Below, piece by piece: positions 1-64,000 of a stretch of 64,000 bases of DNA (position 1 is its first letter; every line of letters starts with the position of its first letter). Source of the stretch: Paraglaciecola arctica BSs20135 (lineage in GTDB: Bacteria; Pseudomonadota; Gammaproteobacteria; Enterobacterales; Alteromonadaceae). The notes beneath the pieces were generated by a model. The model worked only from the letters and a program-made list of their open reading frames with translations. It did no database searches and had not been told where the DNA came from. The position numbers and the translations under genes were made by a program. The stretch is taken from the NCBI RefSeq assembly GCF_000314995.1, contig NZ_BAEO01000037.1, positions 1 to 64,000 on the forward strand, given 5' to 3'.

Positions 1-88
1 TTTTATGGGGGATAGCATTCTAAATCAAGACTACTACTCACCTTTCCATGTTGAACTGGTGGTTCGTTAGGAACAATTTTTTATATAC

Positions 89-484
89 TTAAATTCTATC
101 TTTAAGTGCAGTAACAATTGGTGAGGCATCTAATCCATTTTCTGAAGCCCAAGCAATAACTGTTTTGCCGTCTTGCTCAGGTGCGCCTAAGTCACCTTTA
201 GACATTTTCTTAACCATTAAGGTGCCGGTTTCAATAGCATTGTTAAGCATAGCCGTGCGGATAAGACTGTTGCCGCCACATGATATACCTGGATAATAAT
301 CTTTAAGCTTAAGTTTAAAATCAGATTCAACAAGTTTCATTTTTTTACGTAACTCGCCTTTATCATCCGCTTTAACGATAGTACAAATATTTTGTAGTGC
401 TTCGTTTACATCGGCTTGCGCATTGCCCACAGTGAATAAAGAGATAGTAGCGATGGCGAGTGTGGTTTTTACTAATTTCAACAT
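89..484 (-). CDS. DUF3718 family exported protein
   Basis: A 131-residue protein with an N-terminal signal peptide: lysines at residues 3 and 6, a hydrophobic core, and a likely cut after the Ala-Gln-Ala near residue 24. The mature part has two cysteines, in NICTIV and GISCGG, and a basic stretch ELRKKMK between them. This layout matches the DUF3718 family of small secreted proteins from Alteromonadales, whose function is unknown. The two cysteines could form a periplasmic disulfide (inference). It stands alone, with about 200 bases before the next minus-strand gene and no clear partner. The start ATG has only a weak purine stretch upstream. Confidence 0.8.
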   Translation of the reverse strand: MLKLVKTTLAIATISLFTVGNAQADVNEALQNICTIVKADDKGELRKKMKLVESDFKLKLKDYYPGISCGGNSLIRTAMLNNAIETGTLMVKKMSKGDLGAPEQDGKTVIAWASENGLDASPIVTALKDRI

Positions 485-695
485 TGTTTAATTCCTAAGA
501 GTAATATTCGAGCAAGGGGGTAGAAACGGTTTTATTTCGATAATGACTATTAGATAGCAGTTTGTGTGCTCAAAAAACCTTCATAGTGATACTTAGGTAT
601 GAGATCCGATAACTTTTTTGTTGATATTATTTAAAACATCTTGTGTTGAAGGTTTAAATCTAAAACATAAACTCACAACTTCCATGCTAACTCAC

Positions 696-1886
696 TTAGT
701 TGTGACTCATTTCAATTAAACGACTATACGTGCGCCGAAATTCAAATATCAGTGCGCCTTCTAGATAAAGTTCTGCTATTGGTACATCACTGCCTAAATA
801 CAGCCTAACTTTTTGATCATATAACTCATCGATTAGGCTGATAAAACGTCTAGCCATATCATCGTTAACCGCATAGGATAAAGTACGCTCTCCAGTGACT
901 GTAGCTTGGTTATCACCTACCCCATCCTCGGTTCCACGTGCCTTGATCCATCCCCTTATTTGACCACCTAATTGCGGTACACCACTTAATATTATGATGT
1001 TAAAGCTAGTGGCAATCTCCATGTAGTCGAGTTGCGAACGCGGGCCCTCGCACAAATCGTAGAAGTCGAACCATACAACTGAGTTTGAGATGTTGATGTC
1101 AGTGGCGCTGATCACCTTGATGTCTCGGTGGCAAATTTTTATACTGGAAGTATTGATTTTTTCTGGGTTAGTAACCTGCGTTTGCTCTGCAAAAATAGCC
1201 GCAAAATCCATGTCTAAGGTATTGCCTACATACTTAGATGCAGCAATAAATGCTGTTTCATTTTGATCTGCAAGTAAATGATGTAGACGATGATCTTGCT
1301 CACCTGAAAGATGCAAAAGTTGCGTATGTTGTTGTAGTAAGGCAATACAAGGCAAAAACTTATGTCGAGCTAAGCCATTTTCGTATAGGCGCTCGATTGG
1401 AATATTCGAAGTTGCCACTAACACTACGCCTTGTTCAAATAAACATGCAAACAAACCTGCCAGTATCATGGCATCGCCAATATCGGAGACAAAAAACTCA
1501 TCAAAACACAAAATACGACATTCTTTCGCTAAGTCTTTAGCAACAATCACTAAGGGATCCTGTTGACCTGATTGCTCTTTAAGGGCGTGATGAATACGCG
1601 CCATAAAACGATGAAAATGTAATCTCAATTTACCTTTTTGCGGTAAACAATCGTAAAACAAATCCATTAAAAATGTTTTACCGCGCCCCACGTCACCCCA
1701 TAAATAAAGCCCTTTGATTGGCTCAGATGAGATTGTATTTTGCCTAGATAATTTCCAAAACAATGTATCCAAAGCCATTATTGCTTGTAGTTGAGAGGGA
1801 TCTTCAACAAGCTTACTGCCCAATTGCGATTGATATACAGCAAGAGGAGAATTAAGTTTTGGTGTATGGTTTAACCCATCAGGCAT
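696..1886 (-). CDS. zapE: Cell division protein ZapE (AFG1-like ATPase)
   Basis: An AFG1/ZapE P-loop ATPase. ZapE acts at the Z-ring late in cell division in Escherichia coli (family knowledge). Walker A is seen as GDVGRGKTFLMD, Walker B as ILCFDEFFVSD, and the sensor segment as VLVATSNIP followed by LYENGLARHKFLP, all diagnostic of the family. The protein is about 396 residues from the ATG at 1886, slightly longer than the usual 370-375. The frame stays open to a TTG at 1904, and neither start has a good ribosome site, so the first residues are uncertain. It is monocistronic here; the gene downstream is separated by about 210 bases. Confidence 0.93.
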   Translation of the reverse strand: MPDGLNHTPKLNSPLAVYQSQLGSKLVEDPSQLQAIMALDTLFWKLSRQNTISSEPIKGLYLWGDVGRGKTFLMDLFYDCLPQKGKLRLHFHRFMARIHHALKEQSGQQDPLVIVAKDLAKECRILCFDEFFVSDIGDAMILAGLFACLFEQGVVLVATSNIPIERLYENGLARHKFLPCIALLQQHTQLLHLSGEQDHRLHHLLADQNETAFIAASKYVGNTLDMDFAAIFAEQTQVTNPEKINTSSIKICHRDIKVISATDINISNSVVWFDFYDLCEGPRSQLDYMEIATSFNIIILSGVPQLGGQIRGWIKARGTEDGVGDNQATVTGERTLSYAVNDDMARRFISLIDELYDQKVRLYLGSDVPIAELYLEGALIFEFRRTYSRLIEMSHN

Positions 1887-2139
1887 AGATAATATTTTCA
1901 ACAAAGGACTAAATTTAGACCAGAACTTTAGCTATTTTTAACGTCACAGCCAAATCTAATTTGCGATTGACGCAGATTTACCTTTCCCAAACCTGCTTAT
2001 TTTATAAACTAGAAGCATAGCGAATCTTATAAGTGCAACCATAACGTTTTCCGATTTGCCCCCTGTGTTAAAAGGTTTACTTTTTACCTAGAGTTGCAAA
2101 AGGCAAGTCCCACAGCAAGATGTAGTTTGAGATAGAAAC

Positions 2140-2916
2140 CTAAGTTAGCTCTTCACGCGTAAACACCAACTCATTCCCCTTACTTTGTTGTGCAGAAAAT
2201 CTATATCCAGCCGTATCAAATTTTTGCAATTGGCAAATATCAGTCACACGATTTTGAATAATATATCTCGCCATCATTCCCCGCGCCTTTTTGGCAAAAA
2301 AACTAATCACTTTGTATTGGCCGTTTTTACAATCTCGAAACACCGGAGTATAAATTTCTGCATTTAAAAATTTAGGTTTTACGGCTTTAAAATATTCATT
2401 TGACGCAAGATTAACCAACACATTATCACCTTGTGAATCAATCGCTTCGTTTAACTTATGACTGATACGTTTATCCCAAAACTGATATAGGTTTTTGTCT
2501 TTGCCTGTGTCCAATTTGGTACCCATCTCCAATCGATACGCTTGCATCAAATCTAGGGGCCGTAACACACCATATAAGCCAGACAAAATACGTAAGTGTT
2601 GCTGTGCATAGTTGAAGTCATCTTGGCTGAATGAACTGGCATCTAGCCCTGTGTACACATCACCGTTAAAAGCCAATAGCGCTTGTTTGGCATTATTGGT
2701 ATCAAATGGAGTGTGCCAACCAGCGTAACGGTCTGCATTGAGTCCAGCTAACTTATCGCTGATTTTCATTAACGAGCCAATTTGGGCAGGGCTTAACTTA
2801 CGACAATGTTTAATTAAAGTTTTTGAATCTTCCAACATGTCTGGCTGAGTGAATGTGTCTGTTGCTGCTGGGGTATCATAATCGAGGTTTTTGGCTGGTG
2901 AGATAACAACTAACAT
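2140..2916 (-). CDS. yaaA: Peroxide stress protein YaaA (DUF328)
   Basis: A 258-residue cytoplasmic protein beginning [16 protein letters not shown], the family signature, with the conserved [20 protein letters not shown] block in the middle and [11 protein letters not shown] near the C-terminus. YaaA lowers free intracellular iron during hydrogen peroxide stress and is OxyR-controlled in E. coli (family knowledge). Length equals the family norm. It is a single gene, divergent from the lipoprotein gene at 3076, so the 160-base spacer should hold both promoters. No OxyR site was recognised by eye. Confidence 0.94.
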
Positions 2917-3075
2917 TCAATAAGATCCTGTAATGATAAAAATAAAATAAAAAACTACTGCTGTGATATGTGGGATAGCTTACCAAATACAAGTTGGATT
3001 TTTATTTTCTTTGTATTTCAAAAACGCTTAAGCCAGAATTGAGCTACAAGAACCAATCTGCAGTTAAGGATAAAT

Positions 3076-3696
3076 ATGTACCTAAAAGTTTTAGGCTTCA
3101 TTAGCATCATTTTATTGTTATCAAATTGCGCCAACATGAATAAATCAGATTGTTTGACAGCGAATTGGCAATTAATAGGTTTTGAAGACGGTAGTTTGGG
3201 TAAAAACGAATCTCAAATTTCACAGCACAGAAAAGAATGCTCTGAGCACGGTGTCACCCCAGATTTAAGTGCCTATCGCAAGGGCCACTTTGAGGGTTCG
3301 AAACTTTTTTGCACTACAAACAACGGTTTTACTCGAGGCAGTCAAGGCAAAGATTATGATCGTAGTTGTCCTCAACAATTTGAAGCAGCTTTTTTAATAG
3401 GGTTCTCCGAAGGTCAAACCCTGTATGGGCTAAAAAAGGTATTAAATCAAAGAGCTGCCGATCTTGAAAGCGCCTATAAAGAGTTAGATTGGCTTGAACA
3501 CACTATTGCTGAAAAAAGTGAACTCATGATTGCCGATGGTCTTAACCGAAAGCAGCGAATAGTTGTTAGAGATGAAATTGCGCAATATCAGCAGCAGCAA
3601 GTTGAGTTGTATGATTTGTTACCGGAATTAAAATATGAATTTGAAAACGCTCATCAAGCTTATGAGCAAGGAAAAGATGCGTTTTCTGGCTATTAG
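3076..3696 (+). CDS. DUF2799 domain lipoprotein
   Basis: A 206-residue protein with a lipoprotein signal: a hydrophobic N-terminus ending in LLLSNC, so Cys18 would be lipidated. Residues 25-115 carry the DUF2799 pattern (NWQLIGFEDGSLG, then YRKGHFEGSKLFCT, then FLIGFSEGQTLYGL). A charged helical segment near residues 120-200, rich in Glu and Lys with a QQQQ run, is probably coiled coil. Function of the family is unknown; an envelope location is inferred. The ribosome site AAGGA lies just upstream of the ATG. It is divergent from yaaA. Confidence 0.85.
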   Translation: MYLKVLGFISIILLLSNCANMNKSDCLTANWQLIGFEDGSLGKNESQISQHRKECSEHGVTPDLSAYRKGHFEGSKLFCTTNNGFTRGSQGKDYDRSCPQQFEAAFLIGFSEGQTLYGLKKVLNQRAADLESAYKELDWLEHTIAEKSELMIADGLNRKQRIVVRDEIAQYQQQQVELYDLLPELKYEFENAHQAYEQGKDAFSGY

Positions 3697-4051
3697 CTAA
3701 TTGAGTAGCAGTTCCATCAACATAAGGCATGTGAAAATTAAAGAGTATATAATCCGAGTTCAGGTTATTTAGGCAACTACTTTAGAATTGACCACAACAT
3801 TTATACACTTTTAAGATCACCTTTTAGTTACGTGATTTCATATAGTCGTTATTTTTGTTAGCAAACTTGGCCTTTTACTGGCGTCTGCTATTTAACGGTT
3901 ATATCCTGTAGCGATTCAATTTAATCAATTACAAGTAAGCATTAAGACATAAGATAGTCAGCTTACTTCTTTGAATTCCGATACATTTTTGCCAAGCTAT
4001 ACGTATTACAATGTGATAGCCAATACAGCGTCATTACTTACAGAGGATTAT
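3697..4051. other. Intergenic region upstream of tal
   Basis: About 355 bases without a supported gene. An open frame runs into tal from 3971, but the extra 27 codons do not resemble transaldolase. The only regulatory signal I can point to is a possible sigma-70 promoter at 3788-3817. No repeat or hairpin with a T-run was seen. Confidence 0.5.
3788..3817 (+). promoter_or_regulatory. Candidate sigma-70 promoter for tal
   Basis: TTGACC (3788-3793), an 18-base spacer and TAAGAT (3812-3817). The match is moderate, and the 5' leader to the tal ATG at 4052 would be about 230 bases, which is long. Low confidence. Confidence 0.3.
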
Positions 4052-5005
4052 ATGTCTAACCAATTACAAGCATTACGAGAAATCACCACAGTTGTGGCTG
4101 ACACAGGCGATATTGAAGCCATTAAAAAATACCAACCGGTAGACGCTACCACTAATCCATCATTGTTGCTTAAAGCCGCAGAAATGCCTCAGTATAAGTC
4201 TCATCTTGAAGCGGCTGTGGCATGGGCTAAAGAACAATCATCTGACGCTGAACAACAAATCCTTGATGCTGGCGACAAATTATCTGTGACTATTGGTACT
4301 GACATAGTGAATATCGTACCTGGTCGCATTTCTACAGAAGTAGACGCACGTTTGTCATTTGACACCGCGGCTAGTATCGAAAAAGCCCACAAGTTGATCG
4401 CCCTTTACAAAGAAGCCGGGATCGATAAAAGCCGTATTTTAATTAAGTTGGCTTCTACTTGGGAAGGTATTCGAGCTGCAGAAGTGTTAGAAAAAGAAGG
4501 CATTAACTGTAATCTAACTTTATTGTTTGGTTTTGCTCAGGCTCAAGCATGTGCAGAAGCCGGTGCATTCTTAATTTCACCTTTTGTTGGACGTATTCTT
4601 GATTGGTTTAAGAAAAGCACTGGTAAAACTGACTACAGCTCTGCTGAAGATCCGGGTGTGGTATCTGTTACTAAAATTTATAACTACTACAAAGACCATG
4701 GTTATAAAACCGTTGTTATGGGTGCAAGCTTCCGCAACACAGGTGAAATTACAGAACTTGCCGGTTGTGACCGTTTAACTATTGGTCCTAGCTTATTAGA
4801 AGAATTATCACAAACTGATGCCCCTTTACCTATAAAACTAAAAGATAACGGCGCGACCAAAACACCGGGGGCTCCTTTAACAGAAGCTCAGTTCCGCTGG
4901 GATATGAATCAAGACGCCATGGCAACTGAAAAGTTATCTGAAGGTATCCGTAACTTCGCAGCCGACCAAGTTAAACTAGAAGCCATGTTAAGAAGCTATC
5001 TGTAA
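4052..5005 (+). CDS. tal: Transaldolase
   Basis: A 317-residue class I aldolase of the pentose phosphate pathway. It transfers dihydroxyacetone units between sedoheptulose 7-phosphate and glyceraldehyde 3-phosphate. Visible signatures are [12 protein letters not shown] near the N-terminus, the Schiff-base lysine in [12 protein letters not shown] (about residue 132), [11 protein letters not shown], and [10 protein letters not shown]. The start at 4052 is chosen because [11 protein letters not shown] is the usual transaldolase N-terminus and AGAGGA lies just upstream; a longer frame from 3971 adds unrelated residues. It lies before pgi, a common pairing in this order, but a 256-bp MITE-like element separates the two, so they may be transcribed separately. 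Confidence 0.97.
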
Positions 5006-5019
5006 GCTAAGCTAATAGT

Positions 5020-5275
5020 TATACCCACACCACCTCAAAATGACGGATTCAGCGGGAGTTTAAAGCGATTTAGGCAAGGCGGACATTTGCAGGCTTAGCA
5101 ATCTAAGTCAAAAATGGCCAACGCAGCATAAATCGCTTTAAAACCCGCCCACCAGGGAACGGCTGGGGCACTCCACTTCTGCGTTGCGCCAATTCAGAAT
5201 GTGGTATATTGACGCGCCTTGAATTGAAGCGCCCCAGTCGTTCTGAAACGCGCATTTTGAGGTGGTATGGGTATA
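5020..5275. mobile_element. MITE-like element, copy 1
   Basis: A 256-base non-coding element. It is bounded by 23-base terminal inverted repeats (5020-5042 and 5253-5275; both read TATACCCAyACCACCTCAAA and then ATG, with one difference). Inside is a second inverted pair: GCGGGAGTTTAAAGCGATTT near 5049 and its partner near 5128-5150. No reading frame is present. Its layout and several interior blocks (AAGGCG, CAACGCAG, CGCCC, AGGGAA) match the element at 30788-31049. Such elements depend on a transposase encoded elsewhere (inference). It separates tal from pgi. Confidence 0.75.
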
Positions 5276-5358
5276 TAAGCGTCGAATTCGGCGCTTTTTT
5301 ATTTTATAACCCTTTTTTAAGGCCAGACCTAATCTTTACCCTACATTGAGAACCTATT

Positions 5359-7002
5359 ATGACCGCACTAACTGCATCCCCCGCGTGGCAAAATCTTGAA
5401 AACTTAGCGACAAAAATAAAAACTCAACACATGCGTGACTGGTTTGCTGCAGACCCACAACGTGCTGAAAACTTTACCCAATCCGCCTGTGGTATTGAAT
5501 TAGATTTTTCAAAAAACCTTATCACTGATGAAGTGATGCAAGCCTTACAAACACTTGCCAGTGAATGTCAGGTAAGTGAAAAAAGTCAGGCTATGTTTGC
5601 CGGCGAAATAATCAATCACACCGAAAAACGCGCAGTATTACATACCGCACTGCGTAACTTTTCAGGTAAACAAGTCTTGGTAGATGGTGAAGACGTGATG
5701 CCAGAAGTGTTGGCCTGTCAGAAAAAAATCCAAGACTTTGTTGCCAGCGTACACAGCGGTGAGCGTAAAGGTTATACCGGAAAACCATTAACCCAAATTA
5801 TTGCCATTGGTATTGGCGGCTCTTTTCTTGGTCCTAAAATCATGTCAGAAGCTCTTAAACCTTATTGGTTTGAAGGAGTGAAAGTGCATTATGTAGCCAA
5901 CGTTGATGGCTGTCATATTCAAGATGTATTAGCCAGTGTTGACCATCAAGAAACCTTAGTAGTCATGTCATCTAAATCGTTCACGACACAAGAGACCCTA
6001 CAAAATACCCTTACAGCTAAAGCTTGGTTTTTGGGGGCCGGTGGTTCACAACAAGACATTGCTAAACACTTTATTGCCGTTTCTTCTAATATTAAAGCCG
6101 CCACTGAATTTGGTATGGCGGAAGACAATATATTTCCTTTATGGGATTGGGTGGGTGGGCGTTATTCACTTTGGTCAGCAATTGGTTTACCTATTGCACT
6201 AACAATAGGTTACGAAAACTACCGTGAATTATTGCAAGGTGCATTTGAAATGGATGAACATTTCCAAACAGCACCCATAGAGCAAAACTTGCCGATGATC
6301 TTGGCCTTGTTAGGCGTATGGTATGTGAACTTCTTTGGTGCACAAAGCCATGTGTTATTACCTTACTATCACTATTTACGTGGTTTTCCAGCTTATGTAC
6401 AACAGCTAGATATGGAAAGTAACGGTAAACGTATCTCAGGTTCTGACACAGCAGTAGACTATGCCACTGGACCTATTATATGGGGCAGCGAAGGGACTAA
6501 TGGTCAACATTCATTCCACCAGCTTATCCATCAAGGTACAGTGTTAGTACCCGCTGACTTTATGTTACCTCTTAAGGTACCGAATCAAGATAATACTCAT
6601 CACGCCATGTTGGCCTCGAACTGTTTTGGCCAAACTCAAGCCTTAATGCAAGGTAAAACCTTTGCAGAATGCAAAGCGGACTTAGCTGCAAAAGGCTTAG
6701 ACGATGCCACGCTTGAGTCACTTGCCACCCATAAAACTATGCCAGGTAATAAGCCAAGCAATACCTTGCTGTTTAAGCAAGTTGATCCTAAAACCTTAGG
6801 TGCGTTAGTTGCTATGTACGAACATAAAGTATTCGTGCAAGGAGCCATATGGGGCGTGAACTCCTTCGATCAATGGGGAGTGGAACTAGGCAAAGAGTTA
6901 GGTAATCAAGTACTAGATAAACTTGTTAACACCGATGCGGACTTAAATTTTGATGCATCAACCAATCAGCTAATCAGTAAATTTAGACAAGCAAACGGAT
7001 AA
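5359..7002 (+). CDS. pgi: Glucose-6-phosphate isomerase
   Basis: A 547-residue enzyme interconverting glucose 6-phosphate and fructose 6-phosphate in the cytoplasm. Length is standard for the bacterial/eukaryotic type. Signatures seen are [35 protein letters not shown], the first PGI motif [35 protein letters not shown] with the catalytic His, and [14 protein letters not shown] with the catalytic Lys region at the C-terminus. The ATG follows TTGAGAACCTATT, a moderate ribosome site. A strong hairpin terminator follows at 7010. With tal it joins glycolysis and the pentose phosphate pathway. Confidence 0.98.
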
Positions 7003-7009
7003 ACCTTTT

Positions 7010-7037
7010 AGCCAGTTGTATAGCAACTGGCTTTTTA
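7010..7037 (+). terminator. Rho-independent terminator of pgi
   Basis: Perfect 9-bp stem AGCCAGTTG/CAACTGGCT with a 5-base loop, followed by TTTT. A near copy of the same hairpin (7864-7886) sits at the start of the second copy of the 177-bp repeat. Confidence 0.85.
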
Positions 7038-7186
7038 AATTCCAAATTTGTAAATCAGCACATTAAAGATTTTGAACCACAGAGGTCACAGAGCGCTTCG
7101 CTGCACAGAGAAATAGATTGTTAAGAATTCAGTCTTTACTCTGTGCTCCCCTTTTTCCTCTGTGGTGATAAGCTTTTGATTTTTGT
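7010..7186 (+). repeat. 177-bp intergenic repeat, copy 1
   Basis: The segment from the pgi terminator through CCACAGAGgtCACAGAGCGC to CCTCTGTGGTGATAAGCTTT is repeated almost unchanged at 7864-8040. The core has long imperfect arms ACCACAGAGgtCACAGAG and CCTCTGTGGT that pair with each other. A related copy of the core lies inverted at 22579-22656. It is non-coding. Confidence 0.8.
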
Positions 7187-7188
7187 TT

Positions 7189-7286
7189 AGCTACGAGCTA
7201 CGAGCTACGAGCTACGAGCTACGAGCTACGAGCTACGAGCTACGAGCTACGAGCTACGAGCTACGAGCTACGAGCTACGAGCTACG
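7189..7286. repeat. Tandem array of 14 perfect AGCTACG heptamers
   Basis: Exactly 14 uninterrupted copies of the 7-base unit AGCTACG (98 bases). Each unit contains the palindrome AGCT. Because 7 is not a multiple of 3, the array can be read as a repetitive peptide, but this is an artefact of the repeat: no gene context supports coding. Perfect copies suggest recent slippage expansion. Confidence 0.95.
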
Positions 7287-7321
7287 CAAGTATCGTTGTC
7301 CCCTAACTTTTATTGTCAATC

Positions 7322-7360
7322 AAAAAGGGGGTCATTTTAATCAAATGACACCCTTTTTTT
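7322..7360 (+). terminator. Hairpin with T-run downstream of the heptamer array
   Basis: AAAGGGgGTCATTT (ending 7337), loop TAATC, then AAATGACaCCCTTTTTTT. The A/T flanks also pair, so it could stop transcription from either side. It may be a second barrier behind pgi. Confidence 0.6.
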
Positions 7361-7368
7361 ATCATTCC

Positions 7369-7406
7369 TCGAAGCTCGCTGCTCGATGCTTGTAGCTCGT
7401 AGCCGC
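7369..7406. repeat. Degenerate inverted copies of the heptamer
   Basis: TCGAAGCTCGCTGCTCGATG followed by CTTGTAGCTCGTAGCCG: GTAGCTC-type units in the opposite sense to the AGCTACG array 80 bases upstream, so the transcript or a single strand could fold back across 7189-7406. Two or three units match well and the others are decayed. Confidence 0.55.
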
Positions 7407-7582
7407 TTGTTCTGTGTCACAAAATGTTCATATTTTGTTAATAAATAGTACAAATATTTATTCTATTTTAGGTGTTCCTATGGTACATAGTCATTAAGCT
7501 ATTGTTTTATTGTAGAAAATCACAAAAGCTTAAAGAGTATCGTTGTAATCAGTGCGCTAAAAAAATAATAAAGGAGATCAAC

Positions 7583-7753
7583 ATGGATAAGTCCGAATTA
7601 TTGTCTACCTTAGATTCAGAAACCAAGTCATCTAAAAGCAAAGCAAACAAACGTAAATGGCGAGAGATTGAAGCCATCCACGACAGACACCGACTCAAAC
7701 AAGAATTACGCGATCTGGGAATGTCACCCGAAGATGCATTAGAGTTTTTGTAA
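7583..7753 (+). CDS. DUF3545 family small protein
   Basis: A 56-residue protein with a good ribosome site (AAGGAG, 7571-7576) seven bases before the ATG at 7583; a longer frame from 7472 is ignored for that reason. It is hydrophilic: an acidic/serine-rich N-terminus, a lysine cluster KSKANKRKWREIEAIHDRHR, then LKQELRDLGMSPEDALEFL. The RKWREIEAI core is the hallmark of the DUF3545 small-protein family in Alteromonadales and Vibrionales; no function is known. It lies between two direct copies of a 177-bp repeat and has its own terminator. Confidence 0.85.
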   Translation: MDKSELLSTLDSETKSSKSKANKRKWREIEAIHDRHRLKQELRDLGMSPEDALEFL

Positions 7754-7759
7754 ATGTAA

Positions 7760-7786
7760 AAGCCCTGTAGATTCAGGGCTTTTTTA
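7760..7786 (+). terminator. Terminator of the DUF3545 gene
   Basis: Perfect stem AGCCCTG/CAGGGCT with a six-base loop, preceded by A residues and followed by TTTTTT, starting seven bases after the stop codon. Confidence 0.9.
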
Positions 7787-7863
7787 TGTGTGTACATAAG
7801 ACAGATCTAATTGTCATTTGATTGGCAAGGCAGCTTCGAGCTTCGTAAAATGAGAGGCCTTTA

Positions 7864-8040
7864 AGCCAGTTGTATATCAACTGGCTTTTTAATTCCAAAT
7901 TTGGAAATAAACACATTAAAGAATTTGGACCACAGAGGCACAGAGCGCTTCGCTGCACAGAGGAATACATTGTTAAGAATTAAGTCTTTTTCTCTGTGCT
8001 CTCATTTTCCTCTGTGGTGATAAGCTTTTGATTTTTCTTT
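7864..8040 (+). repeat. 177-bp intergenic repeat, copy 2
   Basis: A direct copy of 7010-7186, including the AGCCAGTTG/CAACTGGCT hairpin, the CACATTAAAGA segment, the ACCACAGAGgCACAGAG arm, the GCGCTTCGCTGCACAGAG block and the CCTCTGTGGTGATAAGCTTT arm. It has a handful of substitutions and small indels. It precedes the convergent glutamate-synthase-like gene, with no gene of its own. Confidence 0.8.
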
Positions 8041-8083
8041 TGTTTTTCTAGTAACTCGTAGCTAGTAACTCTTCTTGGCCAAG

Positions 8084-9721
8084 TTAACTCGCTACTTTTT
8101 CTAATCCAGATTGCCCTTCGACTACATACTGTTTGGGCATAAAACTTTCAGCTGATGATTCTTTCATTTCTTGGGCAAAAAGATCAGACTGACAATTTTC
8201 TTGTAATAAACAACCCCCGCTTAAATTCGGATAGATTTCGTCATAACGTTTTATTTCAGTTTGACTCACTCTTCTGTAGATATGAGAACGATTTAACTGG
8301 TTTGGATTTGATAAGCCAGCAGAAGATACCAAATCAAACGTAGAGAACACTGTCTCTTTATGAAAACGAGCTATACGTGTTGCTTTATCGCCCACCACCA
8401 AGCCAGAAGCTAAGGCTGGGTTTTGAGTAGCAATACCTGTTGGGCACTCATTGGTATGGCAAATTAGAGACTGAATACAACCAAGAGCCACCATCATGCC
8501 TCTAGCGCTATTACACATATCAGCACCCAAAGCTAAATTTTTAACTAAGTGAAAACCAGTAAAGGTTTTACCACTAGCAATCACTCTAATGTCTTTTTTC
8601 AAACCAAAACCGACCAGTACATCAACCACAAATACCAGCGCTTCGCGAAGAGGCATACCCACTGAGTTAGAATATTCTAAAGGCGCTGCACCTGTACCAC
8701 CCTCCCCACCATCAACAGTGATAAAATCGGGTTGTATTTTGGTTTCTACCATTGCCTTACACAGAGCAATAAATTCACTTTTTCGACCAATACATAATTT
8801 AAAACCTATTGGTTTGCCACCTGACAACCCTCTAAGTTGCTTAATAAAATGCATCATTTCCAACGGAGTAGAAAATGCTGAATGTACTGGTGGTGAATCA
8901 ACTCGAGTGCCAGGCTCTACCTGCCGGATTTGAGCGATCTCTATGGTATTTTTATCAGCGGGTAAAATCCCCCCATGGCCAGGCTTTGCACCTTGAGATA
9001 ATTTAATTTCAATCATCTTAATATTATCTTTTATCGCAGTTTTGGCGAAACTATCGCCATCAAATCCGCCATCTGCTGTTCGGCAACCAAAATAACCTGT
9101 TCCTATCTGCCAAACCAAATCGCCGCCATGTTTTAAATGCGATGGGCTAACACTACCTTCACCAGTGTTGTGGTAAAAACCGCCTTTTTTGGCACCTTTG
9201 TTTAGTGCTTCGATGGCATTACCACTTAACGAGCCGTAACTCATAGCTGATATATTAAAAACACTGGCAGAGTATGGCTTAAGACAATCAGGACCACCCA
9301 CGTCGATACGCTGTCTTGGCGTCTCTTTATTTGCATGAATAGCGGCCAATGAATGACCAATCCATTCATAGCCTACTGCCTGGGTATCGAGCTTAGTACC
9401 ATATGGTACGGCATCCTGTGCGCCTTTAGCCCGCTGATAAATTACCGATCTGAACATACGGCTGACGGGTACGCCATCGGTTTCAGACTCGAAAAAGTAC
9501 TGACGCAGAAATGGCCGGAGATATTCCATTACCCAGCGTCCACGACCTACAAAAGGAAAGTTTCGCCTAATAGCATGTTTAGTTTGATTCATGTCGTATA
9601 AACCAACTAAGGAAATCGGAAGGAGCAATAGACTGAACCAAATAATATTCGGCCATTTAAAACTTAGTAATAACATCACTACCCAAGCTGTGACATTCAC
9701 TATGACAAAAATGTTTCTCAT
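8084..9721 (-). CDS. Membrane-anchored FMN-binding glutamate synthase family protein
   Basis: A 545-residue protein: two N-terminal membrane segments (residues 1-45), then the FMN/Fe-S central domain of glutamate synthase. Seen are FNISAMSYGSLSGNAIEALNKG, HNTGEGSVSPSHLKHGGDLVWQIGTGYFG, the substrate/FMN loop IEIKLSQGAKPGHGGILPADK, DFITVDGGEGGTGAAPLEYS, and the cysteine cluster CHTNECPTGIATQ that binds a 3Fe-4S centre in GltS. The glutaminase domain and the GXGXG C-terminal domain of true GltB are absent, so it is a stand-alone synthase-type oxidoreductase of unproven substrate. It is a single gene on the minus strand. The fold assignment is firm and the function uncertain. Confidence 0.9.
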   Translation of the reverse strand: MRNIFVIVNVTAWVVMLLLSFKWPNIIWFSLLLLPISLVGLYDMNQTKHAIRRNFPFVGRGRWVMEYLRPFLRQYFFESETDGVPVSRMFRSVIYQRAKGAQDAVPYGTKLDTQAVGYEWIGHSLAAIHANKETPRQRIDVGGPDCLKPYSASVFNISAMSYGSLSGNAIEALNKGAKKGGFYHNTGEGSVSPSHLKHGGDLVWQIGTGYFGCRTADGGFDGDSFAKTAIKDNIKMIEIKLSQGAKPGHGGILPADKNTIEIAQIRQVEPGTRVDSPPVHSAFSTPLEMMHFIKQLRGLSGGKPIGFKLCIGRKSEFIALCKAMVETKIQPDFITVDGGEGGTGAAPLEYSNSVGMPLREALVFVVDVLVGFGLKKDIRVIASGKTFTGFHLVKNLALGADMCNSARGMMVALGCIQSLICHTNECPTGIATQNPALASGLVVGDKATRIARFHKETVFSTFDLVSSAGLSNPNQLNRSHIYRRVSQTEIKRYDEIYPNLSGGCLLQENCQSDLFAQEMKESSAESFMPKQYVVEGQSGLEKVAS

Positions 9722-9868
9722 TTCATGACCTTATTTAGATGAATAACAAATACGTTTTCAAACATTGGTTGCTAGCCTCATAAGAACAACATAGCCACCG
9801 ATCTCTTTCAATATAAATATGGATAGTCTGGAGATCATTAAAAGATATTCAGTTAAACGCTTGGAAAA

Positions 9869-10531
9869 TCAAAGCTGCCAATTAATTGGGCTTTTATTCT
9901 GTAGTTTTAAAAGGTCATTGGTTTGAGTGAAATGTTTACAACCCAAAAAACCTCTATACGCTGACAGCGGAGAAGGATGAGGTGCACTAAGCAGATGATG
10001 TTTTTTGGTATCGATCACCGCGCCTTTTTTCTGAGCGTGGCTGCCCCACAGCAAAAACACCAATCCATTACAATGGTCACTCAGTTGTTGAATAACAGTA
10101 TCGGTAAATTGTTCCCAGCCTATTTTTGCATGAGAGTGAGCTTGGGCTTGTTCGACAGTAAGTACGGTATTAAGCAACAATACCCCCTGTTCTGCCCAGC
10201 TTTGTAAAAAACCATGTTGTGGGATAATAAAATCGGGAATATCAATGGCTAACTCTTTGTATATGTTAACTAATGAGGGTGGCGTTTTAATCTTAGGTAA
10301 TACCGAAAAACATAAACCGTGAGCTTGGTTAGGCCCGTGATAAGGATCTTGACCTAATATCACCACCTTAACGTTATCCAGTTTAGTTAAATTGAAGGCA
10401 TTAAACACATCTTGACTAGGTGGGTAAATCGTCTTGCCAGCAGCTCTCTCACTTTCAACAAATTGCATCATTCGTTGAAAGTAAGGCAGCTGTTTTTCTT
10501 GACCTAAAAGATCTTCCCAAGTGGTCATCAA
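9869..10531 (-). CDS. ung: Uracil-DNA glycosylase
   Basis: A 220-residue family 1 UDG that removes uracil from DNA. The catalytic loop [22 protein letters not shown] (Asp general base), [10 protein letters not shown] and the DNA-intercalating loop [11 protein letters not shown] with the catalytic His are all present. The start is MMTTW; the second Met (10528) is equally possible. Only six bases separate it from the thrC stop with no terminator between, so it should be the last gene of the thr operon, placing a repair enzyme under amino-acid attenuation (inference). Confidence 0.97.
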
Positions 10532-10537
10532 GTATCT

Positions 10538-11821
10538 TTAGCTTAATATACTAAATAAGTGCGCTTTTAACGCTTGATAATCACAAGGTAATTCCGCTGA
10601 CAATCCCTCTTTACCGGCGCAATCTGCCAAAGGTTTAGGTAAACTGATGGGTTGCCCTAAGACATTTTCCACAGTTTCCCGAAATTTAGCTGGGTGAGCA
10701 GTACCTAGGAAAATACCTGTTTGCCCTTCTTCCATTTTTCTCACCAATGCTTTGTAAGCAATGGCAGCGTGGGGCTCACTTACGTAGCCTAACTGGGCCA
10801 ATTGACGCATGGAAACTTGAGTATACTCTTCGTCAACTGTATCGCCTGAAATAACAGACTTATCGACTAGGCCTAGCTCAATCATTGCTTCAATACGCGG
10901 CCAGTTGTTTGGTTGACTCACATCCATTGCATTAGATAACGTTGCTACTGTATCGTGAGGTATCCACTCGCCAGTTTTTAAATAACGAGGCACAGTATCG
11001 TTTAAGTTAGTGGCGGCAACAAAATGTTTGACTGGTAGGCCCATCACTTTTGCAATTAAACCCGCGGTTAAATTACCAAAGTTACCGCTGGGTACTGAAA
11101 TCACTAAGTCTTCACGCTCTGCTGGTGTCAACTGCGACACGGCTTCAAAGTAATAACACACTTGGGCAGCTAAACGACTGATATTAATAGAGTTTGCAGA
11201 ATTTAGGTGTAAGCCGTCACGTACATCAGGATCATCAAAAGCACTTTTAACTAATTGCTGACAAGCATCAAAATCATCTTCAATGGCGACTGTATGGATA
11301 TTGTCACCCAGAGTGGTAAATAATTTCTCTTGTAGCAGGCTGATTTTACCTTTTGGATACAAGATCACCACATTGATATTTTCAATACCATGAAATGCAT
11401 GAGCAACTGCAGCACCAGTATCACCGGATGTAGCGGTCAAAATAGTGATAGGTTGGCCATCGGAGATTGCAACTAAGCACTGGGCCATAAAACGGCCACC
11501 AAAATCTTTAAATGCTAATGTAGGGCCATGGAACAGCTCCAAGGTATACACATTATCTGTAACTTTGGCCAAAGGCGCGCCAAACACAAAAGCACGTTCA
11601 ACTATGCCAGCAACAGTTTCACGAGGTAACTCATCACCAATTAAGGTGCTTAAAATCTCTACGCTTCGCTCAACAAAAGGCATAGCTAATATTGATTCTA
11701 CATCATCAAACTTGGGTATTTTTTTAGGAAAAAACAAACCTTGGTTTTTGCCTAAACCTTTTTTTACCGCTTCCGCAAACGTTACTTGCTCAGAGGCGTC
11801 TTTTAAATTAACAAGTTCCAC
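10538..11821 (-). CDS. thrC: Threonine synthase
   Basis: A 427-residue PLP enzyme converting O-phosphohomoserine to threonine. It begins MELVNLKDASEQVTFAEA, as in E. coli ThrC. The PLP lysine lies in FHGPTLAFKDFGGRFMAQ, the phosphate-binding segment is TSGDTGAAVAHAF, and SVPSGNFGNLTAGLIAKVMG follows. Third structural gene of the thr operon, 87 bases after thrB; a small hairpin (GAAAGC/GCTTTC, 11895-11910) overlaps the thrB stop. No terminator is seen before ung. Confidence 0.98.
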   Translation of the reverse strand: MELVNLKDASEQVTFAEAVKKGLGKNQGLFFPKKIPKFDDVESILAMPFVERSVEILSTLIGDELPRETVAGIVERAFVFGAPLAKVTDNVYTLELFHGPTLAFKDFGGRFMAQCLVAISDGQPITILTATSGDTGAAVAHAFHGIENINVVILYPKGKISLLQEKLFTTLGDNIHTVAIEDDFDACQQLVKSAFDDPDVRDGLHLNSANSINISRLAAQVCYYFEAVSQLTPAEREDLVISVPSGNFGNLTAGLIAKVMGLPVKHFVAATNLNDTVPRYLKTGEWIPHDTVATLSNAMDVSQPNNWPRIEAMIELGLVDKSVISGDTVDEEYTQVSMRQLAQLGYVSEPHAAIAYKALVRKMEEGQTGIFLGTAHPAKFRETVENVLGQPISLPKPLADCAGKEGLSAELPCDYQALKAHLFSILS

Positions 11822-11908
11822 TTTACTACCTTTTTAATACTATAAATTTTGCGCTAGTTACAGGCCGTGATAGCCCTAGATTACTAGCTCCTATGAAAGC
11901 GTCTGCTT

Positions 11909-12904
11909 TCAAGAGTGGCTTACGGATGCACCACTCGTGTCTAACTGACAAATATGACTAAAACCCGTGTCATTTTGAATATAGTTATCAGTTAACCATT
12001 GATTAATTATTTTAGCATTTTCTAAATTATCGCATACTGCAAACACTGTTGGGCCAGAGCCTGAAATACCAAAAGCCAGTGCTCCATGTTGTTCTGAGAA
12101 CGTACGCGATTCATCAAATTTTGGCAACAGTGACTTGCGGTAAGGTTCAGCAATGACATCTAACATCATGGCTGCTGCAAGTTTTTCATCCTTTCGGTAC
12201 AAAGCATCAACAAACACAGCCAACTGACGACCAAACTGAATGGTGTTAGGCATAGCAACCTGTTTCGGTAAAATATCCCGCGCAGCTGCTGTAGATACGT
12301 TTATGCCAGAATAACAAGACACCCAATACCAGTTTTCAAACATAGGCAATTGTAATGCTATTTGCTCTTTATGTTCGGCCATTAAGGTTAGACCACCTAG
12401 GAAACATGGCGCAACATTATCGTAATGCACACTACCACTTATTTGCCCTTCAAGCTCTCCCATAACCAACAACAACTCATTATCGGTAAATGGAGCTTTG
12501 CCAAAGTACTCAGCAAAAAATTGATTCAGACCAAACAATGCTGCCACGATAGAGCTAGCACTAGATCCTAATCCACTGCCTATAGGTAAATGTTTATGCA
12601 GTGTCATTTTAAGAGCTGGGATAGCATTTTTTGGATGCCCTTGTTTTTCCAATTCGGCAATAAAATGCTGGTAACAACGTGTGACTATATTACTGTCTGC
12701 ATCAGGCGGCAATTTGTCAGCAAAACGTCCTTTGACGACTAAACTAAATTGCTCTGCAATTTCGATATCAACTTCATCGCCTAATAAACTACCGTCTATT
12801 GGTTTTAATGCTGCGCCAAGTAAATCAAAACCTAAACTGACATTACCAATAGAGGCAGGTGCATAGGCTCTTAGGATAGAATTTTTCATATTAACATCTG
12901 ACAT
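11909..12904 (-). CDS. thrB: Homoserine kinase
   Basis: A GHMP-family kinase that phosphorylates homoserine. The N-terminal AYAPASIGNVSLGFDLLGAA, the ATP loop LPIGSGLGSSASSIVAAL and the C-terminal GISGSGPTVFAVCD are diagnostic. I place the start at 12904, where the thrA stop and the thrB ATG share a base in TAATG, a usual translational-coupling arrangement. This gives 331 residues; a Met five residues later (12889) would match E. coli length better, and the frame itself runs to 12922. Middle gene of thrABC. Confidence 0.96.
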   Translation of the reverse strand: MSDVNMKNSILRAYAPASIGNVSLGFDLLGAALKPIDGSLLGDEVDIEIAEQFSLVVKGRFADKLPPDADSNIVTRCYQHFIAELEKQGHPKNAIPALKMTLHKHLPIGSGLGSSASSIVAALFGLNQFFAEYFGKAPFTDNELLLVMGELEGQISGSVHYDNVAPCFLGGLTLMAEHKEQIALQLPMFENWYWVSCYSGINVSTAAARDILPKQVAMPNTIQFGRQLAVFVDALYRKDEKLAAAMMLDVIAEPYRKSLLPKFDESRTFSEQHGALAFGISGSGPTVFAVCDNLENAKIINQWLTDNYIQNDTGFSHICQLDTSGASVSHS

Positions 12905-15366
12905 TAGATAGATTGTTTCCATGGCATAGTGCGCATAACGTCGGCGAATACGCCTGCCGCAGTCACCGCAGCTCCTGCACCATAACCTCGAATAACATAA
13001 GGTATAGGTTGGTAATAGTGACTGTGAATAGCCAAAGCATTTTCACCCTCTTTTACCATATATAGTGGGTGCGACTCATTAACAGCTTCGATACTGACTA
13101 CACATTTACCATGTTCAATCGAACCGACATAACGTAACACTTTACCTTCGTCTTTCGCAGCAGCTACTTTCTGGGCATAGAGACTATCTAATTCAGGCAA
13201 ACGCGCCATAAAGTCTTCGATACTGCCACTGGCATCAAAAGATGAGGGTAATATTGGTTCTATAGTGATATCGGCTAACTCTAGGGTTAAACCAGACTCA
13301 CGAGCCATAATCAGTAGTTTTCTGGCTACATCCATGCCACTCAAATCATCACGAGGATCAGGTTCAGTAAAACCATTCTTTTTAGCAATTTCAGTTGCTT
13401 CAGATAAGCTCAAACCTTCATCTAACTTGCCAAACACAAAAGATAATGAGCCTGACAAAATGCCCTCAAACCGAACCAATTCATCGCCAGCATAAAACAA
13501 ATTTTGTAGATTATCGATAACCGGCAAGCCTGCACCTACTGTAGTTTCGTACAAAAATTGGCGATTAGTCTGCTGAGCTGTATCTCTTAACAGCTTATAA
13601 AATTCAGTGCTCGCTGTATTAGCTTTTTTGTTCGGTGTAACAACATGAAAGCCATCTAGCATCATCTGAGGGTATTGTTCAGCAATTTGTGAGCTACTGG
13701 TACAATCGATAATAACCGGGTTAACCAAACTATTATTATGTACAAAATTTATCAAATTTTCGATAGATAGTTGTTTATCACTTTGGCCTAAGGCTTCTTG
13801 CCAATATGCATTCAAGTCTATGCCATTGGATTGCAGCAATAATTTCTTACTATTGGCAATGCCGTATACTTTTAAACTTATATTTTTTTCAAGTAAGGAA
13901 GCTTGTTGGCGAGCAATTTGAGCTAAAAGCTCTTTACCAACACTACCGCAACCTACTAAAAACACATCTATAGCATGTAAGTTAGAGAAAAAATTCTGAT
14001 GCACTACTTTCACCGCTTTTTTAGCTTTATTGGATTCGATTACAGTGGAAATGGAACGTTCAGAGGAACCTTGAGCGATAGCTACGTTGTTCACTCTTGC
14101 TTGTGCCAAGGAGCTAAAGAATTTAGCGGCCAAACCTTTAGAATGACGCATGCCATCGCCGACTAAGGTTATAATGGCTAATTCATGGCGCACTTCAATA
14201 GGCTCAAGTAACTGGTTGCTTAGTTCTAGTGCAAATGAATCTTCTAATAAATCTTGTGCACGACTCGCATCTTTACTGTGAATACAAAAACTAATGCTGT
14301 ATTCAGACGACGATTGAGTAATCAAGCTAATCGAAATATTCGCGTTAGACATAATTTCGAACACGCGGCTAGCCATACCAACCATGCCTTTCATACCAGG
14401 CCCTGCCACGTTAAACATGGTCATATCATCTAAATGCGATATGCCTTTTACGCTAGTCCACTTAGTACTGGCTTCGTTACTGATTAAGGTACCCGGAGCA
14501 GCTGGATTTAAAGTATTGCGAATTAAACATGGGATATGGTGCTGAGCAATGGGACCAATCGTTTTTGGATGTAACACTTTTGCACCAAAATAAGACAACT
14601 CCATAGCTTCTTGATAAGTTAACTTATCGAGTAATACTGCGCCTTCTACTTGGTTTGGATCGGCATTATAAACACCATCTACGTCCGTCCAAATTTCACA
14701 ACACTGTGCATCAATACAAGCAGCCAATATAGCAGCGGAATAATCTGAACCATTACGACCTAAGGTGACTTTTTCACCGGCGTCATTTACAGCTACAAAT
14801 CCAGGCATAATTAAGATTTGTTTACCTGAAATATCGACATCACTAAAGCGAGCTTTACTGGCAGATACATCGGCGATACTGTCTAAGTAGTCGCCTTCAG
14901 CGATAATATATTTAACCGGATCAATAATGCAGTTGGCATGCCCTAAAGTGCTTAGGATCTCACTGAAAATATTTACACTTATATATTCGCCAATACTCAA
15001 CACTTTAGCGACAACTTGCTCAGGCGCACAACGTAACAATGCAAAACCTTCTAGATGCTGATTAAGGTCGTTTAACGTGTGTTGAATGTAGTCAGCTAGT
15101 TTAGTTTCAGAAAAGTTAGGTACGTTGATTTTTAAGTCATCCAAGATGCCAAACAACACCATATTTAATTTGGCAAACAACTCACCGTAATCTTTACCTG
15201 ATGCTGCTTCATCACATAATAGTGATAAAGCATTGGTGACGCCTTTTGGAGCAGACAATACAACAGCAGCACCTGTTTCGGTGTGACATGCGATACAAAT
15301 GTCTTTTACTCTTAAGTAACGTTCTGCATCAGCGAGAGACGATCCGCCAAACTTCAATACCTTCAT
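12904..15366 (-). CDS. thrA: Bifunctional aspartokinase I / homoserine dehydrogenase I
   Basis: An 820-residue fusion, the same length as E. coli ThrA. Aspartokinase comes first ([18 protein letters not shown], later [15 protein letters not shown] and [15 protein letters not shown]), then ACT regulatory repeats (around [19 protein letters not shown] and VTLVGDGM-type segments), then homoserine dehydrogenase ([18 protein letters not shown] for NAD(P), and [13 protein letters not shown] with [18 protein letters not shown]). It catalyses the first and third steps of the threonine branch and is probably inhibited by threonine through the ACT domains. AGGA lies eight bases before the ATG. Upstream lies the leader peptide and attenuator. 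Confidence 0.98.
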
Positions 15367-15432
15367 TTTTTAATTCCTTAACAGTTTCGACACACTATGT
15401 TTATTACATTTATCATGTATTTTTTGAGCAAC

Positions 15433-15462
15433 AAAAAAGCCCGCGGTGGTTGCGGGCTTTTT
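15433..15462 (-). terminator. thr operon attenuator (leader terminator)
   Basis: On the minus strand AAAAAGCCCGC, loop AACCACC, then GCGGGCTTTTTT, lying between the leader stop codon and thrA. The segment GCCCGCAACCACC can instead pair with GGTGGTCGCTGGC inside the leader gene (15484-15496) at 11 of 13 positions, which would break the terminator. Confidence 0.92.
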
Positions 15463-15480
15463 ATGTGTAATACTTTTGCA

Positions 15481-15549
15481 CTAGCCAGCGACCACCCTAT
15501 TGAAGGTGATAATCATCATACCGGTGGTGATCGTAATTATTTTTTTCAT
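15481..15549 (-). CDS. thrL: thr operon leader peptide
   Basis: A 22-residue frame reading MKKIITITTGMMIIT and then FNRVVAG, with four Thr and five Ile in the first fifteen residues, as expected for a leader sensing charged tRNA-Thr and tRNA-Ile. Its Thr-Thr codons (ACCACC, near 15524-15529) can pair with GGTGGT at 15491-15496, and that same segment can pair with the terminator loop. This gives the three-segment switch of classical attenuation. The ribosome site is weak. It lies about 110 bases before thrA. Too short for usual gene finders. Confidence 0.9.
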   Translation of the reverse strand: MKKIITITTGMMIITFNRVVAG

Positions 15550-15564
15550 GTGCGCAATTTGCCG

Positions 15565-15584
15565 TATAGACGTCTATATGTCAA
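15565..15584 (-). promoter_or_regulatory. -35-like TTGACA next to a 14-bp palindrome upstream of thrL
   Basis: On the minus strand TTGACA (15584-15579) is followed immediately by the perfect palindrome TATAGACGTCTATA (15578-15565). The -10 is not convincing: CAAATT at the right spacing would start RNA nearly at the leader ATG. Possibly an operator; weak support. Confidence 0.3.
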
Positions 15585-15872
15585 CCGACACTTAACGATG
15601 TTTTGTTATTTGATATATCAGCATGATTCAAACCATGTGATATGGTCATACTTATTATTCCCATCGGCCCGCTGTTTCTAACTCCTAATAGGGAAAACAA
15701 GAAAATTAAAGGCCCTAACACAATGACAACAAATACATTTGGTGAACAGATAAGAGTTAACAACAATAGAATATACAATGTTTGGAATTATTGAAAACTA
15801 AGACCCTTTGCCTATTCTAAAATTGCTTAAATGGTCGATAACACTTTTAGAAGTAAATAATTAGGAAAGCTT
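15585..15872. other. Intergenic region between thrL and the chemoreceptor
   Basis: Divergent spacer that must hold the thr promoter (minus strand) and the chemoreceptor promoter (plus strand). A/T-rich, with no convincing gene; a 65-codon minus-strand frame here has no ribosome site and no recognisable sequence. AGGAAAG precedes the chemoreceptor ATG. Confidence 0.4.
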
Positions 15873-17354
15873 ATGAATTATCCTTGGGTACAAAGCGCAA
15901 ATAAAATTTTTAGGATCGCAATAATTGTTCAATGGCTAATATCACTAGGTATTGCTTTTTTTACATCAAGCTGGATTGAGCCATTTTTGTTAGGGCTGCC
16001 TATTTTAGCGCTGCCGATTATCCTAAGTTATACTCACGCATCTAAACCTATCAGTCGATATGCTTTCGCAATAGCTGTGCAACTTTTTGCGGCGCTGCAT
16101 ATTCAACAAGCTTATGGCATGACCGAGCTGCATTTTGAAATATTCGTCATGTTGGCATTTTTATCCTATTTTCGTGATTGGAAAACCATAGCCATTGGCA
16201 CTGGCACTGTTGCAGTGCATCACATCCTTTTTTACTTCGTGCAAAGCAGTGGCGGAGGCCTAGTAATATTCGAAGAAGGTAAAGTAGCTTTTTACATATT
16301 AGCCATTCATGCAGCATTTGCTGTTATTGAAGGTGTCATACTTGGATTTATGGCCAAAAGCAGTTACAACGAGGCTAAAGGTGCGATCATACTAAATAAA
16401 GCAGTATCCGACATTATGCATCAAAAAGACGCTTTAGATTTGAAGGTTGAGATACCCAGTGATATTCCAAGCATTGAAGAGTTTAGAACCTTAATTGAGG
16501 CATTTAAGTCTTTAATTAAAGAATCGAATTCCCTAAGTAGCAACGTGTCAGCTGTAGCCCAAAGAGTTAATAACTCGTCAGGGACATTAAATACATCTGT
16601 GTCACTCAGTGCAGAGCAAGTGAAATTAATTTCTACTTCGATAGAAGAAATAAGTCACTCTATCGAAGATATCGCCACTCGTTCCAAAGAATCCAATGTT
16701 CACGCAGAGGAAGCAAAAAGTAGTACGGTGGAAACTAAAACCTCGATAGAAGGCTCCAGTGAGAATGTTTCTCAACTAAGGCAAACATTGACATTAGCAT
16801 CAGGCGCAATCCAAACTTTAAGCGACAAATGCAATAATATTTCAGAGGTGATGCAATCAATCAAATCTGTTGCTGAACAAACTAACCTGTTAGCACTGAA
16901 TGCCGCCATTGAATCTGCGAGAGCTGGCGAACATGGGCGTGGGTTTGCTGTGGTTGCCGACGAGGTCAGAAACTTAGCGATTAAATCCAAAGAGAGTGCT
17001 GAAGAAATAGAACAAATCACCGTGAGTTTAATAACCAGTGCAAATGCTTCAGTCACACAAATGAATGATTGTGTAACTATGGTTGACGAAGCCGTTAACT
17101 CGTCGAACGTCGCCATGCAGAATATGGACAGCGTTATCAATAGTTTCCAGCTGGTATCAGACAATATAACCACTGTTGCAACATCTGCTGATAAGCAGTC
17201 TACAAGTGTCAAATCCATAAATGATTCCACAAATTTATTACTTGAACTATCTGGAGAAGAACAAAACAACGTCAATATCGTTAAAAACGAAGCGATAGAA
17301 TTGGCCGAGTTATGCAAAAAGCTTGAGCAACAGCTGCAACAATTTTCGGTGTAA
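15873..17354 (+). CDS. Methyl-accepting chemotaxis protein with multi-pass membrane sensor
   Basis: A 493-residue chemoreceptor. Residues 1-170 form about six membrane segments, with histidines in HFEIFVML and AVHHILFYF that could bind a ligand or cofactor (inference). There is no large periplasmic domain and no obvious HAMP. Residues 210-490 are the helical signalling domain, with the conserved hairpin tip [20 protein letters not shown] and [11 protein letters not shown] that contacts CheA/CheW. The sensed stimulus is unknown. The following DUF6436 gene starts three bases after its stop, so the two are probably co-translated. Confidence 0.93.
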
Positions 17355-17357
17355 TCC

Positions 17358-17891
17358 TTGTCTGCTAAATGGATTGTTGGTGTGTGGTGTGCAAGCTGTC
17401 TAGCTGGATTGTTATTTCTGTCTTTCAGTCAGCTAGACGATTTCGATCCTGAATCGAAACTCTCTATGGCTATCACTGATATCGAATTTGAACAAAAATT
17501 CATTTCTCAATTACAAAAAAATCACAGCTCAATTGGTCAGTCAATAATACATTTTTCAGACAATGATTGTTTTTGTGAAACCATTGCACAAAATCACATC
17601 GCACGTTTATCTAACAACATGATCGCTAACGGCTTCCATAATATTCATATAAATATTAATACAGATCCAGAGTTTGCTCACTTTGTCCCTTCCACTCCAG
17701 CGGTTGCAATAGTAGGAGCACTAGAAGAGCTTATATACTTTGGTCCATATTCAGAAGGTTATGGCTGCTTAAGAGGTACCGGGCTTGTAGATGCGCTACT
17801 TCCTAAAATAAATAGCACTATAGTTGAAAACACAATTCTCATAACAGACGCAAAAGGTTGTTATTGTAAAACATCAACACTTTCGATCTAA
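17358..17891 (+). CDS. DUF6436-like membrane-anchored thiol protein
   Basis: A 177-residue protein with an N-terminal membrane anchor (WIVGVWCASCLAGLLFLSF). The rest is probably periplasmic with a thioredoxin-like layout: DNDCFCETIA (C-F-C), then VPSTPAVAIVGALEELIYFGPYSEG (the Thr-Pro cis-proline signature), and a C-terminal GCYCKT. This resembles the DUF6436 family, and a redox or metal role is inferred only. It begins at a TTG three bases after the chemoreceptor stop, indicating coupling. Its end overlaps the convergent soxR by 18 bases. Confidence 0.7.
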   Translation: MSAKWIVGVWCASCLAGLLFLSFSQLDDFDPESKLSMAITDIEFEQKFISQLQKNHSSIGQSIIHFSDNDCFCETIAQNHIARLSNNMIANGFHNIHININTDPEFAHFVPSTPAVAIVGALEELIYFGPYSEGYGCLRGTGLVDALLPKINSTIVENTILITDAKGCYCKTSTLSI

Positions 17892-18317
17892 AATAACCGG
17901 ACCCGGTCCTTCAATCTCAAGGGCGTCTTCTGGGTTATAAATTGGGCAACTTTGCATAGATAAACAACCACAACCTATACAGCCATCCAATGAATCTCGA
18001 AGCTTAGTTAATGAATTAATTTGTTGATCAAGTTGTTGTTGCCAACGTTGTGACAATTGTGCCCAGTCTTTTTTATCTGGGGTGCGCTCATTAGGCATGC
18101 CTAAAAAGGTTTGATGAATACTTTGTAGACTGATCCCTAATCTTTGTGCCGCCTTTATCACGGAAATTCTGCGTAACACATCTCGTTTGTAACGCCTTTG
18201 ATTACCTTGATTACGCCAACTTCTAATTAAGCCTTTTTGTTCATAAAAGTGCAGAGTGGAAACCTTCACTCCGGTGCGTTTAGCCACATAACCCACCGAT
18301 AAATTTGCGTCTTCCAT
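17874..18317 (-). CDS. soxR: Redox-sensitive transcriptional activator SoxR
   Basis: A 147-residue MerR-family regulator. The N-terminal winged helix is SVGYVAKRTGVKVSTLHFYEQKGLI, with the R-N-x-G-N-x-R-R-Y turn, a dimerisation helix follows, and the C-terminal [2Fe-2S] ligand set is CIGCGCLSMQSC. Oxidation of the cluster by superoxide or redox-cycling drugs switches on promoters with a 19-base spacer (family knowledge). It is divergent from such a promoter at 18368-18398. No soxS is seen nearby, so it probably activates its targets directly, as in other non-enteric bacteria. Confidence 0.97.
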   Translation of the reverse strand: MEDANLSVGYVAKRTGVKVSTLHFYEQKGLIRSWRNQGNQRRYKRDVLRRISVIKAAQRLGISLQSIHQTFLGMPNERTPDKKDWAQLSQRWQQQLDQQINSLTKLRDSLDGCIGCGCLSMQSCPIYNPEDALEIEGPGPVILDRKC

Positions 18318-18367
18318 ATCCTCGAGCTCTTATTGAATAATCATTTCAAATATAGAGAAAAAAGCGC

Positions 18368-18398
18368 TTTACCTCAAGTTAAGATGAGGTTTTATCAT
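18368..18398 (+). promoter_or_regulatory. SoxR-activated promoter
   Basis: TTTACC (-35, 18368-18373), a 19-base spacer, then TATCAT (-10, 18393-18398). The spacer region carries CCTCAAGTTAAGATGAGG (18372-18389), one base off a perfect SoxR box (CCTCAAGTTAACTTGAGG in E. coli, differing at two positions). The 19-base spacing is the MerR-family signature. It fires away from soxR, toward the 30-codon frame at 18445. Confidence 0.9.
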
Positions 18399-18444
18399 GC
18401 AACTATCGGAAACAAAATACATTTATCAAACGAGGTAAAAAATT

Positions 18445-18537
18445 ATGAAAAATCTAATACCCACAGTCAAAAAAAATTTTAAACATTTCGTCAAAAGGTT
18501 CTTAGATATCTACAACGGCACTATGTATTTCAAGTAA
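18445..18537 (+). CDS. SoxR-regulated 30-residue small protein (candidate)
   Basis: A 30-codon frame beginning MKNLIPTVKKNFKHF and ending in VKRFLDIYNGTMYFK. GAGGT lies eight bases before its ATG and it starts about 40 bases below the predicted SoxR-dependent transcription start. It carries seven basic residues and one acid, and is likely a cationic amphipathic helix that could lie on a membrane or bind a partner (inference). It is the only frame between the SoxR promoter and the convergent MAPEG gene, which ends four bases away. I do not recognise a family. Confidence 0.6.
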   Translation: MKNLIPTVKKNFKHFVKRFLDIYNGTMYFK

Positions 18538-18541
18538 TAAA

Positions 18542-18928
18542 TTATGGGATCGCCAACCAAACAAGTGCCAATGATGATATAAAACCAATGCCCCAGAAAC
18601 TGCTGCGCAACACATGTTTGTCAAAATAGTATGCCAATAGATAAGCTACCCTTGACGCAACAAACGCAATAGCAAAATATTCTGCTAATTGCCCCGCATT
18701 ATTTGTTACAAGTACTGCTAGGGCCCCAGGAGTAAACATAGCTAAGGCTTCAAAACAATTTTCATGAGCCGCTTTAGCTCTAGCACCAAAACCCGATAAA
18801 GATTTTTGTTGCTCACGGGGGTTTCGATTATCATAGCCACCAGCCTTATTCATAGCCAAAGCCAAAGGCGCTTTAGCCAGAATAGGCATTAATGTTGCGA
18901 TGAATAAACAGATGATAATGATGGTCAT
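18542..18928 (-). CDS. MAPEG family membrane protein
   Basis: A 128-residue protein with four membrane segments. The MAPEG signature appears as NPREQ followed by GFGARAKAAHENCFEALAMF, with the conserved E-N-x-x-E-A core. Relatives include glutathione-dependent microsomal transferases and many bacterial proteins of unknown role. It is convergent with the SoxR-driven frame; read-through from that promoter would be antisense to its mRNA. Its own promoter lies in the short spacer before 18970. Confidence 0.88.
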   Translation of the reverse strand: MTIIIICLFIATLMPILAKAPLALAMNKAGGYDNRNPREQQKSLSGFGARAKAAHENCFEALAMFTPGALAVLVTNNAGQLAEYFAIAFVASRVAYLLAYYFDKHVLRSSFWGIGFISSLALVWLAIP

Positions 18929-19002
18929 AGTGGTTCCTTAAACTCAATTAAATCTTAATTTGTAGGCTAGTGTGCAAGCAAATAAGTGAAAACGGAAGTA
19001 GC

Positions 19003-19920
19003 TTGAAGACAAAAAATCTAACAACACTGTTGCAAATAGCCACCCCTTCAGTTGAAACAATAATCCAACCTGATTGGGCAGCTAAACACGGCATAACACT
19101 AACGGTAAAACGAGATGATTTGTTACACCCAGTCATTTCAGGTAATAAGTGGCGTAAGCTCAAATATGCATTATTAGCTGCTATTGAAGCCAACACTAAA
19201 CATATCATCAGTTTTGGTGGCGGATTTTCAAATCACCTGCACGCATTAGGTTTTTGCTGCCAGCAACTCAATATTCAATTCACAGCGATCATCAGAGGAG
19301 ATTATTCACAAAACCCTAGTCCTATGTTGCAAGATTTATTAAATTGGAATGCCAACATCCAATATGTTGACAGAAAGACATATCAACAACGAGCCGAACC
19401 TGATTACCTAAAAATGCTTCAGCAACAATACCCCAGCGCTCTACTTATTCCAGAAGGCGGCTCGCAGCTAGAAGCGTTACAAGGTGTAGCTGAAATTGTT
19501 GAAGAGTTAAGCCATTCCTATGACTATGTTTTAGCGCCTGTCGCCAGCGGCGGCACTCTTGCTGGATTAATTACCGGTATATCCAAGTACCTAGAACCAA
19601 TCGACTGTAAAATATTAGGCATTGCCGTGCTTAAAGGTGAAGGCTACCTAGAACAGCTGGTTACAGATTTATTAGTAAAGCATGATCATTCAAAAAGCTG
19701 GCAAATCAATCATGATTATCATTTTGGTGGATATGCTAAGTCTAATGATAACCTCGCAGAATTTTGTCGCGACTTTTTTCAACAAACGGGAATAAAAATA
19801 GAACCTGTTTATAGCGGAAAGCTATTTTTTGCATTACGAGAACTGATTAATAAGGGTTATTTTCCTCAAAAAAGTCGTATTTTAGCTCTGCACACAGGAG
19901 GTTTGCAGGGGGCTAGGTAG
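19003..19920 (+). CDS. PLP-dependent ACC deaminase / D-cysteine desulfhydrase family protein
   Basis: A fold-type II PLP enzyme of about 305 residues. VKRDDLLHPVISGNKWRKLKYAL carries the Schiff-base lysine after GNKW; SFGGGFSNHLHALG and PEGGSQLEALQG follow, with the glycine loop APVASGGTLAGLITG. It is close to 1-aminocyclopropane-1-carboxylate deaminase and D-cysteine desulfhydrase; the substrate cannot be told from sequence. I prefer the TTG at 19003 because GGAAG lies just upstream. A GTG at 18970 extends it by 11 residues. It stands alone. Confidence 0.88.
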   Translation: MKTKNLTTLLQIATPSVETIIQPDWAAKHGITLTVKRDDLLHPVISGNKWRKLKYALLAAIEANTKHIISFGGGFSNHLHALGFCCQQLNIQFTAIIRGDYSQNPSPMLQDLLNWNANIQYVDRKTYQQRAEPDYLKMLQQQYPSALLIPEGGSQLEALQGVAEIVEELSHSYDYVLAPVASGGTLAGLITGISKYLEPIDCKILGIAVLKGEGYLEQLVTDLLVKHDHSKSWQINHDYHFGGYAKSNDNLAEFCRDFFQQTGIKIEPVYSGKLFFALRELINKGYFPQKSRILALHTGGLQGAR

Positions 19921-20093
19921 GTCATCATTGCATTACTCATCCAAGATACTGTAAATTACTCATTATAAAGCCTCATATTAAAACCAATCTAAAGGAAAGG
20001 TTTATTGTTTACACAAATCACATTGTCATTTCACATCTATAACGCATTGCTAACGAGCACGGTAATCTATTTCAAAATTTTCTACACAATCTT

Positions 20094-20714
20094 ATGAACT
20101 GGAATGAATGGCTACAGGGTTTTGCTGGAGCATCACCCATTGAATGGGTAGCTACAGTCTCTGGCTTTATCTGTGTTTATTTTATCATAAAGCGCAATAT
20201 ATGGTGTTTCGCTTTTGGTTTTGTGCAAGTCAGTATTTATGCTTGGATTTTTTATGATGTGAAACTGTATTCGGATATGGGTCTACACATTTTTTATATT
20301 GGTTTTCAGGTTTATGGTTGGCTGCTGTGGAGAAAAGCTCAAGACTCAAGCGGCCATGTGATAGTTAATCAAGGCACCACCAAAGAATATGCTTTATGGA
20401 TTATCGCTATTGTTGTTAGCACTAGTTTGCTCGGTACAATAATGAACCATTATACTGATGCTAGTTTTCCCTATCCTGATGCCTTTACCACTTGTGCAAG
20501 CTTGGCAGCTCAATGGTTATTGTCACATAAAAAACTAATGAACTGGACGGTATGGATTGTCGTAGACATAGTGGCGATAGCGATATATTGGCAAAAAGGA
20601 TTATTCCCAACATCCGCTCTGTACACTTGTTTCTTGGTAATGGCTATCATAGGTCAGTGGCAATGGTATAAACACTTTTCCCTAAATTCAAATAAAGGCC
20701 CGTGCATTTCGTGA
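20094..20714 (+). CDS. pnuC: Nicotinamide riboside transporter PnuC
   Basis: A 206-residue inner-membrane protein with about seven hydrophobic segments. The family marks are seen: WCFAFGFVQVSIYAWIFYDVKLYSDMGLHIFYIGFQVYGWLLW, here read in parts, and a C-terminal DIVAIAIYWQKGLFPTSALY. PnuC imports nicotinamide riboside by facilitated diffusion and traps it by intracellular phosphorylation (family knowledge). The kinase needed for that is the next gene, whose start overlaps the pnuC stop. The ribosome site is poor. Confidence 0.94.
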   Translation: MNWNEWLQGFAGASPIEWVATVSGFICVYFIIKRNIWCFAFGFVQVSIYAWIFYDVKLYSDMGLHIFYIGFQVYGWLLWRKAQDSSGHVIVNQGTTKEYALWIIAIVVSTSLLGTIMNHYTDASFPYPDAFTTCASLAAQWLLSHKKLMNWTVWIVVDIVAIAIYWQKGLFPTSALYTCFLVMAIIGQWQWYKHFSLNSNKGPCIS

Positions 20715-21256
20715 TCAAAAAAATTGTATTTTTAGGTGGCCCGTCTACCGGTAAAACCAGCTTGTGTGAAGCTCTAGCAAAAGAACTAGGCACTATCACA
20801 GTACCAGAGTATGGCCGCGAATATTGGATAACCCATCAAGTCGACCGACGACTAACCCCAGAACAACTATTGCATATCGCTAAAATCCAAAACCAATGGG
20901 AAGACCAAGCAGTATCCAAGGCTAATGAGTATCTATTTTGTGATACTAGTGCTTTTACCACTTGGCATTTTGCACTGCATTACCACCAAACAGCATTGCC
21001 AGAGTTAGAAAGGCTCGCAAAAACATGCTGGCAACGTTATGACTTAGTAGTGTTATGTGATGATGATATCCCTTACGACGATACATGGGAGCGTTCAGGT
21101 GACGCTAATCGCGGTGAATTTCAAGTATTTAACCGTCAATACCTTAAAAAACATAACATCAAACACATACTGGTATCAGGCAGCCTCAAACAAAGAAAAC
21201 AAGCGGTTCTCACCGCACTTGGTATAACCTCAATGGAAATCTGTACTACTGATTAA
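20711..21256 (+). CDS. NadR-like ribosylnicotinamide kinase (AAA ATPase)
   Basis: A P-loop kinase of about 181 residues. Walker A GGPSTGKTSLCEAL is followed by VPEYGREYW, the CDTSAFTTWHFA block and a lid region CDDDIPYDDTWERSGD, matching the C-terminal kinase domain of NadR. It would phosphorylate nicotinamide riboside brought in by PnuC to NMN. It lacks the NadR helix-turn-helix and adenylyltransferase domains, so it is not a repressor. I choose the GTG at 20711, which overlaps the pnuC stop as GTGA; a GTG at 20702 is also in frame. Confidence 0.88.
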   Translation: MIKKIVFLGGPSTGKTSLCEALAKELGTITVPEYGREYWITHQVDRRLTPEQLLHIAKIQNQWEDQAVSKANEYLFCDTSAFTTWHFALHYHQTALPELERLAKTCWQRYDLVVLCDDDIPYDDTWERSGDANRGEFQVFNRQYLKKHNIKHILVSGSLKQRKQAVLTALGITSMEICTTD

Positions 21257-21355
21257 GAACTCAGTGAGTGATTTTTCAATATTCAACTTGCACCTCAATA
21301 AATTACTGCTAGCATTCACGTTTTATTACATAACCCCGAATACTAGGAACTATCT

Positions 21356-22558
21356 ATGTCCCGAGTTTTGATTATTGGCGCTGGCGGCGTGGCCGCAGTC
21401 ACCATTAAAAAGTGTGCTCGTTTACCCGAGCTATTTGATGAAATTTACCTTGCAAGTCGCACAGTTTCAAAATGTGAAGCCCTTCAAAAAGAAGTAGGAA
21501 TAGACAGAGTTAAAGGTGTATTTGCCGTTGATGCCGACCATGCCAGTGAAGTGGTCGCAGTTATCAACCAAGTTAAACCTGACTTAGTCATTAACTTGGC
21601 TTTGCCTTATCAAGACTTAGCGATAATGGATGCTTGTTTAGAAACAGGCGTCGACTATCTAGATACTGCCAACTACGAACCCAAAGATGTTGCAAAATTC
21701 GAATATTCTTGGCAGTGGGCTTACCAAGAAAAATTCCAAAAAGCCGGCTTGATGGCGTTATTAGGCAGCGGTTTTGATCCAGGTGTGACTAATGTTTATA
21801 CCGCTTATGCAGCTAAACACTACTTCGATGAAATTCATTACCTCGATATTGTCGACTGTAATGGTGGTGATCATGGTCAAGCTTTCGCGACTAACTTCAA
21901 CCCTGAAATCAACATTCGCGAAATTACTCAGCGTGGACGTTTTTACGAAAACGGCGAATGGAAAGAAACCGATCCATTAAGTGTGCGTGAAGATCTTGAT
22001 TACCAAAATATAGGTGTTCGAGCTTCTTATTTGATGTTCCATGAAGAATTAGAGTCTATCGTTAAACACTTCCCGACTCTGAAACGTGCACGTTTTTGGA
22101 TGACCTTTGGTGACGCTTATTTAACGCACTTAAAGGTACTCGAAGGCATTGGCATGACCAGCATCGAGCCAATTAACTTCCAAGGCCAACAAATTGTACC
22201 TTTAGAGTTTTTGAAAGCCGTATTACCTGATCCTGGTTCATTAGCGGAGGGATACACAGGTCAAACATGTATCGGAACTTACATAACAGGTCTCAAAGAT
22301 GGCCAAGAAAAAACCATCTTTATCTACAACAATTGTGAACACGCTAAGTGTCATGAAGAAGTAGGTGCTCAGGCAGTGTCTTATACAACAGGTGTTCCCG
22401 CTATGATTGGTGCGTCATTAATGTTAAATGGCACATGGAAAAAACCAGGGGTATGGAATATGGAACAGTTTGATCCTGATCCCTTTATGGATATGCTGAA
22501 TATTCACGGTTTGCCTTGGCATGTGATCGAATGTGATTCGAGCCCGTTTAAGAAGTAA
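21356..22558 (+). CDS. Carboxynorspermidine synthase (saccharopine dehydrogenase family)
   Basis: A 400-residue NADPH enzyme. The Rossmann motif VLIIGAGGVAAVTIKKCA opens the protein, followed by LASRTVSKCEALQ, DYLDTANYEP and ALLGSGFDPGVTNVYTAYA. It condenses aspartate beta-semialdehyde with a diamine, giving carboxyspermidine or carboxynorspermidine. The decarboxylase nspC follows 230 bases later, which fixes the pathway: the alternative polyamine route known from Vibrio. The ATG lies at 21356 with a weak AGGAA 12 bases upstream. An inverted copy of the dispersed repeat separates it from nspC. Confidence 0.93.
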   Translation: MSRVLIIGAGGVAAVTIKKCARLPELFDEIYLASRTVSKCEALQKEVGIDRVKGVFAVDADHASEVVAVINQVKPDLVINLALPYQDLAIMDACLETGVDYLDTANYEPKDVAKFEYSWQWAYQEKFQKAGLMALLGSGFDPGVTNVYTAYAAKHYFDEIHYLDIVDCNGGDHGQAFATNFNPEINIREITQRGRFYENGEWKETDPLSVREDLDYQNIGVRASYLMFHEELESIVKHFPTLKRARFWMTFGDAYLTHLKVLEGIGMTSIEPINFQGQQIVPLEFLKAVLPDPGSLAEGYTGQTCIGTYITGLKDGQEKTIFIYNNCEHAKCHEEVGAQAVSYTTGVPAMIGASLMLNGTWKKPGVWNMEQFDPDPFMDMLNIHGLPWHVIECDSSPFKK

Positions 22559-22578
22559 TAGCTAGAAACGAAGAAATC

Positions 22579-22656
22579 GAACCACAGAGAGCACAGAGGT
22601 AAAAAACTTTATTTCTCTGTGTAGCGCAGCGCTCTGTGTTCTCTGTGGTGATAAGT
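22579..22656 (-). repeat. Dispersed CCACAGAG repeat, copy 3 (inverted)
   Basis: Reading the minus strand gives CTTATCACCACAGAGAACAC, then AGAGCGCTGCGCTACACAGAG, then an ACCTCTGTG arm and CTCTGTGGTTCG. This is the same order of blocks as the copies at 7010 and 7864, without the AGCCAGTTG hairpin. It lies between the two polyamine genes and may form a long hairpin in their transcript. Confidence 0.75.
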
Positions 22657-22791
22657 TTGTATTTTTTAGTTCCCAGTTAAAATTATCTAAAGGCTTTGTT
22701 TATTTAGTGAAGTCCTTTTACTTTAATTCTCAAATTGGCAAAGCCAGTCAGTGGCAGTCAGTTTATACTGTAACCAAAAGTAGCCTTTTTT

Positions 22792-23931
22792 ATGCAAGAT
22801 CCTATGTTAAACCCAGCCATCCCCTCACCTTGTTATGTATGCGAAGAGGCCAAACTAGAAGCTAACTTGCAACTGATGCAATATGTGCAGCAACAAAGTG
22901 GTGTCGAAATTATTTTGGCCCTCAAAGGTTTTTCTATGTGGTCAACCTTTGGCTTAGTTAAGCAATATTTGCAAGGTTCGACTGCTAGTGCGGTGTGGGA
23001 AGCAAGGTTAGGAAAAGAAGAAATAGGCAAACAAGTACATGCTTACTCTCCTGCGTTTAAGCCCAATGATATCAATGAGTTAACCAGTTTAGTTAATCAC
23101 ATATCTTTTAATAGTTTAGGCCAATGGAATAGATACAAAGATCAAATTTTACAAGCAGGAGTGTCTGCAGGATTAAGAGTTAATCCTGAACATAGTGAAA
23201 CAGAAACCGCACTCTATGATCCTAGCGCACCAGGGTCTCGATTAGGTATCAGAGCCAAAGACTTAGTAGGTGAGGATTTAACGGGCATTGAAGGATTTCA
23301 TATTCATAACCTATGCGAGTGTGATTCTTTTGCCACCGAACGCACCATTAAAGCAGTAGAACAAAAATTTGCAGACTGGTTGCCAACTTTAAAATGGGTG
23401 AATTTTGGTGGTGGGCACCTTATGACCAAAGAGGGTTATGACGTGGAACACCTAATAGAAACCTTAAAGGCATTTAAGCAACGTCACCCACATCTTAACG
23501 TCATCCTTGAACCCGGTTCAGCTGTCGCATGGCAAACGGGTACCTTAGTCACTGAAGTGGTTGATATAGTTGAAAATGGCGACCAAATAGCGATATTGGA
23601 TATGTCTGCCACAGCTCATATGCCAGATGTATTGGAAATGCCCTATCGTCCAGAAGTACGTGGTGCAGCTAAAGCAGGTGAAAAACCTTTTACTTATAGG
23701 TTTGGTGGTAATTCCTGTTTAGCCGGTGATGCCATAGATTTATATAGCTTCGATCACAAATTGCAAATAGGTGAACGCATTATTTTCGAAGATATGATCC
23801 ACTACACTATGGTCAAAACTACTTTTTTTAACGGAGTTGAACACCCCTCCATCGGCATTATTCGCAAAGATGGTAGCTTTGAGTTAGTGCGTAAGTTTGA
23901 GTACCAAGATTTTAAAAATAAGTTATCCTAA
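22792..23931 (+). CDS. nspC: Carboxynorspermidine decarboxylase
   Basis: A 379-residue PLP enzyme of the alanine racemase-fold decarboxylases. The PLP lysine is in ILALKGFSMWSTFG, the phosphate-binding HIHNLCECDSF and WVNFGGGHLMTKEGYD segments follow, then EPGSAVAWQTGTLVTEVVD, and GGNSCLAGD contains the catalytic cysteine region. It completes spermidine/norspermidine synthesis after carboxynorspermidine synthase. The start may be the ATG at 22792 or the one at 22804; neither has a strong ribosome site. Confidence 0.95.
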   Translation: MQDPMLNPAIPSPCYVCEEAKLEANLQLMQYVQQQSGVEIILALKGFSMWSTFGLVKQYLQGSTASAVWEARLGKEEIGKQVHAYSPAFKPNDINELTSLVNHISFNSLGQWNRYKDQILQAGVSAGLRVNPEHSETETALYDPSAPGSRLGIRAKDLVGEDLTGIEGFHIHNLCECDSFATERTIKAVEQKFADWLPTLKWVNFGGGHLMTKEGYDVEHLIETLKAFKQRHPHLNVILEPGSAVAWQTGTLVTEVVDIVENGDQIAILDMSATAHMPDVLEMPYRPEVRGAAKAGEKPFTYRFGGNSCLAGDAIDLYSFDHKLQIGERIIFEDMIHYTMVKTTFFNGVEHPSIGIIRKDGSFELVRKFEYQDFKNKLS

Positions 23932-23965
23932 CTGTCATGTAAGACTTTCTTTTTGTAAAACAGAC

Positions 23966-23992
23966 TTGACACCGATTATTTAAAAGTTACAC
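23966..23992 (+). promoter_or_regulatory. Candidate promoter of the membrane protein/HTH pair
   Basis: A perfect -35 TTGACA (23966-23971), a 16-base spacer and TACACT. It places the transcript start inside the inverted repeat at 23994-24029. Confidence 0.5.
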
Positions 23993-23993
23993 T

Positions 23994-24029
23994 TGGTCAT
24001 AAAGTAAAGTCTATTTTACTTTATGACCA
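23994..24029. promoter_or_regulatory. 36-bp perfect inverted repeat, likely operator
   Basis: TGGTCATAAAGTAAA, six-base spacer GTCTAT, then TTTACTTTATGACCA: a perfect 15-bp inverted repeat. It overlaps the expected transcript start and abuts the AGGAG ribosome site of the gene at 24043. It could be the operator of the HTH protein encoded two genes on (autorepression) or an RNA hairpin masking the ribosome site. No T-run follows, so it is not a terminator. Confidence 0.7.
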
Positions 24030-24042
24030 AGGAGTTTGACTT

Positions 24043-24456
24043 ATGAATAAACACAATGAATCAATCTGTAGCCAACAGAAAAGTAACATTACATCTCTAG
24101 CTTTATGGACACTGGCTTGGGTTATTAGCACTGCATTTTTGAGATTTGGTGCAGAATACATTTGGGACTATCAACCCGCTTATTCCATTATTGCCCTAAT
24201 TACTCATCTAGCGCTGGGTTTGACCATGATCATGGTCAACGTTAAGCACTTAGCCAATCTTGACGAATTACAACGTAAAATCACTTTAGATGCCATGGGT
24301 ATAACCTTAGGTGTCGGTTTGATAGCGGGTATTGCATATGAGCAACTGGAAGATATAAAACTGATAAGCTTCGAGCCAGAAATCAGCCACCTAATAATGC
24401 TCATGGCCTTCACGTACATCCTCAGTATTTTAATCGGCAATAGGAAATACCAATGA
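24043..24456 (+). CDS. Four-helix membrane protein paired with an HTH regulator
   Basis: A 137-residue protein with four predicted membrane helices (about residues 18-35, 45-64, 88-106 and 116-133) and a conserved-looking cytoplasmic loop NLDELQRKITLDAMG between helices 2 and 3. I do not recognise a named family with certainty; DELQRKI loops occur in small membrane proteins co-encoded with Xre regulators. The ribosome site AGGAG is at 24030-24034. Its stop overlaps the start of the HTH gene (ATGA), and a long inverted repeat lies just upstream. Confidence 0.75.
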   Translation: MNKHNESICSQQKSNITSLALWTLAWVISTAFLRFGAEYIWDYQPAYSIIALITHLALGLTMIMVNVKHLANLDELQRKITLDAMGITLGVGLIAGIAYEQLEDIKLISFEPEISHLIMLMAFTYILSILIGNRKYQ

Positions 24457-24653
24457 AAAACCGATTAAAAGTCCTTCGCGCCGAACGAGACTGGACCCAA
24501 GCTGATTTAGCTAATGCTTTGGCGGTATCAAGACAAACCGCCAATGCCATCGAAAAGGGTAAGTTTGATCCCAGCTTACCCTTGGCATTTAAAATCGCTC
24601 GGCTATTCAACTTAACTGTTGAAGAGATATTTATTGATGATGAGCAGACATAA
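24453..24653 (+). CDS. Small Xre-family HTH regulator
   Basis: A 66-residue Cro/CI-type DNA-binding protein consisting of little more than the helix-turn-helix: MKNRLKVLRAERDWTQADLA, then ALAVSRQTANAIEKGKFDPSLP and LAFKIARLFNLTVEEIF. It resembles the YozG/YgzD-like regulators. The start overlaps the stop of the membrane protein gene by four bases (ATGA). The perfect inverted repeat at 23994-24029 is its most likely binding site (inference). This looks like a small self-regulated two-gene unit. Confidence 0.9.
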   Translation: MKNRLKVLRAERDWTQADLANALAVSRQTANAIEKGKFDPSLPLAFKIARLFNLTVEEIFIDDEQT

Positions 24654-24730
24654 TCAAGGAAGGTTTAGCATCTCAATAAAATTAGAGCTTTAGGCAAAGT
24701 TAAAACCTAAGGCTCTGTTCATAAATACAA

Positions 24731-26587
24731 TTAAAGAGCTTTTTCAGCATTCAATTTTTTCAACATATCTTTGGCATTTTGATTATCAGCATTTAACCCT
24801 AAGGATTTTTTATAATTATCCACTGCCAACTGTATATCTCCTTTCGTCATATAGGCTTCGGCTAAACTATCAAAAGCGTTAGCATCATCAGGATATAAAG
24901 CCCCGTAGACACTTAAGTAATTAATCGCCGCTTGAAAGTCCTTTTTAGCAAGCGCCATGTAACCTGCGTTGTTTAGTGCATTGGACGACAGTAATCTAGA
25001 AGCGGGATACTGCTTTTTCCACACCGAATATGCCTTAATACTTTGCTCGACACCTTGATTTTCTGCGACTTCAAAAGGTAGTTGTTCACCTTGCTGCAAC
25101 TTACGCATGGCATGGTCTTTCAACGATGTACCAGTGCGGAAAAGAGTCAAATATACTTGGTTATCAACTGGGTTTAGCTCAAGTCCCAAAACATTTGCGT
25201 GGGCATCTAAAGCAAATCTATTGTCTTTTAAATAATGCAACTCACCTGAAAATTGTCCACCGCCTATTTGCAAAGGATTGTGATAAATCAGTTTGTTTTG
25301 CTCTTGAGTGATGTTCACAATTTGGTCGAAAGGTGACAGATACCTACCGATCATTTTGTCGCCCTGTCCTTTAGGTAAAAGTTGCTGACTAGGTACAAAA
25401 GGTTGAGTCCACTGCAAATTCTTTATGACACTATCAATCAACATAGTAATGGCTGGATTTCGAGTTTGAGTGGTCGCATTAATAAATAACATAATGCCTT
25501 TGCCATCTTGCATCGTTGCCATTACATGGCCACCAGTACCTGTATTTGAGCCTCCGTGAGAAAACCAGTCTAGATTACCTTGCGCTTCAAAGCGCATCCA
25601 ACCAGCACTCCATCCACCTGTGACTTTGAGGGTTTGCACCTCAGTCGTTTGTTGCGCCACCCAAGTAGAAATGACCTCTGTTGGTTTACCTGCCAATGCT
25701 TTTTGATACTCGATTGTAAACTTGGCCATATCCAATGGCGTACTCCACATGCCAGAAGGCGCGACTTGGGGACAAATAGGAATACCATCGCGGATCACTT
25801 GCTGATCTAAATCATGCACTTTAGCAACGTTAGTTAAAAACTTAGCTTGGTCATTTTGATACATAGTAGTGTGTTGCATATTTAAAGGTGTAAATAACAT
25901 TTCCTCAGCTAATTGCGCCAAAGGTTTACCGGTCAAATCTTCAATGGCCACTTGCACAATGACATAACCTCCACCGCTATAATTCCATTTCGTTTCAGGT
26001 TCAAACTCCACTGAAATAGGTGTTTTATAACGAGGCAATTTTTGTCCATTCAGACTTTCAACTAACGTTGGAATATCATCACCTAGATGAAAATCAGCAA
26101 ATCCTCCCTGAGACATACCGGCGGTATGGGACAATAATTGCCTGAGTGTGATGGGATTATCCTTTGTAAAATCTGACTCTGGCATTGTCCAACGTTTTAG
26201 ATAAGTACTAACAGGTACATCTAAATTGAGCTTTCCTTGCTCAGCCAGCATCATAACTACAGTAGCGGTAACAGGTTTTGAAATAGACGCGGTCGAGAAC
26301 GCTGTGTTGCTGTCTATTTTATGCTGTGTACCACTTTCTTTTAGGCCAGCAGTTTCACTAAACACCACTTTAAAATCGTCCACAACAGCGATACTTAGTC
26401 CAGTTACTCGGGCTTGTTCAATAAAATCTTGATAACTGAGTTGGGTGTTATCAGTCAATCTCACTTTAGACAACTGTTTGCCATAATCGTTATTTAAAGC
26501 AGTTGCTTGTATAGTATTTATAGAGGCGCCAAATAGAAGCCCAATACTGCAGAAACGGATCAACATTCTTTTAGTAGGAGTATTCAT
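24731..26587 (-). CDS. Serine hydrolase (beta-lactamase/PBP-like) with C-terminal TPR repeats
   Basis: An exported protein of about 618 residues. A signal peptide is followed by the class C beta-lactamase-like domain (about residues 45-400). The nucleophile motif is STASISKPVTATVV (S-I-S-K), the second motif YSGGGYVIVQ replaces the usual Y-x-N, and FSHGGSNTGTGG supplies the H-x-G third motif. After a beta-rich linker, the last 120 residues carry TPR-type helices (ALNNAGYMALAKKDFQAAIN, AFDSLAEAYMTKGDIQLAVD). It is probably a periplasmic peptidase or esterase and not a resistance enzyme. The start is placed at the Met (26587) heading a normal signal peptide; the frame runs to 26620. Confidence 0.88.
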   Translation of the reverse strand: MNTPTKRMLIRFCSIGLLFGASINTIQATALNNDYGKQLSKVRLTDNTQLSYQDFIEQARVTGLSIAVVDDFKVVFSETAGLKESGTQHKIDSNTAFSTASISKPVTATVVMMLAEQGKLNLDVPVSTYLKRWTMPESDFTKDNPITLRQLLSHTAGMSQGGFADFHLGDDIPTLVESLNGQKLPRYKTPISVEFEPETKWNYSGGGYVIVQVAIEDLTGKPLAQLAEEMLFTPLNMQHTTMYQNDQAKFLTNVAKVHDLDQQVIRDGIPICPQVAPSGMWSTPLDMAKFTIEYQKALAGKPTEVISTWVAQQTTEVQTLKVTGGWSAGWMRFEAQGNLDWFSHGGSNTGTGGHVMATMQDGKGIMLFINATTQTRNPAITMLIDSVIKNLQWTQPFVPSQQLLPKGQGDKMIGRYLSPFDQIVNITQEQNKLIYHNPLQIGGGQFSGELHYLKDNRFALDAHANVLGLELNPVDNQVYLTLFRTGTSLKDHAMRKLQQGEQLPFEVAENQGVEQSIKAYSVWKKQYPASRLLSSNALNNAGYMALAKKDFQAAINYLSVYGALYPDDANAFDSLAEAYMTKGDIQLAVDNYKKSLGLNADNQNAKDMLKKLNAEKAL

Positions 26588-26736
26588 AGAGTTTTCCATC
26601 AGTGTATAAAGTAATCTCATACTGATTGAATTCCATATCTTAGTGACCTACTTTTGCACTAACTGCTCATCTAATACGTGAACGACTCGGACGCCACCTT
26701 TACACCTTGTTATGATAGATAAAAGGGAGAAATACT

Positions 26737-28488
26737 GTGCGTTTTCATTTATTTATTACACTGCTGATATATAGCTTTATTGTTCAGTCTGCCAATTCCA
26801 AAGAACCTGACTTAATCATCAGTGATACCTATTACTTAATGCTTGATGATCATCCAGACTATGCAAAACCAGTGTTGGATCGTAGCCAATGGCAAACTTA
26901 TAACTTTAGCGGTATACCTTTATCCGATGAAAATTTCTGGGTGCAAGTCGACTTTGAAATTGACACACCTTCGACTCAACCTTTAGGTGTATTGGTTAGC
27001 ATATTAGGTTCTTTTGATGCTTATTGGGATGGTGAGTTCATCGCTAGTAATGGTGTGGTTGGCCAAGATAAAAACAGCGAAACGCCTGGGTTAATAGACA
27101 AAATAATGCTTTTGCCTACACATTTAACTCAAGTCGGCACACACACTCTCAGTATGCGGGTATCCGCTCATCACAACGCACCGACTCTTTTACACGGCTC
27201 ATTTTGGAGCTTAGTGACCGATTATGAAAGCCTAGTGCAAATACCTTACAGACAAGCTAGTCGCCCTATGGTGATGTCAGGTGCATTGTTGTTGATTGCT
27301 CTTTATTCATTTCTTGTTTATTTCAAGTCATTTAGACAACCCAGCTATCCCATTTTTAGCTTGTTATGTTTATCTATTTTAGCGCTCACTTTTGCCGAAT
27401 CTTGGCGGGGATTGTGGCCTTACACTTATGACTGGCAAATACCAAGATTAATAGTGGTTTTAGCACTGTCTTGTTTTATATCGTTATTACTCAGCTTATT
27501 TTTTGCGTGGTTTTTTCACTTCAAGGGAATTGAACGCATCGCGTGGATAAGCCTAGCTTTGTTAGCTCAATTCGGTGTCATCATTTTCATGGACGGATAT
27601 GATAATCGCAGCCTATATGTATTTTTAATAGGAGTGACCATTAGTGGCGGCATTTGTTTGCACGCATTAATACAAAAGCAAGAAAACGCACTATTAATGT
27701 TAGGCGGTATGTTGTTATTTATTGCACCTATTTCAATCAATACCTATTCGTACATGGATCAGTACTTTTTTGTGTCATTTGCCGCCTTAATTGGCTTAAT
27801 GTTATATACCCTAGCGAAAACAATGCGCAGTAAACAGCAACAACTACTGCAAAGCCAGATTAACGCTAGCCGTCTAGAACTCGAATTAGTGAAACGTAAT
27901 TTACAACCCCACTTTATATTAAACACCTTAACTGCAATAGAAGAATGGATAGAAGATTCACCCAAAACAGCGGTTAAGTTTATTCAAGCTCTAGCTGACG
28001 AATTTCGCTATATGGCGCATATGTCAGCACAAAGGATTATACAAATAAAAGACGAAATCGGACTGTGTCAGTCCCACTTAAAAGTGATGGGTTATCGCAC
28101 CAACATTGAGTTTTCAATGGTTTGTGATATTGAATATAATGAAGCCAGTATACCACCGGGTATATTGCTCACTTTGTTAGAAAATGCGTTATCCCATAAC
28201 CTGTATCAACAAGGTGACGTTGTTTTTACTTTGAAGCAAAGCATTTTTGCAGAACAATCTTCACAACAACTAATCTTCATTGCCCCTATTACCCAAAAAT
28301 CATCAGACAAAGGCATTAACCTGGGCATAGGTAGCCAGTATATTGAAGCGCGTTTAACAGAAAGTTATGCAGATAAATGGGACATGAAAAGTTGCCTTAA
28401 TGATAATAATTGGCAAGTAACCCTGACCTTTCCACTTTCAAACGTTGCACCAAAAACTCTTGATTCATTAGAGGTAAACCAAGCATGA
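26737..28488 (+). CDS. LytS-type sensor histidine kinase with 7TMR-DISM-like sensor
   Basis: A 583-residue kinase. A signal-like first helix is followed by a periplasmic beta-rich domain (to about residue 170), about seven membrane helices (180-365), a short coiled coil, then the His_kinase domain LQPHFILNTLTAIEEWI with the phospho-His and an atypical ATPase domain (GILLTLLENALSHN, GINLGIGSQYIEARL). The start is GTG at 26737 behind a good GGGAG site. It overlaps the response regulator gene by four bases (ATGA). The signal is unknown. Confidence 0.92.
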   Translation: MRFHLFITLLIYSFIVQSANSKEPDLIISDTYYLMLDDHPDYAKPVLDRSQWQTYNFSGIPLSDENFWVQVDFEIDTPSTQPLGVLVSILGSFDAYWDGEFIASNGVVGQDKNSETPGLIDKIMLLPTHLTQVGTHTLSMRVSAHHNAPTLLHGSFWSLVTDYESLVQIPYRQASRPMVMSGALLLIALYSFLVYFKSFRQPSYPIFSLLCLSILALTFAESWRGLWPYTYDWQIPRLIVVLALSCFISLLLSLFFAWFFHFKGIERIAWISLALLAQFGVIIFMDGYDNRSLYVFLIGVTISGGICLHALIQKQENALLMLGGMLLFIAPISINTYSYMDQYFFVSFAALIGLMLYTLAKTMRSKQQQLLQSQINASRLELELVKRNLQPHFILNTLTAIEEWIEDSPKTAVKFIQALADEFRYMAHMSAQRIIQIKDEIGLCQSHLKVMGYRTNIEFSMVCDIEYNEASIPPGILLTLLENALSHNLYQQGDVVFTLKQSIFAEQSSQQLIFIAPITQKSSDKGINLGIGSQYIEARLTESYADKWDMKSCLNDNNWQVTLTFPLSNVAPKTLDSLEVNQA

Positions 28489-29177
28489 CTAACATTGTCA
28501 TAGTCGAAGATGAATATATGGTGGCAAAACGCCTAAAACGTTTTGTAGAACAGGCTTTTGGTGAACAACACATTAAAATTAAAATGTGCCATTCATTAGA
28601 TGATGCCGCTGATTATTTAGCGGAGTATCCGATTGACCTGTTATTTTTAGACTTAAACCTTCAGGGCCAAGATGGCTTTACACTACTCAAACAACAACTC
28701 AGTCAAAGCTTTCATACCATAGTGGTTTCTGCCAATTCTGACCGCGCAATCGAAGCTTTTGATATAGGTATACTCGATTTTGTTGCCAAACCTTTTACCC
28801 AAGAACGCATCCAAAAAGCAGTGGATAGACTCCACCAGCAGCAACAAGGACAAAGCAAATATTTAACCTACAAACGATTGGGTAAAATAGAAATGTTAGC
28901 CATCAGTGAAGTGTTATACCTAAAAGCTGATGGCCATTATTGTGAAGTGCATCAAGATAACCAACAACACTTTTTACATGACAAAAGTTTAGACAAACTA
29001 CTCAACCTATTGCCTGATGACTTTATCCGCATCCACCGCTCCTATGCTGTGTCTATTGCTGCTATACAATCCCTAGAAGCAGAAGAAGGAAGTAAGTACT
29101 GGCTAACTTTAACAACAGGAATTCGCCTACCTCTAGGACGCACAAAAGTACGAGAAGTTAAAGCGAGATTAATATAA
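28485..29177 (+). CDS. LytTR-family response regulator
   Basis: A 230-residue regulator. The receiver domain occupies residues 1-120 with acidic pocket VEDEY, phospho-Asp in LLFLDLNLQGQDGF and the Lys in DFVAKPF. The LytTR DNA-binding domain follows (about 135-230): EMLAISEVLYLKADGHYCEV, FIRIHRSYAVSIAAIQSLE, LPLGRTKVREV. The start overlaps the kinase stop, so the two are one operon. Targets are not evident, but the M28 peptidase gene 115 bases downstream on the same strand is a candidate (inference). Confidence 0.95.
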   Translation: MTNIVIVEDEYMVAKRLKRFVEQAFGEQHIKIKMCHSLDDAADYLAEYPIDLLFLDLNLQGQDGFTLLKQQLSQSFHTIVVSANSDRAIEAFDIGILDFVAKPFTQERIQKAVDRLHQQQQGQSKYLTYKRLGKIEMLAISEVLYLKADGHYCEVHQDNQQHFLHDKSLDKLLNLLPDDFIRIHRSYAVSIAAIQSLEAEEGSKYWLTLTTGIRLPLGRTKVREVKARLI

Positions 29178-29292
29178 TACTCATCATCAATAGTAAGCTC
29201 ATACATAGAGCAAAATCCGAGTGAGCGATATTGAGTGACTGATAGCAAGTGAATAACGTATCATCTTAAGAAAATCGTCAAAAGGAGTTCCA

Positions 29293-30699
29293 ATGAACCA
29301 GATCAAAATAGTGGCCTTAGTCGCATTTATACTCACCGCACCAACATTTGCTAGCAACAGCCTTATCCCTGTTTCTAAAGAAACCAAAGAAATGGCAGTC
29401 AGCCTGCGTGATAAGGCCATCAAAGATGATAGCGCTTACGAAATATTAAAATCACTCACCACAGAAGTTGGCGCGCGCCACCCCGGAACACCTGGAGAAA
29501 AAGCAGGTATTGAATGGGGTATTAACAAATTAAAAGCTCTAGGGTTTGATAAAGTTTATACCGAAGACGTAAAAATGAATGGCTGGGTTCGCGGCATTGA
29601 AACAGCCGAAGTCCTCATCCCTTCTTATCAAAAATTGACGATTACCGCCTTAGGCCGTTCGAAATCAACACCTGAAGGTGGCTTAGAAGCACAAATCGTG
29701 CATTTTGAAAGCTACGCAGATCTTGAAAAAGCCGCAGACGGTAGTTTAAAAGGTAAGATTGCTTTTATCAGTAATCGTATGGAACGCTTTAAGAACGGCG
29801 CTGGATATGGCCGCGCAAACATTGCCCGCTCTAAAGGCCACGAGTTAGCAGCTAAAAAAGGCGCTGAAGCCTTACTAATCCGTTCTATTGGTACAGATGA
29901 CCACCGCAACCCGCACACGGGTGCCACCAACGTCGCTATGGGTTATACCATGGTGCCAGCTGTCGCTCTATCTAACCCTGATGCTGATCAGTTAGTACGT
30001 TTAATAGGCTACGGACACAGCCCTAAAATTCGCCTCAATATTCAAACTAAAGACTTAGGTGCTATTGTCACTAAAAATGTTATCGGCGAAATGACCGGAC
30101 GTGAGCTACCTAATGAAGTAGTGGTAATTGGCGGCCATTTGGATAGCTGGGATTTAGGTACAGGCGCTGTTGATGATGGTGCAGGGGTAGCCATCGCCAT
30201 GGCAACAGCTACATTGATAAAAAACAACACTGAAATGCGCCCTCGTCGCACCATACGTGTCATCCTCTGGGGTGCCGAAGAACTAGGATTAATTGGTGCC
30301 CGCGCTTATGCCAAAGCACGAGAAGCAGATGGCACTATTGCTAATCATGTCATTGGCTCAGAATCTGACTTTGGTGCAGGCCCAGTTTACGGCTTACAGT
30401 CTTCAGATAATATTTCAGAAAATGCGATGCACGTAGTGGATACCATGGCAGGACTGATGGGTGAACTTGGTGTCACACGTCGCAGTGGCAATACTAGCGG
30501 CGGTCCAGATATGATGCCCTTAGCCGCACTGGGTGTGCCAGCGTTAAACCTGATGCAAGACGGTACTGACTATTTTGACTTACACCATACTCCAGACGAT
30601 ACCTTTGATAAGGTTAATCCCGAACATATGCGTCAAAACGTAGCGGCTTGGACAGTCTTCGCATTTATCGCAGCTGAATGGCCTGGATCGTTCAAGTAA
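29293..30699 (+). CDS. M28 family zinc metallopeptidase (carboxypeptidase Q-like)
   Basis: A 468-residue exported peptidase. The signal peptide (about 20 residues) is followed by an N-terminal helix, then a protease-associated insertion (about 130-240), and the two-zinc M28 core: GGHLDSWDLGTGAVDDGAG (His and Asp ligands), LWGAEELGLIGARAYAK (catalytic Glu pair), ESDFGAGP (Asp) and DYFDLHHTPDDTFD (His). This arrangement is that of carboxypeptidase Q/PGCP. It probably degrades dipeptides in the periplasm. AGGAG lies before the ATG. A very strong hairpin follows. Confidence 0.95.
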   Translation: MNQIKIVALVAFILTAPTFASNSLIPVSKETKEMAVSLRDKAIKDDSAYEILKSLTTEVGARHPGTPGEKAGIEWGINKLKALGFDKVYTEDVKMNGWVRGIETAEVLIPSYQKLTITALGRSKSTPEGGLEAQIVHFESYADLEKAADGSLKGKIAFISNRMERFKNGAGYGRANIARSKGHELAAKKGAEALLIRSIGTDDHRNPHTGATNVAMGYTMVPAVALSNPDADQLVRLIGYGHSPKIRLNIQTKDLGAIVTKNVIGEMTGRELPNEVVVIGGHLDSWDLGTGAVDDGAGVAIAMATATLIKNNTEMRPRRTIRVILWGAEELGLIGARAYAKAREADGTIANHVIGSESDFGAGPVYGLQSSDNISENAMHVVDTMAGLMGELGVTRRSGNTSGGPDMMPLAALGVPALNLMQDGTDYFDLHHTPDDTFDKVNPEHMRQNVAAWTVFAFIAAEWPGSFK

Positions 30700-30720
30700 A
30701 AACTTTAGATATCTACCTAA

Positions 30721-30760
30721 TGGCCCCCTAAAACTAACAATTAGTTTTAGGGGGCCATTT
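30721..30760 (+). terminator. Terminator of the M28 peptidase gene
   Basis: A perfect 17-bp stem (30721-30737 with 30741-30757), starting TGGCCCCCTAAAACTAA with loop CAA, followed by a short TTT. The T-run is weak, so it may also act as an RNA 3' stabiliser. Confidence 0.75.
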
Positions 30761-30787
30761 CACTTAAGCTAATTTTGAATGGTTTAA

Positions 30788-31049
30788 TACCAATCCGCAC
30801 AAAGAAGTGACCTCTCAGCGAGATTTTAAAAGGGCTTAATCAAGGCGCTTGAATGAAGTAATAGTTATTCTATTGCGAATTCGAGCAACGCAGAGTAAGC
30901 CCTTTTAAAACTCGCCCTAAAGGGAAAGCACCAGCCATTCTTGCACTTCGTTCTCACTATTTGAAAGGGCTTGCCATTCCTGCATAGTGACGCCTTGTGC
31001 AAAAATGGCTGGTGATTTCTGAGTGGTCACTTCTTTATGCGCAATGGTA
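30788..31049. mobile_element. MITE-like element, copy 2
   Basis: A 262-base non-coding element. Its 25-base terminal inverted repeats (30788-30812; 31025-31049) read TACCAwTsCGCAyAAAGAAG plus TGACC, with three differences. The inner inverted pair is GCGAGATTTTAAAAGGGCTT near 30817 and its partner near 30894-30915. Order and interior words match the element at 5020-5275, while the terminal and stem sequences differ. It sits downstream of the peptidase terminator, in a neutral spot. Confidence 0.78.
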
Positions 31050-31453
31050 TAAGATCGCAGTAAGCGAGCTGTGAGGTTAGCATCATTTATTTCCACTTTA
31101 AGCCATCAACAGACATTTATCTCCAGCTATTTAAAGCATTAAATTTCCCCTAGCAATGTATCAATACTTAGTCATTTAAATAAAAAATCAAAAATTCATC
31201 AAAATCTTCCAGCCTCACAACCCAAAGCACTGTCTATTTAAAAGATTGACCGAAAAGTACAAACATTTGTGGATACAGTGCAAATAGTTTTACCGAGTAT
31301 ATGCCACCCTATGCAACAACATCTATGAGGCAACCTGTAGCGTCATATGATGAAAAATGACAATTTTTGCTAACTATATTCAAGTTGCCTGTTCCAGTTA
31401 TTGATGAATGACTACCTTTCCAAAATTGGAGAGTGTATAAAAGGAGAATAAAA
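31050..31453. other. A/T-rich spacer before the PEP-CTERM gene
   Basis: About 400 bases with no supportable gene. I looked for a -24/-12 (sigma-54) promoter because PEP-CTERM genes often have one; the best candidate, AGGCAACCTGTAGCG near 31325, has a nine-base gap instead of ten, so I do not call it. Confidence 0.5.
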
Positions 31454-32194
31454 TTGAAAATAAAAACTAATATAATTAAAGTCGCAATAAGCCTGATTAT
31501 TTCATGTTTATGTCATACTGCCACAGCGAAATTAATCACTTTTGATGATAATATTATTGGCGATAAATATGCCAATAATTCGTTTATTAGTGGGAGTTTT
31601 GACATCAACTCCTACTTAACTGGAGATGACTTCAATTACCCATACGCTATTAATAATATATCCCTAACATTTAACTTTCGCGATGACGATGATGATTTCA
31701 CTAGCCAATTAATACAGACTCAATACACTTTTTGGTTCGATACGCCCGAATACTCTGCATTCTACAGAAGACTATACACACAGCACTACGACGCGATTGA
31801 GCATTTCCACGTATGGGACACGACAAATAATTCTTGGAAGACCGCGACATCAAATTCTTATACTACGGGCCAGGTGTTCAATACAACCGCATGGGACGGA
31901 AATGTTGGCAATGACTGGTACGCCACGGCATCTTATACCGATGAATATAAAGGTTACGGCGGGTCCCGGACGACTTCAACTGGCGTCTCTGCGGATCAAG
32001 CTCAAACGTTACGAACAACAGGAATTTTAAACTACCATACCTACATAGAAGGAGATGGTTATCTAGTGTCAGCTAAAATGATACTAGACGTTGAACCGAA
32101 TCCGGCTGTAGACGTACCAGAACCATCAACACTTACTATTTTTGCATTAGGAATGATTGGTTTAGCATCACGTCGATTTAAGAAACAATCGTAA
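31454..32194 (+). CDS. PEP-CTERM sorting domain protein
   Basis: An exported protein of about 246 residues. The signal peptide is followed by a polar, Asn/Thr/Tyr/Asp-rich mature part with an acidic run DDDDDF, and the C-terminus VPEPSTLTIFALGMIGLASR plus RFKKQS is a textbook PEP-CTERM signal: the motif, a membrane helix and a basic tail. Exosortase cuts at such signals, usually in exopolysaccharide-making bacteria. I place the start at the TTG (31454), eight bases after AAGGAGA; a GTG at 31433 would put the ribosome site inside the gene. The function of the mature part is unknown. Confidence 0.9.
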   Translation: MKIKTNIIKVAISLIISCLCHTATAKLITFDDNIIGDKYANNSFISGSFDINSYLTGDDFNYPYAINNISLTFNFRDDDDDFTSQLIQTQYTFWFDTPEYSAFYRRLYTQHYDAIEHFHVWDTTNNSWKTATSNSYTTGQVFNTTAWDGNVGNDWYATASYTDEYKGYGGSRTTSTGVSADQAQTLRTTGILNYHTYIEGDGYLVSAKMILDVEPNPAVDVPEPSTLTIFALGMIGLASRRFKKQS

Positions 32195-32221
32195 TAATTT
32201 TAATTTGTTTTTTCTAAAAAG

Positions 32222-32250
32222 CATCAATTGTAATGATTGGTGTTTTTTTT
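32222..32250 (+). terminator. Terminator of the PEP-CTERM gene
   Basis: Stem CATCAAT/ATTGGTG (one G-U pair) with a seven-base loop, followed by a run of nine T, 27 bases after the stop. Confidence 0.75.
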
Positions 32251-32398
32251 AGCTATGAAAATATCACCAAGACAATATGATTTAAGCACCCAGTGTAATC
32301 TTTGCTACAAAGCGATCCGGCTTTTATCACACTGTTGACAAAGACTGACTTCTGGCCACCCCTTAAGTTCTTTAGAGCTATTTAAACACGCACATATC

Positions 32399-32437
32399 GA
32401 TTCCAATATTAATCACTTTGATTCCAAATCGAATCAA
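32399..32437 (+). promoter_or_regulatory. Tandem upstream activator sites
   Basis: Two 16-base units spaced 21 bases apart (two helical turns): GATTCCAATATTAATC and GATTCCAAATCGAATC, each with GATT...AATC symmetry. The second extends to TTGATTC-N6-GAATCAA, a perfect 7-bp inverted repeat. They lie about 100 bases above a sigma-54 promoter, where enhancer sites belong. Likely binding sites of the activator at 35157 (inference). Confidence 0.6.
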
Positions 32438-32520
32438 CTTATCATTCCTTTAAGTATTAACAAAGTGATAACGGTAGAGACAAGCCCCGTTAACATTGGT
32501 TTTACATGTTTATTTTGATG

Positions 32521-32539
32521 TTGGCATCTGTTTTGCTTT
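32521..32539 (+). promoter_or_regulatory. Sigma-54 (-24/-12) promoter of the catabolic cluster
   Basis: TTGGCATCTGTTTTGCTT: the invariant GG and GC are ten bases apart, and both flanking elements fit the consensus TTGGCAC-N5-TTGCW. It lies 56 bases before the alcohol dehydrogenase start. A sigma-54 activator gene is in the same cluster. Confidence 0.8.
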
Positions 32540-32594
32540 ACACCACTTAAATCGTCACTTCCGTGATTAAATATTTAATGAGGAATCGCATCCC

Positions 32595-33746
32595 ATGCAA
32601 ATTTCATCCTTCAAAAGCGCCCATACACTGATTACCGGTCAAGGATGTTCCTCTACTCTAAGTGAACATCTTGACAGTTTGAACATTAACTATCCCCTTA
32701 TTGTCACCGACAAAGGGGTCAGAAATTCAGGCACATTAGATCTCATCACGGCTCAACTCGCATCACGTAAGTATTCTATATTTGACGATGTAGCCGCTGA
32801 ACCAGACAACAACGTTGTTGAGCATTGTTTTGCTGTATATAACGCCCAACCACACGATGCCATTATTAGTGTCGGCGGCGGCAGTGCCATTGATATTGCC
32901 AAATGTGTGGCCGTGTTAGCAGGTAACAATCAGACTTTAAGTGCCATGTTTGGTGAAAACAACGTTGTAAAACGCGGCATCCCGCACATTGCCATACCCA
33001 CAACCGCAGGGACAGGCTCAGAAGTTACTAATATAGCTATATTGTCGGTGCCTTCCGAGCAAACTAAGAAAGGCGTGGTGAGTGATTTTTTATTGCCTGA
33101 TTTAGCCATTGTTGCGCCAGAAATGACGCTAAGTTGCCCTCAACATATTACCGCAGCAAGTGGTGTAGACGCGTTAGTGCATGCCATAGAAGCTTATTTA
33201 TCACATTTCTCTAGTCCTATTACAGACGCACTTGCGATCAAAGCCATGGGCATGATTATCAATCATTTACCAACTGCGTATCGCTCACCTCAAGATATTG
33301 ATGCGCGCGAGAATATGGCAACAGCCAGCTTAATGGCTGGTTTGGCGTTTGGTAATGCTGGTGTGGGAGCCGTTCATGCTCTGGCTTACCCTTTGGGAGG
33401 GCGCTACCATATTTCCCATGGTGTGAGTAACGCGTTATTGCTGCCCTATGTTATGGAATGGAACAAGAGTGAGTGTTTGACACGATTTACTCATATAGCA
33501 ACTGCATTGTCTACCCCAGTAACCCCCCATGACGATGCTGAAACTATGGCCAACAAGGTAATCCAACAACTGCATGATTTATGTGAAGAAGTGGGTATTC
33601 CGCGAGGCATGCGCACACTAGGAATTAAAAAGGAAGATATTCCTGAACTCGCTAAAGAAGCCATTAAAGTAGAGCGTTTGCTTAAAAACAACCCTAGAAA
33701 ATTGTCCCTGTCTGATATTGAAAACATATATTACGCGGCCTATTAA
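32595..33746 (+). CDS. Iron-containing alcohol dehydrogenase
   Basis: A 383-residue type III dehydrogenase. The NAD-binding loop is AIISVGGGSAIDIAKCVAVL, followed by IPTTAGTGSEVTNIAIL, and the metal ligands fall in GVDALVHAIEAYLS (Asp, His), GAVHALAYPLGG (His) and YHISHGVSNALLLPYVM (His). The family includes 4-hydroxybutyrate, butanol and lactaldehyde dehydrogenases. Because a succinate-semialdehyde-type dehydrogenase is in the same cluster, a hydroxyacid-to-semialdehyde reaction is plausible but unproven. First gene after the sigma-54 promoter, and 31 bases before the permease. Confidence 0.93.
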   Translation: MQISSFKSAHTLITGQGCSSTLSEHLDSLNINYPLIVTDKGVRNSGTLDLITAQLASRKYSIFDDVAAEPDNNVVEHCFAVYNAQPHDAIISVGGGSAIDIAKCVAVLAGNNQTLSAMFGENNVVKRGIPHIAIPTTAGTGSEVTNIAILSVPSEQTKKGVVSDFLLPDLAIVAPEMTLSCPQHITAASGVDALVHAIEAYLSHFSSPITDALAIKAMGMIINHLPTAYRSPQDIDARENMATASLMAGLAFGNAGVGAVHALAYPLGGRYHISHGVSNALLLPYVMEWNKSECLTRFTHIATALSTPVTPHDDAETMANKVIQQLHDLCEEVGIPRGMRTLGIKKEDIPELAKEAIKVERLLKNNPRKLSLSDIENIYYAAY

Positions 33747-33777
33747 TTTCCCCTATTATAATTTGGAACACTAACCC

Positions 33778-35160
33778 ATGAAATGGAAAAACCACCAATA
33801 CGGAACTGAAACTACTTTTTTCCCTTTGGGCCCGTTTAAAGTACGTTTACCTTTTTTGCATTACCGATTCGAGTGGCCTGATTATTTGCAGGGGCTGCTA
33901 ATGTGCGCAGTTGATCTCGCGGCTATTCCACTAATGGTGGAATTGTTAGGGATGCCATTTGAAGCGGCTATTGCGATTGTCATGATAAATGGTTTTTTGT
34001 ATTTGTTTCACCATATTCTAGGCGATCCCGTGGTACCAGGTTGGATAACACCAGCGGTGCCTTTACTGATTGCATACGTGCAAACCTTTGATCCTGGAGC
34101 CGATAGAGTACATGCATTAATTGCGTTTCAAATTATGCTTGGATTATTGGCCATCGTTCTCGGCCAAACCAAATTGGCTTCAAAGGTGGTCACCCTGATC
34201 CCTTCAGCAATCAAATCAGGGATAATAATAGGTGCAGGCTTAGCCGCTATTGTGGTGGTATTTAAAGAAGGTGGGCGGTTTGAGCAATTTCCAATCACCA
34301 TCACAATTGCCGTAGGCTTAGCATTTTATTTAATATTTTCCCCTCATTTTGCACAACTGAAGCAACACAATGCCTTTTGGTCCAATTTAGGTAAGTTGGG
34401 GATCTTCCCTATCATTATTTTGGCCGTCATTGTAGCGCCTTTAGTGTCGGAAGCTAGTTGGCCCGATATTGAATGGGGCATTACCAGCCCCAATTTCGCA
34501 CTGATGTTCAATGAATACACTGTCTTCGGTGTTGGGTTACCGGATGCTTCAATGTTTTTAACGGCACTACCCACTGCGCTAGCGGCTTACATAGTGTTGT
34601 TTGGTGATGTGTTGCAAACAAAAGCCATTTTAGATGAAGCGGACGAAAAACGCCCAGATGAAAAAATTGATTATGATCCTAATCGCTCTCACCTGATTTT
34701 TGGTGGTAGAAATGTATTGATGAGCATATTTGGTCCTGATGTTGTGATGTGCGGGCCCCTATGGGCGGCTATGCATGTAGTTATTGTTGAACGTTACAAA
34801 CAAGGCCGAGAAGCTATGCAATCTATTTTCGGCGGCTCAGGATCATTCCGATGGGGCACCAATACAGGTTTGCTGTTGCTGCCAGTCGTGAGTTTAGTGC
34901 AGCCTATTCTTGGTGTTGCCCTTGCATTAACACTGTTAATACAAGGATTTGTGAGTTTTAGGATTGGCATTATGGAAGCAAAAAGTCAGCGAGATTTGGG
35001 CATTGCAGGCATTATCGCTGCAATTTTAGTAATTAAAGGTGCCGCCTGGGCCTTTGCTGTAGGCATCTTATTAGTGCTTTTGATTTACGGTAAAAACTTC
35101 TTCAAAGGTGATCCAGACAACAATTTTAATCCAACTAATACGAATGATGGTGACCAATGA
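33778..35160 (+). CDS. NCS2/SulP-like permease of the catabolic cluster
   Basis: A 460-residue integral membrane protein with about 11-13 hydrophobic segments, including DYLQGLLMCAVDLAAIPLMV, PGWITPAVPLLIAYV, VTLIPSAIKSGIIIGAGLAA and a long C-terminal pair of helices. The helix pattern and GDVLQTKAIL segment recall the NCS2/SLC23-SLC26 transporter fold, but the match is by eye only. It ends with a hydrophilic Asn-rich tail. The stop overlaps the start of the regulator gene (ATGA). It probably imports the substrate of the neighbouring dehydrogenases. Confidence 0.75.
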   Translation: MKWKNHQYGTETTFFPLGPFKVRLPFLHYRFEWPDYLQGLLMCAVDLAAIPLMVELLGMPFEAAIAIVMINGFLYLFHHILGDPVVPGWITPAVPLLIAYVQTFDPGADRVHALIAFQIMLGLLAIVLGQTKLASKVVTLIPSAIKSGIIIGAGLAAIVVVFKEGGRFEQFPITITIAVGLAFYLIFSPHFAQLKQHNAFWSNLGKLGIFPIIILAVIVAPLVSEASWPDIEWGITSPNFALMFNEYTVFGVGLPDASMFLTALPTALAAYIVLFGDVLQTKAILDEADEKRPDEKIDYDPNRSHLIFGGRNVLMSIFGPDVVMCGPLWAAMHVVIVERYKQGREAMQSIFGGSGSFRWGTNTGLLLLPVVSLVQPILGVALALTLLIQGFVSFRIGIMEAKSQRDLGIAGIIAAILVIKGAAWAFAVGILLVLLIYGKNFFKGDPDNNFNPTNTNDGDQ

Positions 35161-36533
35161 AATCACTTAATTCTAAGCTTTTGCAACCCGTCTTAGACGC
35201 ACTACCCGACGGTGTTTACATTACCGATGCTGAAGGTATTACCATAACGGTGAATAAAGCTTACGAAAAAATCACCGGTTTGCAACGTCATCGTGTGTTG
35301 GGTAAACACATGAAAGACTTAGTCACCGACGGCTATATTTCTAAATCAGTATCACTAGAAGTAATTCGTGAACAACAACCTATCACTCGCGTACAAACAC
35401 TCAAAGGCGACCGAAAAATAGTGGTCAGTGGTAATCCGATGTTCGACGAAGATGGCAAACTGGAATTTGTGATTAGTTCGGTACGTGACGTTACCGCTTT
35501 GTTACGTGCTAAACATGCCGAAGAACAGTTAGAGCAAATATTAACCGTTAGAAAAGAATACGGTATAGATGTAGATGTTCACACAGACAAAGCTGGCGTA
35601 CTAACCGGCACCAATACACGTTTATGTTATAAATTGGCTGAAAAAGTAGCGCCTACAGACGTTAAAATCTTAATTCAAGGCGAAACCGGTACCGGAAAAA
35701 CACTATTGGCGCAGTTTATTCATGACAATAGTCTTCGTGCTGAGGCGCCTTTTATTTCTTTAAATTGCGCCGCTATGCCTGAAGGTTTAATAGAAGCGGA
35801 ATTGTTTGGCTACACCTCAGGAGCTTTTACAGGGGCGTCGGTAAGAGGAAAGGAAGGATTACTTGATATTGCAAATGGTGGCACACTTTTTCTTGATGAA
35901 ATTGGTGATTTACCCTTGTCGTTGCAAGCTAAATTATTAAAAGTCATTGAAGAAAATAAATTTTTGCCGTTAGGGGCGACACGCTTTAAAACGACCAATA
36001 TAAGACTGATTACCGCGACCCATCATGACCTTAAAGTAGCCATTGCTGAAGGCCGTTTTAGAGAAGATTTATATTATCGACTACAAATTATGCCCCTTGA
36101 TTTACCACCCTTGCGTCAACGTCAAGATGAAATTTTATCGCTACTCGAGCATTATTTAACTCATTATGCCAAACGTTATAACACGCAAAAAACCTTGCAC
36201 CCGGAAACCTCCGAAGTGCTTCTACACTATAAGTGGCCGGGAAATATTCGCGAATTAATGAACCTTGCAGAACGCTTGGTTTTAATTACTGAGCATACTG
36301 AAATATTGCCTAACGATTTACCCGAGTCTATCAGACCCTTAATGACACATTGCGACCCTTACAGCTCGGAAAGTCTGAAGCAACAAGTGTCAAATTTGGA
36401 ACGAGAATTGATAAATAATGCCCTTAGTTTGTATGGCTCCACCCGAGCGGCAGCTGCGTCATTAGGAATTAACCAATCTACGCTTGTGAAAAAACGACAA
36501 AGCCTTCTTGCCACAAGGAATGATAAATCATGA
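35157..36533 (+). CDS. PAS-domain sigma-54-dependent transcriptional activator
   Basis: A 458-residue enhancer-binding protein. The PAS sensor (about residues 10-120: ALPDGVYITDAEGITITVNK, GNPMFDEDGKLEFVISSVRD) is followed by the AAA domain with Walker A GETGTGKTLLAQFI, the sigma-54 contact loop ELFGYTSGAFTGAS, Walker B GGTLFLDEIGD and the R-finger region, then a Fis-type HTH (GSTRAAAASLGINQSTLVKK). There is no receiver domain, so it senses a small molecule. It sits inside the cluster that starts with a sigma-54 promoter, pointing to it as the dedicated activator. Starts and stops overlap both neighbours. Confidence 0.95.
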   Translation: MKSLNSKLLQPVLDALPDGVYITDAEGITITVNKAYEKITGLQRHRVLGKHMKDLVTDGYISKSVSLEVIREQQPITRVQTLKGDRKIVVSGNPMFDEDGKLEFVISSVRDVTALLRAKHAEEQLEQILTVRKEYGIDVDVHTDKAGVLTGTNTRLCYKLAEKVAPTDVKILIQGETGTGKTLLAQFIHDNSLRAEAPFISLNCAAMPEGLIEAELFGYTSGAFTGASVRGKEGLLDIANGGTLFLDEIGDLPLSLQAKLLKVIEENKFLPLGATRFKTTNIRLITATHHDLKVAIAEGRFREDLYYRLQIMPLDLPPLRQRQDEILSLLEHYLTHYAKRYNTQKTLHPETSEVLLHYKWPGNIRELMNLAERLVLITEHTEILPNDLPESIRPLMTHCDPYSSESLKQQVSNLERELINNALSLYGSTRAAAASLGINQSTLVKKRQSLLATRNDKS

Positions 36534-37975
36534 TGCTGGAAACCTTATCCATATTTAAAAATAAATGTTTGATCAATGGACAGTGGCTATCCCATGCGTC
36601 ATTGGTTGATGTGACTAATCCGGCCGATGGTTCGCTATTAACTCACGTACCTTTTATGGGGGCCGCTGAAACCACTTTAGCAATTGATGCAGCACAACAG
36701 GCTTTAGGATCATGGAAGTTACTAAGTAGCGCAACACGCGCAGACATATTGCTCAAATGGCACGATCTTATTGTTAAGAATGTACATGACCTAGCTAAAA
36801 TAATGACCCTTGAACAAGGTAAACCTTTACATGAAGCGCAAGGTGAAGTGCTTTATGCGGCCAGTTATATTAAATGGTACGCAGAAGAAGCAAGACGGGT
36901 TTACGGTGACATTATTCCCAGCGACGACGCCACTAAAAAGATTCATGTCAGTAAAGAGCCTGTGGGGGTGTGCGTGGCAATTACACCCTGGAACTTTCCT
37001 GCGGCAATGATTACCCGAAAAGTGGCTCCTGCTCTAGCTGCTGGGTGCACTATTATTGTAAAACCCGCGTTAGAAACACCTTTAACCGCATTTGCTTTGA
37101 TAGGTTTAGCACAAGATGCTGGGGTACCGAATGGGGTTATCAATGTGCTAAGTGGTGATGCTCGAAAAATTGGTGTACAAATGACGGCTAGCCCCCTTGT
37201 CAGAAAATTAAGCTTTACAGGCTCTACTGCAGTAGGCGCCCAATTAATGGCGGCTTGCGCGCCATCCATTAAAAAGTTATCCCTTGAGCTGGGCGGCAAT
37301 GCCCCATTTATCATTTGTGAAGACGCAGATCTTCAACTAGCAGCCACCGAATTAATCAAAAGTAAATTTAGAAATGCAGGGCAAACCTGCGTGTGTGCTA
37401 ATCGTATTTATGTTCACCAGAATGTCTACGACACATTTGCTCAGATATTTTTAGAAAAGGTTGCGCAATTAAAGGTGGGCAATGGTCTTGAACCAAGCAC
37501 CGATATTGGCCCTTTAATAGATGAAAAAGCCACACGTAAGGTCATTGAACATATCAATGATGCGCTGTCTAAAGGCGCTTCGATTGCCATTGGTGGCGAA
37601 GTGCTAGAGCTAGGGGAAAACTGGTTTGCTCCCACTGTATTACTTAATGTCACGCAAAATATGCTTTGTACAAAAGAAGAAACCTTCGGGCCGTTAGCGC
37701 CACTCATACCCTTCTCTACTATTGCTGATGTCATCGCGATGGCAAATGACACTCAATTTGGTCTTGCGGCTTATTTGTTCAGTGAAAATCACCGCACTAT
37801 TGAACGCATTAGTAGTCAGTTGGAAGTGGGTATGGTGGGCGTCAATACAGGCATTATTTCAACGGCCGTAGCGCCATTTGGCGGCATTAAAACCAGCGGT
37901 ATGGGCCGCGAGGGCGGCCGTATAGGATTAGACGAATACTTAGAAACAAAATACGTCTGCTATGACATGCGATGA
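36530..37975 (+). CDS. NAD(P)-dependent succinate-semialdehyde dehydrogenase-type enzyme
   Basis: A 481-residue aldehyde dehydrogenase. ITPWNFPAAMITRKVAPALA and FTGSTAVGAQLM mark the cofactor site, LELGGNAPFIICEDAD carries the general-base Glu and NAGQTCVCANRIYVH the catalytic Cys; GGIKTSGMGREGGRIGLDEY closes the protein. Among ALDH subfamilies it is closest to GabD (succinate or glutarate semialdehyde). With the upstream dehydrogenase it could turn 4-hydroxybutyrate or a homologue into a dicarboxylic acid. The start ATG overlaps the regulator stop as ATGA. Confidence 0.92.
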   Translation: MMLETLSIFKNKCLINGQWLSHASLVDVTNPADGSLLTHVPFMGAAETTLAIDAAQQALGSWKLLSSATRADILLKWHDLIVKNVHDLAKIMTLEQGKPLHEAQGEVLYAASYIKWYAEEARRVYGDIIPSDDATKKIHVSKEPVGVCVAITPWNFPAAMITRKVAPALAAGCTIIVKPALETPLTAFALIGLAQDAGVPNGVINVLSGDARKIGVQMTASPLVRKLSFTGSTAVGAQLMAACAPSIKKLSLELGGNAPFIICEDADLQLAATELIKSKFRNAGQTCVCANRIYVHQNVYDTFAQIFLEKVAQLKVGNGLEPSTDIGPLIDEKATRKVIEHINDALSKGASIAIGGEVLELGENWFAPTVLLNVTQNMLCTKEETFGPLAPLIPFSTIADVIAMANDTQFGLAAYLFSENHRTIERISSQLEVGMVGVNTGIISTAVAPFGGIKTSGMGREGGRIGLDEYLETKYVCYDMR

Positions 37976-38060
37976 GCGTCATGGGTAGGCAGTACCTCTT
38001 TGTGCATAAGTACAAAGAAAACATATCGCCAATAAAGGCATAACAAGAAAAAGGTGAAAC

Positions 38061-39119
38061 ATGTCACATAAAACGAAAAAAACATCACTAAAAACAACCA
38101 TTTCAACTCTGTTTGTCGGGATTTCATTTGCTTGCGCATCTTTTACTCCACTTGCTGCTGACGAAACTTACATTGAAAAATTGTTAGCCGATGCACCTAA
38201 TAATTGGGGTAAGTGGGGCAAGGAAGATCAAATTGGCGCCTTAAATTATTTAGACGAGACACAAGTTAAACGAGGCGTGAAAGCCATTAAATCAGGCGAA
38301 CGCTTTACGCTACAACTTCCGATGATCCACGGAGTAGGACCGGTATTTCCAGGTCGTGTACCTGTGATGCATTTTATGGCTCAAGATGAAGGTATTTATT
38401 CCTCGAATAAATCTAAACCTTTAAATGGCGGCATGAAATATTCCGACGATGCTGTTTTCATGTACTTACAAGGCACTACTCATATGGATGCCTTGGGTCA
38501 TGCTTGGTATTCTGACAAAGTCTATAACGGCAAATCAGCCGACACCACAGTGCATGGTCACGACTTCGTAGATATTGCTCAACTAGGTGACGTGGGTGTG
38601 GCTGGACGTGGTGTGTTAGTTGATGTCGGCCGTTTTCGTGGCGATAAAAAACATCGCTTAGCCCCAGGTAGTTGTGTGACTTTAGATGACATAAAAGACA
38701 CTGCAAAAGATCAAAAACTGACCATTGAAAAAAGAGACATTTTAATGATTAGGACTGGGTCTATGGGCCGCTTCTACGACGAAAGTGATAAACAAAATTG
38801 GACTGCGTTAGATGAACCCGGCCTTTGTTATAGTGCTGAATTAGTTAAATGGATCGACGACATGGAAATCCCTGTCATCGCAGCCGATAATTTAGCCATT
38901 GAATTAGCTTCGCAAGATGTCAATGGTACCAATATGATTATTCCATTACATGGCGCATTAATTAGAAATTTAGGTGTGGTATTAACAGAGTTATATTGGT
39001 TAGACGATTTAGCAGAAGATTCTGCAGAAGATGGTCAATATAGTTTCTTCTTCACTGTTGCGCCTTTAAAAATGAAAGGTGGAACCGGTTCACCTGTAAA
39101 CCCAATGGTCATTAAATAG
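38061..39119 (+). CDS. Periplasmic cyclase-family metal-dependent hydrolase
   Basis: A 352-residue member of the cyclase/kynurenine formamidase fold. A signal peptide (about 33 residues, ending in PLAAD) is followed by NNWGKWGKEDQIGALNYLD, the metal site LQGTTHMDALGHAWY (the H-x-x-x-x-x-H type pattern of the family), and later IPLHGALIRNLGVVLTELYW with another active-site His. Relatives open lactones, amides or cyclic substrates such as isatin and N-formylkynurenine. Its export suggests that the first step of the pathway is in the periplasm, before the permease. AAAAAGG precedes the ATG. Confidence 0.9.
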   Translation: MSHKTKKTSLKTTISTLFVGISFACASFTPLAADETYIEKLLADAPNNWGKWGKEDQIGALNYLDETQVKRGVKAIKSGERFTLQLPMIHGVGPVFPGRVPVMHFMAQDEGIYSSNKSKPLNGGMKYSDDAVFMYLQGTTHMDALGHAWYSDKVYNGKSADTTVHGHDFVDIAQLGDVGVAGRGVLVDVGRFRGDKKHRLAPGSCVTLDDIKDTAKDQKLTIEKRDILMIRTGSMGRFYDESDKQNWTALDEPGLCYSAELVKWIDDMEIPVIAADNLAIELASQDVNGTNMIIPLHGALIRNLGVVLTELYWLDDLAEDSAEDGQYSFFFTVAPLKMKGGTGSPVNPMVIK

Positions 39120-39135
39120 TCAGTCAGTAAATCGA

Positions 39136-39153
39136 CGGGGCAAGTCTGCCCCG
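39136..39153 (+). other. Hairpin between hydrolase and porin genes
   Basis: CGGGGCA-AGTC-TGCCCCG, a perfect 7-bp G/C stem with no T-run. More likely an mRNA processing or stability element than a terminator; it would let the porin be expressed at a different level. Confidence 0.5.
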
Positions 39154-39286
39154 CACATAATTAATCATCGCATTTTGAATAGGCTAAACGCCTGTTCAGG
39201 GTTCTTTGTGCCTAAAATTTATGATTTAGCACACAGTTTGGCTTGATAAAAGACGATGAAAGCACTTATAAAATTAAGGTAAACAC

Positions 39287-40450
39287 ATGAATAATATGAA
39301 TAAATTTAAAATATCGGTACTTACAAGCGCTATATTTTCAATCGCTGCTGCACAGGCAGTAGAAATTGAAAGTAAAGGGTATACGTTTGGGTTTAACGGC
39401 TACGTAAATACCCATCTTGTGTCTGTTAACTGTGATGATAATCCTGATAACGTGGCCGGCAATGCATTGTTATGCAGCGGCGACGACGCGACATCTGTTT
39501 CTAATGGTTATAGTCCCGCTAGTTTTCAATTTAGCGCCGCCACTCAAAAAAATGGTGTGGATATTAAAGCCGTATTTGCTTACGAGCCGGGTAATACTGA
39601 TAACAGCGCGTTTAATGGTGGCGGTGACAATAAAGCGTATCGCGCGTTTTTCACGGTCGGGAACAGCGACATAGGGACCTTTAAAGCGGGTCGTGATTAC
39701 GGTGTTTTTGGGATAGACATTGTTTTACAAGATATATCCTTAGGAGGCGTGGGAGCCCCTGCCTTAGTGACTACACCATTAAATACCAGTTTAGGTGGCG
39801 CAGGATACGGTTATATCTTTACCGACCGTTTATCACAACTCACTTATTCCTTTGCTAAAGACGGCATTAGTGCCGCAATTGGTGTTTTTCAACCTCTTGA
39901 TCCTGTCACCTTCGGTGGTAATGGTTTTGTCGGCGATAGTGGCTCTAAAACGCCTGGTGTCCATGGTAAATTAAGGTACGATTTTGACAGTGGATTTGTG
40001 TCGACTACCTTTTTGTCACAAAGTGTAGACACCGCATTAAACGACTACAATGCTAGTGGTGTAGACCTTACTCTTGTTTACAATATCGGCGATACTAGTT
40101 TGTTAGCATCAGGGTTTTCAGCCGATGGTTTAGGATACTACGGGCTGTTAATTGACGGTTCTGACAGTGCGGCTAATCCAAGAGACAGCGATGGATATTT
40201 TCTACAAGCTACGCATAAATGGGATAATACTAAGTTAGGTATTAATTATGGTATTTCTAATGTTGAATTAGCCCCACAAGACACCTCCATTCAAGTGAAA
40301 CAACAAAGTAAAGTTACAGTTGGTGTGTACCACACATTGTGGAGCATGGTGACACTATCAGCAGAGTATTCGAACATTAATGCTGAAAACCACGAAGGTG
40401 GGGAGATTAAAAATCAGGCTATTAGTGTAGGTGCAGCACTAAGTTTTTAA
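39287..40450 (+). CDS. Gram-negative general porin family protein
   Basis: A 387-residue outer-membrane protein. The signal peptide (to about residue 24, AAAQA) precedes beta strands with alternating hydrophobic residues. FGFNGYVNTHLVS opens the barrel, AGRDYGVFGIDIVLQ is a typical loop-3 neighbour, and the chain ends in AISVGAALSF, with the terminal Phe needed for BAM-dependent assembly. It has two loop cysteines (CDDNPDN and CSGDD). Last gene of the catabolic cluster, presumably admitting its substrate across the outer membrane. A good terminator follows. Confidence 0.9.
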   Translation: MNNMNKFKISVLTSAIFSIAAAQAVEIESKGYTFGFNGYVNTHLVSVNCDDNPDNVAGNALLCSGDDATSVSNGYSPASFQFSAATQKNGVDIKAVFAYEPGNTDNSAFNGGGDNKAYRAFFTVGNSDIGTFKAGRDYGVFGIDIVLQDISLGGVGAPALVTTPLNTSLGGAGYGYIFTDRLSQLTYSFAKDGISAAIGVFQPLDPVTFGGNGFVGDSGSKTPGVHGKLRYDFDSGFVSTTFLSQSVDTALNDYNASGVDLTLVYNIGDTSLLASGFSADGLGYYGLLIDGSDSAANPRDSDGYFLQATHKWDNTKLGINYGISNVELAPQDTSIQVKQQSKVTVGVYHTLWSMVTLSAEYSNINAENHEGGEIKNQAISVGAALSF

Positions 40451-40502
40451 CAAGATGATGTTGCCCTAAACGACATGACGAGTTAATTTTATTGGGTCGA
40501 CT

Positions 40503-40537
40503 AACGCGCTTTGATCATCAAGGCGCGTTTTTTTTAT
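40503..40537 (+). terminator. Terminator of the porin gene
   Basis: AACGCGC/GCGCGTT with a further paired TTGAT/ATCAA inside, followed by eight T. It closes the catabolic cluster. Confidence 0.92.
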
Positions 40538-41166
40538 CGCTCACTTACGATGTTTGTGAACTGCGCCATTTACTCGCTGTAAGTAATATTGGCCACAGTT
40601 TAATAGTAAAGCCAGTATCTTCTTGTACCCATTCATTAGCCAATGACTCAATCTCAAAGAGCAACTTTACGTATTCAGAGCTAAAGATGCCCAAATTTTG
40701 AAAAAGTAGCAAAACTCTGCTGATATTGGGTATTTTAATATTTTGGGTGTCTAGATAAGAGGGTGACAATGTTTTTAAAAGATAACGTTGTATTATCAAG
40801 ACAACTCGATAAACCCTAACTGGTTTACTCTACTATATCAGTAACTTAGCACCACCTATAGAGAACTAAATTTGAAGTCGGTTTGAACAATTTACCAAGC
40901 TGAGTAAGAATTGGGTTGTGCCTGCGATATTTTGTTACAGGCTATGGGTAATAATTACACTCTTAAAAATTTAAACACTCTTTATCTATAAAATACCGAG
41001 AGGAATTTCATTCAAAAACTCTTTGTCAGCCCAATGAAAATATCATTCTAGGACCAATAAATCACACTCGCTCCTTTTGGTGCGCTTTATGCTTCTTATA
41101 AATCGACAAAGTTTTTTATCACCCTAAGTTCGCGGTGTAACGATCGCAACGACTACGGAGAACATT
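40538..41166. other. 630-base region without a recognised gene
   Basis: Two overlapping frames of 69 and 84 codons on opposite strands (40492-40701 plus, 40545-40799 minus) have no ribosome site and no recognisable sequence. It may be decayed DNA at the end of the catabolic island. The sodC promoter must lie in the last 150 bases. Confidence 0.4.
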
Positions 41167-41703
41167 ATGAATAAATATTTAGTAACTGCATTTCTAGGCT
41201 CAATTTCTTTGGCATTAAGCGCAGTAAGTTTTGCGAGTGACAAAGGACAAACAGTGACGATGAACGACCTGCAAAGTGGTCAAAGCATTGGCAGTATTAT
41301 GGTCAGTGATTATGACGATGATGGTGTGGTGTTCACACCAAATCTATCAGGTTTAACACCAGGCATTCATGGCTTTCATATACATCAGAATGGAGATTGT
41401 TCTGCTGCCATCAAAGACGGTAAAAATGTTTTAGGCGGTGCTGCGGGCGGGCATTTTGACCCAGAAAATACCGGTAAACACAGTGTGCCTTGGTCTGAAG
41501 AAGGCCACGAAGGGGATTTACCGACTTTGTTTGTAGATGAGAATGGCAAAGCGACTCAAGCGTTTTTTGCTCCTGAGATTGAACTTGACGATATTAAAGG
41601 CCGGGCGATTATGATCCACGCTGGTGGTGATAACTATTCAGATTCGCCTAAACCATTGGGCGGTGGTGGCGATCGAGTAGCATGCGGTGTTATTCATAAG
41701 TAA
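41167..41703 (+). CDS. sodC: Periplasmic Cu/Zn superoxide dismutase
   Basis: A 178-residue enzyme with a signal peptide (to about residue 24). The copper site is seen in GIHGFHIHQNGDC, the zinc loop in GGAAGGHFDPENTGKHSVPW and GHEGDLPTLFVDENG, and the last His plus active-site Arg in RAIMIHAGGDNYSD and GGGDRVACGVI. The disulfide cysteines (NGDC and VACGV) are present. It disproportionates superoxide in the periplasm. CGGAG lies before the ATG. It is monogenic, with a terminator. Confidence 0.96.
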   Translation: MNKYLVTAFLGSISLALSAVSFASDKGQTVTMNDLQSGQSIGSIMVSDYDDDGVVFTPNLSGLTPGIHGFHIHQNGDCSAAIKDGKNVLGGAAGGHFDPENTGKHSVPWSEEGHEGDLPTLFVDENGKATQAFFAPEIELDDIKGRAIMIHAGGDNYSDSPKPLGGGGDRVACGVIHK

Positions 41704-41761
41704 CATGTCACGCTAAGTTAATTTAAGTAGCGGTACTTGTAACACTGCCAAATCAATATGA

Positions 41762-41790
41762 AAAAGCGGCAATTTAGTCGCTTTTGTTGT
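41762..41790 (+). terminator. Terminator of sodC
   Basis: AAAAGCG, ten-base loop, CGCTTTT followed by GTTGTTTT. The stem is short but A/U-extended. Confidence 0.6.
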
Positions 41791-41967
41791 TTTAAATTTT
41801 TGGTGTTGTGCATAGATTCACTACCTACTGCGGTACTGAAATGTTGTTCGAACTCTGTAGTTAACGACCTCTGCTTAGACACCCATAGTTATAAAATATC
41901 CAATTAGAATCCAAGCCGTGTTTTTGCTACTTTTTTAAAATGGGTGTTTTCTTTAGTTTTTCTGAAA

Positions 41968-43548
41968 TCAAATTCTAAAGCGATTACGCAGTCCCAAGCC
42001 AATTAAAAAAAGCAAAATAGCAGATACAATACCCTGCAGCATCATTATTGCGTAAATCGGCGCTAGCGCGTTTTGCCCAACGAAAATTTGTTTCATTCCA
42101 TTTTCACTAGCTTTTCGAGCTGAGGTTAGAGCGGGTAGACTGTTGGCAGCAGAAAAAAACATCATTTCAGAATTGTAATTCACAGAAAATTCAAGTGAGT
42201 CAGACTGTAAAGTATATGGCACGGTAAAAATCACCATAAATGATAATAAAAGAACAAATGGCCGTAAAATACTTTGACCATAATTACACATAGCAGAAAA
42301 GGTCATGTCCAGTAGTGATGCGGCTTTACTCATATCATGCCAGCGTCTGGCTCTTTGCTCGTCTGCGTTGTATCGTAAGGCTTGTTGATGTTGTTTATTG
42401 ATTTCCGCCAATTCTTTTAATCTATTTAGACGTTCAGCGTCACCTGCATCAGTAGCTATTTTAAAGACTAACCAATAGCGCTCCCTGCAGAGTATGATTT
42501 TCAAATTTTGCAAGGATATCTGGTGTGATAGTTTTGTATTTACTAAATCCAATACTCCACAAAATGAAACATTAGCTATACTGACAGCACCGGAAAATGT
42601 AGCATTTCGAAAATCGACATTAACAATTCCGTGCACATCAGTGAAAGAAAACATACCAGTAGAGATTATGCTTGTAAATAACACTAACCCGCTATCAAAT
42701 GATGCCTCATCAAAGTAAACGTTCCCTTCCCCAAAGTTGGCACGATTAAAATTCAAGTTGCGCCCTTGAAACGTAGTATTGACAAAGGACACGTTTCCTT
42801 TTCCAAATTTGGTATTCTCAAAGGATATATTCACTTTATCGAATATAGCAGAACTAAAGTCTACGTCCCCCTCCCCAAAATTGACGCCGCTAAAATCAAC
42901 ATTTCCTGTTCCAAATCGGCCACCCAAAAATGACACTCCACCCACCCCAAAGTTGGTTTTATTAAAAGTAACGATTCCTTTCCCGAAATTAGCTTTGTCA
43001 AAACACACCTTCCCCCCAAAGGTAGCTATATTGAAATCCACCACCCCGTTTTCGAAGGTGGCATTAGTAAAATTCACTTCAGTTTTCCCGAAGATGGCAT
43101 TTTCAAAGCGCACATCCCCCTCACCGAATTTAGCGCCTACAAAGAGCACTTCCCCATCCCCGAAGGTGGCACAATCAAAATACACGTCCCCCTTCCCGAA
43201 TTTGGTGCCAATAAAGTACGTCTTTCCTTGTCCGAATTTGGCTAAACTGAAGGAAACATTTCCGACAGGAAAAAGAAATTGTGAAAAATCTACTTTTGAC
43301 TCGTCTCCATCTCTATATTGTGCAAAATCCACTTGTGAAAAATCTACGTCGGCTATTGGATTGTTCTCAACCCACTTATTCCAGATATCTTTTCCCTTCT
43401 GCCAAAGTTCAATGGCCTGATCGCCCTCTAAACAAAGTTTACCCTCTTTATTAGCCACGACAGTCTGCGATCCTTGTAAGTAATTAATCTCTAGTGATAG
43501 TGTACAATGCGGATGGGAAAGGCAAGTTTTGATGGGGGAAGTTGTCAA
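41968..43548 (-). CDS. Pentapeptide-type solenoid protein with channel-like C-terminus
   Basis: A 526-residue protein. The N-terminal segment ELWQKGKDIWNKWVENNP resembles the region that precedes pentapeptide repeats. Residues 70-310 contain about 20 turns of a 12-residue repeat, mostly F-G-x-G-x-V-x-F-x-x-A-[TNK], a pentapeptide pattern in which every second unit has two extra residues. A helical stretch (about 345-400) is followed by two membrane helices (FVLLLSFMVIFTVPYTL and LQGIVSAILLFLIGLGLRNR). The two-helix layout recalls the ion-channel domain fused to some pentapeptide proteins, but the T-x-G-Y-G filter is missing. Function unknown. Confidence 0.8.
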   Translation of the reverse strand: MTTSPIKTCLSHPHCTLSLEINYLQGSQTVVANKEGKLCLEGDQAIELWQKGKDIWNKWVENNPIADVDFSQVDFAQYRDGDESKVDFSQFLFPVGNVSFSLAKFGQGKTYFIGTKFGKGDVYFDCATFGDGEVLFVGAKFGEGDVRFENAIFGKTEVNFTNATFENGVVDFNIATFGGKVCFDKANFGKGIVTFNKTNFGVGGVSFLGGRFGTGNVDFSGVNFGEGDVDFSSAIFDKVNISFENTKFGKGNVSFVNTTFQGRNLNFNRANFGEGNVYFDEASFDSGLVLFTSIISTGMFSFTDVHGIVNVDFRNATFSGAVSIANVSFCGVLDLVNTKLSHQISLQNLKIILCRERYWLVFKIATDAGDAERLNRLKELAEINKQHQQALRYNADEQRARRWHDMSKAASLLDMTFSAMCNYGQSILRPFVLLLSFMVIFTVPYTLQSDSLEFSVNYNSEMMFFSAANSLPALTSARKASENGMKQIFVGQNALAPIYAIMMLQGIVSAILLFLIGLGLRNRFRI

Positions 43549-43773
43549 AGATGTTGTATTCTTTGTATCCGCATTTGTTTAGATTTTCAGTTAATTGTCG
43601 GTGTCATCTTTGGTTCAAATTCTTTTGCTTTTAGCTACTCCCGCTACAAAAAGAGTGATTCCAGTTTAAAAAAACTTCCTGAATAAGGGGTGTTAGCACA
43701 AATTTGTCATAGTTACTCACGCCTAAAATCGCGTTTTTGCAGAAAAGTTTCCCTAGAAAATGAATCACTACAT

Positions 43774-45147
43774 CTAAGATTGCTGCAAAGCAATTCTTCC
43801 TGTCCGCACAGCCTGTTTAACTAAGGCTACTTCTGGTGCCAACTTAAACAGGTCGCCGTTTAATCCCGTAAGACTACTAGGCACATGACTCAAACGGGCT
43901 ATTTCTGCGTTAGCTTCTAGATGCTCGGCTTCTCCGTGAGTAGGCACAGCAATTTGTGGCTGCACCCATTGGTACATCTGTTTGAGCTCTTCCTGACATG
44001 GGTGGCCTGAAGCATGGATAGGGAGTTCTGACTCGTGAGCCATTAAGGTATGAATTTTACGGCCTTTGTAGGCTTTAAGCAGGTTTTCGATCGACTCTTC
44101 GTTACCGGGGATAACAATAGAGCTGAATATCACTAGGTCCCCCTCATCTAACGAAACATTGCGATAGCTGTCTTTTGCTAATTGATTTAATGCGGCTCTG
44201 GGCTCGCCTTGACTACCTGTTGCTACCGCCAACACTTCTTGTGGTAATAAATATCCACAATTAAAAGCATCAAGCACTGGCAAATCATCTGGCCAATGCC
44301 CAGTCGCTTTGGCGGCGCCTACTGTGTTTTGTAACGAACGACCAAATAACGCAAAGTAGCGCCCCGTTTCCTTAGCTATTTTTGCTAAGGTAATTAAGCG
44401 AGCAATATTACTGCTAAAACATCCCACTACTACTCGGCCTTTTGCGTTGGCGACGGCTTGTTTTAATCCCTTATAACATTGTTGCTCGGATACTGAGTGT
44501 CCTTCACGATTAGCATTGGTGGAGTCACACACCATAGCTAAGATGTTTTCCTTAGCCAATGATTTAAATGCATCCGCATTGAAAGGTTTATCTGTCACTG
44601 GGGCTAGGTCAATTTTCCAGTCTGCAGTGTGAAAAACGTTGCCTGCAGGCGTTCTGATCACAAAAGCGTGAGGCTCAGGTAAAGAATGGGTAATCAGCAT
44701 CCATTCCACATTAAACACGCCAATATCGACGCGCTCGCCACTGTCTATTTCGATAATAGGTATGTTGTCACCTTGACCATCACGAGCAAGCTTGCGACGC
44801 AAAATTTCAGCAGTGTATTTGGTAGTGTAAACAGGGCATTTAAAGCGACGCCATAAATAAGGCAAGGCTCCTAGATGGTCTTCGTGAGCGTGAGTAATCA
44901 CTATGCCCGCTAACTTTTCTTTGCGCTGGCTGATAAAAGCAGGATCAGCAGCCACAACATCATGTTTATGCAACCCTGAAGTTTTTGCTTCAGCTTCGCT
45001 ACAAAGTGGACTGTTAAAGGTAATACCACAATCTATCATCAACCACTGCCCAGAATGACCATACAGATTCATGTTCATGCCTATTTCGCCGGTTCCACCT
45101 AAGGGCAGAAACCAAAGATCTTTAGCGCTAGGTGTGAGTGACTGAAT
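43774..45147 (-). CDS. rnj: RNase J family beta-CASP ribonuclease
   Basis: A metallo-beta-lactamase/beta-CASP nuclease of about 458 residues. The zinc motif THAHEDHLGALPYLW, the metal-binding HTADWKID, VCDSTNANREGHS and the beta-CASP block PTHGEAEHLEANAEIA are present. The first ATG (45078) falls inside the family's N-terminal strand: the codons before it read LWFLPLGGTGEIG, which belongs to the conserved fold. No ATG, GTG or TTG occurs between there and the in-frame stop at 45157-45159, but two ATT codons (45150, 45147) follow AGGA at 45158-45155. I therefore place an AUU start at 45147. The form is shorter than Bacillus RNase J, as usual in gammaproteobacteria. Confidence 0.88.
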   Translation of the reverse strand: MQSLTPSAKDLWFLPLGGTGEIGMNMNLYGHSGQWLMIDCGITFNSPLCSEAEAKTSGLHKHDVVAADPAFISQRKEKLAGIVITHAHEDHLGALPYLWRRFKCPVYTTKYTAEILRRKLARDGQGDNIPIIEIDSGERVDIGVFNVEWMLITHSLPEPHAFVIRTPAGNVFHTADWKIDLAPVTDKPFNADAFKSLAKENILAMVCDSTNANREGHSVSEQQCYKGLKQAVANAKGRVVVGCFSSNIARLITLAKIAKETGRYFALFGRSLQNTVGAAKATGHWPDDLPVLDAFNCGYLLPQEVLAVATGSQGEPRAALNQLAKDSYRNVSLDEGDLVIFSSIVIPGNEESIENLLKAYKGRKIHTLMAHESELPIHASGHPCQEELKQMYQWVQPQIAVPTHGEAEHLEANAEIARLSHVPSSLTGLNGDLFKLAPEVALVKQAVRTGRIALQQS

Positions 45148-45218
45148 AATAAATTCCTAATTTAGATAAATAGACAATGAAATGGAGCACTGCTTCTTAC
45201 AGGACAAAAGTTGCTTGA

Positions 45219-45698
45219 TTACTCAGCAACAAAACCAGCTAAATCCTCACCCAAACTGGCCACTGGCTTTTCAACTATACGACCTAATTCATTTTCACCT
45301 TGCAATAGAATAATAGTTGGTGAGTACTTTAGAACATATTGCTGATGCAAATCATTAGGTTCTTGTTTGTTATAATTTACCCCGTGTAACGATAAGCTTT
45401 GTAACTCAACGCCAGACAAATCCAATAGTTTTAATAGTCTAGGTACTTCACGCTCACTGTCGTGACACCAAGTACCAAATAATACGATGAGAGATTTTCC
45501 TGATAAAGATTTTACCGCTGCCATCTCTTCTGAGCTAGGTTGGTATTGCTCATAAGCGGCACGAAATTGTGGATACTCTGCAATCAATTGACTCGCCGAA
45601 ATCACGCCGGTAAAAGGCTCAGATTTTGCTATGGGCTGTTCTGTCGAATTACAGCTTACCGACACTATCACCAAAAGAGCCAAAAAAAGCGACTTCAT
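45219..45698 (-). CDS. Thioredoxin-fold lipoprotein with CxxS active site
   Basis: A 159-residue protein with a lipoprotein signal (VIVSVSCNS; Cys16). The thioredoxin-like domain has SLIVLFGTWCHDSEREVPRL, in which the usual C-x-x-C is C-H-D-S, and the cis-proline loop KYSPTIILLQ. Loss of the second Cys argues against simple disulfide reduction. A monothiol role, or binding of a partner, is inferred. It lies 70 bases above RNase J on the same strand, without a terminator between. Confidence 0.82.
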   Translation of the reverse strand: MKSLFLALLVIVSVSCNSTEQPIAKSEPFTGVISASQLIAEYPQFRAAYEQYQPSSEEMAAVKSLSGKSLIVLFGTWCHDSEREVPRLLKLLDLSGVELQSLSLHGVNYNKQEPNDLHQQYVLKYSPTIILLQGENELGRIVEKPVASLGEDLAGFVAE

Positions 45699-45796
45699 AT
45701 TTATATCCTAGTATTTTTTGAAGGCACTAGACTACCTAAGAATGGGATAAATAAGAATACACAAACGCCATTATATCTAGTTAATCTGAGTTCTGG

Positions 45797-45834
45797 ATAG
45801 CTAACTTGAAATCGGGTTAGTTAGCTATTTTTCT
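45797..45834 (+). other. Hairpin between the VOC and lipoprotein genes
   Basis: ATAGCTAACT, 12-base loop, AGTTAGCTAT, a perfect 10-bp stem, followed on the plus strand by T-rich sequence. Both flanking genes are on the minus strand, so the T-run is on the wrong side for them; it may be a stability hairpin at the 3' end of the VOC gene. Confidence 0.45.
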
Positions 45835-45863
45835 TTGCGGTTTGCTCGCAATAGTAATAATAA

Positions 45864-46277
45864 CTACACAGTTTTCATCACATTTAACATCCATTGAATG
45901 CCAAATTTGTCGGTCAACATACCAAATCGTGCATCCCAAAATGTTTGTTGTAGAGGCATAGTAACGGAACCATTCTCAGACAATTTTTCGAACAACACAC
46001 TTTGTTCCTCAACAGAATCTAACTGCACATTAAGATGCATATTATTACCCTTAGTAAAATCACCACCTACTTGTCCATCAGAGGCCATAAAAAGCAAACC
46101 ATCGGTTTTAAATTCGGCGTGCATCACTTTATCTCGCATCTCTTTTGGCATCTCTTCCCCCCTGGTATCAGCAAAGGTTTGAATAGATAATTCTGCATTT
46201 CCAAAACAACTTTGATAAAAATGTAATGCATCTTGGCACTGTCCGTTAAAGTTAAGATAGGGGACTAACTGCTTCAT
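45864..46277 (-). CDS. VOC superfamily protein (PhnB-like)
   Basis: A 137-residue protein of the glyoxalase/PhnB type. It begins MKQLVPYLNFNGQCQDALHF and continues YQSCFGNAE, then HAEFKTDGLLFMASD, HLNVQLDSVEEQSVLFEKL and FWDARFGMLTDKFGIQWMLN. This is the usual paired beta-alpha-beta-beta-beta layout. PhnB-like proteins have no settled function, and some are mislabelled as ubiquinone methyltransferases. It lies 30 bases below the MBL-fold gene and may be the last gene of that operon. Confidence 0.88.
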   Translation of the reverse strand: MKQLVPYLNFNGQCQDALHFYQSCFGNAELSIQTFADTRGEEMPKEMRDKVMHAEFKTDGLLFMASDGQVGGDFTKGNNMHLNVQLDSVEEQSVLFEKLSENGSVTMPLQQTFWDARFGMLTDKFGIQWMLNVMKTV

Positions 46278-46307
46278 TTGTGGATTTGCCTTTTGTTATT
46301 TCTATAT

Positions 46308-47129
46308 TTAATGCCTATGGGAACCTTCAAGTATGCGGATTTCACCGGGCTTGGAAAAATAATCCTCTTCGCTAGATTTAAGTTGATTGGGAATTTCAAC
46401 AGGCACATGGATACCAATACTATTTTTTATGTTGAGGATATCAGTCAAAATATCCCTACCCTCGGCAGAAAAATAGAACCAGTAAGGTGGTAATGCAGTA
46501 TCACTTATACGTTTTTGCCAATGGTCTTTGTAAGGTAGAAAGTGTGCATCATCCGGATCGGCATCGCCCAAGTGCATCACAGTGACAGACGAGTCTTGAT
46601 TTTTTAAGGTCACTCTAAAAACTAAATTCTCAACTTCTGCGCGGCTAGGCCAACCAGCATGAGGAATACGCACCGCATCAATCAGTAAACCAGCAACTTC
46701 TATCGTTTTAGGTTGCTGATTAAAGGCTAATTGAATACCAGTTACTTGAGGGTGTATTCGCTCTGCTCCAGCCAATGCCATAAGTTCTTTCACCGCTTGT
46801 TCTGGCGCTATTAATTGGGTTGTTGGGTATTTTTGCAAATATTTCAACACCTCATCAGCGGCGAAATGATCACCGTGTGCATGGCTGATAATAATAGCGG
46901 TTAAATTATCAAAAGGTGGCGCTGCGCTAAAAATGGCCTGTTTTATGTCTTCAGGCACTAGCTGGTAGGTACCAAAAGCTTGATGAAAAAACGGGTCGAA
47001 CAACACTTTTTTATCCGCGCTTGTTATTAATACTGCTTCATTTGCAACATAGGTAAGAGAACTTTGATGCGCCAATGCGAAAGGTTGCCCACTTAGAATG
47101 AACCACACACAAAAAACCAGCTGTTTCAT
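46308..47129 (-). CDS. Exported MBL-fold metallo-hydrolase
   Basis: A 273-residue protein from the ATG at 47129, which has AAGGAAGA just upstream and heads a signal peptide (VFCVWFILSGQPFALA). The metal site is seen as IIISHAHGDHFAADE, with later HAGWPSR and MHLGDADPDD. It is close to the UlaG/YcbX-type zinc hydrolases that act on small molecules. A longer frame to 47195 overlaps the histidine kinase gene and is not favoured. It starts 11 bases after the kinase stop, so the two form an operon. Confidence 0.87.
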   Translation of the reverse strand: MKQLVFCVWFILSGQPFALAHQSSLTYVANEAVLITSADKKVLFDPFFHQAFGTYQLVPEDIKQAIFSAAPPFDNLTAIIISHAHGDHFAADEVLKYLQKYPTTQLIAPEQAVKELMALAGAERIHPQVTGIQLAFNQQPKTIEVAGLLIDAVRIPHAGWPSRAEVENLVFRVTLKNQDSSVTVMHLGDADPDDAHFLPYKDHWQKRISDTALPPYWFYFSAEGRDILTDILNIKNSIGIHVPVEIPNQLKSSEEDYFSKPGEIRILEGSHRH

Positions 47130-47140
47130 AACTCTTCCTT

Positions 47141-49813
47141 TTAGGCTGTTTTTGAATTGGGCTGCTCGGTTTCGCGATACAGCTGCTGCATACATGCTTG
47201 CATAGAAGCAAGGTATTCCTTGGCTTCTTTGAGGTTACCTACATCAATATGTTCTTCCACCAAAATAGCAAAATCGCTGAGTTCTTGAAAGCCGTAGCTT
47301 CCTGCCGAACCTTTTAATTTGTGCATAAGCGATTTAATTTGATTCCAGTTTTTTTGTTCAATAGCGTCTTGTATATCAGTCAATTTGTCTTTGAAACTCA
47401 ACCGATAGTTTTGAATTAATTGTGCAAACTCAGAACCTGTATTGTGAGGTTTGCTTTGAGACACATTATCGCCAACTATATCGTGTTTTGTTTCAATTGC
47501 GATTCCCTTACCTAAGTACTCAGCCAACATGATATAGAAACGTCCACTATCTATAGGTTTAGGAAAATGGGCACTGGCGCCTGCTGCCAACATCTTGTTT
47601 TTACTGTTTGAATCAACATTAGCCGTCAGCATGATAATTGGCCCTTGAAAGCCTCGTTGCTTAAGAATAGTTGTTGCTTGTAAGCCATCCATTTCAGGCA
47701 TTTGCATATCCATCAAGACTAAATCAAATGTGATATTTTTAGTTGCATTTAGAGCCTGCTGTCCGTCTTCTACTAAGGTAAGTTGCACACCTGTTTTAGC
47801 CAACAAATACGCCACCAGTTGACGATTATCTTCATTATCGTCGGCACATAAAATATGCCCTGTTAATTCAGGTATAGCGACATCTGGTTTAGCGTCTCTG
47901 AGTAATACTGCATCTGCCTGATTTTGGTTAATCATGACTTGTTTATTGGATGCTTCTACATAAGGCATATACACCGCAAACTGACTTCCTTGACCTTCTT
48001 GGCTGGTGACTTTGATATGCCCACCGAGCATTTCTGTTAGTTGTTTACTAATATACAAACCTAAGCCTGTGCCGCCGTATTTTCGACTAGTTGATTGGTT
48101 ACCTTGAGAAAAAGCAGTAAACAAACGCAATTGTTGTTCATCGCTCATACCCGGGCCAGTATCCGATACTACAAAAATAAAACGCTTCCTATAATTGTCC
48201 CAATGAACCTGCAAATCGACCTGCCCTTGATGGGTAAACTTAATAGCGTTATTACACAAATTCAGCAGAATTTGTTTGAGCCTAGTGGGGTCTGAATTAA
48301 ATTCATAGGGTAAAGGAAAGTTAAGTTTAAGATTAAAGCTTAGATGTTTTTCTCTAGCGAACCCCTCCATGTAAGCCGTTACTTCTTGCAACAAGCCAAC
48401 CAAACTGATGTTGGCTTTTTCAAGTTGAATTTTACCCGCCTCAATTTTCGATAAATCTAATACATCATTAACAATATTGAGCAAATATTGCCCGCCATTA
48501 TGAACTGCCAAGATGGCTTTGGCTTTATCATCTTCACTGGCATACACATCACTTAAAATTTCTGAATAACCAATAATAGAATTCAGAGGAGTGCGAATTT
48601 CGTGGCTGACATTGGCCAGAAAACGGCTTTTGGCATCTGTCGCTGATGCAGCAAGTTGTTGCTCTTTTTGGGCAATTTCTACTTGATATTTAATAGTGTT
48701 TGTTTGGCGAATTTCTTCAGCTTGATCTTTTATTTTTTGCTCACGCTCCATAACAGCACTTTGCATACTGCTGAATTCCCGGGCTAATTCACCCAACTCA
48801 CTTTTTTCAGATACTTCAATTTGGTCAGTATAACTGCCACTTGCCACCAATTTAGCAGCTTGTAACAAACGTCCTACTGGCCGCGTGATACTGCGAGCAA
48901 TAAAAAATGAGCCCAACAACGCCAGTAATATGCCTACTATAAAAAAGGGTAATAACTCCAACATAAAAACATTGCGACTTTTTAACCAATCGCTGATTGA
49001 ATCTTGCAGCACCACAACAAAATGCTGCTCTTGGTTATTAAAAATACTAAAAGGTAAGGCGACCCAATCTTCTGAGCCCATAATATGCATATCAATTGTT
49101 GCGCCTTGAGCAACAAAACGCCCTGTCACTTGTTGCAGCTCTTGTTGAACCGTTACACTATTGTTTAGGGTCGATAAAAGTAGTTGATTTTGATTGCCGC
49201 TTACCACCAAAAAATTGATGTCCAGTGAAATCAGGGACTTTATTCTATCTAGAAAAGCAAGATCCAATTTCTTGCCCATCAACAGCCAACCTATAGTAGC
49301 CGGTGCTTTGATTGGCTCAGCCGACATCATAAAAGGTTCGTTTCCAACCATAGCAATCCATGGCTTATTTTGTTGTTTGGTATCTAAATTTTGAGCCAAA
49401 AACCTGTCTACGGTGAGATCTTCTCCGCCATATTGGGCAATCAACATAAAGGTTTTATCCAACACTAAAGCTATATCAGCATTGATACGCTTGCCATGAT
49501 TAAACAACACACTTTTAATCGACTCAGCATCCTCCCCCTGCCCTATTGCACTGCGCAGCGCCCAGTCTTTGGCGATGGTTTCTACGCTTGAATCCAGATG
49601 TTGTTTAGCGATAACCACTTCATTCATAAATACATTTTTGCCCACGTTTAAGCGAGCAACAAATTCACGTTCGGCTTGGTTATAGGCTGCCTGATAGATA
49701 CTGACTAAGGTCAAAGAAAATACCAAAGTAAACAAACTCACCACCAGCAAAAATATCTTTCTTTGCAGTGGAGTCCAAATTAGTTGTTTACCTTTGTGTA
49801 AGCGTGATTTCAC
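47141..49813 (-). CDS. Hybrid sensor histidine kinase with receiver and HPt domains
   Basis: A kinase of about 890 residues. In order: membrane helix, periplasmic sensor of CACHE-like appearance (about 50-290), second membrane helix (LLPFFIVGILLALLGSFF), HAMP, coiled coil, HisKA with FLANVSHEIRTPLNSIIGYS, HATPase (NLCNNAIKFTHQG, DTGPGM, KYGGTGLGLYISKQL), receiver with LVLMDMQMPEMDG, and a C-terminal HPt with MHKLKGSAGSYGF. It can thus run a full phosphorelay and pass phosphate to an outside regulator not encoded here. I prefer the GTG at 49813; the frame extends to a TTG at 49876. Confidence 0.95.
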   Translation of the reverse strand: MKSRLHKGKQLIWTPLQRKIFLLVVSLFTLVFSLTLVSIYQAAYNQAEREFVARLNVGKNVFMNEVVIAKQHLDSSVETIAKDWALRSAIGQGEDAESIKSVLFNHGKRINADIALVLDKTFMLIAQYGGEDLTVDRFLAQNLDTKQQNKPWIAMVGNEPFMMSAEPIKAPATIGWLLMGKKLDLAFLDRIKSLISLDINFLVVSGNQNQLLLSTLNNSVTVQQELQQVTGRFVAQGATIDMHIMGSEDWVALPFSIFNNQEQHFVVVLQDSISDWLKSRNVFMLELLPFFIVGILLALLGSFFIARSITRPVGRLLQAAKLVASGSYTDQIEVSEKSELGELAREFSSMQSAVMEREQKIKDQAEEIRQTNTIKYQVEIAQKEQQLAASATDAKSRFLANVSHEIRTPLNSIIGYSEILSDVYASEDDKAKAILAVHNGGQYLLNIVNDVLDLSKIEAGKIQLEKANISLVGLLQEVTAYMEGFAREKHLSFNLKLNFPLPYEFNSDPTRLKQILLNLCNNAIKFTHQGQVDLQVHWDNYRKRFIFVVSDTGPGMSDEQQLRLFTAFSQGNQSTSRKYGGTGLGLYISKQLTEMLGGHIKVTSQEGQGSQFAVYMPYVEASNKQVMINQNQADAVLLRDAKPDVAIPELTGHILCADDNEDNRQLVAYLLAKTGVQLTLVEDGQQALNATKNITFDLVLMDMQMPEMDGLQATTILKQRGFQGPIIMLTANVDSNSKNKMLAAGASAHFPKPIDSGRFYIMLAEYLGKGIAIETKHDIVGDNVSQSKPHNTGSEFAQLIQNYRLSFKDKLTDIQDAIEQKNWNQIKSLMHKLKGSAGSYGFQELSDFAILVEEHIDVGNLKEAKEYLASMQACMQQLYRETEQPNSKTA

Positions 49814-50139
49814 AAAATATTCTCGATTTACGGAGGAAGTGTTAATTACTAATGCCAGAAGGTCTACAGTCACCAAATCAAAACCGGTGGTTCAAGCAAA
49901 CCTGAGGCTAGCACATTTAGGTGATTTTTAGCATTTTCGACTATTCAGTTTAAAGTATAAATCTCTAGCTAAATGTATTTGCTCACATTTTTATCACTTT
50001 AATAGGCAGTGCTTCAAAACTAATGAACTTAAGGGTAATCGTTTTAGCCGCACATTATAAGCTTCCCTAAATTCGTCAAAGATATTAAAAACTACCAAAA
50101 CCAAAATCACCTTCTATGCTTAATTGATTTCTACAAAAC

Positions 50140-51630
50140 ATGGATAGCTATATGAATATCGTTGATTTTACAACCAACACCTCAACCTGGAGTCTGGTAA
50201 TTCACAAGGTCACTCAAACATCAGTGGTACTTTGGGCGGGTACTTTGTTTGGAACATTGCGAAAACCTCAATTAGCGAGGTTAATTGTGAGCTTAGATGG
50301 CAATGAAATCAGTCGAGAAGATATCACGCTAGACCAATGGCAACGTCCTTTCAGTAGGTTAAGTCAGCGTTTTTATGACACCCGTTTGATATCAGGCCTA
50401 CAAGCTGGGCAAAGCTACACTGTGGAATTTTATCAACGCTTAGAAGGCAAAGAGCATGAAGGTCAAAATCAATGGCAACGGTTACGCAGTGGTACATTTT
50501 CGACTTTACCTTCAGGGCTACCAACTAATAAAAACAAGGCCTTTACTGTGGCGCTGAGTAGTTGTTTTTACGAGCATCGCGATTGTGGTCAGGCTGCTCG
50601 TGCATTTAAAGCTTTGTACGAACGTGGCGATGAATCAGTTAGGCCTGACATTAAATTTATGGTGGGCGATCAAGTGTATTTAGATATAGGACTAGATTCA
50701 CTGTCACCACTGACTAATGAAGTACGTCAGCGAGTGGCGGAAGACTACGCCAAACATTGGCAAGTACTAGGTAGTATATTAGCCCGAGGCGGCACCTGGA
50801 TGTTGCCAGATGACCATGAGTTTTGGAATGATTATCCGTTTTACGACGGCTTGTTACCTACTCTGTTCATGTTAAAAATAAAAAAAATTCGCAATGCCTG
50901 GAAAGGCGCATCCCGTGATGGCGTGTTAAAGGTACAACAAAGTAGCAAGGTTGATACTTTTGAAATCGGCACCGACCTTTCTTTTTGTGTAGCTGATTTA
51001 CGCTCATATCGCAGTAAAACGCAATTTATCGATAAACAAGGCTTTGATACAATGCTTAGCTGGACAGAAGGATTAGATAAACCTGGGGTGTTGGTGATCC
51101 CACAAGTATTACTAGCAGAAAAAAATAAGCTGGAACGCAATCTCTTGAGTTTCAAAAAACAATATTCACAGCTGATTACTGCCATGGCCAGTTCAGGCCA
51201 TGACATAGTAGTTATGTCGGGTGACGTGCATTTTGGTCGCATTGCGCAGGTTAAAATGGGGGCTCAAGGCGGCAGATTGATTGAAGTAGTGTCGTCGCCT
51301 ATGTCGAACTTAACTGGGTTAAACAGTTTGGCTTCTGATAAAGCCAAAACCACTCCTAAACACTTTCCTGACCCAGCAGTCATCGACATCCCAGAATTTG
51401 AACCACAAGCTGTGCAATACGATAAAAACTTTAATGTACATACCAGAAAAGGTTTCCCTTTATCGGCCTACTGGAAAGAACGCACGCGCGAACATTTTAT
51501 GACAGTAAGTTTTCACAAAAATACAGCAAGCGTAGGCATGTCAGTGCAAGCATGGCGTATTCGACAACAAGACAGTGAGCGACTGCCTGTTAAAGACTTT
51601 AAACAGGCTTTTACGATGACTTTAAAATAA
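50140..51630 (+). CDS. PhoD-like metallophosphatase family protein
   Basis: A 496-residue protein. An N-terminal fibronectin-like beta domain (residues 10-125, VTQTSVVLWAG) precedes a PhoD-type phosphatase domain: SSCFYEHRDCGQAA, KFMVGDQVYLDIGLD (metal Asp), MLPDDHEFWNDYPF (Asn/Asp/His) and VVMSGDVHFGRIAQ (His). No Tat or Sec signal is visible, unlike classical secreted PhoD, so it may be cytoplasmic. ATG codons at 50140 and 50152 are both possible. It is a single gene. Confidence 0.88.
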   Translation: MDSYMNIVDFTTNTSTWSLVIHKVTQTSVVLWAGTLFGTLRKPQLARLIVSLDGNEISREDITLDQWQRPFSRLSQRFYDTRLISGLQAGQSYTVEFYQRLEGKEHEGQNQWQRLRSGTFSTLPSGLPTNKNKAFTVALSSCFYEHRDCGQAARAFKALYERGDESVRPDIKFMVGDQVYLDIGLDSLSPLTNEVRQRVAEDYAKHWQVLGSILARGGTWMLPDDHEFWNDYPFYDGLLPTLFMLKIKKIRNAWKGASRDGVLKVQQSSKVDTFEIGTDLSFCVADLRSYRSKTQFIDKQGFDTMLSWTEGLDKPGVLVIPQVLLAEKNKLERNLLSFKKQYSQLITAMASSGHDIVVMSGDVHFGRIAQVKMGAQGGRLIEVVSSPMSNLTGLNSLASDKAKTTPKHFPDPAVIDIPEFEPQAVQYDKNFNVHTRKGFPLSAYWKERTREHFMTVSFHKNTASVGMSVQAWRIRQQDSERLPVKDFKQAFTMTLK

Positions 51631-51760
51631 TAAGTTATAAGGATTAGAACGTGTTTGGCGAAAGATTTACCGATACAATACGTTCTATACCTCGTTGCTT
51701 GTTCTTCCAAGCATAATAGTTACTTTCTTTCCGTTTTTTAAAATAATTTAAGGACCTCAT

Positions 51761-52876
51761 GTGATGCGCTTAATTACGCCTAGCCATTTACTTTTTCTAT
51801 CAATTTTAATATTAACTGGCTGCTCTGATCCTGAATTGCAAATGCAACAAAAACCAGCGCCTGAAGTAGATATTAGTCATCCCATTCAAACAGTCATCAC
51901 TCAGTGGGACGAATACACCGGCAGATTTGCCGCGGTTAACCATGTGGAAATACGGGCACGAGTCAGTGGATATTTACAAAAAACCAATTTTAAAGACGGT
52001 CAAGCCGTCAAAAAAGACGAAGTGTTATATGTGATAGACCAACGTTCATTCAAAATTGCCCTTAAAAGCGCGGAGTCTAGGTTCGAATTAGCCAAAAAAG
52101 AATTGGAAAGAGGTAAAGACTTACGTAGCAAAAATTCGCTGTCGCAAGAAGAAGTAGATCGCAGGGTCAATGAATTTGATCTCGCTTGGGCAGCCCTTGA
52201 AAATGCCAAACTGGATATGGAGTTCACTGAGATTAAATCACCTATAGATGGGGTCGTTTCAAGGGATTTTGTGAACGTGGGTAATCTTGTAACAGGTGGC
52301 GCATCAGGCGCAACATTGCTTACCACAGTTGTATCAGTGGATCCTATTCACTTCTATTTTGATGCGGGAGAAAGGGATCTTTTAAAATATATACGCTTAA
52401 GTCAGTCTGACAAACGTGAAAGCTCACGTACAAAATCCAATCCTGTGCAAGTGCGCTTGCAAGATGAAGAAGAGTTTAGGCATTTAGGTGTCATGGACTT
52501 TGTTGATAACCAGATAGACTCAGGCACAGGTACTATACAAGGTAGAGCTATTTTAGATAATCCAGGTGGCTTTATTTTGCCCGGTTTTTTTGGTCGTATG
52601 CGTTTGTTATCTCAAGAAAATGTTTCAGTTATCTTAGTACCTGATACCAGTATCGGTACAGATCAGTCACGTAAATTTGTGTACGTTGTGAATAGTGAAA
52701 ATAAAATTGACAGAAAATTTGTCTCATTAGGTGAATTATACACTCAAGAGTTACGAATTATTACTGAAGGTTTAAGCGCCGAAGACAATGTAATAGTGAA
52801 TGGCATGATGCGAGCCAGACCAGGTGCTTTAGTGTCACCAAAACAAGTCGACCTTACTAGCCAATACAGCTACTAA
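51761..52876 (+). CDS. RND efflux periplasmic adaptor (membrane fusion lipoprotein)
   Basis: A 371-residue adaptor. The lipoprotein signal ends in ILTGCSD (Cys21 from the GTG). The lipoyl halves ARVSGYLQKTNFKDGQAVKK and IKSPIDGVVSRDFVNVGNLV flank a short alpha-hairpin (about 100-150), then beta-barrel and membrane-proximal domains follow. It links an inner-membrane RND pump to a TolC-type channel, and the pump gene begins 14 bases downstream. The start is GTG at 51761 or the adjoining ATG at 51764, after AAGGA. No outer-membrane channel gene is in the operon. Confidence 0.95.
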   Translation: MMRLITPSHLLFLSILILTGCSDPELQMQQKPAPEVDISHPIQTVITQWDEYTGRFAAVNHVEIRARVSGYLQKTNFKDGQAVKKDEVLYVIDQRSFKIALKSAESRFELAKKELERGKDLRSKNSLSQEEVDRRVNEFDLAWAALENAKLDMEFTEIKSPIDGVVSRDFVNVGNLVTGGASGATLLTTVVSVDPIHFYFDAGERDLLKYIRLSQSDKRESSRTKSNPVQVRLQDEEEFRHLGVMDFVDNQIDSGTGTIQGRAILDNPGGFILPGFFGRMRLLSQENVSVILVPDTSIGTDQSRKFVYVVNSENKIDRKFVSLGELYTQELRIITEGLSAEDNVIVNGMMRARPGALVSPKQVDLTSQYSY

Positions 52877-52890
52877 CTGGAAATAGCCAA

Positions 52891-55800
52891 ATGAACTTCT
52901 CGCAGTTTTTTATATCTAGACCCAAATTTGCTTCTGTTTTAGCCATAATAGTACTGATAATAGGTAGTCTTGCGTACCAAATATTACCTATTGAACAATA
53001 CCCACAAGTTGCACCGCCTACTATACAAGTAACAGCTTCCTATCCAGGCGCCAATGCCGAAATAGCCGCACAAACAGTGGCCACGCCACTGGAACAACAG
53101 ATAAATGGCGTGGAAAACATGCTGTATATCTCTTCGCAATCTACTGCAGACGGTAATGTCACTATCACAGTTACCTTTAAATTAGGTACCGATTTAGACA
53201 CGGCTCAAGTGCAAGTGCAAAACCGCGTCGCTATAGCTGAACCACGCCTACCAGAGCCAGTTCGACGCATTGGTGTCACTACTATTAAAAATTCACCTGA
53301 CTTGATGTTAGTGGTGAATATGTTTTCGCCAAATGGCACCTACGATCAAACCTACATTGCTAACTATGTGACCTTACAAGTGCGTGACCAATTAGCACGT
53401 GTTCAAGGTGTAGGTAACATTTTAGTATTTGGAGCCAGTCAGTATTCTATGCGGGTTTGGCTTGATCCAGATCGTGTCGCCTCTATCGGTATGACCGCAG
53501 GTGAAGTGATTAGCGCGTTACAAGGTCAAAATATCCAAGTCGCCAGTGGAACCCTAAATAAGTCACCTATCACCCAAGGTCAGACTGCATTTGAATTAAG
53601 TGTACAAACTAAAGGTCGCTTAATTGAGCCAGAACAATTTAATAATGTCATTATTAAAAATACCGAAGGCAGAATAGTACGCTTTAAAGACGTAGGTAGA
53701 GTTGAGCTAGGGGCCGAGAGTTATGCTACTAGAGGCTATTTAGGTGATAAAAAAGCCGTGGCAATGCCTATATTTCAGCGCCCCGGTACTAATGCCTTAG
53801 AAACGGCAGCAACCATTCGTAGCATTATGGAAGAGTTATCTGCCAGTTTCCCACCAGATTTGGCCTACGACATAGCTTACAATCCTACTGAGTTTATTAG
53901 TCAATCAATTGATGCGGTTGAAGTCACCATCTACGAAGCTATAGGCTTAGTGGTATTAGTGATCCTAGTATTTTTACAAAACTGGCGAGCGGCCGTTATT
54001 CCCATTTTCGCTATACCGGTTTCACTAATAGGTACATTTGCAGTGATGAGTGCACTAGGCTTTTCACTGAATAACCTTACCTTATTTGGTTTAGTGCTAG
54101 CCATAGGCATAGTGGTTGATGACGCCATAGTGGTAGTGGAAAACATGGAGCGTCTGTTATCCCAAGGCCAGAAGCCGATGCAAGCTGCGCGAGAAACTAT
54201 GCGCGAAGTGGGTGGCGCAGTTATGGCCATTGGTTTGGTGTTGGTCGCAGTATTTTTGCCCACCGCTTTTGTGGGCGGTATTTCAGGGCAATTTTATAGC
54301 CAATTTGGTATCACCATAGCCGTAGCCACAATTATTTCTGTGGCGGTATCCTTAATCCTAAGTCCCGCCCTATCAGCTGTGTTGCTTAAGCCCCATAAAC
54401 CAGCAAAGGATAAACCGGGTTTATTAACGCGACTAGGTGATGCTTTTAACCGCTTGATGGACAAAACGTCTCAGTTATACGGAAGATTAACTACCCAGTT
54501 AATTCGATTAGGTGCGTTGATGTCTTTAGTCTATGTAGGGCTAATGGTTTTGGCTGGGTATTTATTCACTTCTGTGCCCCAAGGTTTTATACCAGCGCAA
54601 GATCAAGGCTACTTAATTGTTAGTATTCAATTGCCCGCTGGCGCCTCTTTGTCGCGCACCGATGATGTAGTAAAAGATGCTGTAGGCAGGTTATTAAAAA
54701 TTGACGGCATTCGAACCTCTGTAGGTTTTGCAGGATTTTCTGGTGCTACTTTTACTAATGCGTCTAATTCTGCTGCCATATTCACTATGATGGACTACTT
54801 TGACGATCGCTCAGCGAAAGGTTTAACTTTCGAGCAAATATTAGCTGAAGTCCGCAATCAAATGGCACAAATCAAAGAAGCCTTTGTAGTGGTCATTCCA
54901 CCTCCAGCAGTGCGTGGTATTGGTAATGGTGGAGGCTTTAAAATGATGATAGAAGACAGAGCCGGTCGTGGCCTACCTGTTTTAGAACAAGCTATGTGGC
55001 AATTGGCAGGTGCAGCCAATCAAGCCCCTGCGACTCAATCTGTTTTTAGTTTATTTGAAACCAATACACCACAACTTTATGTGGATATAGACCGAGAGCG
55101 CGTTGAACGTTTAGGGGTGCCAGTATCAGAGGTATTTAGTGCCTTAGAAATCTATTTAGGTAGCGCTTTTGTTAATGATTTTAGTTACCTAGGAAGAACC
55201 TTTAGAGTAACAGCCCAAGCCGATTCGCCTTTTAGAATGACACCTGATGATATTGGCCGCATTCGAGTGAAGAACTTCTCTGGTGATATGGTGCCTCTTA
55301 GCTCAGTGGTGACTTTCAAGTACCAATCAGGTCCGTCACGAGTGCCTAGATACAATTTATATCCCGCCGCTGACTTATTGGGTACCGCCGCACCTGGATT
55401 TAGCTCAGGTGAAGCTATTGCCAGTATGGAAAAGCTCGCTGCAGAAATATTACCTGATGGTATTAGCTTTGAATGGACAGAACTGGCCTACCAACAGCAA
55501 ATAGCCGGTAACTCAGCGATCATTGCCTTTGTCATGGCAGTGGTATTTGTGTTCTTGTTATTAGTTGCATTATACGAAAGCTGGACCTTACCTTTGGCGG
55601 TTATATTAATAGTACCCATGTGTCTGCTCAGCGCGATTACAGGTGTGTGGCTAATGGGTATGGATAATAATATTCTGACTCAAGTGGGCTTGATTGTTTT
55701 AGTGGGGCTTGCCAGCAAAAATGCGATTTTAATTGTTGAGTTTGCCCGCCATCTAGAGCAACAAGGCAGCCCTCTTTACGAGGCTGCGGTTGAAGCTGCA

Positions 55801-56058
55801 AAACTAAGACTACGCCCTATTCTTATGACGTCTTTCGCCTTTATTCTTGGTGTTATCCCACTCGCTATCGCCACAGGCGCGGGTGCAGAAATGCGTCAAG
55901 CATTAGGCGTAACAGTTTTTAGTGGCATGTTAGGAGTGACTTTCTTTGGCCTGCTATTTACCCCAGTTTTTTACGTACTCTGTAGAAGATTATCAATGTT
56001 CGTCAAGGGCCAAAAGCTTGATGAAAATGGATGTGTACCGGTAAAAGTCGCTGAATAG
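52891..56058 (+). CDS. RND efflux pump, HAE1 (AcrB) family
   Basis: A 1055-residue inner-membrane pump. FFISRPKFASVLAIIVLIIG is the first helix; QNRVAIAEPRLPEPVRRIGV and YLYIS-type porter segments follow. The proton relay is in TM4 (GLVLAIGIVVDDAIVVVENME, the D-D pair) with the Lys in TM10 (VLVGLASKNAILIVEFA). Twelve helices and two large periplasmic loops match AcrB. Proton-driven export of drugs, detergents or other amphiphiles is expected. A bidirectional terminator follows. Confidence 0.97.
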   Translation: MNFSQFFISRPKFASVLAIIVLIIGSLAYQILPIEQYPQVAPPTIQVTASYPGANAEIAAQTVATPLEQQINGVENMLYISSQSTADGNVTITVTFKLGTDLDTAQVQVQNRVAIAEPRLPEPVRRIGVTTIKNSPDLMLVVNMFSPNGTYDQTYIANYVTLQVRDQLARVQGVGNILVFGASQYSMRVWLDPDRVASIGMTAGEVISALQGQNIQVASGTLNKSPITQGQTAFELSVQTKGRLIEPEQFNNVIIKNTEGRIVRFKDVGRVELGAESYATRGYLGDKKAVAMPIFQRPGTNALETAATIRSIMEELSASFPPDLAYDIAYNPTEFISQSIDAVEVTIYEAIGLVVLVILVFLQNWRAAVIPIFAIPVSLIGTFAVMSALGFSLNNLTLFGLVLAIGIVVDDAIVVVENMERLLSQGQKPMQAARETMREVGGAVMAIGLVLVAVFLPTAFVGGISGQFYSQFGITIAVATIISVAVSLILSPALSAVLLKPHKPAKDKPGLLTRLGDAFNRLMDKTSQLYGRLTTQLIRLGALMSLVYVGLMVLAGYLFTSVPQGFIPAQDQGYLIVSIQLPAGASLSRTDDVVKDAVGRLLKIDGIRTSVGFAGFSGATFTNASNSAAIFTMMDYFDDRSAKGLTFEQILAEVRNQMAQIKEAFVVVIPPPAVRGIGNGGGFKMMIEDRAGRGLPVLEQAMWQLAGAANQAPATQSVFSLFETNTPQLYVDIDRERVERLGVPVSEVFSALEIYLGSAFVNDFSYLGRTFRVTAQADSPFRMTPDDIGRIRVKNFSGDMVPLSSVVTFKYQSGPSRVPRYNLYPAADLLGTAAPGFSSGEAIASMEKLAAEILPDGISFEWTELAYQQQIAGNSAIIAFVMAVVFVFLLLVALYESWTLPLAVILIVPMCLLSAITGVWLMGMDNNILTQVGLIVLVGLASKNAILIVEFARHLEQQGSPLYEAAVEAAKLRLRPILMTSFAFILGVIPLAIATGAGAEMRQALGVTVFSGMLGVTFFGLLFTPVFYVLCRRLSMFVKGQKLDENGCVPVKVAE

Positions 56059-56076
56059 TGTAATCTGATCAAGATA

Positions 56077-56107
56077 AAAGTGGCTGTTTGATACAGCCAC
56101 TTTTTTA
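56077..56107. terminator. Bidirectional terminator, RND pump / hydrolase
   Basis: AAAAGTGGCTG, loop TTTGATA, CAGCCACTTTTTT. It ends both the pump operon (plus) and the convergent hydrolase operon (minus). The stem sequence is the same as at 60703-60733. Confidence 0.9.
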
Positions 56108-56111
56108 TTCT

Positions 56112-57233
56112 TTATGGTTTCGTAACAGTATCAGCCTGACACTTTTCAGGTGAAACACGACAATCAACAACATCGGGAAAACGACTATTTAACAGCTTGT
56201 TAAACCAGTCCACAAACCTTATTCCATCTATTTCTGTCGAATAAAAATGCTTAAAGCGCAGAATAGTATGTATATCCCCACTTGCTAAATAATAAGTCAA
56301 TGGTGCAACCTGACTGCTTAATGACTTGTATGTTTGGCCAATAGCATCAACAAGTACATCAGTGTCTCCTAACATTTTTTTAAACATAACCTGGACTTTA
56401 TCTTCAGCGCTATCATAAAGTGCAAAACTGATCTTAGGATGATGTTTGTCTTCAACCCCATAAAACGAATAGAAACTCTTTAATTCTTTCTGAAAACCAG
56501 CGTATTTGTTTTTATCTAAAGGACTAAAAACCGACCATTGTTCTAAAATTTTCGGCACTTGGTCTGACCGGTATCCTGCCGCGCCGTCAGCAAAGCTAAG
56601 CACTTCTGCATTGGGAAACATGGTAGCGGCACGTCCAGCATATATTGGTGCAGCCAAAGCACCGGCGCTAGCCCCTGCAATCACCACTTTTTCTGGTGAC
56701 ATGTTGTCCTCGATCCATTGTAAAACAGCTTGAGTGTTTGCCGCACCCGCATGTTGTATGTCGAATTCATGTTTATCAGCGGCGACATATTTACGTTCTG
56801 CTGAGCCTAAATGCACATCACCGGTACAATAAGGGGCAAAAACCATGCTCCAATCTTTAACGGGGTTTTCGGGGTTATCTAGGTCGAAAATACCGTTATG
56901 CTGGCTGGGATCATTATGTGCAACGTCAGCTCTAGGAACATAAGCTTTTCTTTCTGCTCGGGCGTCACAGGTTTGTGCATTCCAACACGCCCCACCACCA
57001 TTTAGAAAAACAAAAAGTTTGTCTGTTTTACCTGGCTTAACATGAAATTTATAGGGACTACCATCAGAACACTGCGTATCCCCACCAGGCTCAACTACCT
57101 GCCAAGTAGATCCAGCTTTAGTCTTGGTTGTTTTGTCCAGCGCCTCGGCAGAAAAAGCAGAGAAACTGTGTAAAGACAAGGTTAAACAAAAGCAACTCAA
57201 GAGTGCTACTCGTCGAAAATTTAGTAAAAACAT
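56112..57233 (-). CDS. Pectinacetylesterase/Notum-like exported hydrolase
   Basis: A protein of about 373 residues. A signal peptide (LLSCFCLTLSLHSFSAFSA) is followed by FVFLNGGGACWNAQTCDARA (oxyanion region), APYCTGDVHLGS and the nucleophile elbow VVIAGASAGALAAPIYAG, in the order typical of the pectinacetylesterase/Notum family of alpha/beta hydrolases. Cysteines are paired in number, fitting periplasmic disulfides. It probably removes an acyl group from a polysaccharide or other ester (inference). The start at 57233 is one base after the MarR gene's stop (TAATATG), so the two are co-translated. Confidence 0.88.
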   Translation of the reverse strand: MFLLNFRRVALLSCFCLTLSLHSFSAFSAEALDKTTKTKAGSTWQVVEPGGDTQCSDGSPYKFHVKPGKTDKLFVFLNGGGACWNAQTCDARAERKAYVPRADVAHNDPSQHNGIFDLDNPENPVKDWSMVFAPYCTGDVHLGSAERKYVAADKHEFDIQHAGAANTQAVLQWIEDNMSPEKVVIAGASAGALAAPIYAGRAATMFPNAEVLSFADGAAGYRSDQVPKILEQWSVFSPLDKNKYAGFQKELKSFYSFYGVEDKHHPKISFALYDSAEDKVQVMFKKMLGDTDVLVDAIGQTYKSLSSQVAPLTYYLASGDIHTILRFKHFYSTEIDGIRFVDWFNKLLNSRFPDVVDCRVSPEKCQADTVTKP

Positions 57234-57234
57234 A

Positions 57235-57816
57235 TTAGGATTCCCATTCATCGTGTTCAATTCGTTGTTCGGCAAAAAAAGTATCAATTTTATCTAGAGC
57301 TAAATACAATCCATCTCGTTCTTTTTTTGTCAGGCAAGACTCTATTTCTTCGGCAAAACGTTTACGTTCAGGTGACAAGGCATCATGAGTATCGGCACCT
57401 TTTTGTGTCAACACTATGAGTTGAGTCCGACGATCACGCTTTGAGCGTCTCACGTCAATTAACCCAACATTCTTTAAATGTTTTACTGCGCGAGAAATAG
57501 TCGTAGAATCTAGGCCAATTTCATTGGCTAACTCCTTATTAGTTTTTGGTCCAGTGGCAGCAAGAAGGGCTAAAGTTCTCCAGTCTCGCATACTGACCGA
57601 GATATCGTTAACCTCAACTTTACCGCGAAATGCAAGATCCCGAGTAAGCTTAAAAACACGATATGGTAAATATTCGGCCAAATTTAGAGGTTTTCTAATC
57701 AGCAGATCTTTAGGTGATTTTCTCTGCGGTGAATTAAATTTTACGAGATTCGATATAACAGTATCCTCCAAATAATAGCGAGACACGGAAAGTAAGTCGT
57801 GTTTTGTAAACATCAA
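57235..57816 (-). CDS. MarR family transcriptional regulator
   Basis: A 193-residue regulator with the winged helix at about residues 75-150: ISVSMRDWRTLALLAATGPK, TNKELANEIGLDSTTISRAV and LKNVGLIDVRRSKRDRRTQL. The N-terminal 60 residues are longer than in most MarR proteins and include RKPLNLAEYLPYRVFKL. It heads a two-gene operon with the esterase and is divergent from a TonB receptor. A near-perfect 16-base palindrome at 57895-57910 is a candidate operator between them. Confidence 0.92.
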   Translation of the reverse strand: MMFTKHDLLSVSRYYLEDTVISNLVKFNSPQRKSPKDLLIRKPLNLAEYLPYRVFKLTRDLAFRGKVEVNDISVSMRDWRTLALLAATGPKTNKELANEIGLDSTTISRAVKHLKNVGLIDVRRSKRDRRTQLIVLTQKGADTHDALSPERKRFAEEIESCLTKKERDGLYLALDKIDTFFAEQRIEHDEWES

Positions 57817-57894
57817 TCATAGATAAACACTAAACACTCCTATACATCTAAGCTCATATTATTTCAACGTGACGCAAATATACACAGCAAAAGC

Positions 57895-57910
57895 ATACAA
57901 TTAAATGTAT
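57895..57910. promoter_or_regulatory. Candidate MarR operator
   Basis: ATACAATTAAATGTAT: 14 of 16 bases are symmetrical about the central TTAA. It is placed 80 bases upstream of the MarR start, where it could control both divergent units. Confidence 0.5.
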
Positions 57911-58025
57911 TTGCATTCAATAACAAACGATTGCAATATGATTAACAGAATGTGGAGCAAACGTTAAACGGCATAGGGGAAAGTCTGTTTAACAAAGACG
58001 TAATCAAAAGAGAGAAACTAACTTA

Positions 58026-58163
58026 ATGCATGAACACCTGTTAGCTACATTTTTGCTTTCAACAGATGCGGTTTCCCAAGATACCCAAAGTATTAGCCTA
58101 GACATGCAGAGGTTGGGTCAGACTTATTATTGGTGGTGTTGTTCGATGGTGAGCCACCTATGA
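58026..58163 (+). CDS. Possible 45-residue peptide with YYWWCC C-terminus
   Basis: A frame reading MHEHLLATFLLSTDAVSQDT and ending RLGQTYYWWCCSMVSHL. The ribosome site (AGAGAGA) is 11 bases from the ATG, which is long. The N-terminal half is helix-prone with hydrophobic residues and the C-terminus is unusually rich in aromatic and Cys residues, a look shared with some ribosomal-peptide precursors and leader peptides, but no modifying enzyme gene is nearby. It lies upstream of the TonB receptor on the same strand. It may be chance. Confidence 0.3.
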   Translation: MHEHLLATFLLSTDAVSQDTQSISLDMQRLGQTYYWWCCSMVSHL

Positions 58164-58361
58164 TGTGTCTAGCTCTTGGAATGAACAAAAATAGCCGAAC
58201 TGATTTTTGCTGCACAACTATCAGGCATGTATATTATTTCACTGTAAGTATTAACGGGCTAAGATAGTAGACCTGAATTTTACTGAAAATAATCACCGCG
58301 GATTTGCACATAGCTAATTCGTAAAACCAGCCACTTAAGTGAGGCTCATAGGAGACATCTA

Positions 58362-60596
58362 ATGCATAAAAGTAAACTTAACCCGATTCTAATTTCTATA
58401 TTAATGAGCCCTGTTTTTGCGTTTAACAGCATGGCACAAGTTGACACGGAAACGACAGTCGCAGAAAAAAAGTCAAAAGGTCTAGAGAGAATACTAGTTA
58501 CCGCACAAAAACGAACCCAAAATATTAATGAAGTGCCCATATCTATCTCTACTATGAACAGTGATGCCATTTCACAGACAGGGGTTAGACAACTCAAAGA
58601 CGTTGCCGAGTTTATACCAAACTTAGTTATCAGTGATGGCACCGACTTTACCTCAGAAGTCAGAATTCGTGGTGTGGGAGCAAACAGTCGTAATATTGGA
58701 TTTGATACCCGTGTAGGTGTGTATCTTGATGGCGTATATTTAGGTCAGTCTCCAGCACTAAACCAAGAACTATTAGATCTGGAACGAATTGAAGTATTAC
58801 GTGGGCCACAAGGCACTTTATTTGGCAAAAATACTGTAGCAGGCGCCATTAATCTTATATCTAAAGAGCCCTCAGACACTTTAGAAGGCCATATAGGCGC
58901 TGAATTAGGTAATTTAAATGCCAAACAATTAACGGCTTCTCTCAATCTTCCTATAAGTGACAAACTAGCAGCTAAATTTTCTTTTAATAAACAAACTCGA
59001 GATGGGTTTGTCACCAACCTTGCTACTGGAAATGACAACATCAACGAGCAAGATGCCACTTCATATCGAGCTCAAGTTCGCTATGACATGAGTGAAAGCT
59101 TTAAGGCCAACTTATCAATAGATGGAATGCAAAGTGACCGAACATCCTATACAGGGGAACCGATTACCGACACTTTCGGCAGGGAGCTCACCTCTGAATC
59201 ACCAAAACTATTTGAGATAAGTTCAACCTCTGATCCAGTCGAAGAACGAGACATTAATGGTATCGCACTTACGTTAGATTGGTCTTTAGATAATGGTCAT
59301 GACGTACGTTCAATTACTGCCTTTAGAGATAGCGAAATTTCATATAGTAACGATAGTGATTATTCTGCATTGGACTTATTACATATAGGTTATAACGATG
59401 CCTATGAACAAACTAGCCAAGAGTTCCAGTATATTTCACCCGCTAATTCAAAACTCGAATATGTGGCTGGATTGTATCTATATAGCCAAGATTCTGAAAC
59501 ATCTAGAACGGTATTTGCATCCCCAATTTCTGCACAAATATTTGGAACAGACCCAAGCAACCCAACAAGAAACCACGGAGACGTAGAGACCACAACAGTG
59601 GCGTTATTTGTTAGTGGTGATTACGAACTCTCTGAACATTTAAAATTGGGATTTGGGGTACGGTTATCAACAGAAGACAAAAAAGTCGATTGGGAAACAA
59701 TTGGCACTGGATCTGGTGCTTTTGGTATTGCAACAGGCAGTGTCATCGATAAAAGAACTGATAATCATATTGCCCCAACTGTTAGTTTAAATTACGCGCT
59801 GAATGACGACCTAAATACTTATATTAAATATGGTAATGGCTATAAAAGTGGTGGCTACAACCTTGACTTCATTGATACTTCTACACTTGAAGGCGGTATT
59901 GGTTACGATAAAGAGACTGTAGATAATTTCGAAATCGGTGTAAAAGGTTCGGCCTTAGATAAGAATTTATCTTTTTCATTTGCCGCATTCCACGCCAAAT
60001 ACAGCGATTACCAAGTTAGTCAATTTATTGATTTGGGAGAAGGCCAAACGTCTATCAGCATTCGTAATGCAGCAGAGGTCGAAACGAATGGACTGGAAGC
60101 TGAAATAACCTATTTACTGACTGATGAATTAACATTAAATTTTGCAGCCGGTTTACTCGATACAGAATTTGTTAGTTTCCCTGGTGGTGGTGCCGGTGGT
60201 AGTGATGCATCAGGCAATCAACTTCCCAAAGCGCCTGAAGCATCATTTAACTTAGGTTTGCAATATTATTACCCCATAGATGTATTTGGAGCTGATCTTT
60301 TAGCGCGACTGGATTATTCCTATTCCGATTCCTACTACACAGATGTGAACAATATTAATATTCAATTATTAGCATCTGGAGACAGTGTTCGATTTGGTTC
60401 TGTGCCGTCGAATTCTCTACTCAATGCAAGACTGGGTTTAATTTCACATAATGATGATTGGACAGTTTCACTTTGGGCCAGAAACTTAACTGACGAAGTG
60501 TACCTAACCAATAACAACCGTGACTTTTTTGGAACCTTAGTTAACTACTATGGCACACCAAGGACTTTTGGGATCGAACTTGAATATAAATTCTAA
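58362..60596 (+). CDS. TonB-dependent receptor
   Basis: A 744-residue outer-membrane receptor. The signal peptide (ending NSMAQ) is followed by a TonB-box-like ERILVTAQKR, the plug domain (VPISISTMNSDAISQTGVRQ, VRIRGVGANSRN, VGVYLDGVYLGQS, LERIEVLRGPQGTLFGKNTV, AGAINLISKEP) and a barrel ending YGTPRTFGIELEYKF with terminal Phe. It belongs to the ILVTAQKR type common in marine bacteria and sphingomonads, which take up varied organic ligands. The neighbours (MarR, Notum-like esterase) suggest an ester-bearing ligand (inference). AGGAG is upstream. Confidence 0.95.
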   Translation: MHKSKLNPILISILMSPVFAFNSMAQVDTETTVAEKKSKGLERILVTAQKRTQNINEVPISISTMNSDAISQTGVRQLKDVAEFIPNLVISDGTDFTSEVRIRGVGANSRNIGFDTRVGVYLDGVYLGQSPALNQELLDLERIEVLRGPQGTLFGKNTVAGAINLISKEPSDTLEGHIGAELGNLNAKQLTASLNLPISDKLAAKFSFNKQTRDGFVTNLATGNDNINEQDATSYRAQVRYDMSESFKANLSIDGMQSDRTSYTGEPITDTFGRELTSESPKLFEISSTSDPVEERDINGIALTLDWSLDNGHDVRSITAFRDSEISYSNDSDYSALDLLHIGYNDAYEQTSQEFQYISPANSKLEYVAGLYLYSQDSETSRTVFASPISAQIFGTDPSNPTRNHGDVETTTVALFVSGDYELSEHLKLGFGVRLSTEDKKVDWETIGTGSGAFGIATGSVIDKRTDNHIAPTVSLNYALNDDLNTYIKYGNGYKSGGYNLDFIDTSTLEGGIGYDKETVDNFEIGVKGSALDKNLSFSFAAFHAKYSDYQVSQFIDLGEGQTSISIRNAAEVETNGLEAEITYLLTDELTLNFAAGLLDTEFVSFPGGGAGGSDASGNQLPKAPEASFNLGLQYYYPIDVFGADLLARLDYSYSDSYYTDVNNINIQLLASGDSVRFGSVPSNSLLNARLGLISHNDDWTVSLWARNLTDEVYLTNNNRDFFGTLVNYYGTPRTFGIELEYKF

Positions 60597-60702
60597 AGTT
60601 AGTGGACTAACTTTGTCTTAATAGAAATATTTTGCAGGGAATGGTCAATGTTACTAAAAGCTCAGTGTTTACTGAAAGTAGTAGTAGAAAATTAGTTTGA
60701 AT

Positions 60703-60733
60703 AAAAAAGTGGCTGGGTTACAGCCACTTTTTT
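60703..60733. terminator. Bidirectional terminator, TonB receptor / OmpA protein
   Basis: AAAAAAGTGGCTG, loop GGTTA, CAGCCACTTTTTT. It serves convergent genes on both strands; the stem matches that at 56077-56107. Confidence 0.92.
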
Positions 60734-60740
60734 GATTCAA

Positions 60741-61370
60741 TTAAGCTTGTATTGGAATAACGCGCAACTCAACACGTCTATTTTTTTGACGACCTTGGGC
60801 GTTATCATTACTCCCTATTGGCTGACTCTCGCCCATACCAAGAGTCTGTAAGCGGTTGGCATCAACATTCGTACCTTGCAGGTAATTGGCTACACTGTTT
60901 GCTCGTTGGATCGATAACTGGGTATTATAATTTGCATCACCAACAGAATCAGTGTGCCCCTCAATGCTCAACTTAGTTTTGTCATAACGATTCAGCACTT
61001 TTGCTACATCTTCAAGTACAGGATAAAAACCCGTTACCAGCGAAGCACTATCGTTGGAAAACGTAATATTGCCCGGGATCGATAAACGGATGTTGTCGCC
61101 TTCTCGATACACTTCTACCCCACTGTTTGCAAGTTCATCACGAAACTCTTGTTCTTGTTTATCCATATAGTTGCCAATGGCACCACCAGCTAATGCGCCT
61201 AAGGCGGCTCCCCAAACATAACGACTTTTATCATTATCGCCAGTCCCTTTACCCGCCAGTGCACCAAGCACAGCACCGATACCAGCACCTTTCTGAGTAT
61301 TGCTCGCATTAGTTGCACAACCTGAGATAATTAAGGTAGATAACATCGCTGCAATCATTGTCTTTTTCAT
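60741..61370 (-). CDS. OmpA-family lipoprotein with glycine-zipper domain
   Basis: A 209-residue protein. A lipoprotein signal (LSTLIISGCATN) is followed by a glycine-zipper stretch (GAGIGAVLGALAGKG, GAALGALAGGAIGNYMD) and a C-terminal OmpA domain that binds peptidoglycan (LSIEGHTDSVGDANYNTQLS, QRANSVANYL, MGESQPIGSN, QKNRRVELRV). It resembles YiaD. The start at 61370 is chosen for the GAGGAG site and the signal peptide; the frame continues to 61409. It tethers the outer membrane to the cell wall (inference). Confidence 0.94.
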   Translation of the reverse strand: MKKTMIAAMLSTLIISGCATNASNTQKGAGIGAVLGALAGKGTGDNDKSRYVWGAALGALAGGAIGNYMDKQEQEFRDELANSGVEVYREGDNIRLSIPGNITFSNDSASLVTGFYPVLEDVAKVLNRYDKTKLSIEGHTDSVGDANYNTQLSIQRANSVANYLQGTNVDANRLQTLGMGESQPIGSNDNAQGRQKNRRVELRVIPIQA

Positions 61371-61732
61371 GTTTACTCCTCGATAACAATCATTAAACTC
61401 AAAGCACAAGTTGCACGAATCATTCCAAAAAAGCCAATGGATGAGTTATTTATTTTTGATGATAATCAAGTAGTTAAATGAAAAATAAGGAGATGATTTA
61501 GATATTTCAATTTGAAGCTTGGTGAGTAGTTATTATTTACACTGGATTTGTAAATTTTACTTGGTAAATTTTTGATCGCTAATTAAGTATTAGTCAAGTT
61601 CGCTTGTTAAATGTGCATTGACTGAAATTGCGTAAAGTGAAAACGAACCCTATATTAAAATTATACATTACATTAAACCGCAATTTTTATTGCCCAATAA
61701 TAGTCACTATTGCCTAAGCGGAGAGTAGTTTT
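61371..61732. other. Divergent A/T-rich spacer
   Basis: 360 bases between the OmpA-family gene (minus) and the 485-residue gene (plus). Very A/T-rich; no gene, repeat or clear operator seen. It must carry both promoters. GCGGAGAG precedes the plus-strand ATG. Confidence 0.4.
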
Positions 61733-63190
61733 ATGAATAATCTGCCTTCAACTTTGAGTGATTCACAGTACACTGCGGCAGTACTAATGCTGGTTGAGCA
61801 GATTCAAAATAGCTCAACACAAAAACATTCCCTATTCGAGCTTGCGACACTCTATTTCACTTCATCCGATGCCAACGCTAGAGTGTTAGGTGCATGCCAA
61901 GAAAACCTTAAAAGCATTGAGGACTATCTTAAATCAGCACCACAAGACAAACGTGCGAATACCCATAAACAAGTTAAAAATCTCCAAAAAGAGCTGAAGA
62001 ATGAACAACAAAAACAATTGTATACCCGTCAACAGTGCTACAAGTGTGTAGCTAGCATTTGTATTAACATTCTGAAGTTAGCAGAGGGTAAAAATCAACA
62101 GCAAACAAACACTAAAAGCTCAAAATTATTAGCCACACTGTTTATGTTATCGAACACAGAAGGTAAAAATAGACAACAAATGCACCAGTTATATAAACCT
62201 TTATATAAGGCGGTATTAGCATTGCGTTTATTAGATAAAATGTTGTTAGAAAAAAAACTCACTAATAACTATATAGTTACTCGATTCAATACAAAAACTC
62301 GCTTTTCCAGCGCACCTAATAAATACAGTCAATTTCAATTAGACGTCGCTATTCCAGTAATTATTGCAGCAATAACCCAAGACATTGGTATGCAACATCC
62401 CGAAATACAACGGTTATTAAAAGGAACTGATGGTTCAATTGACGAATTTCGGGTGCTAGACAAAGAGACTCGCATGCCTCTACTTATTATGAATCATGAA
62501 CAAACTCAGGATTTCATCAGCAACGGTATAGGAATTTCTGTATATGAAGGGCAGGATCCCGATACAAAAATACGTTATGAAAAAAAACAAAATAACCGTA
62601 TGAAATTTGTTTTGGGTTTGTTGGGTGATGCTGTTAAACCTTCTGAAGGCAGTATAGGCAACATCATCAAAATTCCACAAATTTATTCGTCGTTTATTCT
62701 GTCTACCAAACCTGTTTATAAAATTCGCGACCTAATTAAAGTTATATCATTGCTAAGCAACGCTGCGAAGCACGCATCTATTTGTGCAACAGCTAGTCGA
62801 TGCTTTATTAATTTGGTGGGACACTTTCCTTTAGGATTTGGGATTATATATGTACATGCTCAGCAATCAGGTGAACAGTTACATAATTATGATTACGGGA
62901 TAGTCACTCGTTTAAATCCGCAACAACCTGATGCCCCTAGTTGTCGAAAAATAACAGACAATAGTGAGCTAGGCAGTGATTCAAAAGATTTCAGCTTAAA
63001 GCCAGAAAATAATTTGTTTTATCCTGCAGTACAAAAATCATTAGAAAGCTTGAGCGAGAAAACCTTGGCAGAAATCCATAAGTCCCATGTGCGCGATCTC
63101 AGGGATCCAAAATTACCTAGGTTTGAGATGGGATTTTGGAACCCTCATCGATATTTTAGTATCAACAAGCATCAAAAACTATGGTCCTAA
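61733..63190 (+). CDS. Unrecognised 485-residue protein, possible degenerate HD-type domain
   Basis: A soluble protein with no signal or membrane segment. The N-terminal 130 residues are helical and Lys/Gln-rich (coiled coil around residues 65-110). From about residue 205, DVAIPVIIAAITQDIGMQHP and EIQRLLKGTDGSIDEFRVLDK recall the helices of HD-type phosphohydrolases, with QDIGM where an H-D-I-G would be expected, so the metal site would be lost. The C-terminal part (HFPLGFGIIYVHAQQSGEQL, YGIVTRLNP) is not recognised. The HD link is by eye and weak. It is a single gene, with a good ribosome site. Confidence 0.55.
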   Translation: MNNLPSTLSDSQYTAAVLMLVEQIQNSSTQKHSLFELATLYFTSSDANARVLGACQENLKSIEDYLKSAPQDKRANTHKQVKNLQKELKNEQQKQLYTRQQCYKCVASICINILKLAEGKNQQQTNTKSSKLLATLFMLSNTEGKNRQQMHQLYKPLYKAVLALRLLDKMLLEKKLTNNYIVTRFNTKTRFSSAPNKYSQFQLDVAIPVIIAAITQDIGMQHPEIQRLLKGTDGSIDEFRVLDKETRMPLLIMNHEQTQDFISNGIGISVYEGQDPDTKIRYEKKQNNRMKFVLGLLGDAVKPSEGSIGNIIKIPQIYSSFILSTKPVYKIRDLIKVISLLSNAAKHASICATASRCFINLVGHFPLGFGIIYVHAQQSGEQLHNYDYGIVTRLNPQQPDAPSCRKITDNSELGSDSKDFSLKPENNLFYPAVQKSLESLSEKTLAEIHKSHVRDLRDPKLPRFEMGFWNPHRYFSINKHQKLWS

Positions 63191-63234
63191 TTGAACTAAT
63201 GAATTCACAGAACAAAGCGGCCATTCACGTAATT

Positions 63235-63265
63235 CAATAAGTGTGATAACTAATCACACCTATTG
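63235..63265. other. Hairpin between convergent genes
   Basis: CAATAAGTGTGAT, loop AACTA, ATCACACCTATTG: a 13-bp stem with one mismatch, between the 485-residue protein gene and the convergent cytochrome gene. There is no T-run on either side, so it is an imperfect terminator at best. Confidence 0.5.
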
Positions 63266-63293
63266 ATAACACTGAACGACAGCCTTAATGCTC

Positions 63294-64000
63294 TTATAAA
63301 TAGTTGCCTTCACCATCAATAGCAATCAACCGTAATGCATCTGGATCCGTATCATTTTCATCGGGGATCCACTTACTTAAACATTCTCTGTCTTCAACAC
63401 AAGGATCCGTTAAGGTTTCAAGAAATGCCAACAATTCAGCGACTTCAGTATCGGTTAAGCTAATATCTTCAATACTAGCCACACCATCAGCTCGGTTAGC
63501 CAATTGCTTATCAATTGCACGTTGAGTGTTAACTACCATATCAACTGTTTGAATATTCGAAGTCAATTGAGAAAAATCGTAATTGTCCAATGCTGCTTGT
63601 GGATCTGAATGGGTACGAATAGCATGTTCAAGTGTTGCTGAACCACCGGCATGGCCCCAGGGACCTGTCGCAGTAACATTAAGCAACGAGGGGGTTCTAA
63701 AAGCATATTTGTCTTTTTCATCTTGCGTTTCACGGAATCGACCAAAGTCTTCAGTGCCATGCTCGCCATCACCTTTACCTCTGCCAATCTGTGCCATACC
63801 TATGACATAAAAACCTTCATCCGTGAAAAAATCGCCTGAATGACAAGAACTACAGTTTGCACCTCCATCATCTGCAGTATTAAAGAACAGCTTTGCACCG
63901 CGTTTAGCAACATCACTAATGGCTGAGTCATCACCATGCACATATGCTTTCCAAGGAGTTTCCACAAACACTTGAGAACTTTCATACTCACCAATGGCAT
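63294..64000 (-). CDS. Cytochrome c peroxidase/MauG-like di-heme protein (C-terminal part)
   Basis: The frame is open through the right edge of the window, so the N-terminus is missing; the codons just before the Met at 63971 read AIGEYESSQV and belong to the same protein. The part seen has one c-type heme site CSSCH, then FRTPSLLNVTATGPWGHAGG (methionine-free distal region typical of the family) and LTDTEVAELLAFLETLTDP, the usual C-terminal helix. An acidic tail follows (PDENDTDPD). The first heme site should lie outside the window. It is probably periplasmic. Confidence 0.88.
   Translation of the reverse strand, partial: AIGEYESSQVFVETPWKAYVHGDDSAISDVAKRGAKLFFNTADDGGANCSSCHSGDFFTDEGFYVIGMAQIGRGKGDGEHGTEDFGRFRETQDEKDKYAFRTPSLLNVTATGPWGHAGGSATLEHAIRTHSDPQAALDNYDFSQLTSNIQTVDMVVNTQRAIDKQLANRADGVASIEDISLTDTEVAELLAFLETLTDPCVEDRECLSKWIPDENDTDPDALRLIAIDGEGNYL

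Follow-up and report, generated by a model that had tools for sequence, protein, structure and literature searches.

The usual picture of a SoxR regulon is SoxS together with pumps and redox enzymes. At the enteric soxS promoters among the loci read here (L125–L136, with SoxS recognised by eye), TTTACCTCAAGTTAACTTGAGG is present, the –10 element occupies the same place as in the promoter described below, and transcription diverges from soxR; the product, however, is the SoxS transcription factor, whereas in the family described below it is a microprotein, which an enzyme may or may not accompany. The SoxR regulon of Streptomyces coelicolor comprises six genes and operates without SoxS (PMC4146615). 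The likeness lies in the few redox or drug-handling genes under direct SoxR control; the targets named in that paper's account are enzymes and a transporter, and the term "small protein" has no occurrence in it, whereas the operons of the family described here open with a microprotein gene. In Escherichia coli, a study of BluR describes a MerR-like regulator encoded divergently from the four-small-protein operon ycgZ-ymgABC (PMC3509220), and thus a MerR-family regulator adjoining, divergent from and directly controlling small proteins. BluR differs in being a repressor in blue-light and biofilm signalling, according to the same text, whereas the regulator here is SoxR and the proteins, of 21–63 residues, have a C-terminal motif of their own. 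No link to YcgZ, YmgA or YmgB appeared in the Pfam or NCBIfam matches of the members.

Two further groups of short peptides invite comparison. The arrest or leader peptides TnaC, SpeFL and ErmCL are short, with a variable start and conserved residues up to the stop codon; the microprotein shares these traits and differs in its variable or absent downstream gene, tandem duplication and mixed stop codons. PqqA is a tiny protein with a T-M-Y stretch near its end that needs an E-x3-Y element. A PqqA-type RiPP precursor was considered for the microprotein and rejected: the likeness is confined to TMYF, E-x3-Y is absent, 51 of 68 peptides have N at position –6 and none has E there, and position –2 varies.

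The soxR-divergent promoter of Paraglaciecola arctica

The locus lies in the window, which is the whole stretch of 64,000 nucleotides analysed (positions 1 to 64,000 of contig NZ_BAEO01000037.1 of P. arctica BSs20135), and its features are collected in Table 1. An original prediction, made from the letters of the window, had placed a SoxR promoter here, upstream of a 30-codon frame with a ribosome-binding site and a convergent MAPEG gene. All of these elements were found as claimed. The two hexamers stand 19 bases apart, the spacer holds a CCTCAAGTT...TGAGG operator, and a cognate SoxR is encoded nearby, as in a canonical SoxR promoter. The divergent gene, left unnamed by the prediction, is soxR itself, and its translation carries CIGCGCLSMQSC, whose cysteines have the spacing typical of the SoxR iron-sulphur cluster. 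Across the genome (5.96 Mb), CCTCAAGTNNNNNTGAGG has two matches, one of them the operator of Table 1, and the reversed-pattern control has none. The microprotein frame begins 77 bases after the promoter start, and only 4 bases separate its stop codon from the end of the MAPEG gene. This promoter layout is common to the loci of relatives. On the far side of soxR, a DUF6436 protein (17358–17891, TTG start; PF20029, 1.1e-34) overlaps the soxR 3′ end with its own.

Table 1. Features of the putatively SoxR-controlled locus in window coordinates
Feature	Position	Strand	Evidence or remark
soxR, redox-sensing MerR-family activator	17874–18317	–	TIGR01950, 1.4e-64, 216 bits (cutoff 116.9); divergent from the promoter
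Promoter-like site for soxR itself, TTGAGG-17-TATATT	18349–18377	–	Consensus match only; –35 overlaps the SoxR box
SoxR-type promoter	18368–18398	+	–35 TTTACC 18368–18373; 19-base spacer with operator; –10 TATCAT 18393–18398
Operator 18-mer CCTCAAGTTAAGATGAGG	18372–18389	+	Inside the promoter spacer
Ribosome-binding site GAGG	18432–18435	+	Ends 9 bases before the ATG
30-codon microprotein gene, product MKNLIPTVKKNFKHFVKRFLDIYNGTMYFK	18445–18537	+	ORF and conservation
Conserved 16-residue C-terminal segment FVKRFLDIYNGTMYFK	18487–18534	+	Family pattern F[LI]xx[FY][FL]x[LVI][FY]NxTMxxK-stop
MAPEG-family gene, convergent	18542–18928	–	PF01124, 2.9e-25; neighbour, outside the unit
PLP-dependent enzyme, ACC deaminase / D-cysteine desulfhydrase group	18970–19920	+	TIGR01275, 8.5e-39, 133.7 bits; curated cutoff of 289.4 not reached

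The prediction had further proposed that the direct output of SoxR here is a tiny basic, amphipathic protein. Conservation of the frame together with the box in many genera, described below, supports this reading at the level of sequence, although the microprotein is not the sole predicted SoxR output: the second exact box of the genome (G000:C26:55028–55054; L023, L110) stands before a VOC-like gene and has no microprotein behind it.

Conservation and selection of the frame

A peptide search of 60 genomes, the window's own included, retrieved the full-length peptide from three other genomes of the genus (G015, G017 and G018) at 57–60% identity, and an exact SoxR box precedes each frame by 75–76 bases, so that the homologue search with a box check proposed in the prediction turned out in its favour. 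Weaker matches (E 0.005–1) fell at 12 places in 11 genomes; the one looked at, in G001, is a broken copy. A box-first survey covered 395 genomes of the family, 73 of which have an exact box, and 394 genomes of the order (partly the same), with an exact box in 71; the loci at these boxes were fetched, apart from five enteric soxS-type sites of the order survey. Across the order, 68 distinct peptides of 21–63 residues were gathered as short frames behind boxes. Their starts and lengths vary and their beginnings share little, and the last ~16 residues are kept according to the family pattern of Table 1.

To put a number on this ending, the strict form N.[TVAI][ML]..K-stop was counted in 35 of 82 ORFs behind box sites and in 1 of 3061 control ORFs from the same loci, with both the loose and the strict pattern having been picked once the first loci had been viewed. 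The 82 ORFs are ATG frames of 20–65 residues that start 25–140 bases after the box, drawn from 148 unique box sites (146 in the locus reading), a few of which were not blind, having been fetched for the peptide or motif. Diverged frames that miss the regular expression (L021, L079 and L081) were scored as lacking the frame. These three are short and occupy the same place behind a SoxR box; L079 and L081 have in common an ending that runs from WQNPTF to SARK or SSKK, and perhaps represent a second class of the same microprotein.

A motif-first search for [FY]N.TM..K-stop in 196 genomes of the family, with no box required, gave 40 matches, against 19 for the reversed pattern; it is partly independent only, since its genomes share the family draw with the 395, and the 394 overlap that family. 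An ATG frame preceded by a SoxR-type box holds 24 of these matches: 20 newly read, 2 at loci already known (L047 and L099), and 2 as second members of tandem pairs, whose box has a one-base variant. The other 16 lack a box (10–12 of 19 positions) and a soxR in their locus, and at none of them does an ATG frame of at least 20 residues end; they look like chance occurrences, and their number is about as expected. Scanning named genomes with one exact pattern, which undercounts, found 19 stretches, in Paraglaciecola, Glaciecola, Aliiglaciecola, Alteromonas, Lacimicrobium, Salinimonas, Thalassotalea and Colwellia, in unclassified Alteromonadaceae and Colwelliaceae, and in two MAGs named only Gammaproteobacteria.

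Conservation acts on the amino acids. Of the distinct C-terminal codon strings, 54 in number, 53 close with K, 48 have M at position –3, 41 have T at –4 and 38 have N at –6; within the T codon the third base is random (1.99 bits) and the second conserved (0.56), and the stop codons divide into 39 TAA, 10 TAG and 5 TGA. The Ka/Ks comparison that the prediction had suggested yielded a dN/dS of ~0.26 over 9 independent close pairs, with 0.16 in the last 16 codons and 0.34 before them; the pairs were selected at 50% amino-acid identity or more, which lowers dN, and one pair reached 0.75. Paraglaciecola pairs gave 0.22–0.54 in five of six, the sixth having a saturated dS. Free third positions together with a low dN/dS point to selection on the protein, and most of all on its tail. 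The frame thus combines amino-acid-level conservation with purifying selection, the latter in pairs picked at ≥50% identity, as expected of a coding gene.

The conserved positions –15, –14, –11, –10, –8, –7, –4, –3 and 0 fall on the same helical face, and the periodicity of conservation peaks at 100 degrees over the last 14 residues (permutation p 0.023) and the last 18 (p 0.017), and at 95 degrees over the last 12 (p 0.07), a helix signal of no more than moderate significance. AlphaFold models the window peptide, as a single chain, as one helix over residues 4–29 (mean pLDDT 79.8, pTM 0.37), a model silent on any partner. "Cationic", as the prediction had described the product, suits the window peptide (charge +6, counted by hand; maximal hydrophobic moment 0.63) and not every member of the family, in which net charge runs from 0 to +8 (mean +3.9).

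Pfam, NCBIfam and PHROGs scans of 24 members gave nothing significant (best E 0.048, 0.026 and 0.041, each from a single member), a PDB profile search likewise (best 0.12), and a plasmid search gave no match. A phage search gave weak matches in 90 records, 8 of them listed (best E 1e-2). The one inspected, in phage NBEco005, is a 29-codon TTG frame nested, in a different reading frame, within an annotated gene of 126 codons; it ends NGTME, the final K being absent, and was read as chance. A hydrophobic type I toxin was also rejected, as the window peptide has no transmembrane-like stretch (mean Eisenberg hydrophobicity –0.24 to 0.13 over 18-residue segments). The papers searched, a set outside which most subscription papers and all bioRxiv preprints fall, describe no SoxR-driven microprotein. 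The family thus has no significant match in the family libraries searched and no earlier description in those papers.

A small protein probably acting in trans, and its alternatives

We consider it probable that these frames constitute a SoxR-controlled microprotein family whose members act in trans, docking on a partner protein by way of an amphipathic helix at the C-terminus. Redox-cycling compounds would oxidise SoxR, which would remodel the 19-base-spacer promoter, and the resulting SoxR-dependent transcript would open with a protein of 21–63 residues (30 in the window). The variable N-terminal part would serve as a tether, and the C-terminal ~16 residues would fold into an amphipathic helix, one face of which presents the conserved F/L, F/Y, L, F/Y, N, T, M and final K. 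The product would then be a small helical adaptor or inhibitor on a conserved partner, rather than a leader for the next gene, and its operon partners would be mostly a VOC/glyoxalase-like gene and in a few cases an FMN-reductase or acetyltransferase gene.

Because the microprotein gene mostly lies beside soxR, the foremost candidate for that partner is the SoxR system, meaning SoxR itself or its reductase. By tblastn with the stricter boxes, 148 sites in all, the frame is present at 52 of 112 soxR-adjacent boxes and at 1 of 36 non-adjacent ones; with looser boxes, after three rows with a broken or short SoxR had been dropped and identical SoxR sequences merged, it is present at 62 of 121 and at 2 of 36, respectively. 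In addition, five genomes (G000, G015, G017, G018 and G091) combine a frame-bearing soxR box with another exact box elsewhere, and in all five that other box lacks the frame. A product that feeds back on SoxR itself or on its reductase, damping or prolonging the response, would account for this linkage, and also for G001, where a TAG interrupts soxR, the loss of one base shifts the microprotein frame and the operator is altered, so that gene, frame and box have decayed together. This possibility is a sub-case of action in trans, with which its likelihood overlaps, and we hold it as possible though doubtful. Vertical inheritance of a soxR-divergent operon explains the linkage equally well, taxon and soxR adjacency are partly confounded, and three carriers (L082, L227 and L241) have a SoxR-type box and no soxR in the ~1.4–1.5 kb upstream. 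An F at column 70 (zero-based) of the SoxR alignment accompanies 57 of 61 sequences with the frame and 23 of 42 without; the kinship-aware comparison leaves 4 independent pairs on supported branches, too few to decide for or against an association between SoxR residues and the frame. In its more specific form, in which the helix binds SoxR or the Rsx/RseC reductase and so determines how long the redox response lasts, as a feedback arm where enterics have the SoxS relay, the proposal seems to us unlikely.

Whatever its partner, the microprotein is dispensable, since 59 of the 121 soxR-adjacent boxes lack the frame by the regular-expression test; among these sites are soxS promoters of enteric bacteria (13 SoxR rows, family f18). 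In a quick SoxR tree with many unresolved forks, built from 116 rows of which 61 have the frame, presence of the frame requires 21 changes, compared with 38.7 under shuffled labels and none as low in 500 shuffles: the frame is clustered on the tree, and often lost or regained. The outcome named in the original prediction as speaking against it, a box kept while the frame goes unconserved, is not what the family displays, frame and box being conserved together; G021, of the same genus, sets a limit to this, having lost the frame while it retains an intact soxR (88%) and a worn box. G001 and G021 together indicate that SoxR can persist without the microprotein, and that the sole case of a broken soxR has a broken microprotein too.

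The other way in which the conserved tail could act is in cis. A leader of this kind would sense drug or redox state through its ending in the ribosome tunnel, by nascent-chain arrest or translational coupling, and so tune the next detoxification gene; we judge it rather improbable, even though the microprotein is the first gene of its operon and, as is typical of arrest leaders, has a variable N-terminus and a conserved segment reaching the stop codon. The neighbouring genes speak to both sides. Among 68 carriers, a set that overlaps the 68 peptides used for charge and periodicity and equals it in size by coincidence, a VOC-type gene comes next in 49 (called from gene starts with LEHxN, one representative being confirmed as PF00903), and in 27 of these within 21 nt, taking the earliest possible start. 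Another ORF follows in 7: two of FMN_red type, one Acetyltransf_2, another of Glyoxalase type, an ECF sigma factor 146 bases away, a PLP-type enzyme in the P. arctica locus L202 (by eye, a look-alike of the PLP-type enzyme of the window), and one doubtful frame. In the remaining 12, the stand-alone microprotein of the window included, no same-strand ORF of at least 100 residues starts within 400 nt, and the other 56 have a downstream gene placed as for a leader, a correspondence of position and not of function. Of the four Paraglaciecola carriers in the dN/dS set, three belong to these 12, yet their dN/dS is low.

Many VOC-type genes, conversely, manage without the microprotein, lying directly behind SoxR boxes with no such frame, and in four microprotein-bearing Paraglaciecola genomes the VOC-like gene stands under a SoxR box of its own without it. 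Tandem paralogous frames behind one box occur in one genus, in all four genomes found (G033, G104, G137 and G165; loci L030, L089, L233 and L234), with both frames intact in three and the second copy broken by an internal stop in G165 (L089); no ORF of 100 residues lies within 400 bases of them, and no enzyme gene behind. About 170 bases past the pair in L030 is a terminator-like hairpin with a T-run, found again in sequence of the L233/L234 type; when L030 was scanned for terminators by a simple method, the output named two different sites but not this folded hairpin. Mixed stop codons, and one extra residue beyond the final K in L022 and L035, also sit poorly with an arrest leader. The microprotein is thus independent of any single downstream gene, and a variable or absent neighbour, tandem copies without an enzyme and a VOC gene with its own box favour a product acting in trans over a leader.

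Two sets of loci were noted in passing. The boxes at L083, L084, L085, L140, L155, L163 and L175 stand before genes that by eye are of flavodoxin-like reductase, N-acetyltransferase-like and MFS-like type, and outline a detoxification regulon. In seven other genomes of the same genus (L183–L189), a different SoxR-like MerR regulator (44–49% identity) diverges from a VOC-like gene, with another palindrome, TTGATCTAAAGTTAGCTTTAGATATTAAGCT and variants, in the promoter; it is possibly a sister redox switch.

The prediction had also suggested that the transcript could run antisense into the MAPEG gene, and this may be so: a scan of the plus strand from 18391 to 19100 listed no terminator-like site, which would allow read-through from the frame into MAPEG. 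A transcript that works as a regulatory RNA or as MAPEG antisense, with the frame incidental, is very improbable: conservation is at the protein level with free third positions and a dN/dS of 0.26, the P. arctica locus L202 and the 49 VOC-type loci have another gene next instead, and an Rfam scan of 18300–18700 returned a single match, far below its gathering score, which was rejected. A chance short ORF has next to no probability and is rejected; 30-codon frames are common in the window, but the enrichment of the strict ending behind boxes and the remaining conservation tell against it.

In a mostly marine group, many soxR-divergent promoters thus appear to have as their first product a protein of 21–63 residues outside the family libraries searched, so that in P. 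arctica and many of its relatives part of the redox-stress response appears to go through a mini-protein. With a mutable motif, many natural variants, natural losses (G001 and G021) and a natural duplication, the family offers study material on the tuning of the response to redox-cycling antibiotics.
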